Shown here piece by piece: positions 1-46,060 of a stretch of 46,060 bases of DNA. The position numbers were made by a program, and so were the translations under genes. The notes under the pieces are model-generated. The model worked only from the letters and a program-made list of their open reading frames with translations. It did no database searches and was not told the origin of the DNA. How positions within the stretch are numbered: position 1 is the first letter of the stretch; each line of letters begins with the position of its first letter. Origin of the DNA: an uncultured Candidatus Marinamargulisbacteria bacterium (lineage in GTDB: Bacteria > Margulisbacteria > Riflemargulisbacteria > GWF2-35-9); the NCBI GenBank assembly GCA_903910705.1, contig CAIWAN010000031.1, positions 1-46,060 on the forward strand, given 5' to 3'.

Positions 1-28
1 ATATTTTGACTTGTTGATTTTTGATCAT
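1..28 (-). CDS. Start of IstA-like transposase (partial)
   Basis: Only nine codons are inside the window, reading MIKNQQVKI from ATG at 28. An AAAAGGAGC ribosome site (34-42) sits five bases upstream. IstA proteins of the IS21 family often begin with a short M-I-x-x-x-x-V-K-like stretch leading to a helix-turn-helix, and the upstream direct repeats fit. The rest lies beyond position 1, so the product is inferred mainly from context. Confidence 0.5.
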
Positions 29-139
29 TAATTGCTCCTTTTACGGATCCAATGATCTCGTTCAACCACACTATCAAACATCCTCAGAAAAGGGGAATTC
101 TAATTGTCGTCAGGTGGGAATTCTAATTGTCGCTCATCA
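1..139 (-). mobile_element. Partial IS21-family-like insertion sequence end
   Basis: Two perfect 17-bp direct repeats lie at 93-109 and 116-132 (period 23 bp), followed inward by a leader and a start codon with a strong ribosome site at about 34-42. IS21-family elements have repeated subterminal transposase sites just inside their ends and then istA. Read on the minus strand, the outer edge is a TGA at about 139-137, directly after the point where the neighbouring ATPase gene loses its reading frame. The rest of the element, its other end and the target duplication are outside the window. The family assignment is inference from layout and from the start of the encoded peptide. Confidence 0.6.
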
Positions 140-3100
140 CATGGTCATGATAACCCCAAACCCGTTCTGTGACTGCTTATCTGTCAGAGCTTCGTTGAGT
201 TTGCCTTCCAGAATCCCTGACGGCAGCACGTTGGGCTCGCTGAGGATAAACTTAAAGCCCATTTTTCTGGCGATGTCGATTTTCTCAAAGATGGGGTCAT
301 AGTCGGTAGAGGCGTTTTCGTGAAAGAACACTTTCTTCGATTGGTTGTAGTCTTCTTGCTCATCTGGACTCAAAGTAAGATAGGTAGCGTAGTCGATATA
401 ACCTGCTGTACGCAAGGTCGCCGCAGTTATTGCATCCTTGCCTACACCAGGTTCACCCTCAAAAATTAGCAAAGACTTGCCTTTGTTGTCTGACTGTATA
501 AAATGATGCGTCGAAGCCATCATCGCTCGGCTTTGATCATTTAGCGATATCTTGTCGCCATAGGTTGCTATCTTTGTGAATGTTTCCTCTAACGCTAAAT
601 AGGATTCTTTTAAGGGCTTATAATCATGCGGATATTTAATAGACAGCACCTCGTTAATCGCAGCCTTCATTTCTTCATCACAACCCAGCGTTGTCACCTC
701 TTGGAAGGCATACAGGAGATTGGTTTTGGCGTTGTCGGACCGGTTAATCCGAAGGGAGCGCCCCAACATTTCTTCAATATCACGCAGAGAGAGGCTCTCG
801 CTTTGCGTCATGGTCTCGAGAAGGCGAAAGAGTTGAATAGCCAGAACGCTAAGTTCTTTTTTGGTTTCCGCTTCAAGAGAGGAAGACGCGAGATATTCAT
901 CCAGAATCAGTTGGTCGAGGAACTCATTCTCAAAATCGGGCATGGTGAGGGTTACAAAGAACTCGCGGATGAACTCATGCTGGGTACGATTGGGCAGTCG
1001 GTCTTGATTACCGGTAAAGATAATCTTATGCTTATCGGAGAGGTCAAAACGTTGGCCGTTTAGGATGACATGCGGCTTGTCGGTAAACACCCCACGGAAA
1101 AGGTTCCAGAAGCCCTCTTTGGGCAAATTGGCTTCATCCACAAACAAGACGCCTTTTCCTGATTCAGCCCATCTTGAAAGCGCCCCATCCTTGGCTGAAA
1201 GCAGGGTGCTGTAAGTGGCATCCGTCCCCAATCCAATCGGTCCGAACATTTCATGTTCGTTATAACCCAATTCTTTGGCAATTTTATCGCATAGAAATGT
1301 TTTGCCTCGACCAGGGGGGCCTTTTAACATGAGGGCACTGTAGTTTCTTAAGATTTCTACTCCCCGATTAAAGCGAATCTGCCAACGAAACAGCGGCGGT
1401 GCTTTCGGGCGAGCTTGCCAAGTTAGTTTGTCATCGGTTTCGATGGGGTCAGCTTGAGGGTATTTTGCCTGCCAAAACGCTTGCCAATCCTTGTCGGGGG
1501 TTAAGTGTCCGAGGGCCTGCTTGATTAAATCAAGCCCATTGTGTGTCGTTGTTTTGAATGTCGTTTCAAGGGACAGGGCCTTTAGCCGGTCGGTGCTGAC
1601 CGTGTCCATAAGCTGCCAATACACATCGTCCAAGGTATCTCGAGGATTCAATTGGCCAAGCACCTCATCGAGGTTGGCTTGGTGAACTGAATTCGCTTTT
1701 TGTGGGTTGTAGCCCAAAAGCATCTTGCATTGAACCGACAAGAACGCTTGGATTTCAGGGGCCTCGGTATAGGCTTCCCCGAATACATTCATGATGGCGC
1801 GATACCAAGCTTTGGGTGATATTTTAGAGTTTGTGAAATTTAGTTGCTTTAATACTTGAACATAGCGTTCATACGTCTGACCAATCTCAGCGGGGAATTC
1901 TTTGTCCGCTGGCTTGGGTGTGGTGCTCAGCCGCTCGATGATTGTCGTCAACGTGTCATAGTTTTCATCTGTCAGCCCCGTAAATTGCTTTAATAGGAGC
2001 GTCTTTTGTATCGCCCCTTCGGACTCATGGGGTTCGTATGCGGTTTTGGGATGGAGTTTATTTCGCTTATCGATAAGAACCAAACTCCCCTTCAGTGAAC
2101 GCAGAAAAATCCGCTCTCCGTTTACGAGCAAGTAAGGGTCGGGTAAGAGCAGTGAGCCGAGGTCGCTGAGCAGTTCATCGTTTTGATGAAGATGGGAAAA
2201 GACAACGGTTTTCCCCTCTCTTAAGGCTTGAAGGAGATGGTTCTCTTGTTGAGTAGAGGTGTACCCGTCGTCATCTTGAACACTATTGATTTGCTCCCAC
2301 TGTTGATTATACGACACAAAGGACGAAAGGCTCGCCATTTCGACATTTTCTTTTCCAAATCGGTCGGAGACATAGTCAAGGAGCATATTTTCATCTTGCC
2401 CCCGAAAAACCAACACACTCCCCGCTTGAAGCGTTTCGGGCATTGGCTTAGATTCACTGGGGATTATCGAGTGCGTAACAGCCTTCCAATCATCCTCCGT
2501 AAGAAAATCAGGTTTTTTAACATTTGGGGCGATCTCGAGGCGATGTTTGATAGGCGAACAAGCGATTTCTTTCCAAACATGAGGGGGTAAATCGTCGGCA
2601 ATATAGAGAATAGCATCTTTCTCAGACAAGAGGCCCTGTAGGGACGTATTTTCATTATTCTCTATCTTGTTTCGTCTCGAAAGCAGGTGGGTATTGTTGT
2701 TATGTATCAACCAACGATTTGCCGTTTCCTCGCTTGGCAACGACACCGTGTGCCCCTTCCAAAGCTCCGCATATTCGGGTTCGGGCGTCTCAACTATTTG
2801 GCGAGCAAAATCAAGTTTAAAAAATTCGCCGTTATAGGTGATGCCCCCGTGACGGGTAATATCCGTAAAGAATCGCTGGACAAACGGGTCATTCCAATCG
2901 AGTCCACTGATACTGAGCGACTGCGTATTTCGCGAAGCTTGAAGAAGAGGGCCTTCAGCAAACGTAATGTGCTTTTTTTCAAAACGGTATTGCCCCAAGA
3001 GGATATCTTTCCAATCGGGGCTACCCAACAAGTCAATATGGGCGGTTTTCTGATTGTGCAACTTCTTTTCTTCGCTGATACTGTGATGAAGGGTGACGTC

Positions 3101-3565
3101 CGGCCCCTTAAACTCAAAATCAGCATTAGACCGTGAAAGAACCGCATTATCCGCATCCTCGAAACTTTTTATCGCTCCGATAATCTTGACATTTTTATGA
3201 AGCAGAACCCCTTTAAACTTGGGAGGCTTATCAAAAAGTTCATGCAATTCAATCTTAAACTTTGAATCCGTCCCCTCATAATCAATGAGCAAAACGCCGC
3301 CATCACGGATAATGTTCATGAACAGGCTTTCGGTTGCCACGATCTTTCCGTTCACCAGCTTCGTGGCAGTCATTAAGGCATTCACGTCGCGGCGGTTGCG
3401 TAACGTCACTTGCAAAAAGGGCGTGTTGTCACGTTGGCATTCTTGATAGACGGCTTGGTTAAGTGCAGCCACCGATGATGTTGCCACCAACGCGCGCTCA
3501 GAAGCCAGCATGTCACGAATCAACTGCGAGGTTGGCTCTCTTAAAGATATTATTTTTCTTCCCAC
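137..3565 (-). CDS. Tandem-AAA+ ATPase (dynein/midasin-like), 3' end lost to the IS
   Basis: This 1142-residue protein appears to contain four AAA+ modules in series. Module 3 is intact: Walker A GPPGRGKT near residue 749 and Walker B GVLFVDEAN near 804. Module 4 has Walker A GEPGVGKD near 1036 and a Walker-B-like KKVFFHENAS near 1073, then stops at VIMTM, where family members continue with a sensor-1 Asn-Pro. Two N-terminal modules look degenerate (GVLLIDYEG in the first; VNGERIFL in the second, parallel to LNGQRFDL in module 3). The stop codon falls on the IS end, so the gene is probably truncated. The start is GTG at 3565 without a clear ribosome site. The substrate is unknown. It lies 52 bp downstream of the SPFH gene and may share its transcript. 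Confidence 0.7.
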   Translation of the reverse strand: MGRKIISLREPTSQLIRDMLASERALVATSSVAALNQAVYQECQRDNTPFLQVTLRNRRDVNALMTATKLVNGKIVATESLFMNIIRDGGVLLIDYEGTDSKFKIELHELFDKPPKFKGVLLHKNVKIIGAIKSFEDADNAVLSRSNADFEFKGPDVTLHHSISEEKKLHNQKTAHIDLLGSPDWKDILLGQYRFEKKHITFAEGPLLQASRNTQSLSISGLDWNDPFVQRFFTDITRHGGITYNGEFFKLDFARQIVETPEPEYAELWKGHTVSLPSEETANRWLIHNNNTHLLSRRNKIENNENTSLQGLLSEKDAILYIADDLPPHVWKEIACSPIKHRLEIAPNVKKPDFLTEDDWKAVTHSIIPSESKPMPETLQAGSVLVFRGQDENMLLDYVSDRFGKENVEMASLSSFVSYNQQWEQINSVQDDDGYTSTQQENHLLQALREGKTVVFSHLHQNDELLSDLGSLLLPDPYLLVNGERIFLRSLKGSLVLIDKRNKLHPKTAYEPHESEGAIQKTLLLKQFTGLTDENYDTLTTIIERLSTTPKPADKEFPAEIGQTYERYVQVLKQLNFTNSKISPKAWYRAIMNVFGEAYTEAPEIQAFLSVQCKMLLGYNPQKANSVHQANLDEVLGQLNPRDTLDDVYWQLMDTVSTDRLKALSLETTFKTTTHNGLDLIKQALGHLTPDKDWQAFWQAKYPQADPIETDDKLTWQARPKAPPLFRWQIRFNRGVEILRNYSALMLKGPPGRGKTFLCDKIAKELGYNEHEMFGPIGLGTDATYSTLLSAKDGALSRWAESGKGVLFVDEANLPKEGFWNLFRGVFTDKPHVILNGQRFDLSDKHKIIFTGNQDRLPNRTQHEFIREFFVTLTMPDFENEFLDQLILDEYLASSSLEAETKKELSVLAIQLFRLLETMTQSESLSLRDIEEMLGRSLRINRSDNAKTNLLYAFQEVTTLGCDEEMKAAINEVLSIKYPHDYKPLKESYLALEETFTKIATYGDKISLNDQSRAMMASTHHFIQSDNKGKSLLIFEGEPGVGKDAITAATLRTAGYIDYATYLTLSPDEQEDYNQSKKVFFHENASTDYDPIFEKIDIARKMGFKFILSEPNVLPSGILEGKLNEALTDKQSQNGFGVIMTM

Positions 3566-3617
3566 AAAATGTTTATGCCCAGAAACAGCCGAGCATAAAC
3601 GTGGGGTGAGGGCTCCC

Positions 3618-4481
3618 TTATCCTATTTTCACAGGGGTTATTCCCGCCATATCGCCGATAATATTTATAAGCTGCTGATTATTGGGGATGACGATCTTCG
3701 CATTGTCTTTCATGGATCGCTCAACGGCTTCTAGTTTTCTAAGAATTTGCGCATTGCCGACAAAATATTTTTCGGCGGCCTCATTCACCGTCTTGATGGC
3801 TTGGGCTTCACCTTCTGCTTCAAGAATACGAGCCTGTTTAATGCCTTCTGCTTTCTTGATCTCGGCTCGTTTTTGACCGTCAGCCACGGTTTCGGTTGCG
3901 GTCGCAAAATCGATCGCCGCGATCTTTTCGTTCTCGGCTTTGACAACCTTGTTCATGGTTTCCTGAACATCCTTGGGCGGATTGATTTCCTTAAGTTCGG
4001 CCCTGACGATATCTAAGCCCCAGTTATTGGTTTCGACTAAAAGCGTGCGGAGCAGCTCAGCATTGATCGTATTGCGTTCACTATTAGCGGCTTTAAGCGT
4101 CATAGTGCCAATGATGTTTCGCAAGGTTGTTCGGGTCAAATTGACGATCTGGGAGGCGTAGTTGTTCGCGTTATAGATCGCTTTTTTGACATCATCCTCG
4201 GTGGCTTTGACTTTATAATAGATCTGAGCATCAACGATCGCATTTAAATTATCGTTGGTAATGATCTCTTGGGGTTCGGCTTCGACGAGCGTTTCCGTAA
4301 TATTCACGGGGTATAGATTTTCAATAAGTGGAATGATCCAATTAAAACCAGGCTGCGCGAATCGTCGATATTTGCCTAAAAACTCAATAAGGCCTCGCTC
4401 CGTTGGACGTAAGATACGAATGCCTAGAACAAAAACAACGGCTGCGATCACGATCAAAAAAAATATGAGTGCTTGTGTCAT
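3618..4481 (-). CDS. SPFH/stomatin-like membrane protein (QmcA type)
   Basis: A 287-residue protein with one N-terminal membrane helix (about residues 4-24), an SPFH/band-7 domain (about 22-190, with the typical RPTERGLIEFLGKY start) and an Ala/Glu/Lys-rich coiled coil (about 185-250, including KKAEGIKQARILEAEGEAQA). Such proteins oligomerise at the inner membrane, organise microdomains and often partner with proteases or AAA+ proteins. The start is supported by AAAGGAG seven bases upstream. It sits between the Fic gene (57 bp upstream) and the tandem-AAA+ gene (52 bp downstream) on the same strand. The family is certain; the exact role is not. Confidence 0.9.
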   Translation of the reverse strand: MTQALIFFLIVIAAVVFVLGIRILRPTERGLIEFLGKYRRFAQPGFNWIIPLIENLYPVNITETLVEAEPQEIITNDNLNAIVDAQIYYKVKATEDDVKKAIYNANNYASQIVNLTRTTLRNIIGTMTLKAANSERNTINAELLRTLLVETNNWGLDIVRAELKEINPPKDVQETMNKVVKAENEKIAAIDFATATETVADGQKRAEIKKAEGIKQARILEAEGEAQAIKTVNEAAEKYFVGNAQILRKLEAVERSMKDNAKIVIPNNQQLINIIGDMAGITPVKIG

Positions 4482-4538
4482 TTATTTCTCCTTTGGTTTA
4501 TTATTTAATACGTCGAGTGAGGTCTTCCTCCTTTATGA

Positions 4539-5321
4539 TTATTCAAAATACTTCGTCATTTCATCTAAGGATCGATTCACGGAACTGAAAATAATATCAT
4601 ATAAGTCAGCCCTGTCTTTGGATAGAAAAGACGTCTCTAGCGATTCAAAATAGCGAATTCTATCTTCACTTTTGATGATCGAAACAGGAAATTTATGAAT
4701 GAGTAAAATCAAATTCATAAGTAACCTCGCCGTTCGGCCATTTCCATCTAAGAAGGGATGAATACCCAGCAGTGTTGTGTGGACATCGGCTGCAATTTTA
4801 ATCGGATGACCGTCTTGATTATATTTAAGATAGTCTACAAGCTCTCTCATAAGCGAGGGGACCTGATCGTAGTGCGGCCTTTCATAGTTTGAACCTCCAA
4901 CGTGAACGATCGTACGTCGATAAATTCCAGCCCAATCACTCATATCGTTAAGAACCAAACGATTAATCTCTTTTATGTTATCCTCGGAAATATATTGATG
5001 TGACGTATATTGATCTGAGAGATGAAGAGTATAGGTCATGGCTTTCTCGTGATTCAAGGCTTCGATCTGATCCTTGAGGGGCTTATTGATCACGGCGTTT
5101 AATCCACGGTCTAACAATTCCGCTGTTTCACCTTTCGTTAAGGTATTCCCCTCTATTGTATTGGAGTGATAGGTTAGCTCCACTTTTGCCCAATGAATAA
5201 AATCCTCTTTTATCTCCTTAGCAAGGGGGAAATGGGGCGATAGATTGCTTTGTTTTTCCTCAAGTGTTTTGAGTAAGACTTGATTTGGCTTACTCATCGA
5301 GGCGGCTTCACGGTCTAACAT
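4539..5321 (-). CDS. Fic family protein (probable AMP transferase)
   Basis: A 260-residue Fic-domain protein. The catalytic motif HPFLDGNGRTAR (residues 188-199) is complete, including the His. An N-terminal inhibitory-helix motif S53-x-x-x-E57-G58 matches the [S/T]xxxE[G/N] signature of self-inhibited Fic enzymes, which modify target proteins with AMP and often remove it too. The protein ends shortly after the Fic domain, with no DNA-binding tail. AAGGAG seven bases before the ATG at 5321 supports this start over an internal Met at residue 9. No antitoxin gene is adjacent, consistent with built-in inhibition. The target protein cannot be deduced. Confidence 0.9.
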   Translation of the reverse strand: MLDREAASMSKPNQVLLKTLEEKQSNLSPHFPLAKEIKEDFIHWAKVELTYHSNTIEGNTLTKGETAELLDRGLNAVINKPLKDQIEALNHEKAMTYTLHLSDQYTSHQYISEDNIKEINRLVLNDMSDWAGIYRRTIVHVGGSNYERPHYDQVPSLMRELVDYLKYNQDGHPIKIAADVHTTLLGIHPFLDGNGRTARLLMNLILLIHKFPVSIIKSEDRIRYFESLETSFLSKDRADLYDIIFSSVNRSLDEMTKYFE

Positions 5322-5397
5322 TATCTGGCTCCTTCATGTTACTTGATAATTACCATTTGCTGTTATCAATAGTATCACTACCCCATACCCCTTGCCA

Positions 5398-5419
5398 ATT
5401 TTCGCTACGTGGCGAAAAT
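5398..5419 (-). terminator. Stem-loop downstream of sulP (weak terminator candidate)
   Basis: A perfect 8-bp inverted repeat, ATTTTCGC and GCGAAAAT around a 6-base loop, lies 32 bp past the sulP stop and 77 bp before the Fic start. No uninterrupted T-run follows, so it may be a weak terminator or an mRNA 3' stabiliser. It marks the boundary between the long operon tail and the Fic/SPFH/AAA group. Confidence 0.35.
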
Positions 5420-5450
5420 CTCTGGCCTCTTGCATGGATCAGGAGCGTTT

Positions 5451-7100
5451 CTATCCTTCCAGCACTTTCTTTGCTGCGGCCAACGCATGTTCAAAACTGG
5501 AGTGAATATGGCTACGTGTGATTTTCCTAAACAGGTCTGAGTGCACCAGCGCCTCAAGGGGTTGATGCTGAATTTCGGAGATGAGAAAGGCGATCTTTTT
5601 CCGGCGACATCGACTAAAGGCAACGTCTAGGGCATGAAGGCCACCCGCATCCATATATGGGACATTTCTCATTCGAAGGACGACCACTTTGGCCGACTTG
5701 GCGCCAAGGTCGATTGTATTATAAAATTTATCCACCATGCCAAAGAAGAAAGGTCCGTTAATCTCAAAAACCTGAACGCCTCTGGGAAGGTTCACCGTTT
5801 CAGGGATATCCACGCCCTCTTCAGTATCGTTGATCTCATCTTTGATCATTTTGATATCCGTGGCTTCGGCCATTTGTTTCATAAACATAAACGCCGCGAG
5901 AATCATCCCAATCTCTATTGCAACCGTCAGATCAATAAGCACGGTTAACGAAAAAGTAATCAGAAGGACGGTGGCATCCATGCGTGGGCCTCTCAATATA
6001 GACATGAAGGCGCGATGTTCTGACATCGTATAGGCAACGTAAATTAATATCCCTGCCAAACAGGCCATGGGGATTAGCCCCACCCAATTCCAGAAAAACA
6101 ACATGATCAAAATCAATACCAGCGCATGAACAATCCCCGCGATCGGCGTTCGGCCCCCATTTCGGATATTGGTAGCGGTTCGTGCTATCGCGCCTGTGGC
6201 GGGGATCCCCGAGAAAATGACCGAGAAAATATTGGCTATACCTTGAGCGATCAGTTCCATATTCGAACGATGACGCCCGCCGATCATGCCGTCCGCTACA
6301 ACAGCAGAAAGAAGGGACTCGACCGCTGCGAGAAAGGCGATCGTGATCGCTGGGCCGATCAGTACACGTATCAATGCCCAATCTGCAAAGGGCAGTGACG
6401 CATGCGGCAGAGATAAAGGTAAGTCTCCAAAGCGACTTTGAATGGTCTCGACAGGAAGTCCGAATAAATGGGCTACTGCTGTGGTTAACACCAATGCAAC
6501 GAATGCACCAGGAATCCGTCGACTGATACGGGTACAGGAAAATATCGTCAAAAGCGTCAACATCCCGATCATTAAGGACGAGACATGGATCGACGGTAGT
6601 CCCCGAAAATACAGAACCCATTTATCAACAAAATCAGTGGGAACGTTCTTCAAATTTAGACCAAAAAAATCACTGACTTGCGAAGAGAAGATAATCAATC
6701 CAATTCCACTCGTAAAACCCGTCACCACCGGATAAGGAATAAACTTGATGAGCGCACCAATTTTAGCTAAGCCCATAAAGATTAAAATAAACCCTGCCAT
6801 CATCGTCGCAATAACCAGTCCATCATACCCATATTTCCCAATAATACCGACCACGATGACGACAAATGCGCCCGTAGGTCCGCCGATTTGAACACGACTT
6901 CCGCCAAGAAGCGAGACAAGGAACCCCGCGACAATCGCGGTATAAAGCCCCTTTTCGGGTGTCACGCCCGAAGCAATTGCAAAAGCAATGGCAAGCGGCA
7001 ACGCAACTATACCAACAACAACACCCGCCATCACATCAGCGAAGAACTGTCGTCTATTGTAAGTTTTTAAAGTTGTCCATAATTTGGGAATGTAAATCAT
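5451..7100 (-). CDS. SulP family anion transporter with STAS domain
   Basis: A 549-residue SulP (SLC26-like) inner-membrane transporter. The N-terminal region has the family start (FFADVMAGVVVGIVALPLAIAF, abridged here to its core DVMAGVVVGIVALPLAIA) and many hydrophobic helices up to about residue 400. A cytoplasmic STAS domain occupies about 435-545, where the usual D-S/T-S/T-G site reads YMDAGG and so lacks the phosphorylatable residue. Likely substrates are sulfate, bicarbonate or another small anion; sequence reading cannot decide. It starts 7 bp after queA. Its -10 box TATAAT (7107-7112) overlaps the queA stop, and the predicted first base is the A of the ATG. Confidence 0.9.
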   Translation of the reverse strand: MIYIPKLWTTLKTYNRRQFFADVMAGVVVGIVALPLAIAFAIASGVTPEKGLYTAIVAGFLVSLLGGSRVQIGGPTGAFVVIVVGIIGKYGYDGLVIATMMAGFILIFMGLAKIGALIKFIPYPVVTGFTSGIGLIIFSSQVSDFFGLNLKNVPTDFVDKWVLYFRGLPSIHVSSLMIGMLTLLTIFSCTRISRRIPGAFVALVLTTAVAHLFGLPVETIQSRFGDLPLSLPHASLPFADWALIRVLIGPAITIAFLAAVESLLSAVVADGMIGGRHRSNMELIAQGIANIFSVIFSGIPATGAIARTATNIRNGGRTPIAGIVHALVLILIMLFFWNWVGLIPMACLAGILIYVAYTMSEHRAFMSILRGPRMDATVLLITFSLTVLIDLTVAIEIGMILAAFMFMKQMAEATDIKMIKDEINDTEEGVDIPETVNLPRGVQVFEINGPFFFGMVDKFYNTIDLGAKSAKVVVLRMRNVPYMDAGGLHALDVAFSRCRRKKIAFLISEIQHQPLEALVHSDLFRKITRSHIHSSFEHALAAAKKVLEG

Positions 7101-7106
7101 TATAAA

Positions 7107-7112
7107 ATTATA
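7107..7112 (-). promoter_or_regulatory. -10 box of a probable leaderless sulP promoter
   Basis: Consensus TATAAT on the minus strand followed by exactly six bases and then ATG, placing the expected transcription start on the start codon. The box includes the queA stop codon. Only a weak -35 (TTTGGT/CTTTGG region) is seen upstream, and there is no Shine-Dalgarno. Confidence 0.5.
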
Positions 7113-8142
7113 CCACTAACATGGCGTCACCAAAGCTGAAAAACCGATACCCTTCTGAAATAGCATGTTGATAGGCATCCCTAATCGACTCGCGATCATA
7201 AAAGGCTGAAACTAAGGCAAGCAACGTACTTTTGGGTAGATGAAAATTCGTTAATAACCCGTCAACCACCTTAAAAGGAAAAGGCGGATAGATAAAGATC
7301 TTTACGGCCCCTTCTCCAGCGACTAAATGGCCCTGACTCGCGACAATACCCTCCAATAAACGAACGACCGTCGTACCAACCGCAATCACTCGCCCACCCT
7401 GACGCTTGGTTTCGTTAATGAGATCGATCGTTTCTTGTGACAAACCATATCGCTCTGAATGGATCGGGTGCGCCGTCAGATCATCGGTCTCAACGGGTTT
7501 AAAGGTTCCGATCCCAACATGGAGGGTCACCATCGTATGCCGAACGCCCTTTTCAGACAACACCGCGAGCAAGTCCGGCGTAAAATGGAGACCAGCAGTT
7601 GGGGCAGCGACCGCACCTTCTTGCTTGGCAAAGACCGTCTGATATCGATCTCGATAGAAGGCGGTTAACGACTCATCATAGTAGATATAGGGTGGCAACG
7701 GCATTTGACCTATTGCAAGCAGAGTAGCCCGAACAGAAGATTCACCCATAAATCGTAGTGTTCGAAAACCCTCGCCTTGATGACTCAAAACGGTTGCCTC
7801 AATGCCCGCGAGAAATAATAGTCGGTCACCGACCTTCACGCGCTTTGCCGGACGGACCATGACCGACCATTGATTCGAAGCGATCTCCTCAAGCAGAAAG
7901 ATCTCGATCTTGGCCCCCGTCATTTTTGTTGCATATAATCGAGCTGGAATGACTTTAGTATCATTCATCACGAGCAGATCACCCGCCTTCAAAAATTGGG
8001 GTAAATCAAAAAAATGTTTATCCTCACGTGAGTGATCGTTTCGATGAAGAACAAGAAGTCGCGAATGGTCTCGTGGATTTACGGGCTTTTGGGCGATCCG
8101 ATCCCTTGGAAGATCAAAATCATAGTCTGAAAGGGGGATCAT
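7108..8142 (-). CDS. queA: S-adenosylmethionine:tRNA ribosyltransferase-isomerase QueA
   Basis: A 344-residue QueA, the normal family length. It transfers and isomerises the ribosyl part of SAM onto 7-aminomethyl-7-deazaguanine in tRNA, making epoxyqueuosine in the wobble position of GUN anticodons. Diagnostic segments include LLVMNDTKVIPARL near the N-terminus, AAPTAGLHFT, LLTNFHLPKSTL and the C-terminal YRFFSFGDAMLV. It starts 15 bp after the histidine kinase stop without an obvious ribosome site, so it is probably expressed by read-through from upstream. No other queuosine gene is in the window. Confidence 0.96.
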   Translation of the reverse strand: MIPLSDYDFDLPRDRIAQKPVNPRDHSRLLVLHRNDHSREDKHFFDLPQFLKAGDLLVMNDTKVIPARLYATKMTGAKIEIFLLEEIASNQWSVMVRPAKRVKVGDRLLFLAGIEATVLSHQGEGFRTLRFMGESSVRATLLAIGQMPLPPYIYYDESLTAFYRDRYQTVFAKQEGAVAAPTAGLHFTPDLLAVLSEKGVRHTMVTLHVGIGTFKPVETDDLTAHPIHSERYGLSQETIDLINETKRQGGRVIAVGTTVVRLLEGIVASQGHLVAGEGAVKIFIYPPFPFKVVDGLLTNFHLPKSTLLALVSAFYDRESIRDAYQHAISEGYRFFSFGDAMLVV

Positions 8143-8157
8143 TCGAGAATGCGCGGA

Positions 8158-9738
8158 CTAAGCAAATACTTTACGAAGAACGACCGTTACAGTAGCTCCT
8201 TTTCCAACAACACTCTCAACCGTGATCTCACTTTGATGAAGTTCAAGAATTCGCTTGGCGATTGGCAACCCTAACCCCGCTCCGTCATAAGCTTTTGAAA
8301 TTGAATTATCAACTTGACGAAATTTATCAAAGATAATGGCGAGGTCGTCAGGGCTGATGCCGATCCCCGTATCTTTAACTTGGAACATAACAGATTCTTT
8401 CTCCGCTGTAACAAAAATACTAACCCCACCCTTTGGGGTAAACTTAATCGCGTTACCAATGATATTGGAAACAACACTTTCTATGCGAACGGGATCAATC
8501 ATCATAATAAAAAGCGATTCATCTTTGACGGAGGGATCAACCATCAGATCAAGTTTGAGCATTTTATTGTCGGCCTGAATTTGAATTTGCGTAACAACCG
8601 TCTCGATTAATTGTCGAAGATCAACCGGCTGCAAATGAAGCTTCATTTGTCCCGACTCAATCTCGGTGATATTAAGAAGGTCATTGATGATCTTATGGAG
8701 GGAGAGGCTATTCTGTAAAGCAATCTGGAGGAAGTTCTTCTGCGTTAAAGGCATATTTTGATACGTCAGAACGACATCCAGATATCCGATAATACTGGTG
8801 AGAGGTGTTCTTAACTCATGAGAAATATTTTGAAGGAATTGATCTTTCAATTCATCAAGCTTTTCGAGTTCACTATTCTTTTTTTCTAAAGCAATGTAGG
8901 CCTCATTCAATTTAGAGGTCTTCTCGGCAACGATCTCTTCAATATTCTCAATTTTATCTTTAAGCGATTGAGTTAAAACGTCGATTTGCGCCATCATATG
9001 ATTAAAAACTTCGGCTAAGCGAATAAATTCTGTATTAGCCGTTGTTTGAACTTGATTCGAGAAGTCACCTTCTTCCATCTTACGTATCGCTCTTTCGAAT
9101 TGAGATAAAGGTCGACTAACATTCCGAAAGAACACCCATAACGTCCCCCAGAACCCCAATACAATATAGAGGACGATGACACCGATATAGACAAACAACA
9201 GATGCTCGTAACTTCGAGTCCGTTCGTTAAACATCATATCCGCATCGCCATAAACACGGTCGGACATTTCATCGACAGCCGTAACCATTTGGATCTCTAA
9301 AGCACGAATATCTAGCATAATTTTTTCGCGTTCAGCATCAATAGGAGTGGCGAACAATTGATCGGCAAGATCCTTCATCCGATTATAGTATCGATACTGA
9401 AGATCAAGTGATTGTCGAATACTATGCCCAGGATTGGTCTGTTTATTCAAGGTTTCATATTGATTTGCAAGAATATGACTTAATCGAATGTATTTTTCGG
9501 CAGCCTTGGGATCACGAGTAGACCCAAAATCGGATAGTAAAGCGAATGTCTGAGTCAAAACATCTTTATAATTAAGTACATTTTTAGAGTTTGCCACATG
9601 AAACTCAATTTTATGATCGATCTCGTGGTCCTTTTGAATATTGATGAATAAAAATATAGCGGTCCCTAGAATAACGAGGAAAATGGCAACAAGCATAACG
9701 GTAAGTTTGACTTGGAGAGAGTTAAATCGTTTAAGCAT
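8158..9738 (-). CDS. Membrane sensor histidine kinase (HAMP, HisKA, HATPase)
   Basis: A 526-residue hybrid-free sensor kinase. A membrane helix at about 11-31 is followed by an extracytoplasmic helical sensor region, a second helix at about 180-205, a HAMP linker, a coiled coil and the dimerisation domain with H-box NISHELRTPL (phospho-His near residue 307). The ATPase domain has N-box IGNAIKFTP, G1 DTGIGIS and G2 GAGLGL. It would autophosphorylate in response to an unknown signal. No response regulator gene is in the window, so it is an orphan between serA and queA. A TATAAT box ends ten bases before the ATG, and no Shine-Dalgarno is present. Confidence 0.93.
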   Translation of the reverse strand: MLKRFNSLQVKLTVMLVAIFLVILGTAIFLFINIQKDHEIDHKIEFHVANSKNVLNYKDVLTQTFALLSDFGSTRDPKAAEKYIRLSHILANQYETLNKQTNPGHSIRQSLDLQYRYYNRMKDLADQLFATPIDAEREKIMLDIRALEIQMVTAVDEMSDRVYGDADMMFNERTRSYEHLLFVYIGVIVLYIVLGFWGTLWVFFRNVSRPLSQFERAIRKMEEGDFSNQVQTTANTEFIRLAEVFNHMMAQIDVLTQSLKDKIENIEEIVAEKTSKLNEAYIALEKKNSELEKLDELKDQFLQNISHELRTPLTSIIGYLDVVLTYQNMPLTQKNFLQIALQNSLSLHKIINDLLNITEIESGQMKLHLQPVDLRQLIETVVTQIQIQADNKMLKLDLMVDPSVKDESLFIMMIDPVRIESVVSNIIGNAIKFTPKGGVSIFVTAEKESVMFQVKDTGIGISPDDLAIIFDKFRQVDNSISKAYDGAGLGLPIAKRILELHQSEITVESVVGKGATVTVVLRKVFA

Positions 9739-9748
9739 ACATTATCCC

Positions 9749-9776
9749 ATTATAAGGAGAAAAGCCGAAAAGGCAA
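9749..9776 (-). promoter_or_regulatory. Promoter of the histidine kinase gene
   Basis: -35 TTGCCT (9771-9776), 16-bp spacer, consensus -10 TATAAT (9749-9754) on the minus strand. The predicted start of transcription is about four bases before the ATG at 9738, so the message would be essentially leaderless. Confidence 0.5.
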
Positions 9777-9790
9777 CGCAAAGAAAAACG

Positions 9791-11389
9791 TTAAAGTTGT
9801 ACGAGACGCACGTTCCCGTTAATTTCAGAAAGGCCCTCAATGGTAGTAATGACGTCTTCACTGATGGATTGATCTATATTTAGAAGCATAATGGAGCTTC
9901 CTGCTTTCTTGACACGCCCCACTTGCATACTGGCGATATTGACACCGCTTCCCCCCAAGATGGTTCCAATCTTTCCGACGATACCAGGCTTATCTTCGTT
10001 CGGCACCACTAAGATTAAGCCGATTGGCTTCAGATTAACCGGTAAACCGTTGATCAAAACAAACACATCCCCCATATCCTCAAACACGGTTCCCCCGATA
10101 TCATAGGAAGCCTTCGATGTTTTGACCTTCAAGTGGATCAGATTGCGATAATCCTCACCATTGGTCGATTTGGTTTCTTTAACTTTTATCCCTCGTTCAC
10201 GTGCAACCGTTTCTGCATTAACGAAGTTAACAAGCCCCTTTTCTAAGTAATTAAGAAGCCCCTTGAGGATCGCTAGATTAAGCGGAGCCACTTCTTTGTC
10301 CGCGACTTCCCCAATATAGCTGATCTCAACATCAGAAATAGATTCATCTTTAATCAGTTGACTCATAAAAAGGCCTAGTTTTTCAGCCAACCCCATAAAT
10401 CCTTTAACCGGATCAAGAAGATCTCGACGAAGAGACGGGATATTAACCGCCGCACTAGCCTCACCACCATTAAGAACGGAACAGACTTGCTGCGCAACAT
10501 CAATGGCTACATTTTCTTGAGCTTCAGCCGTCGACGCACCTAAGTGTGGTGTTGTAATAATGTTTTTTGCACCGATAAGGGGGTTTCCATCAAGAATTGG
10601 CTCTACCTCGAACACATCAACAGCCGCAGCTTTAACTTTGCCAGACTCTAAAGCATCGCGAAGATCCGCTTCAACAATAATCCCACCTCGTGCGCAATTG
10701 ACGATATAGACCCCATCTTTCATGGAGTTAATCTTTTTTTTATCGATCAAATTTTGGGTCTCTTTGGTTTTGGGAATATGAAAGGTTAAGAAATCTGCCG
10801 TTTGAAGTACATCATCAAGGGTCATTAATTTGATACCCAACTGTCTTGCCTGTTCGTCACTGACATAGGGGTCAAATCCAAGAATCTCCATGCCGACACC
10901 TTGGGCATATCGAACGACTCTTTTACCAATTTTACCTAACCCAACGACACCTAAAGTCTTCCCCGCTAATTCAACACCAGTAAACTGGCTTCGTTTCCAT
11001 TCGCCTTTTTGAAGACTAGCGTGCGCTTGGGGTATATTTCGAGCCATAGACATCAAGAGGGCAAAGGTTTGCTCGGCAGCAGCGATAGTATTGCCTTCAG
11101 GGCTGTTACAGACAATAACCCCTTTTTTGGTAGCCGCGATAACATCGATGTTATCTACGCCTACCCCAGCGCGTCCGATTATCTTTAACTTATCAGCAAC
11201 TTGAAGAATTTTAGCGGTCACTTTGGTTTCACTACGAACCAGCAAGGCGTCGTATTGCCCTATTATTGAAACAAGTTCGTCCTCTGAAAGCCCTGTCTTC
11301 ACATCAACGTGAAAATCCTTTAGAACATCAAGTCCTTTATTCGAAAGTTTGTCAGAAACAAGAACCTTAAACTTTGTTGTATCGGCCAT
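9791..11389 (-). CDS. serA: D-3-phosphoglycerate dehydrogenase
   Basis: Catalyses the NAD-dependent first step of serine biosynthesis from 3-phosphoglycerate. The 532-residue form matches the long bacterial type: catalytic and NAD domains with GRAGVGVDNID, the Rossmann motif GVVGLGKIGKRV, the Arg-containing NCARGGIIVE and the His-containing TPHLGASTAEAQ, then the intervening domain and a C-terminal ACT domain that usually senses serine. The reading frame is open further upstream, but ATG at 11389 (MADTTKFKVL) fits the family start and lies four bases after the rpsI stop, implying translational coupling. No ribosome site is evident. It extends the ribosomal operon into amino acid metabolism. 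Confidence 0.95.
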   Translation of the reverse strand: MADTTKFKVLVSDKLSNKGLDVLKDFHVDVKTGLSEDELVSIIGQYDALLVRSETKVTAKILQVADKLKIIGRAGVGVDNIDVIAATKKGVIVCNSPEGNTIAAAEQTFALLMSMARNIPQAHASLQKGEWKRSQFTGVELAGKTLGVVGLGKIGKRVVRYAQGVGMEILGFDPYVSDEQARQLGIKLMTLDDVLQTADFLTFHIPKTKETQNLIDKKKINSMKDGVYIVNCARGGIIVEADLRDALESGKVKAAAVDVFEVEPILDGNPLIGAKNIITTPHLGASTAEAQENVAIDVAQQVCSVLNGGEASAAVNIPSLRRDLLDPVKGFMGLAEKLGLFMSQLIKDESISDVEISYIGEVADKEVAPLNLAILKGLLNYLEKGLVNFVNAETVARERGIKVKETKSTNGEDYRNLIHLKVKTSKASYDIGGTVFEDMGDVFVLINGLPVNLKPIGLILVVPNEDKPGIVGKIGTILGGSGVNIASMQVGRVKKAGSSIMLLNIDQSISEDVITTIEGLSEINGNVRLVQL

Positions 11390-11393
11390 TTCT

Positions 11394-11786
11394 TTAACGC
11401 TTACGATATTGAGTTGCTTTACGAGCCTTCTTAAGATTATATTTCTTGCGCTCGACAATTCGTGCATCGCGACTTAGTAGACCTTCTGCTTTTAGTATTT
11501 TACGATATTCTTCAGAAACCGTGTTTAATGCTTTAGCAATGCCATACATAATGGCTTCCATTTGACCCGCTTGGCCGCCACCTTTAACATGAGCCAAAAC
11601 ATCATAACGACTTTGAGTATTCGTGAGTATGAGAGGTTTTATCATATTCATTTTAAGTGTCTGAGGACGATTTACACTATCAATGACTTCATTATTTATG
11701 GATACAGCACCAGTCCCTGATACAAGCCAGACTCGTGCAATCGCTGTTTTTCTTTTACCTGTTGCATAATAGCGCGCTTTTTCCAT
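11394..11786 (-). CDS. rpsI: 30S ribosomal protein S9
   Basis: 130 residues, the normal length. The N-terminal YYATGKRKTAIARVWL and the C-terminal basic tail ending KKARKATQYRKR are characteristic; this tail reaches the P-site tRNA in the small subunit. GAGAAATAAATG gives a ribosome site. It follows rplM by 10 bp in the conserved L13-S9 pair and is followed four bases later by serA. Confidence 0.97.
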   Translation of the reverse strand: MEKARYYATGKRKTAIARVWLVSGTGAVSINNEVIDSVNRPQTLKMNMIKPLILTNTQSRYDVLAHVKGGGQAGQMEAIMYGIAKALNTVSEEYRKILKAEGLLSRDARIVERKKYNLKKARKATQYRKR

Positions 11787-11796
11787 TTATTTCTCC

Positions 11797-12243
11797 TTAT
11801 TTCTGAAGCTCTATTGGCTTTGGTTGCTGCGCTATTTGATTGTGAGTAGCCCCTTCATAAAGGAACAACTTCTTTAACATCGCTCGACCCAAAGGTCCCG
11901 ATGGTAACATTCTTTTGACAGCAAGCGTTAATACTTTATTCGCATTTTCTTTTTGCATGGTTGCAAAGTTGCGACTCTTAATTCCACCAGGGAAACCTGT
12001 ATGCCAAAAATAAAGTTTATCTGTAGTCTTTCGACCACTGACTTTAATTTTAGAGGTATTTAAAACAACAACATTATCTCCCGTATCAACGCTCGGTTGA
12101 AACGTTGTCTTATGTTTACCTCTAAGGAGTGCAGCAATCTGCGAGGCCATTCGCCCCAAATATTGATCAGCAGCATCAACTAAAAGCCACTCATGTTTTA
12201 CATCTTCAGGTCGTGTATACGTCGTATCATATTTATTTCTCAT
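11797..12243 (-). CDS. rplM: 50S ribosomal protein L13
   Basis: 148 residues from ATG at 12243. The segment LVDAADQYLGRMASQIAALL and the central GDNVVVLNTSKIKVSGRK are typical L13, an early 23S rRNA assembly protein. The frame stays open upstream, but GGAG seven bases before this ATG and the family start at MRNKYDTTY fix the start here. The gene begins inside the last 11 bases of truA, suggesting coupled translation, and pairs with rpsI downstream. Confidence 0.97.
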   Translation of the reverse strand: MRNKYDTTYTRPEDVKHEWLLVDAADQYLGRMASQIAALLRGKHKTTFQPSVDTGDNVVVLNTSKIKVSGRKTTDKLYFWHTGFPGGIKSRNFATMQKENANKVLTLAVKRMLPSGPLGRAMLKKLFLYEGATHNQIAQQPKPIELQK

Positions 12244-13012
12244 TATTAAACTCCCTCGCTCCTTCATCATACCAGATTCTATTTAGATACAAACCTTGCG
12301 GAGGTGCCATTTGAAAATGATGACGCTTCCGAACGTTGATTATATCCTCAAATTCGTCTTTTGATAACTGTCCTTCTGCAACACTCCAAACTAACCCAAC
12401 CATTTTTCTAACCATATGATGCAAAAAACTATTGGACTCAAAAGATAAAACGACTGATTCACCCTTGAAATCCAGGATATTATATTTACTCACCTTCACA
12501 TCAACGTTCACAATATCTCTTTTTGTTGAAATAACCTGTGGATTATATTTAGATAAATAACTAAAATCATGGACACCTAAAATGGATTGCATATGTTGTC
12601 TGATCTGTTCAATGGGAACTTCTTTTCGATGCCACATAAAACGATCAAGAAACACATGCTTTTGTCCAAAATAACACCAGTACTCATACTGTCGCTTTAT
12701 TGCTTGTCGTCGAGGATCAAAACCCATTTCGACTTCTTCAACAGAAAGAACATAAACACCCTTCAGAGCTTTGTTTAACATCTGATGAAGTTTTGTCAGA
12801 GGAATATCCCCTGAATCATGACAAGCGATAATTTGTTGTTTTGCATGAACACCTCGATCGGTTCTGCCCGCATATCGAAGTGTTGTTTTAGTCTTATAAA
12901 TATCTGAGAAGACAGACTCTATTTCTGACTGAACAGTATGTTTATTTGTTTGTCGTTGAAAGCCGAAAAACTGATCCCCATCATATTCGATGGTTAGAAG
13001 GATCGTTCTCAT
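12233..13012 (-). CDS. truA: tRNA pseudouridine(38-40) synthase TruA
   Basis: About 259 residues. Converts uridines 38-40 of the tRNA anticodon arm to pseudouridine. The catalytic Asp lies in RYAGRTDRGVHAKQQ; other marks are the N-terminal TIEYDGDQFFGFQRQ and the SFLHHMVRKMVG segment. ATG at 13012 is preferred to an upstream in-frame TTG at 13018; neither has a clear ribosome site. It sits between rplQ and rplM, a common location at the end of the alpha operon. Confidence 0.95.
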   Translation of the reverse strand: MRTILLTIEYDGDQFFGFQRQTNKHTVQSEIESVFSDIYKTKTTLRYAGRTDRGVHAKQQIIACHDSGDIPLTKLHQMLNKALKGVYVLSVEEVEMGFDPRRQAIKRQYEYWCYFGQKHVFLDRFMWHRKEVPIEQIRQHMQSILGVHDFSYLSKYNPQVISTKRDIVNVDVKVSKYNILDFKGESVVLSFESNSFLHHMVRKMVGLVWSVAEGQLSKDEFEDIINVRKRHHFQMAPPQGLYLNRIWYDEGAREFNNEK

Positions 13013-13025
13013 GGTCAACTGATAG

Positions 13026-13379
13026 TTAAACTAATTCAAGTACCGATAAGCTCGCAGCATCGCCACGACGTATCCCAAATTTAATAATGCGGGTGTATCC
13101 ACCCTTCATTTCAGCATACTTATCTAACATCTCTTTACTAAACAATTCAGTAAGGACAATTTTATCAGCAATCATCTTAAATACTTCACGATGCGCCGTA
13201 ACATCATTCTTCTTTGCCTTTGTAATAATGCGTTCAACATACTTACTAATTTGCTTGGCTCGAGCATCTGTTGTTTTGATCTGTTTTTCAAGAATCAAGG
13301 CTCTAGCGCCATTCTTAATTAATGCCAGTCGTTGATCCGTTGGCAATCCAATTTTATCGTTTCCTTTGCGATGTCTCAT
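13026..13379 (-). CDS. rplQ: 50S ribosomal protein L17
   Basis: 117 residues with the family start MRHRKGNDKIGLPTDQRLA and the KEMLDKYAEMKGGYTRIIK region near the C-terminus. L17 sits near the peptide exit tunnel. It follows rpoA by 13 bp, the standard last gene of the alpha operon, with GGGAG before the ATG. Confidence 0.97.
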   Translation of the reverse strand: MRHRKGNDKIGLPTDQRLALIKNGARALILEKQIKTTDARAKQISKYVERIITKAKKNDVTAHREVFKMIADKIVLTELFSKEMLDKYAEMKGGYTRIIKFGIRRGDAASLSVLELV

Positions 13380-13392
13380 TTCATTCTCCCGA

Positions 13393-14331
13393 CTAATCTT
13401 CTTTAAGCTTCAATGTATATTGAGCTAATTTTTCATTGATTTCATCTGCTGATTTTTTACCAAAGTTCTTAATCTTCATAAGTTCTTTCATTGGTTTCTC
13501 AACTAGTTCAGCAACTTTAGTTATGCCAGCTTTTCGCAAACAATTTGAGGATCTTGCGGATAGCTCTAAATCTTCAATCGTGAGATCGGGATCAGCTGTA
13601 CTTCCAGATCCTAACTTAGGTTTTTCAGCTGAAATAGCGGCAGGTATAATATGTTTATAATCCGTAAAAAGACTAAAGCTATCGATAAGAATCCTTGATG
13701 ATTTATCAACGGCATCTTCAGCTTTTACGCTGCCATTAGTCCATAGCTCTACCGTAAGCTTATCGAGATCCGTTCTATTCCCAACACGAGTATTGGTAAC
13801 CGTATGATTAACTTTCAAAATAGGCGAGAAGCTTGAATCAACAGGAATCGTACCTACAGGCATTCCTTCAAAATGATTATTGTCAGCAACACGATATCCG
13901 ATTCCACGTTCAATACGCAAGTCCATAATAAACGAGGTATTGGCAGCTGTTATAGTACAGATCTTAAGTTCAGGATTAATAATCTCAATTTCATCATCAT
14001 GTTGGATATCAGAAGCTAAGACATCACCTTTTTTCTTGACGATGATCTTTACATTTTTCGGTGTTTCAGAGTGAGACTTAAGAACGATCTGCTTTACATT
14101 AAGAATGATATTTAGAATATCTTCTTTAATCCCTGTTATGGTTCCAAATTCGTGAAGAACACCATCAATACGAATGGCTGTAACAGCGGAACCTTCTAAC
14201 GAAGATAATAACACACGACGCATAGCATTACCTAACGTAACACCATAGCCCTTATCAAGCGGATCCATAACGATCTTGGCATAATTCGCATCTTGGCTTT
14301 TGGACACATCTACTTTTGTATTCAATCTCAC
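13393..14331 (-). CDS. rpoA: RNA polymerase alpha subunit
   Basis: 312 residues. The N-terminal dimerisation and assembly domain includes DPLDKGYGVTLGNAMRRVLL; the C-terminal domain (about 245-312) has the helix-hairpin-helix fold with NCLRKAGITKVAELV and IKNFGKKSADEI, which contacts upstream promoter DNA and activators. Length is close to the bacterial norm. It lies between rpsD and rplQ as in most bacteria. AGGAGG just upstream supports the start. Confidence 0.98.
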   Translation of the reverse strand: MRLNTKVDVSKSQDANYAKIVMDPLDKGYGVTLGNAMRRVLLSSLEGSAVTAIRIDGVLHEFGTITGIKEDILNIILNVKQIVLKSHSETPKNVKIIVKKKGDVLASDIQHDDEIEIINPELKICTITAANTSFIMDLRIERGIGYRVADNNHFEGMPVGTIPVDSSFSPILKVNHTVTNTRVGNRTDLDKLTVELWTNGSVKAEDAVDKSSRILIDSFSLFTDYKHIIPAAISAEKPKLGSGSTADPDLTIEDLELSARSSNCLRKAGITKVAELVEKPMKELMKIKNFGKKSADEINEKLAQYTLKLKED

Positions 14332-14355
14332 GGTCAGGGTCCTCCTTACAATCGG

Positions 14356-14979
14356 TTATCTTGAATAATACTCAACAATGAATTGGACATTTACAGGAAC
14401 ATCCATTTCTTCACGGGTGGGCACTCTTACAAGCTTATACTTATTGGCTTTTGAGTCAGATTCGATCCACGTTACACTTTGTTTCTTTTCGTTTTTTAAA
14501 ATCAAACTCTCGAATGATTTACCTGAACGTTCACGGATAGACACAACATCATTAACCTTAACAAGATAAGCGGGTATATCTACCTTTTTACCATTCACGA
14601 GAAAATGACCGTGATTAACAAGGAGACGAGATTGTCTTCGTGTATCAGAAAGACCACAACGAAAGACAACATTATCAAGTCGACGTTCCATTAATTGAAG
14701 CATCTCTTCACCTGTATCACCATGCATATTACTCGCCATATCGTAATAACGACGAGATTGAGCTTCACTAATATTAAAAAAACGTTTCATTTTTTGTTTT
14801 TCACGTAAACGAATACCATACTCAGAAAGTTTTATACGTGAAACAGGACCATGTTGGCCAGGTATATACTTTCGTCTTTCTAATGCACATTTTGGGGTAT
14901 CACAACGATCACTCTTTAAATAGAGCTTTGTTCCTTCCCGACGACACATTTTACAAACCGGCCTATTAGACAAACCCAT
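14356..14979 (-). CDS. rpsD: 30S ribosomal protein S4 (zinc-binding form)
   Basis: 207 residues. The N-terminus has four cysteines at 9, 12, 26 and 31, the zinc-ligand pattern of the C+ form. The S4 RNA-binding domain follows (MERRLDNVVFRCGL and SRLLVNHGHFLVNGKKV). S4 nucleates 16S rRNA assembly and often represses its own operon; no operator for that is evident here. It is placed between rpsK and rpoA, with AAAGGAG before the ATG. Confidence 0.98.
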   Translation of the reverse strand: MGLSNRPVCKMCRREGTKLYLKSDRCDTPKCALERRKYIPGQHGPVSRIKLSEYGIRLREKQKMKRFFNISEAQSRRYYDMASNMHGDTGEEMLQLMERRLDNVVFRCGLSDTRRQSRLLVNHGHFLVNGKKVDIPAYLVKVNDVVSIRERSGKSFESLILKNEKKQSVTWIESDSKANKYKLVRVPTREEMDVPVNVQFIVEYYSR

Positions 14980-15002
14980 GCGATCGAACTCCTTTCGTGA
15001 AA

Positions 15003-15395
15003 CTAAACGCGACGACGTTTAGGAGGACGGCAACCATTATGAGGAATTGACGTCACATCCTTAATTGAAACTACATCAATACCTGCAGCCTGAATGGCAC
15101 GAATCGCGGTTTCGCGACCAGGCCCAGGACCTTTAACCAAGACGTCAACTTGAAGCACGCCGCAATCTTTCGCAGCGAGTGCAGCTTTCTCAGCAGCTGA
15201 TTGTGCGGCGAACGGTGTCCCTTTTTTGGACCCTTTAAATCCAACATTCCCAGCAGTTGACCAACTTAGAACATTACCTTCTAAGTCAGTAATTGTAATG
15301 TTTGTATTATTAAAGTTAGAACTGATATGTGCGACAGCAAGCGGCACATTTTTCTTAACTTTTTTCTTTTTAACAACAGTCTTTTTCTGAGCCAT
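15003..15395 (-). CDS. rpsK: 30S ribosomal protein S11
   Basis: 130 residues. After a Lys-rich N-terminus ([13 protein letters not shown]), the conserved core shows [34 protein letters not shown] and the C-terminal [12 protein letters not shown], which contacts 16S rRNA at the platform. It lies 22 bp after rpsM and 23 bp before rpsD. Confidence 0.98.
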
Positions 15396-15417
15396 TTCTT
15401 GATGCTCCTACTTTAAA

Positions 15418-15783
15418 TTATTTCTTCTTATTCGCGACGGTACGACGTACGCCACGACGTGTTCGTGCATTGGTTCGTGTACGCTGACCTCGAACGGGAA
15501 GATTACGTTTATGCCTAATCCCTCTGAAACAACCAATTTCCATAAGTCGCTTAATATTTAATGAAATATCACGACGAAGATCTCCTTCGACTGTGTAGTT
15601 TTTGATCTCATCACGAAGTCTTACAACTTCAGATTCAGCCAAATCCTTTGCACGCAGATTAGGATCAACATTAACGGTTTCAAGTATTTTTTGACTTGTC
15701 TTTAACCCAATACCATAAATATAGGTAAGAGCGATCTCAATTCTTTTGTTCTGTGGAACATCAACACCGGCGATACGTGGCAT
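15418..15783 (-). CDS. rpsM: 30S ribosomal protein S13
   Basis: 121 residues. Typical start [20 protein letters not shown], central YIYGIG turn, and C-terminal [16 protein letters not shown]-type segment (here [20 protein letters not shown]). S13 binds the 30S head and contacts tRNA and the 50S subunit. It opens the alpha operon directly after rpmJ. Confidence 0.98.
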
Positions 15784-15795
15784 ATTTCCCTTCCT

Positions 15796-15909
15796 TTATC
15801 CTTGACGTTGTTTATGCTTTGGATTTTCGCATATTATCATTACACGGCCAAAACGTTTAATTACCTTACACTTAGGACAGATCTGTTTTACTGATGCTCT
15901 GACTTTCAT
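15796..15909 (-). CDS. rpmJ: 50S ribosomal protein L36 (zinc form)
   Basis: A 37-residue protein between infA and rpsM. It starts [15 protein letters not shown] and has the C11-C14-C27-H32 zinc-ligand pattern of the C+ form, with typical basic ends and the NPKHKQRQG tail. L36 bridges rRNA helices in the large subunit. The position is the standard one. The gap to rpsM is 12 bp. Confidence 0.96.
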
Positions 15910-15930
15910 AACACACTTACTCTCCCTGTT

Positions 15931-16146
15931 TTATTTGGCCCGATACGTGATCCGGCCCCGTGTTAAATCGTAAGGTGATAACTCAACCTTAACGCGATCT
16001 CCTAACAAAATTCGTATAAAATGTTTTCGGATTTTTCCTGAAACATGTGCAAGTATTTCTTGCCCCATATCAAGCCTTACTCTAAACATTGCGTTTGGTA
16101 AAGCTTCTAGAATTTCACCCTCAACTTCTATTACATCTTTAGACAT
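15931..16146 (-). CDS. infA: Translation initiation factor IF-1
   Basis: 71 residues, a single S1-like OB fold: [35 protein letters not shown] and the closing [14 protein letters not shown]-1 occupies the A site of the 30S subunit during initiation. It has its own near-consensus promoter in the 63-bp gap after adk and an AAGGAA ribosome site, so it can be made independently of the upstream spc genes. Confidence 0.98.
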
Positions 16147-16165
16147 AGTTTTTCCTTACAAAGCG

Positions 16166-16200
16166 GGCATCATTCTAACAGATGCCTCTGATACTGACAA
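16166..16200 (-). promoter_or_regulatory. infA promoter with a palindrome around the -10 box
   Basis: Minus strand: -35 TTGTCA (16195-16200), 17-bp spacer, -10 TAGAAT (16172-16177), each five of six consensus bases. Inverted repeat GGCATC-N9-GATGCC (16166-16186) brackets the -10 box. This internal promoter would serve infA, rpmJ and the alpha operon. The palindrome is a candidate operator or supercoil-sensitive element. Confidence 0.6.
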
Positions 16201-16209
16201 ATACTATTT

Positions 16210-16842
16210 TTACTCTAGTTGAGCTTTTACTTGAGACTGAATTGATTCTATGGGCTGTTCTGCATCAATTTCAGCGACAAGATTCTGGCTTTTATAGAAA
16301 TCAAGCAATGGTTGAGTGCTTGATAAATAGGTTTCGAACCGACGTTTAACTGTTTCAGGTTTATCATCTTCTCGGATGATCAATTTTGCCCCACAAAGGT
16401 CGCAGGTCATCTCCTGTTTAGGCTGATTGTACTTGGCATGAAAACTAGCGCCACATGCCTTGCAGGTTAGCCTTCCTGCCATTCTATCAAGAACCGTCTC
16501 AAGGGCAATGCTAAAATAAATCACTTTATCGAATTGAACACCATGTTCAGCAATAAAAACGGCCTGGGGAATGGTTCGAGGAAAACCGTCAAGTAAATAG
16601 GAAGAATCAGAAAGACTAGAAAGCTTATTAACAACCATATTGTTAACAACATCATCCGGAACAAGCGCTCCTTGATCCATATAAGATTTTGCTTCAAGAC
16701 CTAAAGATGTTTTTTGTTCAACCTCACCACGCAATAAATCGCCCATTGAAATATGCTCATAACCAAACTCAGACGATAAATACTTTGCTTGCGTTCCTTT
16801 TCCAGAACCTGGGGCACCGAGTAATAACACTTTTCGCTTCAT
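16210..16842 (-). CDS. adk: Adenylate kinase (zinc-LID type)
   Basis: 210 residues. Interconverts ATP plus AMP with two ADP. P-loop GAPGSGKGT (9-17), AMP-site DGFPRT and GRLTCKACG at the LID. The LID carries four cysteines (127, 130, 147, 150), the zinc-binding form seen in many bacteria. It follows secY by six bases, the usual spc-operon neighbour. The methionine aminopeptidase gene that often follows adk is absent. Confidence 0.98.
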   Translation of the reverse strand: MKRKVLLLGAPGSGKGTQAKYLSSEFGYEHISMGDLLRGEVEQKTSLGLEAKSYMDQGALVPDDVVNNMVVNKLSSLSDSSYLLDGFPRTIPQAVFIAEHGVQFDKVIYFSIALETVLDRMAGRLTCKACGASFHAKYNQPKQEMTCDLCGAKLIIREDDKPETVKRRFETYLSSTQPLLDFYKSQNLVAEIDAEQPIESIQSQVKAQLE

Positions 16843-16848
16843 GCTTTT

Positions 16849-18108
16849 TTACCTCACTAATTTCTCATACTTATTTGAAATAAGAATGGTTTCGATTTGT
16901 CGAATGATATCGTTTGCAACCCCAACCATAATAAGCATGGCCGTTCCACCTAATCCAACAAAACTAGTGACATGCGTTATTCCTGCCGCCAACATCGGCA
17001 CAATGGAAATAAGAGCCAGAAAAGTAGCCCCAACAAACGTTAAGCGTGAAATAACACTATCTAAATAATCAGCAGTAGGTTTACCAGGTCGAACCCCTAA
17101 TATAAAGCCGCCATATTTTTTAATATTATCGGCAAGCTCTTGAGGATTGAATGTAATGGCTGTGTAGAAAAATGTAAAGAAAAATATAAGCAAGGCAAAA
17201 GAAATATTATAAAAAGCAGAACCATAGGTTATATATTTTGAGAACAATTGGAGAGCGGGCATAGCTCCAGCGATCATGATCGGCACAGAAAGAACAGATG
17301 AAGCAAAAATAATCGGGATTACGCCGCCTTGATTGATCCGCATTGGTAAATAGGTGCTCTGCCCCCCATAAAGTTTGCGCCCAACCACTCGCTTTGCGTA
17401 CTGAACCGGAATATTTCGTTGTGCTTCTTGAATAATAACAATTCCTACGATGACGATAAATAGAACCAAAACCAAGATTCCAACATTCCATAGAGGGATA
17501 CCCCCACGAATTAATGTTACGGTATTAGCTATATAGGACGGCATTGCTCCAATAATACCAACAAAAATAATTATACTAGCCCCATTGCCGATACCACGTT
17601 CTGAAATTAACTCACCTAACCACATAACAAAAGTTGTCCCAGCCGTTAAAGCGATGACTGAGAAAAACATAAAAGCAAAGAAATTCGTTCCAGGTAATAA
17701 AACACTTCGAAGACCAATAGTAATCCCAACACTTTGTACAACAGCGATCGCCAAAGTAAGATAACGGGTGTATTGCTGCATCTGTTTACGGCCTGACTCA
17801 CCTTCTTCTTGCTGCATTTCCTTCATTTTTGGGTAGAGAAACGTTAGAAGCTGCATAATAATGGATGCATTGATATAAGGAATAATTCCTAAAGCAAAAA
17901 CCGAGAATCGCTTTAAAGCTCCTCCGGAAAATAGGTCAATAAACCCCATTATGCCACCAGCACCAAATAAACGATTGAGTTGATTCATATCGAGACCTGA
18001 AATCGGAATATGAATACCAAGTCTAAAAATAATAATAATAATTAGTGTAAAACCTAGCTTCTTTTGAAGGTCTTGAATACCAAAAATACCGGAGACGGGA
18101 TTAGCCAT
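16849..18108 (-). CDS. secY: Protein translocase subunit SecY
   Basis: 419 residues, the central inner-membrane channel of the Sec system, with about ten hydrophobic helices. Family marks include the N-terminal FRLGIHIPISGLD plug-side region, GGALKRFSVFALGIIPYINA, LGELISERGIGNG and GVIPIIFASS. The frame is open upstream, but ATG at 18108 (MANPVSGIFG) matches the family and overlaps the rplO stop by eight bases, implying coupling. Its partner SecE is encoded at the other end of this superoperon. Confidence 0.98.
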   Translation of the reverse strand: MANPVSGIFGIQDLQKKLGFTLIIIIIFRLGIHIPISGLDMNQLNRLFGAGGIMGFIDLFSGGALKRFSVFALGIIPYINASIIMQLLTFLYPKMKEMQQEEGESGRKQMQQYTRYLTLAIAVVQSVGITIGLRSVLLPGTNFFAFMFFSVIALTAGTTFVMWLGELISERGIGNGASIIIFVGIIGAMPSYIANTVTLIRGGIPLWNVGILVLVLFIVIVGIVIIQEAQRNIPVQYAKRVVGRKLYGGQSTYLPMRINQGGVIPIIFASSVLSVPIMIAGAMPALQLFSKYITYGSAFYNISFALLIFFFTFFYTAITFNPQELADNIKKYGGFILGVRPGKPTADYLDSVISRLTFVGATFLALISIVPMLAAGITHVTSFVGLGGTAMLIMVGVANDIIRQIETILISNKYEKLVR

Positions 18109-18550
18109 TAACAACCACGGCTTTACCATCCGCTTTTTCAATTAATTCAATTGCCTTTTCTGAAAAGTAGTTTGCATTGATAAAAACTTTACGATCTAAT
18201 ACACCGGTAGCAAGCACTTTAAATTTCTTTGTGTCTTTCTTAATAATTCGAAGAGATTTAAGGGCTTCAATATCAACAACATCAAGCTTTAATTTGTTAA
18301 TCGTTCCAATACCAACAACTTCATAGTCTTTCTCGGTTAACGCGGTGAAGCCTCGTAATTTAGGTAAACGTCGATATAAAGGAGTTTGACCACCTTCAAA
18401 TCCAGGACGCACCCCACCACTTGTTCGTGAGTTCTGTCCTTTGGTTCCTTTTCCAGACGTTTTTCCTAGACCAGAACTTTCGCCACGCCCGATACGTTTA
18501 GCTTTTTTTGTGCTGCCTTCAAATGGTTTTAAATTAGAAAGAATAGACAT
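18101..18550 (-). CDS. rplO: 50S ribosomal protein L15
   Basis: 149 residues: the glycine-rich N-terminal KRIGRGESSGLGKTSGKGTKGQ and GFEGGQTPLYRRLPKLRGF are diagnostic (shown here as separate stretches). L15 is a late 50S assembly protein near the tRNA sites. It follows rpsE by only 11 bp, so the L30 gene normally found in this slot is absent. It overlaps secY. Confidence 0.98.
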   Translation of the reverse strand: MSILSNLKPFEGSTKKAKRIGRGESSGLGKTSGKGTKGQNSRTSGGVRPGFEGGQTPLYRRLPKLRGFTALTEKDYEVVGIGTINKLKLDVVDIEALKSLRIIKKDTKKFKVLATGVLDRKVFINANYFSEKAIELIEKADGKAVVVNG

Positions 18551-18561
18551 GAATAACTCCT

Positions 18562-19065
18562 TTAGCTTGCGAAGCGGACGTTAAGATCAACGCCGCGTTC
18601 AGCTGCAACATCTTCAAGTTTTCTAAGATTACTCAACCCATCTAACGCAGCAAATGCATTATTGATTACGGAAGAAGCACCTAATGACTTTGTAACAATA
18701 TTATGAACTCCCGCCAGTTCGAGAACAAGACGGATTACCCCACCAGCAATTACGCCGGTTCCTTTTGGAGCTGGCTTTAAAAAAACTCGACTAGCACCTA
18801 ATTTACCAAATACTTCATGGGGAATAGTCCCGTTGACAAGATTAACGTAAATTAGACTTTTCTTTGCTTGATGGATCGCTTTTTTAATGGCACTTGGAAC
18901 TTCAGCAGCTTTTGCAACGCCGACACCGACTCGCCCGACACCATCACCAATTACGATCGTTGCTCTAAATGACATACGTTTGCCACCTTTAACAACTTTT
19001 GTAACTCTTCGGATCTGAACAATTTTTTCAATAAACTCGGACGGTACTCTGGCGACTTCTTTCAT
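18562..19065 (-). CDS. rpsE: 30S ribosomal protein S5
   Basis: 167 residues with the N-terminal double-stranded RNA-binding fold ([34 protein letters not shown]) and the C-terminal domain [21 protein letters not shown]5 contributes to decoding fidelity and the helicase activity at the mRNA entry. It lies ten bases after rplR. Confidence 0.98.
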
Positions 19066-19075
19066 TTTAACTCCT

Positions 19076-19381
19076 CTAGAATTCTAATCCTTTTTTTCGT
19101 GCACCTTCAGCGACAGCTTTAATACGACCGTGATAGATATGATCTCCTCGATCAAATACCACTTTTTTTATCCCTTTTTTAACTGCAAGATCGGCGATAG
19201 TTTCACCCAATAAAGCAGAAACACTCACATTCGCTCTTCCTTTTTTAAGAGATGTGCTAGATAAACCGATAAGCGTTGTACCGGAAGAATCGTCAATGAT
19301 TTGGGCGAATATATTATTTAGACTCCGACTAACAACAAGTCTCGGACGATCAGATGAACCAATGATGACTTTTCTTGCCAT
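19076..19381 (-). CDS. rplR: 50S ribosomal protein L18, short N-terminus
   Basis: 101 residues; bacterial L18 is usually about 115-120. The core is recognisable (SDRPRLVVSRSLNNIFAQII, VVFDRGDHIYHGRIKAVAEG ARKKGL at the C-terminus). The missing part is the basic N-terminal segment that normally contacts 5S rRNA; here only MARKVIIGS precedes the core. AAGGAG before this ATG and the rplF stop immediately upstream argue against a longer start. The gene is in its standard place. Confidence 0.95.
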   Translation of the reverse strand: MARKVIIGSSDRPRLVVSRSLNNIFAQIIDDSSGTTLIGLSSTSLKKGRANVSVSALLGETIADLAVKKGIKKVVFDRGDHIYHGRIKAVAEGARKKGLEF

Positions 19382-19393
19382 GTCTTTATCTCC

Positions 19394-19936
19394 TTATTTC
19401 TTTCCAGCCTTACCGGCTTTACGACGAACATTTTCAGTAGCATAACGAACACCTTTACCTTTGTAAGGTTCGGGTGGTCTTAATTTTCGGATATTGGCAG
19501 CGACTTGACCAACAAGTTGTTTATCGATGCCATGAACAACTAACTTGGTATCCCCTTCAACGGTGAAAGAAATGCCTGAGGTCTCGGCAACTTCGACAGG
19601 ATGTGAATATCCTAAAGTAAAAGAAAGTCCGTTACCTTTTTTGGCAACTCGATAACCAACACCGATAAGGGTTAACGGAACTTGGTAACCAGTAACAACA
19701 CCCTTGATCATATTAGTGATAAGCGAATTATACAAACCATGCATAGCTTTAGCTTGCTTATCCTCATTTAAACGTTTAACAGCGATGATATTGTCCTGTT
19801 TCTCGACAACAATTTTATCAGACACAAGCGATAAATTTAATTCACCCTTGGGCCCTTTAACCGAAATATGGGATCCTTGGATGTCAACATTGACAGATTT
19901 ATCGATAACGATGGGCTTATTTCCTATTTTTGACAT
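19394..19936 (-). CDS. rplF: 50S ribosomal protein L6
   Basis: 180 residues with two L6 repeats, starting MSKIGNKPIVIDKSVNVDI and ending with the hallmark RKLRPPEPYKGKGVRYATE region. L6 lies near the sarcin-ricin loop and elongation-factor site. It is 13 bp after rpsH and 12 bp before rplR. Confidence 0.98.
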   Translation of the reverse strand: MSKIGNKPIVIDKSVNVDIQGSHISVKGPKGELNLSLVSDKIVVEKQDNIIAVKRLNEDKQAKAMHGLYNSLITNMIKGVVTGYQVPLTLIGVGYRVAKKGNGLSFTLGYSHPVEVAETSGISFTVEGDTKLVVHGIDKQLVGQVAANIRKLRPPEPYKGKGVRYATENVRRKAGKAGKK

Positions 19937-19949
19937 AATTTATTCTCCA

Positions 19950-20348
19950 CTACCAAAGAGTACAAAGCGTTTCTCCACCGACTTTATTGATACGAGCTTG
20001 CTTACCCGTAAGAACGCCTTTGTTTGTAGAGAGAATTGAAATACCATAACCATTTTTAACTTTTGAAATATCTGACTTAGCGCTATATAAACGCCGTCCG
20101 GGGGTGCTCTCTCTGATCATATCAGTAATAACGGAAACTCCGTGTTCCGTATATTTCAAAGTCACTTTTAATGTTTTCTTAATGCCCGTTTGAATAACTT
20201 CAACCCTTTGAACAAAACCTTCTGCTACTAATATTTTAATAATAGACTCTTTAATTCTTGAATAAGGAAATAAGACAGCATCTTTTTTAGCACGCCAACC
20301 ATTCTTTATCACACAAATCATATCAGCTATCGGATCAGAAACGCTCAT
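19950..20348 (-). CDS. rpsH: 30S ribosomal protein S8
   Basis: 132 residues. The N-terminal SVSDPIADMICVIKNG and the C-terminal YGISILSTNKGVLTGKQA with GGETLCTLW end are typical. S8 binds helix 21 of 16S rRNA and is the spc-operon repressor in enterobacteria; no matching mRNA site is obvious here. It follows rpsN by 16 bp. Confidence 0.98.
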   Translation of the reverse strand: MSVSDPIADMICVIKNGWRAKKDAVLFPYSRIKESIIKILVAEGFVQRVEVIQTGIKKTLKVTLKYTEHGVSVITDMIRESTPGRRLYSAKSDISKVKNGYGISILSTNKGVLTGKQARINKVGGETLCTLW

Positions 20349-20364
20349 CCCTATTCTCCTTTAT

Positions 20365-20550
20365 CTACCAACTAGACTTAGTAACACCAGGCAACTTACC
20401 AGACAAAGCCATATTTCGAAAACAAATTCGACAAATACCAAAACGTCTGATCGTGGCTCTTGGCCGACCACATATACTACATCGGTTACGATGTTGTATG
20501 GGACTATTTTTCTTATTATCATTCTTAATTATACTTGCAAGACGAGCCAT
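20365..20550 (-). CDS. rpsN: 30S ribosomal protein S14, zinc-binding type
   Basis: 61 residues, the short S14 form (sometimes called type Z). Four cysteines at 24, 27, 40 and 43 in RCSICGRP and GICRICFRN form the zinc site, and the C-terminus [11 protein letters not shown] is standard. It sits between rplE and rpsH as expected. Confidence 0.98.
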
Positions 20551-20571
20551 TAATTAAATCTCCTTGTCGAA

Positions 20572-21129
20572 TTAATTTCTACGGAACGGTAAACCAAGAA
20601 GTTTAAGCAACTCTCTTGCCTCATCGACCGTTTTTGCAGTGGTAACAAATGTTATGTTAAATCCACGAATCTTGTCAACCTTATCAAAATTGATTTCAGG
20701 AAATATCAACTGTTCCTTTAGGCCTAAAGTATAATTCGCTTGTCCATCAAACGCTTTATTAGGAAGACCTCGAAAGTCACGGATCTTAGGAAGAACAAGA
20801 CAGAACAACTTATTCATGAATTTATACATACGTTGACCCCGTAGAGTCAACATACATCCAATAGGTAAATCTTCACGTAGTTTAAAGGCTGCAATCGCTT
20901 TTTTAGATTTAGTAACCACAGGTGCTTGACCAAATATCGCCCTAAACTCATCGACGGTAATCTGGACAGCTTTGGGGTTTGCGACAGCTTCCCCTAAACC
21001 ACGATTAACTACGATCTTGGTAATTTTTGGCACTTCATTAGCATTGGCATATTTAAATTTAGCCTGAAGTTCGGGGATTACCGTCTTAATATACTTTTCT
21101 TTTAAATCAACTGGCTTATTCGATGACAC
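20572..21129 (-). CDS. rplE: 50S ribosomal protein L5
   Basis: 185 residues from GTG at 21129. KIVVNRGLGEAVANPK and LPIGCMLTLRGQRMYKFMNK are diagnostic; L5 anchors 5S rRNA and touches the P-site tRNA. An in-frame ATG lies 21 bases upstream, overlapping the rplX stop by one base, but AAAGGAG falls within that extension, eight bases before the GTG. The GTG start is therefore favoured, while the ATG cannot be excluded. The neighbours are rplX and rpsN. Confidence 0.96.
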   Translation of the reverse strand: MSSNKPVDLKEKYIKTVIPELQAKFKYANANEVPKITKIVVNRGLGEAVANPKAVQITVDEFRAIFGQAPVVTKSKKAIAAFKLREDLPIGCMLTLRGQRMYKFMNKLFCLVLPKIRDFRGLPNKAFDGQANYTLGLKEQLIFPEINFDKVDKIRGFNITFVTTAKTVDEARELLKLLGLPFRRN

Positions 21130-21149
21130 AATACGATCTCCTTTAGTCA

Positions 21150-21464
21150 TTACTTTTTATCAATAATTTCGGCACAAGATTTACACTTTCGAACTTTATG
21201 GCCGTCGATATCTACATAAGAAACTCTTACCGGTTTTTTACAATACTTACAAATCAACATGGCATTGGACCAATCAATAGGTTTTTCTATTTCAAGAATA
21301 CCTCCAGCACTTGTTTGACTCGGTTTAGTATGACGTTTTACGATATTGATCTTCTCAACTTTAATTTGATGCATCTCCGGTATAACTTGAACAACTTTCG
21401 AAGTTTTTCCTTTATCTTTACCAGTTATAACTTTCACTTCATCATTTTTTTTAAATTTATTCAT
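21150..21464 (-). CDS. rplX: 50S ribosomal protein L24 with C4 zinc-ribbon-like tail
   Basis: 104 residues. The KOW motif is at the N-terminus (DEVKVITGKDKGKTSKVVQV), then INIVKRHTKPSQTSAGGILE. The C-terminal part has two CxxC knuckles, C72/C75 and C94/C97, suggesting bound zinc. L24 starts 50S assembly. The stop is TAA directly before TG, so the upstream alternative ATG of rplE would share one base. Confidence 0.97.
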   Translation of the reverse strand: MNKFKKNDEVKVITGKDKGKTSKVVQVIPEMHQIKVEKINIVKRHTKPSQTSAGGILEIEKPIDWSNAMLICKYCKKPVRVSYVDIDGHKVRKCKSCAEIIDKK

Positions 21465-21478
21465 AATATAACTCCTAC

Positions 21479-21847
21479 CTAAACGACTTCTGGCGCTAAA
21501 GATATGATCTTTTGATAGTCTCGATCACGAAGTTCTCTAGCAATAGGGCCAAATATTCGCGTTCCACGCGGCAATCTTGCATCATTGATTATGACGGCGG
21601 CATTGTCATCAAACCGAACAATAGTTCCGTCTTTACGTTTAATCTTTGCTCGAGTTCGAACAACTACCGCTTTAACAACTTCTGCTTTTTTTACAGTACT
21701 ATTGGGAGTAGCACTCTTAACGGTTGCAACAATAATATCACCAACATGCGCATAACGTCGTCGGGTTCCACCTAATACTCTGATGCATAATATTTCTTTA
21801 GCGCCAGAGTTATCAGCTACATTTAATCTACTCTCCGTCTGTATCAC
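21479..21847 (-). CDS. rplN: 50S ribosomal protein L14
   Basis: 122 residues, the normal length, starting [17 protein letters not shown] and including [19 protein letters not shown]14 contributes to an intersubunit bridge. It starts at GTG 21847 within the last 20 bases of rpsQ, a long overlap that suggests coupled translation. Start identity is well supported because L14 proteins almost always begin at this residue. Confidence 0.97.
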
Positions 21848-22103
21848 TGTTAATGGTCCTTTCTAAAACATTTACAACACGCCATCGTTTATCTTTACTT
21901 AAAGGACGTGTTTCCATCAGTGACACTAAGTCACCCAATTTACACTCATTCTTTTCATCATGCGCCTTAACTTTAACCGCACGAATAATAATTTTGTGGT
22001 ATTTAGGATGGCGAGTACGCTTTTCCATCTTTACAACAATTGTTTTATCCATCTTATCACTGACAACAACACCGGTTCTCGTTTTTCTATGATTTCGTTC
22101 CAT
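21828..22103 (-). CDS. rpsQ: 30S ribosomal protein S17
   Basis: 91 residues with the OB-fold core [38 protein letters not shown] and [21 protein letters not shown]17 binds the lower 30S body. It ends with an acidic stretch (SDTDGE) whose codons overlap the start of rplN by 20 bases. It follows rpmC by nine bases. Confidence 0.97.
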
Positions 22104-22112
22104 GATCCACCT

Positions 22113-22298
22113 TTAACCTTTTGACTTTAATGCAGTTAACAATCTAGCAACATCTTTCTTAGTCTTACCAATCGCTTTTACGTCTTTTAGTTGACTTGCC
22201 ACTAGCTGAAACTTCATGGTCACAAGATCTTTTTGCTTTTCAAGAATTAATCCATTAATTTCATCTTTGTTTAATTTAAGCATTTCAGATATTTTCAT
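22113..22298 (-). CDS. rpmC: 50S ribosomal protein L29
   Basis: 61 residues, a two-helix protein with [20 protein letters not shown] and [13 protein letters not shown] matching L29, which lines the tunnel exit and helps trigger-factor and SRP docking. Its ATG overlaps the rplP TGA stop (ATGA). Confidence 0.96.
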
Positions 22299-22714
22299 AA
22301 TTCTAACTCCAATTTGGTGACAAACTTGGTCATAACAGGTAATTTATGACTAGCTAGTCGCATTGCTTCTTTTGCAACTTCTTCAGTAACATCAGAAATT
22401 TCGAAAAGAATCTTGCCTCTTTTTACAACGGCCACAAAATACTCTGGAGATCCTTTACCTTTTCCCATACGTGTTTCTGCAGGAATTTTGGTAAACGGTT
22501 TATCTGGGAATACACGAATCCAAACTTGACCACCTCTTTTGATATAACGAGTCATAGCAATACGAGCCGCTTCAATTTGTCTGGCAGTAATCCAGTCATT
22601 CTCAAGAACTTGTAATCCATAGGTACCAAATTCGATCGTAGCTCCTTTATTCGCGATACCTTTTCTACGACCACGATGAGCCTTGCGGTATTTTTGTTTC
22701 TTTGGCTGTAACAT
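22295..22714 (-). CDS. rplP: 50S ribosomal protein L16
   Basis: 139 residues from ATG at 22714 ([19 protein letters not shown]). Other marks are [20 protein letters not shown] and the [19 protein letters not shown] loop that reaches the A-site tRNA. The frame is open for 15 further codons upstream inside rpsC, but this ATG is the family start and lies one base after the rpsC stop. TGA termination here, in an ATGA overlap, shows TGA is a true stop in this genome. Confidence 0.97.
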
Positions 22715-22715
22715 T

Positions 22716-23372
22716 TTAGGCAGCTTCCTCCTTACGATTTTTTTGAGGAAGAATATCACCTTTATAAATCCAAACCTTTACACCGATCTTGCCATAAATT
22801 GTATTGGCTTCAGTAAAAGCATAATCAATATCGGCTCTGATTGTATGAAGAGGAACTTTACCCTCACGATACCATTCAGTACGTGCGATTTCAGCACCAC
22901 CAAGACGACCAGCACACATCACTTTGATGCCCTGTGCGCCAGCTTTCAAAGCTCTATTAACAACTTGCTTCATCGCACGACGAAAAGCTATTCGTTTCTC
23001 AAGTTGACGTGCTACAGCATCTGCAAGTATTGGGGAGCTCATATCCACTTGTTTCTCTTCAACAACAAACAGTTGAACATCATTACTTCCAATAACATTT
23101 TTTAATATTTTTTTAAGTCGCTCAGCTTCAGCGCCACCTTTTCCGATTATAATACCTGGTCGAGCGGCTTTAATCGTCACTTCGATATTACCTGTCTTTC
23201 GACGAATAATAACACGAGCAATACCTGCTCGACTAAAATCTTTATTAATAAGGTCTCGAACCTTTTTGTCAGATAAGATCATGGCTGGGTAACTAGCCTT
23301 TGCATACCAAACACTATCCCATTCCTTATTGATTCCTAGTCTAAGCGCTATAGGGTTGATCTTGTTTCCCAT
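22716..23372 (-). CDS. rpsC: 30S ribosomal protein S3
   Basis: 218 residues. Begins [20 protein letters not shown]; the KH domain shows [18 protein letters not shown], and the C-terminal domain has [21 protein letters not shown]3 forms part of the mRNA entry and helicase. Its ATG overlaps the rplV stop by one base (TAATG). Confidence 0.98.
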
Positions 23373-23716
23373 TATTTATTAAGTCTCCCCTCTTTAAGCG
23401 ATATCGTAATATGAGAAAGTTTTTTCTGAATAGCTCCTGCACGACCACGACTCATGGGTGTGAAACGTTTCATGACGGCAGCTTGACCAACATGACCTTC
23501 TGAAACAATAAGATCTTGCTCAGTCATCTTATAGTTATGAACAGCATTTGCAACGGCTGATTTTAATACTTTAACAAGGACAGCAGCGCTATGTTGAGGA
23601 AGAAAGTTTAAAATCTTCATCGCTTCAGATGCTGGTTTGCCCACTAATTCTCGGATAACCCGATGAACTTTTCTAGGATTGATTCTGATATATTTAATGG
23701 TTGTTGTAATTTGCAT
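23372..23716 (-). CDS. rplV: 50S ribosomal protein L22
   Basis: 114 residues from ATG at 23716. TIKYIRINPRKVHRVIRELV opens the protein, and the loop MKRFTPMSRGRAGAIQKKLS reaches the exit-tunnel constriction where stalling peptides and macrolides act. A longer in-frame start at 23782 lies inside rpsS and is rejected; AGGTGG precedes the chosen ATG. Confidence 0.97.
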   Translation of the reverse strand: MQITTTIKYIRINPRKVHRVIRELVGKPASEAMKILNFLPQHSAAVLVKVLKSAVANAVHNYKMTEQDLIVSEGHVGQAAVMKRFTPMSRGRAGAIQKKLSHITISLKEGRLNK

Positions 23717-23726
23717 GATCCACCTA

Positions 23727-23996
23727 TTAGACAACTTTCTTATTTGAATGACCACGATACGTTCTTGTATGAACAAATTCACCTAATTTATGTCCAATCA
23801 TGTTATCAGAAACAAATATTGGTATATGTTTACGTCCATTATGAACAGCGATAGTTAATCCGATCATATCAGGAATGATCATGGATCGTCTTGACCATGT
23901 TTTGATGATCTTACGATCGACTTGTTCACGCATTGCTGCAACTTTTTTTATCAAATGATCATCAACAAATGGCCCTTTTTTTAACGAACGTCCCAT
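23727..23996 (-). CDS. rpsS: 30S ribosomal protein S19
   Basis: 89 residues: [19 protein letters not shown] at the start, [20 protein letters not shown] in the middle and [16 protein letters not shown] near the end. S19 works with S13 in the 30S head. It lies 11 bp after rplB in the S10 operon. Confidence 0.98.
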
Positions 23997-24007
23997 CGAA
24001 CTACTCC

Positions 24008-24832
24008 TTACTTCCTACGGTTAATAATATATTTACTTGTTATCTTACGCTTATTTCGAGTCTTATAACCTAAGGTTGGCTTACCTTGAGGGGAGACTGG
24101 ACCGGGTCTGCCTATCGGAGCACGACCTTCACCACCACCATGTGGATGGTCGTTAGGATTCATAACAGAACCTCTAACATGAGGACGACGTCCTAAATGC
24201 CTTGATTTTCCAGCCTTACCAATCCGTATATTTCGATGTTCAATATTTGATAGTTGACCAATAGTTGCCTTACATTCAAGACGAATCCTTCTTAGCTCAC
24301 CGGATGCCATTTTAATCACAGCATATTCGCCTTCTTTGGCCATAAGCTGAGCACTGCTACCTGCGCTACGCACGAGTTGTGCACCACGACCAGGATGAAG
24401 TTCGATATTATGAATAATTGTACCAACTGGAATATTAGCTAATTTAAGGGCATTACCTGGTCTGATCTCTGTAACGCCCGATTCTATAATCGTTCCGACT
24501 TTAAGACCTACAGGTGCCAAAATATATCGTTTTTCTCCATCGATATAGTTCAGTAAAGCGATTCGAGCTGTACGATTAGGATCATATTCGATAGAAGCAA
24601 CGGTGGCTTTGATCCCATCCTTATCTCGCTTAAAATCGATAACACGATATAGTTGACGATTTCCACCCCCGCGATGACGAACAGTTATTTGACCAGAATT
24701 ATTGCGTCCTGCATTTTTATCTTTCTTTGCTAAGAGTGATTTTTCAGGAGTATCGGTTGTAATTTCAGAAAAGTCTGAATAAATCATATTCCGCGTTCCA
24801 TTTGTCATTGGTTTTACTACACGAGTCGACAT
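24008..24832 (-). CDS. rplB: 50S ribosomal protein L2
   Basis: 274 residues, normal length. [20 protein letters not shown] and the C-terminal [20 protein letters not shown] with its conserved histidine near the peptidyl transferase centre are diagnostic. L2 is needed for subunit joining. It follows rplW by 13 bp. Confidence 0.98.
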
Positions 24833-24845
24833 CTTATTGTTCCTT

Positions 24846-25130
24846 CTATGCTAATTTCTCAAAGTTTTCAATTTTATAGCCATCCTTGAGAGTAACAACG
24901 GCTTTTTTCCAACTGGCGGTAACACCTTCAAATCGTCCGAGACGTTTCTTTTTACCTCGAACATTGAGGGTATTAACACCCGTTACTTTTACATTAAATA
25001 GACGTTCTACTGCATTACGAATTTCTATTTTATTAACATTAGTACTCACTTGAAAAACATATTTATTATTTGCAGAGATCAAAGAACTCTTCTCGGTGAT
25101 GATAGGTTTAATGATGACATTTTTATACAT
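24846..25130 (-). CDS. rplW: 50S ribosomal protein L23
   Basis: 94 residues: [40 protein letters not shown] and a basic loop [10 protein letters not shown]23 at the tunnel exit docks trigger factor and SRP. The start overlaps the last eight bases of rplD. Confidence 0.97.
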
Positions 25131-25752
25131 TCAAAATTTCCTCCAATTGATCGAGAGAAGATTGCTCAATTATTACTTTTCGAGCATTCAGGATTGAAAA
25201 AACAGATAATCCATTAACGCTGCATACTTTAAGACCTTCAATATTACCAATCTTTTGCTCTCGGGCCGATAAAGTTGTTGTTACATATAAAACTTTTTTG
25301 TCTAAAGCATCATTCATTTTCAAGACATCTAAGAAATCTTTTACTTTTGAGATCTTGCTATCAAACTGAGTATCATTCTTCAAAACAATCGTATTGTCTA
25401 ATTGAGATGTTAACGCCATCATAAGAGACTTTCGATGGATTTTACGATTTACTTTGACATTTCTTTTCTCATTCTTGGGACCGAAAGCTTTACCTCCACC
25501 GACCCATTGAGGAGCATTGATTGTTCCTTGACGTGCCTGACCAGTTCCTTTTTGTTTCCAAGGTTTTCGTCCACCACCAGAAACTTCAGCGCGAGTTTTT
25601 GCAGTAGCTGTTTTAGCCATTCCCTTTAATTGGAACAAGCGAACAACGAATTGAATAAGACCCTTGTTGATTTCGGTTGAAAACAACTTACTATCTGTCT
25701 TCTCTGTATTAATTTTTTTTTCTACAAGATCATAGGTATTTATTGATATCAT
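25123..25752 (-). CDS. rplD: 50S ribosomal protein L4
   Basis: 209 residues. The tunnel loop [20 protein letters not shown] followed by [20 protein letters not shown] is unmistakable. In enterobacteria L4 represses the S10 operon by acting on the leader before rpsJ; here no such leader exists because tuf runs into rpsJ with 35 bp between them, so that control is unlikely in the same form. Confidence 0.97.
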
Positions 25753-25765
25753 TTTAAGCTTTCCC

Positions 25766-26389
25766 TTAATTAAACAATTTGACTAAGCTACCATTAGGTC
25801 CGGGAACGGCTCCACGAACAAGAATGATATTTTTATCCGCAACAATTTTAAATACTTGAATATTTTTGACAGTAATTTGCGCATTTCCATGATGACCAGC
25901 TGTTTTTTGACCGCGAAAAACTTTTGCTTGACCAGTACCGGCCCCGCTTGTTCCTTTTCGTCGATGATGTTTTGATCCATGGGATATGGGACCAATCGTA
26001 AAATTATATCGCTTAACTGTCCCCGTAAATCCGCGCCCCTTAGATGTTCCAATTGCGTTAACAATCTCATTTTCTGAAAATTGACTTAAAGGGATGGCTT
26101 CACCAATGTTAGCAAGATCGAGATTAGCTAGTCGCAATTCTTGATAATTTTTAAACACACGATTAACAGCTTTATGCATTCCAACAAGCGGCTTTATAGC
26201 CTTTGATTCCTTCATTTCGTTATAACCAATTTTCAAGGCGTCATAACCTTCTTTATCTTTGGTCTTCTTTTGGACAACGATATTTTCAAGAACCGAGAGG
26301 ACCGTAACAGGAATCAAATCTCCTTTTTCGTTGAAGATCTGGGTCATGCCTTCTTTTTTTGTAAATATCCCTTTATTAATTGCTTTCAT
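25766..26389 (-). CDS. rplC: 50S ribosomal protein L3
   Basis: 207 residues. [20 protein letters not shown] at the N-terminus, then [20 protein letters not shown] and the conserved [20 protein letters not shown] loop that approaches the peptidyl transferase centre. L3 is an assembly initiator. It lies between rpsJ and rplD. Confidence 0.97.
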
Positions 26390-26411
26390 GATTCAAAGTT
26401 CCTATCTAGAA

Positions 26412-26843
26412 TTATCCGAGTTTAATCTCAATCTCAACACCAGCAGGCAAGTCAAGCTGCATGAGAGCATCAATAGCAGAAGCAGGAGGATTTACGATAT
26501 CGATTAACCTTTTATGGGTTCTAATCTCGAAGTGCTCACCACCGCGTTTATTAACGTGTGGTGATTTTAACACACACCATACATTTTTGTCTGTAGGTAA
26601 TGGCACAGGTCCAACCACTTTTGCGCCTGAACGCTGTGCCGTACCAACAATTTTTTCACTTGACTGATCAAGGACACGATAATCAAAAGCTTTCAACTTG
26701 ATTCTTACCTTTTGGCTGATCTTCTGCTTCAGATTTGGCACAGCAGCAGCTTTTGGCTTCGATGAAGAAACTGGAGCTGAAACCGCTGCAACCGTAGTTG
26801 CTTCAGAAGACTTTTTAGAACCTTTACTAGTTGTGCTTACCAT
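26412..26843 (-). CDS. rpsJ: 30S ribosomal protein S10 (NusE) with N-terminal extension
   Basis: 143 residues; S10 is usually about 102. The core from about residue 42 ([52 protein letters not shown]) is normal. The first 41 residues are low-complexity Ser/Ala/Lys/Pro with seven Lys and one Glu. No Met exists near the usual start, and GAGAGGA precedes the ATG, so the extension is genuine coding. S10 also acts as NusE and binds the NusG KOW domain, which is relevant because NusG here has an acidic tail. The gene follows tuf. Confidence 0.95.
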
Positions 26844-26878
26844 TTTCGTATCCTCTCGTATTTAACCTAAAATTCTTT

Positions 26879-28078
26879 TTATTCAATAATCGATGCAACA
26901 ACGCCAGACCCAACCGTACGGCCGCCTTCACGAATCGCAAAACGAAGGCCAACTTCGAGGGCAATAGGCGTGATCAGTTCAACTTTCATGCTGACATTAT
27001 CGCCAGGCATGATCATTTCGACACCTTCAGGAAGTTCAATTTGACCGGTAACATCTGTTGTTCTCATATAAAACTGAGGACGATATCCTTTAAAGAAAGG
27101 AGTATGTCGACCACCTTCTTCTTTTTTAAGAACATAGACTTCAGCATTAAACTTTGTATGGGGTTTAATGGAACCTTTTTTGGCTAAAACTTGACCACGG
27201 AAGATATCATTCTTCTCAACACCACGCATAAGAATACCAACATTGTCACCAGAAAGACCTTCGTCTAATGTTTTACGAAACATTTCAACTCCGGTTACGA
27301 CGACAGCGCGAGGCTTTTCATTCATACCCACGATTTCTACTTCTTCACCAACCTTAACCTTACCACGCTCAATACGACCAGTACTAACTGTTCCACGACC
27401 TGTAATTGAGAAAACATCTTCTACGGGCATAAGGAATGGCTTATCAATGTCACGCTCAGGAGTAGGAATGTAAGTATCAACGGCCTTCATGAGTTCGTGG
27501 ATTGCCATAACGTTTGGATCAGAAGCATTTGCAAAGTTTTCAAGAGCCTTTAAAGCCGAACCACGAATAATCGGAATATCATCGCCTGGATAGTTATACT
27601 TGCTAAGCAGCTCACGAACTTCCATTTCAACTAACTCAATAAGTTCAGGATCATCAACCATATCGACTTTATTCAAGAAAACGACAATATAAGGAACATT
27701 AACTTGACGAGCAAGAAGGATATGTTCACGTGTTTGGGGCATAGGACCATCTGCTGCAGAAACAACTAAAATAGCGCCATCCATTTGGGCAGCACCAGTG
27801 ATCATGTTCTTAACATAATCAGCATGTCCTGGACAATCGACGTGAGCATAGTGACGGCTAACAGTCTCGTATTCTACGTGAGCTGTATTAATCGTAATAC
27901 CACGTTCTTTTTCTTCAGGTGCACTATCAATTTGATCATAAGCGACTTTCTTGGCACCACCCACGGTTGATAATACAGATGTAATTGCTGCTGTTAAAGT
28001 TGTTTTACCATGATCGACGTGACCTATAGTACCAACGTTCACATGTGGCTTATTTCGTTCAAATTTTTCTCTTGCCAT
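26879..28078 (-). CDS. tuf: Elongation factor Tu
   Basis: 399 residues. G1 GHVDHGKT (19-26), the [12 protein letters not shown] switch and NKVDMVDD base-recognition motif are intact, followed by the two beta-barrel domains. EF-Tu delivers aminoacyl-tRNA to the ribosome. It sits between fusA (20 bp) and rpsJ (35 bp), the classical str-operon end. Only this copy is in the window. Confidence 0.99.
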
Positions 28079-28098
28079 TTTACTGCCTCCCTTTTCTC

Positions 28099-30195
28099 TT
28101 ACTTACTGCCCTTAGCTTTAGCGATGATCGCTTCAGCAAGTGACTTGGACACTTCTTCATAGCAGGCAAATTGCATGGAATAATCACCACGCCCCTGCGT
28201 CTTGCTTCTTAAATCGGTCGAATAACCGAACATTTCAGATAATGGAACTTTTGATCGAATGCGCTGAGTTTTACCCAAGGCATCCATACCTTCAATTCGT
28301 CCACGTCGTGAGTTTAAGTCTCCAATAACATCACCCATATTATCATCAGGACAGGTAACTTCAACATCCATGATAGGTTCAAGAATGACAGGATTTGCTT
28401 TTAATGCACCCTCTTTAAGCGCCATTGAACCAGCTATCTTAAAAGCCATTTCATTTGAATCGACATCATGGTATGAACCATCAAAAAGGGTTGCTTTAAC
28501 ATCAACCAAAGGAAATCCAGCTAAAACACCATTATCCATGGCTTCTTTAATTCCTTTTTCAACAGCAGGAATATATTCGCGAGGAATTACACCACCAACA
28601 ATGCCATTAACGAATTCGAAACCTTGTGTTCGAGAAAGAGGCTCGAGTTTAATGTAAACGTGACCGTATTGCCCACGTCCACCCGATTGGCGAATAAATT
28701 TACCCTCTTGTTCAACCGTACCACGAATGGTTTCTTTATAGGCGACTTGAGGTTTACCGACATTAGCATCAACTTTAAATTCTCGCAAAAGTCGATCGAC
28801 GATGATCTCAAGATGCAACTCACCCATACCGGCGATGATTGTTTGCCCCGTTTCATGATCAATTCTTACTTTAAAAGTAGGATCCTCTTCAGCTAATTTA
28901 GCCAGCGACATAGACAACTTCTCTTGATCTGCTTTTGTTTTAGGTTCAATAGCAATATGAATAACCGGTTCAGGGAAATCCATTGATTCAAGAATAATGG
29001 GATGAGCTTCATCACAAAGAGTATTCCCAGTTGTGGTAATCTTAAGTCCAACAGCTGCAGCAATATCTCCAGTAGCAACCTCGGGGATTTCTTCACGTGT
29101 ATTGGCATGCATCAATAGAAGCCGACCGATACGCTCCCTTGTTCCTTTACTACTATTATAAATATATGACCCTGCAGATAATTTCCCAGAATAAACACGA
29201 AAATAAGTAAGTTTACCCACGAATGGGTCGGTGGCGATCTTGAAAGCAAGTGCAGAAAAATGCTCTTTATCATCGGCTTTACGCGTATCAGCATCACCTG
29301 ATTTTGGATTGGTTCCTGGTGTCTCAAGCAGATCAAGCGGTGAAGGGAGATATCGGGTAACCGAATCAAGCAACGTTTGAACACCTTTATTTTTAAATGC
29401 GGTACCTAGCGTCATCGGCATAATCGTTCCGCCGATTGTTCCTTTTCTGATCCCTTTAATAATTTCTTCTTCGGATAGCTCTTCGCCATTAAAAAACTTT
29501 TCCATTAACTCATCATCAAATTCAGCAGCGGCTTCTACAAGCGCTGTTCGGTATTTTTTGGAAATCTCAAGCAGATCAGCGGGAATATCAACAATATCAA
29601 AAGCAACACCGAGATCATCGCCATGCCAAACATAGGCTTTCATGGAAACGAGATCGATCACGCCCTTAAATTGATCTTCTGCGCCAATGGGAAGATGAAT
29701 AACAACGGGATTGGCATTGAGCTTATTCTTCACATCATCTACAACACGATAAAAGTTTGCACCCAAACGATCCATTTTATTAACAAAAATTATTTTGGGT
29801 ACATTGTATTTATTAGCTTGTCGCCAAACTGTTTCAGATTGAGGCTGAACCCCAGCAACGGCACAAAATGTAGCCACGACGCCGTCAAGCACACGCAATG
29901 ATCGCTCAACTTCAACGGTAAAATCAACGTGCCCAGGTGTATCGATAATATTAATTCGGTGATCTGCCCAAAAACAAGTTGTTGCCGCAGACGTGATCGT
30001 AATACCACGCTCTTGCTCTTGAACCATCCAGTCCATGGTAGCAGCACCGTCATGAACTTCACCTATTTTATAGTTTCTACCTGTGTAATAGAGAATACGT
30101 TCGGTTAAGGTTGTTTTACCCGCATCAATGTGAGCAGCAATACCAATATTGCGTAGTTTTTCTAGAGGCACTCGTTTGTAAACGCTTTCAGCCAT
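28099..30195 (-). CDS. fusA: Elongation factor G
   Basis: 698 residues. G1 AHIDAGKTT (21-29), [20 protein letters not shown] and [10 protein letters not shown], then EF-G domains II-V including the tip-loop region [22 protein letters not shown] drives translocation and, with RRF, recycling. It lies between rpsG and tuf; AGGAC upstream of the ATG is a modest ribosome site. Confidence 0.99.
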
Positions 30196-30218
30196 GATTT
30201 ATCGTCCTATTCTTAAAT

Positions 30219-30692
30219 TTACCAACGGAAATGAGCAAATGCTTTGTTTGACTCAGCCATCTTGTGAACATCGTCTCGTTTTTTAATGGAGCCGCCGAGG
30301 TTCTCGGAGGCATCAAGAAGCTCTTTAGCGAGCTTTTCAACCATAGATTTTCCTGGGCGAAGTCTTGAATAAGCAACCAACCAACGCATCCCTAACGAAA
30401 GGCTTCGTTTTCTGCGAACCTCCATAGGAACTTGATAAGTAGCACCACCTACACGACGACTTTTGACCTCCATGACAGGGCTAACATTTTTAACCGCTTC
30501 ACTAAACACTTTAAAGGGATCTGTCTCTTGGCGTAATTCTGATATTTTACTCAGCGCGCCATAGAAAACACCTTCAGCCGTTGCTTTGCGACCGTCCAAC
30601 ATAAGACGATTGATAAACTGCGTGGCAACAATACTATTGAACTTAACATCTGGTTTAACTTTTCTTTCAATACTTTGATGACGACGTGACAT
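30219..30692 (-). CDS. rpsG: 30S ribosomal protein S7
   Basis: 157 residues. Begins MSRRHQSIERKVKPDVKFNS; then NVSPVMEVKSRRVGGATYQV and VEKLAKELLDASENLGGSIK. S7 organises the 3' domain of 16S rRNA and contacts E-site tRNA. It is 12 bp after rpsL. Confidence 0.98.
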   Translation of the reverse strand: MSRRHQSIERKVKPDVKFNSIVATQFINRLMLDGRKATAEGVFYGALSKISELRQETDPFKVFSEAVKNVSPVMEVKSRRVGGATYQVPMEVRRKRSLSLGMRWLVAYSRLRPGKSMVEKLAKELLDASENLGGSIKKRDDVHKMAESNKAFAHFRW

Positions 30693-30704
30693 ATTATTTT
30701 CCCT

Positions 30705-31085
30705 TTATTTCTTCTTTTGCTCAACTTTAGAACCATACTTTGAACGACTTTGTTTGCGATTTGCAACACCCGTTGTATCCAAGGTTCCACGAACAATATG
30801 ATAACGAACCCCAGGCAAATCCTTAACGCGTCCACCCCGAACAAGAACAACAGAGTGTTCTTGGAGGTTATGACCTTCTCCAGGGATATAAGCCGACACT
30901 TCAAACCCATTCGTCAAACGGACACGAGCTACTTTACGTAACGCAGAGTTTGGTTTTTTAGGGGTCGTGGTATAAACTCGAGTACAGACTCCTCGTTTTT
31001 GTGGACAAGCAGTTAAAGCAGGAACATTGTTCTTACTCTTCTTATTGCTTCGGCCTTTTCTAACTAATTGATTAATGGTTGGCAT
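30705..31085 (-). CDS. rpsL: 30S ribosomal protein S12
   Basis: 126 residues. [11 protein letters not shown] start, [20 protein letters not shown] (wild-type Lys at the streptomycin-site position) and [18 protein letters not shown]12 lines the decoding centre. It has its own strong promoter in the 82-bp gap after rpoC and a GAGGAG ribosome site. Confidence 0.98.
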
Positions 31086-31116
31086 TACTATAAACTCCTC
31101 AATTTTTAGACAACGA

Positions 31117-31150
31117 GGCGTATTTTAGTATACGCCCCGAGGCCTGTCAA
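31117..31150 (-). promoter_or_regulatory. rpsL (str operon) promoter with palindrome over the -10 box
   Basis: Minus strand: perfect -35 TTGACA (31145-31150), 17-bp spacer, -10 TAAAAT (31122-31127). A perfect inverted repeat GGCGTAT-N6-ATACGCC (31117-31136) encloses the -10 box. The predicted start near 31115 leaves a leader of about 30 bases with GAGGAG before the rpsL ATG. Two of six -10 bases lie in the palindrome arms, so this is a candidate operator. Confidence 0.7.
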
Positions 31151-31167
31151 CCCGATTTCTTGGGGTA

Positions 31168-34100
31168 TTAGATCTCTACTTCAGCGATATCCGTAACTTG
31201 TGCTTCAACGGTCGGAATTAAATCGATCGGACGCTGAGTATACCAGCCAGTTCCGGCAGGAATAAGCTTACCGATGATCACATTCTCTTTTAAGCCATAC
31301 ATCTCATCGATCTTTCCTCGAACAGCGGCGTCAGTGAGGACTTTAGCTGTTTCTTGGAAGGAAGCGGCTGAAATGAACGACTCCGTATTTAACGAAGCCT
31401 TTGTAATGCCGAAAAGCATACGCTCACCAACACTAGGTTGCTTGTCTTCAAGGATTAAAGCGCGATTCTCGTTCTCGAAAGCAACGACATCGACCATCTC
31501 TCCAGGCAACATGGACGAATCGCCCATATCGATGATCTTCACTTTTCGGGTCATTTGACGCAGGATAACCTCAATGTGTTTATCATTAATGGTAACCCCT
31601 TGACCACGATATACCTTCTGAACCTCTTCTAAGAGATATTCTTGAACCGCTTGTACGCCAAGAATAAGAAGGATGTCATGAGGCGAAATAACGCCTTCGG
31701 TGAGCATCGAGCCTTTTGAAACTCTGTCGCCGGAATTCACAAGGATTCGGGTATCCCCCGGGATCTTGTATTCTTCTTTTCCTAATGCATCATAAACGAC
31801 AACAACACGCACATTCTCTTTATTGGTAATCTCGACCGTACCGACAAGCTCCGAAATGATCGCTTTATTTTTTGAAACACGTGCCTCAAAAAGAGCTTCA
31901 ACTTTGGGTAGACCGGCAACGATATCTCGCGCCTTAGATCCACCATGATATCGCTTCTCACGTTTAAATATTTGATCGGCTTTAACAACATCTCCCGACG
32001 TAATAAAAAGCATCGCTCCCTCGGAACAATGAACGGTATTCGCAGGAATAACCGTCACTTTACCCTCGGAGACTTGCGTAACAACGCCAGCCGTTTTTGA
32101 ATCCAACTTATTGCTGATCTGATCACCAACTTTAATAAGTTGACCTTCCTTGGCTTTTGCTTTGTCGCCCGATTTAAGTTCATAGACCTCAGCATTATCT
32201 TGCGAAAATACAACGAGATCACCGGATTTTTTGACAATATAGTTATAGATCTTTCCGCCCTCTTTATTCTCGATGACTTCAAGTTCTTCACTAAACTTAA
32301 CGGTACCGGCTGAACTAGCTAAAGCATATTCCACGGTAGGATCATACTCGAAAATAATGGTACCCTTTTCAACTTTAGATCCGTCTTTGACGCGAACTTC
32401 AGCCCCAAGTGATACTTGAATTTTTTTCTCACCACCATTGTCATAAACGAGTGTGATTTCCCCTTCAGCAATAACCACTTCAATGGGATTTCCGTATTCA
32501 TTCAATAGTTTTTGAGCAGAAAAAGACTTGCTGAATTTCAAGGTTCCAGACGCATCAGCTTTAACTTCAACACGAGCCGCTCGAGATAAATCGACACCAC
32601 CCGTATGGAACGTTCTCATCGTCAACTGTGTACCGGGTTCTCCGATAGACTGAGCCGCAATGATCCCGACAGCTTCGCCTACATCAACAATATGATTGCT
32701 AGCGAGATCACGACCATAGCATTTCTGACAAAGTCCACGCTTAGCCTCACAGGTAATAACGGAACGAACTTGCAGTTGAGTTACCCCTGCTTTAACAATG
32801 AGGTCGGCCTTTTCTTCATTGATGGTTTCGTTAACATCAATAATGACCAATTTTGAATTAGTCGGGTCAACGATCTTCTCAAGGCTGACACGTCCTGTGA
32901 GCCGTTCTCTGAGAGAAATGATCTCATCATAACCCTCTTTGATCGCAGCAATTCGAACCCCTTGAATGGTATGACAATCATCTTCGGTAACCATCATCTC
33001 TTGGGCAATGTCGACTAATCGACGTGTTAAATACCCTGAGTCTGCTGTACGAAGAGCGGTGTCAACGAGACCTTTTCTCGCACCATAGGTTGAAATAAAA
33101 TATTCGGTTGAACTAAGTCCTTCACGGAAGTTCGAGGTAATCGGAATGTCGACCGTATTACCGGATGCATCGCCCATCAGACCACGCATACCCGCTAATT
33201 GCTTAACCTGATCGATACTTCCTCGTGCACCAGATGACGCCATCATAAAGACACTGTTAAGTTCATCAAAATGAGCTTTCATGGCATCGGTAACCTTATC
33301 ACTTGTTGAACGCCAGACTTCGAGATCACGGATCCGTTTTTCGTCGGGCCCGATTATGCCTCGCTCAACGAGCTTTTCAATACCATCGATCTCTCGATAG
33401 GCTTGTTCGATAATCCCTTTTTTAGCTGGAGGGATCGTCAAGTCTTCAATGGAGATGGAAACGCCCGCACGCGTCGCATATTTAAAACCGATATCTTTAA
33501 GCTCATCGGCAAGGGTTGCCGTAACTTTACTACCAAATTGGGCAAAATAACTAATGATCATGGCTGCAAGCTGCTTCTTTCCAACGACTTCGTTGATGAA
33601 TTGCTGTTCAGGAAGACCATTCGCTTGCAAGGCTTGATGGATCGCTTCATTGAAAATAACCCGACCTACCGTTGTTGATAGGATCTCGTCGTTATGACGA
33701 ACACGGAGTTTTGTGTGAAGTCGAGCATTGTTGGTTTCGTAGGCACGAAGTACTTCTTCAAAATCAACAAATATTCGATTTTGCATTTCTTTTTCTTTCG
33801 AATCCGAAATCGTTAAATAATAGATACCAAGAACCATATCCTGTGACGGCGTAATGATCGGCCGCCCATTAGATGGAGCCAAAATATTATTATTAGCCAA
33901 CATCAATAGACGAGCCTCAGCTTGTGCCTCAATCGATAAAGGAATATGGATGGCCATTTGGTCGCCATCGAAGTCTGCATTATAAGCGGTACAAACGAGG
34001 GGATGAAGTTGAAGAGCTTTACCTTCTACAAGAACCGGCTCGAAAGCTTGAATGCCTAAACGGTGAAGGGTTGGAGCACGATTGAGCATAACGGGATGTC

Positions 34101-35334
34101 CGTCAATGATCTCCTCTAATACATCCCAAACTTCATCATTGGCTCTTTCAATAAGCCGTTTGGCGCTTTTAACATTTTGAACAAAACCCTTTTCAACTAA
34201 CTTACGGATAACAAACGGCTTAAAAAGCTCGAGAGCCATGGTCTTTGGAAGACCACATTGGTGTAACTTTAAGTGAGGGCCAACAACGATAACGGAACGC
34301 CCCGAATAATCAACGCGTTTTCCGAGTAAATTCTGACGGAAACGACCTTGTTTACCCTGAATGATATCACTCAGCGATTTCAAGGGACGTCCATTACTAC
34401 CCGTCACAACACGGCCACGACGACCGTTGTGAATAAGCACGTCTACCGCTTCCTGAAGCATTCTCATTTCATTCTTGACGATCATATTGGGTGCGCCGAT
34501 GTCTAAAAGTCGACGAAGTCGGTTATTTCGGTTAATAACGCGACGATAAAGATCATTGAGATCTGACGTTGCGAAACGACCACCCTCAAGCTGAACCATC
34601 GGACGAAGATCAGGTGGCATAACAGGAATAACGTCTAGGATCATCCACTCAGGACGATTTCCAGATTCAATAAAAGAATCCACGACACGATAACGTTTTG
34701 TCAATTTCAACTTTTTAGCCGTTGAAGCGGTTTCGAGTTCTGCTTTGAGTTGAACACGCAAATCGACTAGATTGATCTTCTTAAGCAACGTCTTTATCGC
34801 ACGAGCCCCAATATCAGCTTTGAATTTATCACCATATTTTTCTTTCAATTCAACGTATTTCTGTTCACTAATTCGCTGTTTTTCTTCAAGGATAGCCTCA
34901 AGTTCAGGAGAAACGTCCGTAATGATAAAGCTATCATAATAAACGACTTCTTCTAAACTCTTAACCGCCATATCCAAAAGAACACCCAAGAAAGAAGGGA
35001 CGCCCTTTAAATACCAAATATGTGCAACAGGCGAAGCCAGTTCGATATGGCCCATTCGTTCACGACGAACCTTTGAATGGGTAACTTCGACACCGCATCG
35101 TTCACAAACAATACCGCGATAACGAACACGGCGATATTTGCCGCAGGCGCATTCCCAATCTTTTACGGGTCCAAAGATCCGTTCACAAAAGAGACCATTT
35201 CGTTCAGGACGGAATGTTCGATAATTAATCGTCTCAGGTTTTGTAACTTCTCCGTGTGACCAGTTGCGAATACGCTCTGGCGACGTCAACGTAATCTTTA
35301 TCTTCTTAAATTCCTCGTAACTTTTTGATAGCAT
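31168..35334 (-). CDS. rpoC: RNA polymerase beta' subunit
   Basis: 1388 residues in one uninterrupted gene. The N-terminal zinc ribbon has Cys 62, 64, 77 and 80; the catalytic NADFDGDQ triad of aspartates is at about 452-459; a second zinc cluster includes [11 protein letters not shown]. The bridge helix and trigger loop region ([29 protein letters not shown]) is intact. Not split, unlike cyanobacteria. It is 34 bp after rpoB. No clear terminator follows; the str promoter takes over in the next gap. Confidence 0.99.
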
Positions 35335-35368
35335 CGGTCACCGTCTCCTTTGTTGTCCTTGATAGGCT

Positions 35369-38300
35369 TTAGAATCGATCGATTTCGTCATTATCCTCAT
35401 TGAGGAGACGCATATCGAGGGCAATACTGCGAAGCTCTCTAACAAGAACCTTGAATGATTCTGGTACACCGGTTTTTGCAATCGGTCGACCTTTAATAAT
35501 CGATTCGTACGCTTTTGCACGACCTGTTACGTCATCGGATTTTATCGTCAGCATTTCTTGTAGAATATGAGCGGCCCCATATGCTTCGAGTGCCCAGACT
35601 TCCATTTCTCCGAAACGTTGGCCACCGAACTGTGCTTTACCACCCAACGGTTGTTGAGTAACTAGCGAGTAAGGTCCTGTAGATCTTGCATGAATCTTAT
35701 CATCAACTAAGTGAATCAATTTTAACATATACATATAGCCGCAAAAAACGGGGCGATCAAACGGTTCACCCGAACGACCATCACGAAGCACGGCTTTTCC
35801 ATTCAGTGTTAGCCATTCAAATCCGGGCATTTGCTTTGCTTTTTCAAGCTCGGCAGACACGATATCTAAAGACGTCTCTTGACCTAAGACTTCATCGAAA
35901 GGACTAACCTGATAATGCTTTTGAAGAGCATGTGCCGCACTTCCAAGAAGGGTTTCATAAATTTGTCCTACATTCATTCGACTGGGGACACCCAGTGGAT
36001 TTAAGACCATATCTACTTGTGTGCCATCAGGCATCATCGGCATATCTTCAACTGGGAGAATCCTTGAAATAATACCCTTGTTTCCGTGACGTCCTGCGAC
36101 TTTATCACCAATAGATATTTTTCGAAGATGCGCGACATAAACACGCACTACTTTGATCACACCGGGTGGAAGATTGTCATTATTCTCTTTTGAAAAGACT
36201 TTAACGTTAACAACCTTACCATATTCACCAGGAGAGACGCGTAAAGAGGTGTCTTTCATATCACGTGCTTTATCGCCAAAAATGGCTCGAAGGAGCTTTT
36301 CTTCAGCTGGCGGCTCTGACTCACCCTTAGGTGTAACTTTACCGACCAGAATATCACCTGGTTTGACTTGAGCGCCGACATTGACGATCCCGTCTTCATC
36401 CAAGTTTTGGAGGAGCTCTTCAGAGACATTGGCAACTTCACGAGTAATCTCTTCATCGCCAAGTTTGGTGGTTCGAACATCGACTTCAAATTTGGAAATA
36501 TGAACAGTTGAGAACATATCTTCTTTGACAAGTCGCTCACTAATGAGGATCGAATCCTCAAAGTTCAAACCTTCCCATGGAAGAAAAGCAACCAACATAT
36601 TACGGCCTAAAGCCAGTTCACCATCATGCGTTGATGCACCATCGGCGAGGGCATCGCCTACTTTAACCTTTTGACCTAAGTCAACGATTGGACGTTGATT
36701 TACCCAAGTGCTCTGATTGCTTTTTTGATACTTGATTAAGGTATACGTATGCTCTTTTTTCTTGTCATTTCTGATGACGATTTTATCCGCATCAACATAC
36801 GATACATCACCATCTTCTTCGGACAAAACCATTGAGCCAGCATAACGAGCAACATCCAGTTCAAGCCCTGTCCCAACATAAGGACGATGAGGGGCAAGTA
36901 GAGGCGTTGCCTGACGTTGCATATTCGCACCCATTAAGGCACGGTTGGCATCGTCATGCTCAAGGAAAGGAATAAGGGCAGTAGAGATCCCAAACATCTG
37001 TCGAGGAGACACCCCAATATACTCAACCTCTTCGGGACGAGCATAAACAAACTCCTTACGATAACGAACAGGAACACGATCAGAAACAATCTTGCCCTTT
37101 TCGGTTTTAACATCAAACGGAGCGATTTTATGGTAATCCTCAAGATCAGCCGTAAAATAGACAATTTCCGTTGTCACCTTGGTGTTAACCACTTTGGCAT
37201 ACGGGGTTTCAATAAACCCAAACTTATTGATGCGAGCAAAAATAGCCAACGGGCCAATAAGACCAGCATTTTGACCTTCTGGGGTTTCTACCACGCAGAT
37301 ACGGCCATAATGAGAAGGATGAATATCCCGAACTTCAAAGCCGGCACGTTCTTTGGTTAGACCACCTGGGCCAAGAGCGGACAGACGACGACGATGATTC
37401 AATTCAGCCAATGGATTGGTTTGATCCATAAACTGAGAAAGTTGACTCGTTCCAAAAAATTCACGCATAACGGCCATCAACGGACGAATATTAATGAGTT
37501 TTTGAGGAACGATATCCTCTGGATCACTGACAGTCATCTGTTCATTAACAAGCCGTTCAAGACGAGAAAGACCGACACGTAATTGCTTTTGCATCAGCTC
37601 ACCAGCGCATTTGACACGGCGATTACCTAAGTGGTCAATATCGTCAGTAAGGCCTTCACCTGAAATAAGACGAAGAATCTCGTTGACGATAGCAAAGATA
37701 TCTTGCTGCTCAAGAACGGTGAAATTTTCTTCAACATTAAGATGTAAACGATTATTGAGTTTATAACGGCCAACTTTACCGAGATCATAGGACTTTGAAT
37801 CAAAAAATAGTCCTTTAACCAGATTATGAGCCGCTTCAACATTGAAAGGATCTCCCGGTTTAAGACGACTATACACTTCACGAAGAGCTGCATCATTATC
37901 TTTAACGCCACTTTTTTCGATCGTTGCTTTGATCATCTTGTCATCAGATACCAAGGAAATCATGGTGTCATGATCAATGCCAATGGCACCTAGAAAAACA
38001 TTGAGGGGTAATTTGCGAACTTTATTGACATGAACATAAAATACGCCCGTTTTATCGGTTTCAACTTCTAACCATGCTCCACGACTTGGAATAACAGTAG
38101 CATGATAGGTAACATTGCCTTGCTTATCCCCTTTTTCTTTAAAATAAACACCAGGGGATCGAACAAACTGACTGACAACAACACGCTCGGCCCCGTTTAT
38201 TAGAAACGTACCTTTGGGCGTCATAATAGGAATATTCCCCATATAGACTTCTTGTTCTTTTACTTCACCGGTTTCTTTATCGAGCAGTCGGACTTTCACC

Positions 38301-38569
38301 TTAAGCGGTGCAGAGTATGTAAGCTCACGATCGCGACACTCTTCGATGGAGAAATCAGGCGCACCCATTTCATAATCATCAAGAAACTGAAGTTCGAGCC
38401 TATTTCCAAACCCTTTTATGGGGGAAATGGCAGCAAGTTCTTCTTTAATACCTTCTTTTAAAAACTCATCAAAAGACTTGACTTGAATATCAACTAAATT
38501 CGTGATGGCGATCTTATCGCTAATTTTATCTTGATGCAGGGATTCTCGGGGAGCAACTTTCGTAGCCAC
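35369..38569 (-). CDS. rpoB: RNA polymerase beta subunit, compact form
   Basis: 1066 residues, shorter than the roughly 1190-1340 of many bacteria, apparently because lineage-specific insertions are absent. Conserved regions are all present: FGTSQLSQFMDQTNPLAELN with HRRRLSALGPGGL (rifampicin region), GRICVVETPEGQNAGLIG, GDKVAGRHGNKGIISRILP and the C-terminal QFGGQRFGEMEVWALEAYGA. Wild-type residues are seen in the rifampicin cluster. It lies between rplL, with a strong hairpin in the gap, and rpoC. Confidence 0.99.
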   Translation of the reverse strand: MATKVAPRESLHQDKISDKIAITNLVDIQVKSFDEFLKEGIKEELAAISPIKGFGNRLELQFLDDYEMGAPDFSIEECRDRELTYSAPLKVKVRLLDKETGEVKEQEVYMGNIPIMTPKGTFLINGAERVVVSQFVRSPGVYFKEKGDKQGNVTYHATVIPSRGAWLEVETDKTGVFYVHVNKVRKLPLNVFLGAIGIDHDTMISLVSDDKMIKATIEKSGVKDNDAALREVYSRLKPGDPFNVEAAHNLVKGLFFDSKSYDLGKVGRYKLNNRLHLNVEENFTVLEQQDIFAIVNEILRLISGEGLTDDIDHLGNRRVKCAGELMQKQLRVGLSRLERLVNEQMTVSDPEDIVPQKLINIRPLMAVMREFFGTSQLSQFMDQTNPLAELNHRRRLSALGPGGLTKERAGFEVRDIHPSHYGRICVVETPEGQNAGLIGPLAIFARINKFGFIETPYAKVVNTKVTTEIVYFTADLEDYHKIAPFDVKTEKGKIVSDRVPVRYRKEFVYARPEEVEYIGVSPRQMFGISTALIPFLEHDDANRALMGANMQRQATPLLAPHRPYVGTGLELDVARYAGSMVLSEEDGDVSYVDADKIVIRNDKKKEHTYTLIKYQKSNQSTWVNQRPIVDLGQKVKVGDALADGASTHDGELALGRNMLVAFLPWEGLNFEDSILISERLVKEDMFSTVHISKFEVDVRTTKLGDEEITREVANVSEELLQNLDEDGIVNVGAQVKPGDILVGKVTPKGESEPPAEEKLLRAIFGDKARDMKDTSLRVSPGEYGKVVNVKVFSKENNDNLPPGVIKVVRVYVAHLRKISIGDKVAGRHGNKGIISRILPVEDMPMMPDGTQVDMVLNPLGVPSRMNVGQIYETLLGSAAHALQKHYQVSPFDEVLGQETSLDIVSAELEKAKQMPGFEWLTLNGKAVLRDGRSGEPFDRPVFCGYMYMLKLIHLVDDKIHARSTGPYSLVTQQPLGGKAQFGGQRFGEMEVWALEAYGAAHILQEMLTIKSDDVTGRAKAYESIIKGRPIAKTGVPESFKVLVRELRSIALDMRLLNEDNDEIDRF

Positions 38570-38599
38570 TAGGCATTCACCTCAATTTTAAAGTTCTGA

Positions 38600-38621
38600 A
38601 GGGAGGGCCTGGGCCCTCCCT
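38600..38621 (-). promoter_or_regulatory. Perfect GC-rich hairpin in the rplL-rpoB gap
   Basis: A 9-bp perfect stem (AGGGAGGGC with GCCCTCCCT) closed by a 4-base loop lies midway in the 87-bp gap. No T-run follows, so it is not a standard terminator. Bacteria such as E. coli have a partial attenuator and an RNase III site at this position to set ribosomal protein against polymerase output; a similar role is inferred. Confidence 0.5.
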
Positions 38622-38656
38622 GTGAAATCAACAATGAACCAATATCTGTCGAATAA

Positions 38657-39043
38657 TTATTTAACTTCAACAGTCGCGCCCTCTGCTTCAAGCTGTTTCT
38701 TGACTGCAGCAGCCTCATCCTTCTTAATTTTCTCTTTAACGACTTTTGGAGCACCATCCACTAAATCTTTAGCTTCTTTAAGACCTAAACCGGTAAGCTC
38801 ACGGACAACCTTGAGAACCTGAATCTTCTTATCTCCAGCGGATACTAAAATAACATCCACTTCGTCACTAACTTCCTCAGCGGGTGCAGCAGCACCGGCT
38901 ACAGGAGCAGCAACAGCAACGGGAGCAGCGGCTGTTACACCAAACTTCTCCTCGAGAACTTTTACGAGTTGAGACAACTCTAATACTGTCATTTTCTCTA
39001 CTGTATCTACTACTAACTGGGCTTCTTTACTTAATTCTGACAT
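38657..39043 (-). CDS. rplL: 50S ribosomal protein L7/L12
   Basis: 128 residues: N-terminal dimer helix hairpin, an Ala/Pro-rich flexible hinge ([19 protein letters not shown]) and the C-terminal factor-binding domain ([20 protein letters not shown]). It forms the stalk that recruits translation GTPases through L10. AGGAGGTGACAGG gives a strong ribosome site, in keeping with its multi-copy need. Confidence 0.98.
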
Positions 39044-39068
39044 AATCCTGTCACCTCCTTTATATTGA

Positions 39069-39611
39069 CTAACCTTGGTTTGCTTTTTGGTCTTTTATCG
39101 CACTAAGTGCATAGACCAACTGGCGAACATTCCCTTGCAACACATTAACGAAACCTGTAATGGGGCTATTGAATAACGATAGCAATTGAGAAATCAAGAC
39201 TTCTCGTGATGGCAGTGTTGCCAATTCTTTAACTGCCGTTGTCGATAGAAATGAAGAATCAAGGATCCCACATTTAATTTGAGCGACTTCATTCTTTTTG
39301 GAAAGCTCTGCCACTATTTTGGCAGCAGACACAACATCCTTATCGGCGAAAATCACCGCTGTTGGGCCTTTTAGAATCGGTTCAACTTGACCGGCAACCA
39401 CTTGACGCGCTGATCGCAACGCGATGAGAGAAAAAGTATTTTTGTAAACCTTCATCTCTGCGCCAACCGCTTTTAATTTTGCTCGAAATTCTGTTATAAC
39501 AGCAACAGGTAGTCCGTGATATTGCACGAAAAAAGCTGCTGAGTTATTCGCAAATTTATCGGTGATCTCATTAACGATCGCTACATTTGCATCCTTAACC
39601 ACAGTCTTCAA
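39069..39611 (-). CDS. rplJ: 50S ribosomal protein L10
   Basis: 180 residues. N-terminal rRNA-binding domain with [20 protein letters not shown] and [15 protein letters not shown], then a C-terminal helix that holds L7/L12 dimers. L10-L12 complexes typically bind their own mRNA leader; a matching leader lies directly upstream. It precedes rplL by 25 bp. Confidence 0.97.
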
Positions 39612-39750
39612 CCTTCCTTTCTTTATCTCGGTTCCGATTTGAAGACATGCATTCTGTTCTTTGGAACAAAAGCTCGCCTCTGCAGGTTATTAAGTTCACA
39701 CTTCGACAAGCTCAGTGTCCACTCCTGCGGTCTTCGGCAATCCGTAATGA
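39612..39750 (-). ncRNA. L10-type autoregulatory mRNA leader
   Basis: The 139-nt gap before rplJ contains, on the minus strand, TTGCCGAAGACCGCAGGAG and, about 50 bases later, CCTGCAGAGGCGAGC, whose GCAGG and CCTGC halves pair. This matches the general look of the L10 leader (kink-turn and L12-L10 binding site) found before rplJ in many bacteria. The part between the two halves holds a separate hairpin-like repeat (39698-39718). AGAAAGGAAGG supplies the rplJ ribosome site. Family membership is by pattern, not by a covariance search. Confidence 0.65.
39698..39718. repeat. Short interspersed hairpin-like repeat unit within the L10 leader
   Basis: The plus-strand unit ACACTTCGACAAGCTCAGTGT has ends ACACT and AGTGT that pair. 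Very similar CTTCGACAAGCTCAG units occur as dispersed short repeats in many unrelated bacterial genomes; this is recalled knowledge and was not searched. Only one copy was noticed in the window. Confidence 0.4.
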
Positions 39751-40443
39751 TCAATTCATGGCCATAGCATCCATCTCAATCCCTGGACCCATGGTACAAG
39801 AAAGATAGACACCACGAACATACACACCTTTTGATGTAGAAGGTTTGGCCTTCTGCAACGCTTCGAACACAGCAACGATATTTTCTTTTAGTTTATCCTC
39901 GGAAAAACTTTTGCGCCCAACGGACATATGAACAATACCATATTTATCCGCACGATATTCAGCCTTACCTTTTTGGAAATCCTCAACGGCTTTTTTGATA
40001 TCAATGGTAATGGTTCCCGTTTTGGGTGATGGCATTAAACCTCGTTTTCCTAAAACCTTACCTAATGTACCGACACTCTTCATCATATCAGGTGTCGTAA
40101 TAAGGACATCGAAATCAACCCAACCGGCTTTAATCTTTTCTACGAGCTCATCGCCCCCTACAAAATCAGCACCCGCAGATTCTGCTTCGGCTAGCTTTGC
40201 ATCCTTTGCGACAACGCAAATACGCATTTTTTTACCCACACCATGAGGAAGTATTAATGTGCCTCGAACTTGCTGGTCACTGTGCTTGGTATTAATCCCA
40301 AGCTTAACCGTAAATTCAACAGCTTCATCAAACTTGGCATTAGGAATCTGTGACAAGATCTGAAGCGAATCCGTTAATGGATATTTTTTAGTCAGATCAA
40401 CTAACTTCTCTTTTTCTAGAAAATTTCTTGAATGCTTTACCAT
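39751..40443 (-). CDS. rplA: 50S ribosomal protein L1
   Basis: 230 residues with TVKLGINTKHSDQQVRGTLI, LPHGVGKKMRICVVAKDAK, LGKRGLMPSPKTGTI and the final KGVYVRGVYLSCTMGPGIEM. L1 forms the mobile stalk that handles E-site tRNA and commonly represses the L11 operon. It follows rplK by 16 bp; GGAGG lies upstream. Confidence 0.98.
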   Translation of the reverse strand: MVKHSRNFLEKEKLVDLTKKYPLTDSLQILSQIPNAKFDEAVEFTVKLGINTKHSDQQVRGTLILPHGVGKKMRICVVAKDAKLAEAESAGADFVGGDELVEKIKAGWVDFDVLITTPDMMKSVGTLGKVLGKRGLMPSPKTGTITIDIKKAVEDFQKGKAEYRADKYGIVHMSVGRKSFSEDKLKENIVAVFEALQKAKPSTSKGVYVRGVYLSCTMGPGIEMDAMAMN

Positions 40444-40459
40444 GTTCAGTCCTCCGGTA

Positions 40460-40882
40460 CTATTTAACTTCTACGCCCATGCTACGAGCAGACCCGAGAA
40501 CGGATTTGATCGCAGAATCAAGCGACGTCGTATTAAGATCTTTCAATTTTGTTTCAGCGATCTGTTTGATCTGATCCATGGTAACGGCCCCTACTTTATT
40601 TTTGTTAGGCTCACCTGATCCTTTGGGAATGCTAGCGGCTTTTTTGAGCAGGTCAGATACCGGTGGAGTTTTGAGAATAAAGTCAAAACTACGATCTTCG
40701 AAAACTGTAATAATAACGGGGATGACCTGTCCGGCCATATCTTTTGTTCTGTCATTGTATGCTTTACAGAACTCCATAATGTTAACACCATGCTGACCTA
40801 AAGCAGGACCTACCGGAGGAGCAGGATTTGCTTTCCCCGCGGGGAGTTGTAATTTAATGAAACCTTTAACCTTCTTCGCCAC
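40460..40882 (-). CDS. rplK: 50S ribosomal protein L11
   Basis: 140 residues. The N-terminal [20 protein letters not shown] and [20 protein letters not shown] are diagnostic, with the rRNA-binding C-terminal domain after. L11 sits at the GTPase centre and is the thiostrepton target. It lies 15 bp after nusG in the universal nusG-L11-L1 order. Confidence 0.98.
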
Positions 40883-40897
40883 AGTTAACCTCCAGAA

Positions 40898-41557
40898 TTA
40901 TTTCGTCGCTTTTTCGACTTGATCGAAGTCGATCTCGACCGGTGTTTCCCGTCCGAAAATCAGAAGCATAGACTTCAACTTACCTTTTTCAGCGTTAAGT
41001 TCTTTGACTGGCCCCGTATATCCACGGAAAGGCCCAGCAATGATCTTAACCATATCACCAATTTCGAAATCGATCTGATACTTCTGGACTTTAACGCCAA
41101 CTTGACGCAAGACCTTCAGCATTTCATCGTCTTTAACAGGAAGCGGTGTATCTTGGTTCCCCATAAACTTACTGAGGCCTGGAATACGTTTCATCATATA
41201 CCAAACTTCATCGTTAAAGTTCATGCGAACGAATATATAGCCTGGGTACATTTTTTTTGTACTTTCGACTTTTTTATTATTTTTTACTTCGATAATGTCT
41301 TCTTCGGGGATCAAGATCTCATAGATCTGCTCTTGAAGTTTGAAAGCAGCAATGCGCTGCTCTAGACTGCGTTTAACTTTATATTCTTGGCTAGAATACG
41401 TTTGAATAATAAACCATTCCCCTTTAGAGGCATTAGAAGCCGCAACGGTTTCGACATCGGAAGACTCATCGGCATCTACCGAAGTATCCACTTCTTGGGG
41501 TTCAATGTTGTCCGTGTCTTCTGACACGTCGACTTGTTCTAAAATTACTTCCGTCAT
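40898..41557 (-). CDS. nusG: Transcription factor NusG with acidic N-terminal tail
   Basis: 219 residues; NusG is usually about 175-190. The NGN domain begins near residue 46 (GEWFIIQTYSSQEYKVKRSL), with YPGYIFVRM in the middle and a KOW domain at the end (GDMVKIIAGPFRGYTGPVKE). Residues 1-44 are extra and have 14 Asp/Glu and no Lys/Arg. NusG binds the polymerase clamp and, through KOW, Rho or ribosomal S10. GAGAGGCAAGGC before the ATG and absence of another start near the NGN domain support the extension. Confidence 0.96.
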   Translation of the reverse strand: MTEVILEQVDVSEDTDNIEPQEVDTSVDADESSDVETVAASNASKGEWFIIQTYSSQEYKVKRSLEQRIAAFKLQEQIYEILIPEEDIIEVKNNKKVESTKKMYPGYIFVRMNFNDEVWYMMKRIPGLSKFMGNQDTPLPVKDDEMLKVLRQVGVKVQKYQIDFEIGDMVKIIAGPFRGYTGPVKELNAEKGKLKSMLLIFGRETPVEIDFDQVEKATK

Positions 41558-41581
41558 TGCCTTGCCTCTCTTTAGTATCTT

Positions 41582-41770
41582 TTAGATCTTAATGGACTCA
41601 AAAGCCCTGACCAGAAAAGACAATATGTTGTCTACGACAAACACATATACCGCAACAAACACCAGGATCACGAAGATCACTGAAACGAGCGCCAATACTT
41701 TCTTTCGTGTTGGCCAACTTACCTTGGTAAGTTCTTGTTTTGTATCATTCAAATAGTCTTTAAGCTTCAT
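41582..41770 (-). CDS. secE: Protein translocase subunit SecE
   Basis: 62 residues from ATG at 41770. An amphipathic helix with LNDTKQELTKVSWPTRKKVL, the universal SecE signature around TKVSWPT, precedes a single membrane helix (about 25-47). It clamps SecY. The frame stays open back into the tRNA, but that extension is rejected because it would translate tRNA sequence. It lies between tRNA-Trp and nusG, the classical order. Confidence 0.96.
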   Translation of the reverse strand: MKLKDYLNDTKQELTKVSWPTRKKVLALVSVIFVILVFVAVYVFVVDNILSFLVRAFESIKI

Positions 41771-41791
41771 ATAACCCTTTGTTATTAATAT

Positions 41792-41868
41792 TGGCAGGCC
41801 TGGCCGGACTCGAACCGACAACAAGCGGTTTTGGAGACCGCCGCTCTACCAATTGGAGCTACAGGCCT
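41792..41868 (-). tRNA. tRNA-Trp (CCA)
   Basis: 77 nt including an encoded CCA end. Seven-pair acceptor AGGCCTG/CAGGCCT, D arm GCTC/GAGC, anticodon stem GCGGT/ACCGC with loop CTCCAAA (anticodon CCA), T arm GTCGG-TTCGAGT-CCGGC, and discriminator G, the bacterial Trp identity base. It sits between rpmG and secE as in many bacteria. Its first two bases are also part of the rpmG stop codon. Confidence 0.97.
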
Positions 41869-42016
41869 ACTTTTCTTCTTTATGAGTGGTACTTTTCTTA
41901 CACCACTTGCAGTACTTCTGAAGCTCCAACTTTTCAGTTGTATTCTTTTTGTTCTTATTTGTAGAGTAATTCTTTCGATCGCACTCTTTGCAAACCATAG
42001 TAACCAAGACTCTCAC
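41867..42016 (-). CDS. rpmG: 50S ribosomal protein L33 (zinc form)
   Basis: 49 residues from GTG at 42016. The family start [11 protein letters not shown] is complete only with this GTG; a later ATG at 41998 would lose six residues. GGGAG lies seven bases upstream. Cys 9, 12, 36 and 39 form the zinc site of the C+ type, and the end [10 protein letters not shown] is typical. The TAG stop (41869-41867) overlaps the tRNA-Trp 5' end by two bases, an odd arrangement discussed in the findings. It is the first gene of the superoperon. Confidence 0.93.
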
Positions 42017-42062
42017 TAGCGCACTCCCATTCTTCTTTTTAGAAAAAAGTCAACAGCGCATG

Positions 42063-42096
42063 ACTTTATCATGGTAGAGGGAGGCGTGTCAACGCC
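42063..42096 (-). promoter_or_regulatory. rpmG superoperon promoter with palindrome over the -35 box
   Basis: Minus strand: perfect -35 TTGACA (42087-42092), 18-bp spacer, -10 TAAAGT (42063-42068). Inverted repeat GGCGT-N4-ACGCC (42083-42096) is centred on the -35. The predicted start near 42056 leaves a leader of about 40 bases before the rpmG GTG. It is back to back with the ilvE promoter. Confidence 0.65.
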
Positions 42097-42116
42097 TTGT
42101 CTTCGACGCGAAGCAA

Positions 42117-42145
42117 TTGCATCAACGAAATAAGAGTGCGATAAT
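42117..42145 (+). promoter_or_regulatory. ilvE promoter, probably leaderless
   Basis: Plus strand: -35 TTGCAT (42117-42122), 17-bp spacer, -10 GATAAT (42140-42145). The expected start falls about three bases before the ATG at 42155, and no Shine-Dalgarno fits between. Confidence 0.6.
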
Positions 42146-42154
42146 TTTACCACA

Positions 42155-43222
42155 ATGAAGCTCACGATCAATTCATGTTTACCTTCTGAATGTAGCCCCC
42201 TTCCTGATTTCAATAACTTGGAATTTGGCAAACATTACACAGATCACATGTTCACGATGGCCTATTCACCTCAAAAGGGATGGCATAGCCCGACAATCGC
42301 CCCTTACGAAAACTTCTCGTTATCCCCCGCGACGTTGGTGCTTCATTATGCTCAAGAAATCTTTGAGGGCCTTAAAGCCTATACCCGTGTTGATGGAACC
42401 GTCGGACTGTTTCGTCCACGCGACAACTTTATCCGCATGAATAACAGTGCTAGGCGAATGAATATGCCCGAATTTGATGTCGAGGTAGCCTATGAAGCGC
42501 TTCAGCAATTACTTAAACTCGACAAACGGTGGGTTCCCCCTCAAGAGGGAGCCAGCCTCTATATTCGCCCGACCATGATCGCGACCGATGCTGTTATCGG
42601 CTTAAAGCCTTCGACCTCATATCTCTTTTATATCATCATGAGTCCGGTCGGCCCTTACTTCAAGATCGGCGAAAAAGGGCTCAATATTTTTGTCGAAGAG
42701 ACTTATGTGCGCGCCGTACGTGGCGGCATCGGAGAAGCCAAGGCAGGGGCTAACTATGCAGCATCGCTCTTGGCGGCCACAGAAGCCAAGAAGAAGGGCT
42801 TTGCGGATGCCTTATGGCTAGACGGCGTCGAGCGTCGCTACGTCGAAGAGGTCGGAACGATGAATATCTTCTTTGCCTATGGCGAAAAAGTTGTCACCCC
42901 CAAACTAAACGGCAGTCTATTGCCCGGTATCACCCGTCGAAGCATTATTGAACTGCTTAAATCGTGGGGGGAAACAGTTGCCGAAGAATCCATCGACATC
43001 CAAACCCTGCTTACCGACATCGATGCAGGAAAATGCACGGAATGTTTTGGCTCAGGCACCGCCGCCGTCATCAGTCCCGTGGGTAGCCTTCATTACAAAG
43101 GCATCGACCACCCCATCTCTGGCGAAACGATCGGCCCTGTGAGCCAAAAAATCTACAAAGCCCTAACCGATATTCAGTATGGAAAAGCGCCTGATGCGTT
43201 GGGCTGGACAAGCACGATCTAA
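42155..43222 (+). CDS. ilvE: Branched-chain amino acid aminotransferase
   Basis: 355 residues, the larger class IV (fold type IV) PLP aminotransferase form. It makes the last step of Leu, Ile and Val synthesis, or the first of breakdown. Marks: FGKHYTDHMFTMAY near the start, LHYAQEIFEGLKAYTRVDGT, the lysine-containing EAKAGANYAASLLA cofactor site, EEVGTMNIFF and CFGSGTAAVISPVG. It is the only annotated gene of the central region on the plus strand, divergent from rpmG. It is converted from its promoter into a message with almost no leader. Confidence 0.96.
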   Translation: MKLTINSCLPSECSPLPDFNNLEFGKHYTDHMFTMAYSPQKGWHSPTIAPYENFSLSPATLVLHYAQEIFEGLKAYTRVDGTVGLFRPRDNFIRMNNSARRMNMPEFDVEVAYEALQQLLKLDKRWVPPQEGASLYIRPTMIATDAVIGLKPSTSYLFYIIMSPVGPYFKIGEKGLNIFVEETYVRAVRGGIGEAKAGANYAASLLAATEAKKKGFADALWLDGVERRYVEEVGTMNIFFAYGEKVVTPKLNGSLLPGITRRSIIELLKSWGETVAEESIDIQTLLTDIDAGKCTECFGSGTAAVISPVGSLHYKGIDHPISGETIGPVSQKIYKALTDIQYGKAPDALGWTSTI

Positions 43223-43246
43223 ACACCTGCGATAAACTGATACGGT

Positions 43247-44020
43247 TTACAGTGCGATACCGATCCCACCCGCAAGAATAATCCCCCCAAGGTTCGATGG
43301 GTCTGATGATGAATTTCCCACGTAATCTGTGAATTTATTTGCGACAACAACACCATATCCCAGTTCGATATTGGCATGGAGAAGTCCGACCTTTCCATCA
43401 ACCCCAAGGCATAGCATAGCAAGTGTGAATTCATCGTCATATTTTATATGACTTGAATCCGATCCCGGTGACCATACATATTCATAGTTATATTGATATG
43501 ACATAAGCGCTAGAGACACATAAGCCCCTGTTCCAGGAAGCCAAATATTACTGGGAGCATCATAATAGTAACGAAGTCCATAGCTCAAAATGTTATAGTT
43601 TGAAACCGTTTTGCCGTTATCATAGATGTAGTTATTCCCCGCGATGGTACTAAAGGCCCCGAATACTTCTAACGTATCGCAAAGGACTAAACCAAACTGA
43701 TGACCAAAATAGGCATACGGAACACCAGCACCAATAGCCCATTTTATTAGGGGTCGTTTTGGCAACTCTTGGACGGGAAGTTTCTCGACTTGAGGCGTTT
43801 TCGGGTCATTTATTAACGAGCCATTCGAATAGTTTATGTTTAGAATATTGAATCGATCAATGGATAATAGGCCAAAACTACTTTTGACTTTCAGAATCTC
43901 TGTATCCAGAGAAATGACCGTTCCATTGATGACCGTGCCGTCTCTTAACGATATCGTTTCGGCCTGAAGAGGGATCGCTATCGCGAACAGAAGCACAATG
44001 ACCTTTAATGGCTGTTTCAT
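43247..44020 (-). CDS. Secreted protein resembling an outer-membrane barrel (unrecognised family)
   Basis: 257 residues. A signal peptide is clear (MKQPLKVIVLLFAIAIPLQA, cleavage expected before Glu21). Residues 22-65 read ISLRDGTVINGTVISL then a second strand-turn, like small periplasmic beta folds that repeat a D/G-T-x-x-G-x-V pattern. From about 90 on, alternating aromatic, Gly and Tyr-rich strands (YYYDAPSNIWLPGTGAYVSL) suggest an outer-membrane beta-barrel. It ends in IGIAL rather than the common terminal aromatic. AAAGGA before the ATG supports the start. It implies a diderm envelope. Function unknown. It converges with ilvE. Confidence 0.75.
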   Translation of the reverse strand: MKQPLKVIVLLFAIAIPLQAETISLRDGTVINGTVISLDTEILKVKSSFGLLSIDRFNILNINYSNGSLINDPKTPQVEKLPVQELPKRPLIKWAIGAGVPYAYFGHQFGLVLCDTLEVFGAFSTIAGNNYIYDNGKTVSNYNILSYGLRYYYDAPSNIWLPGTGAYVSLALMSYQYNYEYVWSPGSDSSHIKYDDEFTLAMLCLGVDGKVGLLHANIELGYGVVVANKFTDYVGNSSSDPSNLGGIILAGGIGIAL

Positions 44021-44064
44021 TGTTATTTCCTTTTAGTAAAATAGGCTGATACTAGTATACCTCA

Positions 44065-44094
44065 ATTAAATTTTGCCGTCGATTTCACGGATAA
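44065..44094. repeat. Direct near-repeat, copy 1 (flanks the DUF4143 ATPase)
   Basis: 30 bp matching 45578-45607 at 25 of 30 positions in the same orientation. In the minus-strand frame both copies end in EIDGKI-stop, and four of five differences preserve the amino acid or fall at one variable residue. Confidence 0.5.
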
Positions 44095-44176
44095 TCGGCA
44101 GCAGTTTGGACTCCCTTGCTTGAGGTTTGCTGTGATGATAGCGAGCCACATCGACAATATCGGAAAGCAAGCTAAA
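44066..44176 (-). pseudogene. C-terminal gene remnant after the DUF4143 ATPase
   Basis: Downstream of the ATPase stop, a minus-strand frame stays open from 44176 to the TAA at 44066 and reads DIVDVARYHHSKPQARESKL then LPIIREIDGKI, which looks like a real protein end. There is no start codon in good context, and a stop precedes it. A shorter matching end lies on the other side of the ATPase (45578-45607). The parent family was not recognised. Confidence 0.35.
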
Positions 44177-45470
44177 TTATAAACGCCGCATACAGCGGGA
44201 TGGATTTGATCTTGTTTTCAAAACCGAAATTCTTGGTGGAGAGCCTGATACTATAAGCAGGGACGTATTTCTGAACATAAACACTGAGGCTTCTCGATCG
44301 GATATGAGCCGATGATTTCACTTCGATAGGAATGGGTAAGCCGTTAATTGTGACGACAAAGTCGACCTCTGCTGTTGAGTCGGACTCCCAATAATGAAGA
44401 TCATAGCCTTGGCTCCGAAGGGCTTGCGCGACGTAGTTCTCAATCAAAGCCCCTTTGAAGGTGGAATGTCTGTGATTTAGCGTCATCAAGGACTCTAGTG
44501 TGATCGATGATTGTTGGGCAAGCAATCCCACGTCACAAAAATAGAGTTTAAAATGACTTAACTCTTGATAAGCAGACAGTGGGATAAGCCCTTGATTGAC
44601 CTTGACACATTGATTAACGAGTCCCGCCGCCGAAAGCCAATCCAAGGCAACACCAAAATGGGAGGCGCTTGCCCCTTTTTTCAATAATTTATATTGAAAT
44701 TTTTTATTATCCTTGGCCAATTGAGCGGGGATACTTTCAAACGCCGTTCGTACCTTTACGGCATCGGTTGCCGAGGTATATTTTGACATATCCGCTAAAT
44801 ACGCTGTAAGGATATCCGCTTGAATTTTTGCAACCTGTTGAAAATTATTTTCCGTGAAGTAGGCTATCACAGCCGCAGGCATCCCGCCGATCAAGAGATA
44901 CTGATTAAATAGCTCTAAGGCTTGTTCGTGGAACAATGCCATCATTTCTTGATTGTGCTGATAACTTTCTCGAATCATCTCGGAGAGTTTGCGCTTATCC
45001 CTTGCCCACAAGAACTCTTCAAAATCCAAAGGATACAACGTCTCGATTTGAACTTTACCCACAGGGAACGACTGTTTGTTCCGGTTTATGGCTACGCCCA
45101 GTAAGCTTCCGGCAGCGACCAAATAATAACCAGACGATTGTTCTTCAAAATACTTCAGTGCAGATAAGGCACGATCACAGGATTGAATCTCATCAAAAAA
45201 TATTAACGTACGCTCTTTTGAAACCGTAACTCCAAAAAAGGCCTCGATCATACCGACAATACGCGACGAAGAAAGATCCCCGTCAAAAATTGACTTAAAC
45301 TCGGGGGTCTGTTCAAAATTAAGGTAGACCATATTGTCAAAATATTTTTGGGCAAAGTCCTTTAGAATATAGGTTTTCCCAACTTGCCTAGCCCCATAAA
45401 GCAATAAAGGCTTGTGGTCGAGAGCAGAATCTTTCCAAGCTATCAAACGAGACATTATCTTTCGTTCCAT
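44172..45470 (-). CDS. AAA-type ATPase with DUF4143 domain
   Basis: 432 residues from ATG at 45470. Walker A LLYGARQVGKT is near residues 22-32 and Walker B TLIFFDEIQ near 90, the GxRQxGKT type of AAA_14 proteins. The C-terminal DUF4143 region has a nuclease-like element (ESDSTAEVDFVV then IPIEVKSSA) similar to PD-(D/E)xK folds. These proteins are common in accessory regions; their role is unknown, with links suggested to mobile or toxin systems. An upstream in-frame TTG (45479) is not favoured. Promoter -10 ends eight bases before the ATG, and no Shine-Dalgarno is present. Confidence 0.9.
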   Translation of the reverse strand: MERKIMSRLIAWKDSALDHKPLLLYGARQVGKTYILKDFAQKYFDNMVYLNFEQTPEFKSIFDGDLSSSRIVGMIEAFFGVTVSKERTLIFFDEIQSCDRALSALKYFEEQSSGYYLVAAGSLLGVAINRNKQSFPVGKVQIETLYPLDFEEFLWARDKRKLSEMIRESYQHNQEMMALFHEQALELFNQYLLIGGMPAAVIAYFTENNFQQVAKIQADILTAYLADMSKYTSATDAVKVRTAFESIPAQLAKDNKKFQYKLLKKGASASHFGVALDWLSAAGLVNQCVKVNQGLIPLSAYQELSHFKLYFCDVGLLAQQSSITLESLMTLNHRHSTFKGALIENYVAQALRSQGYDLHYWESDSTAEVDFVVTINGLPIPIEVKSSAHIRSRSLSVYVQKYVPAYSIRLSTKNFGFENKIKSIPLYAAFII

Positions 45471-45478
45471 AATTGCCA

Positions 45479-45516
45479 ATTATACGCAACAAATCCGTTA
45501 AGTCAACTTTAGTTGA
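45479..45516 (-). promoter_or_regulatory. Promoter of the DUF4143 ATPase with palindrome at -35
   Basis: Minus strand: -35 TTGACT (45501-45506), 16-bp spacer, consensus -10 TATAAT (45479-45484). A perfect inverted repeat TCAACT-TT-AGTTGA (45503-45516) overlaps the -35. The expected start lies about two bases before the ATG at 45470. Confidence 0.6.
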
Positions 45517-45577
45517 ATGTTTTAAATTATTAAGCACTTATTTGTTTACATTGTTAAACTTTTATCGACTTAACGAC

Positions 45578-45607
45578 ATTAAATCTTACCGTCGATCTCG
45601 CAGATAA
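45578..45607. repeat. Direct near-repeat, copy 2 (short EIDGKI-stop remnant)
   Basis: Second copy of the 30-bp element at 44065-44094. Its minus-strand frame gives only FFICEIDGKI before an upstream stop, so it is a more eroded relative of the remnant on the other side of the ATPase. Confidence 0.5.
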
Positions 45608-45648
45608 AGAACTAACCAAGATAATGCGATATATTCATCGGAATTATA

Positions 45649-45723
45649 TTAAGATTCTTTGATTTTTTGAACGACATATTCATTGTAAGTGGTGATTGAG
45701 GCATCGCTTTGTTGAGCCAATGC
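45649..45723 (-). pseudogene. Possible small gene remnant (24 codons)
   Basis: The minus strand reads ALAQQSDASITTYNEYVVQK then IKES-stop, with VVEMLS and a TGA directly before it in the same frame. The composition is protein-like, but there is no start and an in-frame stop. The stretch from 45480 to 45781 (about 300 bp) otherwise holds only the ATPase promoter, repeat copy 2 and a TTGAGC-CAAT-GCTCAA inverted repeat at 45712-45727. Confidence 0.25.
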
Positions 45724-45781
45724 TCAAGACAACATCTCGACTACTTGGGGCCACTATATACAAAACATTAAGGAGAAATTT

Positions 45782-45973
45782 ATGAACAACAAAATTATTG
45801 GGTTTTCGGAAAATCAACAAATTACTGATTCTTGGATAAAACAAATGGCAAATAATATAATAAATTGGGCAAAATCATCGTTAAATAAGCATGGCAAAAA
45901 AAAGATCCAACAGGTTGAAGCCGGCGTACAAGCGTCTCAGATTAAGACATTTACATGGGCGCATAAAATTTAG
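45782..45973 (+). CDS. Small hypothetical protein
   Basis: 63 residues from an ATG with AAGGAG eight bases upstream, one of the clearest ribosome sites at this end. The first half (GFSENQQITDSWIKQMANNI) is polar and probably helical; the middle is Lys-rich (KHGKKKIQQVEAG). There is no signal peptide or membrane segment and no known motif. Other frames over 45890-45975 are also open (plus: KKRSNRLKPAYKRLRLRHLH, very basic), so the coding frame of the 3' half is uncertain. It follows a degenerate region and could be part of a mobile or decayed element. Confidence 0.4.
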   Translation: MNNKIIGFSENQQITDSWIKQMANNIINWAKSSLNKHGKKKIQQVEAGVQASQIKTFTWAHKI

Positions 45974-46060
45974 TCGGGTAGATGAGTAAAACCGGAGAGC
46001 TAAATGGGCTTGAGCGCAGACAAACAACGAGATAAAAGCACTTGACAGCGGGCAAAGGCC

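Follow-up and report, generated by a model that had tools for sequence, protein, structure and literature searches.

Members of the IS21 family such as IS21, IS5376 and ISMyo2 share 5′-TG...CA-3′ termini, an istA gene just inside the left end and a short duplication of the target, and their published layout has two repeats at each end (PMC10122671). The element described here is like them in all of these respects. It differs in that its target duplications measure 6–7 bp, whereas 5 bp was observed for the element of PMC10122671, and in that it has no nucleotide match in plasmid records or in 73 other genomes of the phylum. The gene into which it is inserted resembles the AAA_5/dynein-related, midasin-like large AAA+ proteins: Pfam AAA and AAA_5 both recognise its first module, two P-loops are present, and the presumed sensor-1 strand is followed by Asn and then by ALINR. 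Unlike these proteins, it carries an HEMGH sequence and leucine-rich repeats in its C-terminal part. Our reading, to which we give a probability of roughly 0.96, is that a member of the IS21 family has transposed into a gene of about 2,360 codons, which encodes a multi-module AAA+ protein, and interrupts it midway. Both ends of the element, the start of istA, the ACCATG duplication, the shared reading frame of the gene halves and the order of genes in a relative are seen directly. As in studied IS21 elements, IstA would synapse both IS ends, and these would be joined to a staggered 6-bp cut in the target with the help of IstB.

The stretch of DNA analysed (the window, 46,060 nucleotides) corresponds to contig C31, one of 119 in a 2.2-Mb assembly, and breaks off inside the IS repeat. 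The left end of the element occupies positions 1–139 on the minus strand, IS position p corresponding to window position 140 − p, and its minus-strand reading starts TGATGAGCGACAATTAGAATTCCCACCTGACGACAATTAGAATTCCCC.... Whole or partial copies of 1–139, identical or 99% identical, lie at ten contig termini, the window and nine others; one variant base in the 139 bp is common to four copies. In comparisons within the assembly, identity with other contigs always breaks off at position 139. Because it stops exactly there, the boundary can be placed at 139/140, and 1–139 is a multi-copy repeat and not a chance resemblance. The end consists of an outer terminal repeat, L1 (TGATGAGCGACAATTAGAATTCCC, 116–139, minus strand), and an inner terminal repeat of 17 nt, L2 (93–109, minus strand), which is an exact copy of 116–132; the two exact copies are 23 nt apart. 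The first three bases of L1, TGA (137–139), also serve as stop codon for the truncated ATPase, which ends VIMTM. A preliminary description of the window had claimed an IS-type end directly after VIMTM, two 17-bp direct repeats and a stop codon supplied by the IS, and each of these observations holds at the positions given here.

The opposite end of the element, which that description had proposed to look for, was found at the start of contig C20. Right ends were located by searching the assembly for GACAATTAGAATTCCC, allowing at most three mismatches. In addition to the left ends, this returned nine contig termini that carry GTCAATTAGAATTCCC with TGTTCAGCGTCAATTATTATTTCCCCTCAGC directly before it, and the right end is likewise built of two repeats, TGTTCAGCGTCAATTA and the second copy GTCAATTAGAATTCCC. 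Over the bases present, the nine right ends do not differ from one another. The right terminus equals L1 at 18 of 24 positions, as in imperfect terminal inverted repeats with two repeats at each end. The ten left and nine right ends belong to one element and nearly all lie at contig termini. Their near-identity indicates that the IS copies are young. In a nucleotide search with the IS through 74 genomes of the phylum, plasmids and viral contigs, the own genome alone was matched.

Inside the left end, the ATG of istA at IS position 112 (window position 28) opens a frame. Its first codons (MIKNQQVKI...; 1–28, minus strand) read ATGATCAAAAAT... in window 28–1 and continue on contig C32, which holds a further 178 bases of the element and where the frame reads MIKNQQVKILWRCMNMGKTQEVSAAKSDMDTKTARKYIRSRQ.... 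The istA fragment of 68 open codons (C32, L006:3–206, minus strand) was compared by tblastn with annotated istA genes of plasmid IS21 elements and showed 36–40% identity over 63–67 residues (best E 1e-6); the alignment starts at residue 1–2, and the N-terminal part alone is comparable. With 13.8 bits against an NCBIfam cut-off of 160, the fragment scores far below the cut-off because it is only 68 residues long. The match to plasmid istA genes shows that the earlier reading of an istA-like start was correct, and the start of a transposase gene is present. Of the istA and istB genes expected to the left, only this beginning of istA is in the assembly. For the element body, with the rest of istA and the whole of istB, searches of the own genome with NF033546 and NF038214 gave nothing over the cut-offs. 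Absence from an assembly is a usual fate of a collapsed repeat, and since the element body is absent, no istB match over the cut-off was seen. A frame at the right end closes with ...EKVSAIMRKEYG and a stop codon and could be the end of istB.

The 5′ part of the interrupted gene comprises 1142 codons from a GTG start (140–3565, minus strand; 3565–137 with the stop codon), codon 1142 being ATG at 140–142. The flank at the left end of the IS closes with ...ATCATGACCATG, and its last six bases, ACCATG (140–145, minus strand; codons Thr1141–Met1142), are found again after the right end on C20, alone among the nine right ends. Outside the window, the 3′ part reads from this ACCATG as an open frame of 1,219 codons (L047:139–3798, contig C20); the sequence after the right end, TMNSLDLKGRERFSSALINRSIFHRLRPYTEAEN..., is in the frame required by the ATPase and continues TMNSLDLKGRERFSSALINRS.... 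The missing C-terminal part that had been predicted thus lies directly beyond the duplication in the same frame, and the 6 bp present at both junctions fall within the 4–8 bp that had been suggested for a target duplication.

In total, the interrupted gene of about 2,360 codons contains AAA+ modules, an HExxH motif and leucine-rich repeats; its halves were searched and described separately, not as a joined protein. In the 5′ part, P-loops occur at residues 749 (GPPGRGKT) and 1037 (GEPGVGKD). The first module (residues 745–854) matches Pfam AAA with 26.9 bits (cut-off 21.2) and AAA_5 with 25.4 bits (cut-off 22), and no Pfam match of its own was obtained for the second module around residue 1037. 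A single-sequence structure model of residues 700–1142 was poor (mean pLDDT 41.8) and was set aside. Consistent with the claim that the gene is cut at its sensor-1 motif, the break falls between the strand VIMTM and the Asn of the second AAA+ module. Asn-Pro had been expected after the motif, but C20 continues with Asn-Ser and then ALINR. The labels sensor-1 and arginine finger are applied by general analogy with AAA+ proteins rather than from a structure. The 3′ part carries HEMGH at residues 169–173 and leucine-rich repeats past residue 800. In a search for a peptidase domain in this part, no Pfam peptidase family was matched at E up to 1, the peptidase M41 domain that follows the AAA+ module in FtsH-type metalloproteases included; apart from the leucine-rich repeats, the 3′ part has no family match. 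Matches to XopAE and to plant receptors cover the leucine-rich repeats only and were rejected as indications of function. Relatives of the ATPase were found neither in plasmids nor in viral contigs or genome contigs, and among the genomes of relatives the sole match was a generic AAA+ module in G001. Full-length homologues that also end at VIMTM would have spoken against an interruption; because the ATPase has no relatives in the searched collections, the answer is simply that no homologue was found. The third-position GC is 0.50–0.54 in the 5′ half (window 140–3565) versus 0.32–0.42 in the 3′ half (L047:142–3798), a drop that is perhaps the trace of an older fusion inside the gene.

The IS opens with TGA right after codon 1142, which terminates translation of the first half. 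Across the cut lie the sensor-1 Asn, the arginine-finger region (ALINR), HEMGH and the leucine-rich repeats. Judging from this anatomy, the gene has most likely lost its function as a single protein. It is improbable that the two halves still function as separate chains, the second starting from the ATG of the duplication, and that the insertion is tolerated; such an outcome would alter the effect of the insertion but not its nature. Each half has more than 1,100 codons without a stop, and the target duplication provides an ATG, which is the second codon of the 3′ part. However, a young insertion also predicts long open frames, and the second AAA+ module is itself cut. In addition, the first 300 bases of C20 contain no promoter-like site, and no Shine-Dalgarno sequence was seen by eye at the usual distance before the ATG of the 3′ half. 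The insertion had been proposed to be recent, and the near-identical IS copies and the 1,142 and 1,219 stop-free codons that flank it agree with this.

Terminal duplications pair left and right ends of the element at five sites: ACCATG, ACGGAT, ATTAAA and GACAAA (6 bp) and TTTATTC (7 bp). At random positions in the same flanks, 0.023 matches of a 6-mer duplication would be expected. In the pairs C83/C36 and C12/C109, open frames enter the IS from both sides. No partner was found by duplication for five of the ten left ends (C1, C32, C44, C91, C92) and four of the nine right ends (C15, C97, C106, C107); the reason may be that contigs are missing or that copies have recombined, and the partnerless ends mean that rearrangement may have occurred elsewhere in the genome.

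Independently of the duplication, gene order supports C31 and C20 as neighbours. In G001, a genome of the same genus, one contig (C195) carries the order HK-QueA-SulP-ThrC-Lrp-aminotransferase-further gene, with a gap of 116 bases between SulP and ThrC. Here, HK, QueA and SulP lie at window 9738–5451, and ThrC, Lrp, the aminotransferase and the further gene at L047 8419–11999 on C20. G002 and G003 show the same order as G001 without SulP. The comparison with an IS-free relative, which had been recommended, thus joins the two contigs, and the chromosome most likely runs from C31 through the IS to C20. The SulP frame of G001 (L168:3907–5635) is broken near codon 296 into two overlapping ORFs; it is intact in the window.

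Counted against the IS21 insertion are the absent element body, the low-scoring istA fragment, the partnerless ends, the third-position GC difference and the lack of any contig in the assembly that spans the whole insertion. The split might be an artefact of assembly or binning, a repeat end having been misattached to the ATPase contig while the cell has an unbroken gene. C31 does end in a multi-copy repeat, but a random misjoin would not create the same 6-bp duplication at both junctions; moreover, the halves meet in one frame and four other sites of the element are also duplicated, which makes an artefact very unlikely. That C31 and C20 were joined by recombination between two IS copies instead of one simple insertion could be suspected from the nine partnerless ends (five left, four right), but is highly unlikely for these two contigs, where both copies of the duplication are preserved, the frame continues from one half into the other and the genes are ordered as in G001.

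Around the IS21 insertion, between SulP and ThrC, lies an island (window 137–5450 and L047:139–8361) that measures about 13.5 kb when the IS is left out; it is missing at this place in G001, G002 and G003. Its genes encode Fic, SPFH, the split giant AAA+/leucine-rich-repeat protein, NYN, HsdS, RhuM and HsdM, and no HsdR gene was seen within it. The first gene after SulP, for a Fic/DOC protein (4539–5321, minus strand; Pfam PF02661, E 5.5e-22), is missing between SulP and ThrC in G001. An SPFH/Band 7 gene (3618–4481, minus strand; Pfam PF01145, E 3.7e-36) lies directly upstream of the ATPase gene; its homologues in G001 and G002 are located on other contigs and show 94–97% amino-acid identity. 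The NYN protein corresponds to PADLOC HEC-09 (E 2.3e-54). It is conceivable, if rather unlikely, that the interrupted gene encodes an undescribed kind of giant AAA+/HExxH/leucine-rich-repeat protein which acts together with its neighbours (Fic, SPFH, NYN and type I restriction-modification) as a defence island, and that the IS21 element has just deprived this lineage of it.

The IS21 insertion is ordinary, though far better documented than is usual in a draft assembly; the struck gene and the surrounding island are the less ordinary part. A broken gene in a fragmented draft can be ordered from target duplications together with the gene order of a relative, and 19 contig ends of this assembly trace to one element. 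Without this reading, annotators would enter two unrelated proteins. The element is one more IS21 member, from an uncultured-looking lineage, and the struck gene, for which our searches returned no relative, may merit its own study. On contig C92 (L064), a reading frame that stays open for about 2,797 codons begins directly at an IS21 left end and is probably a second very large gene struck by the same element.
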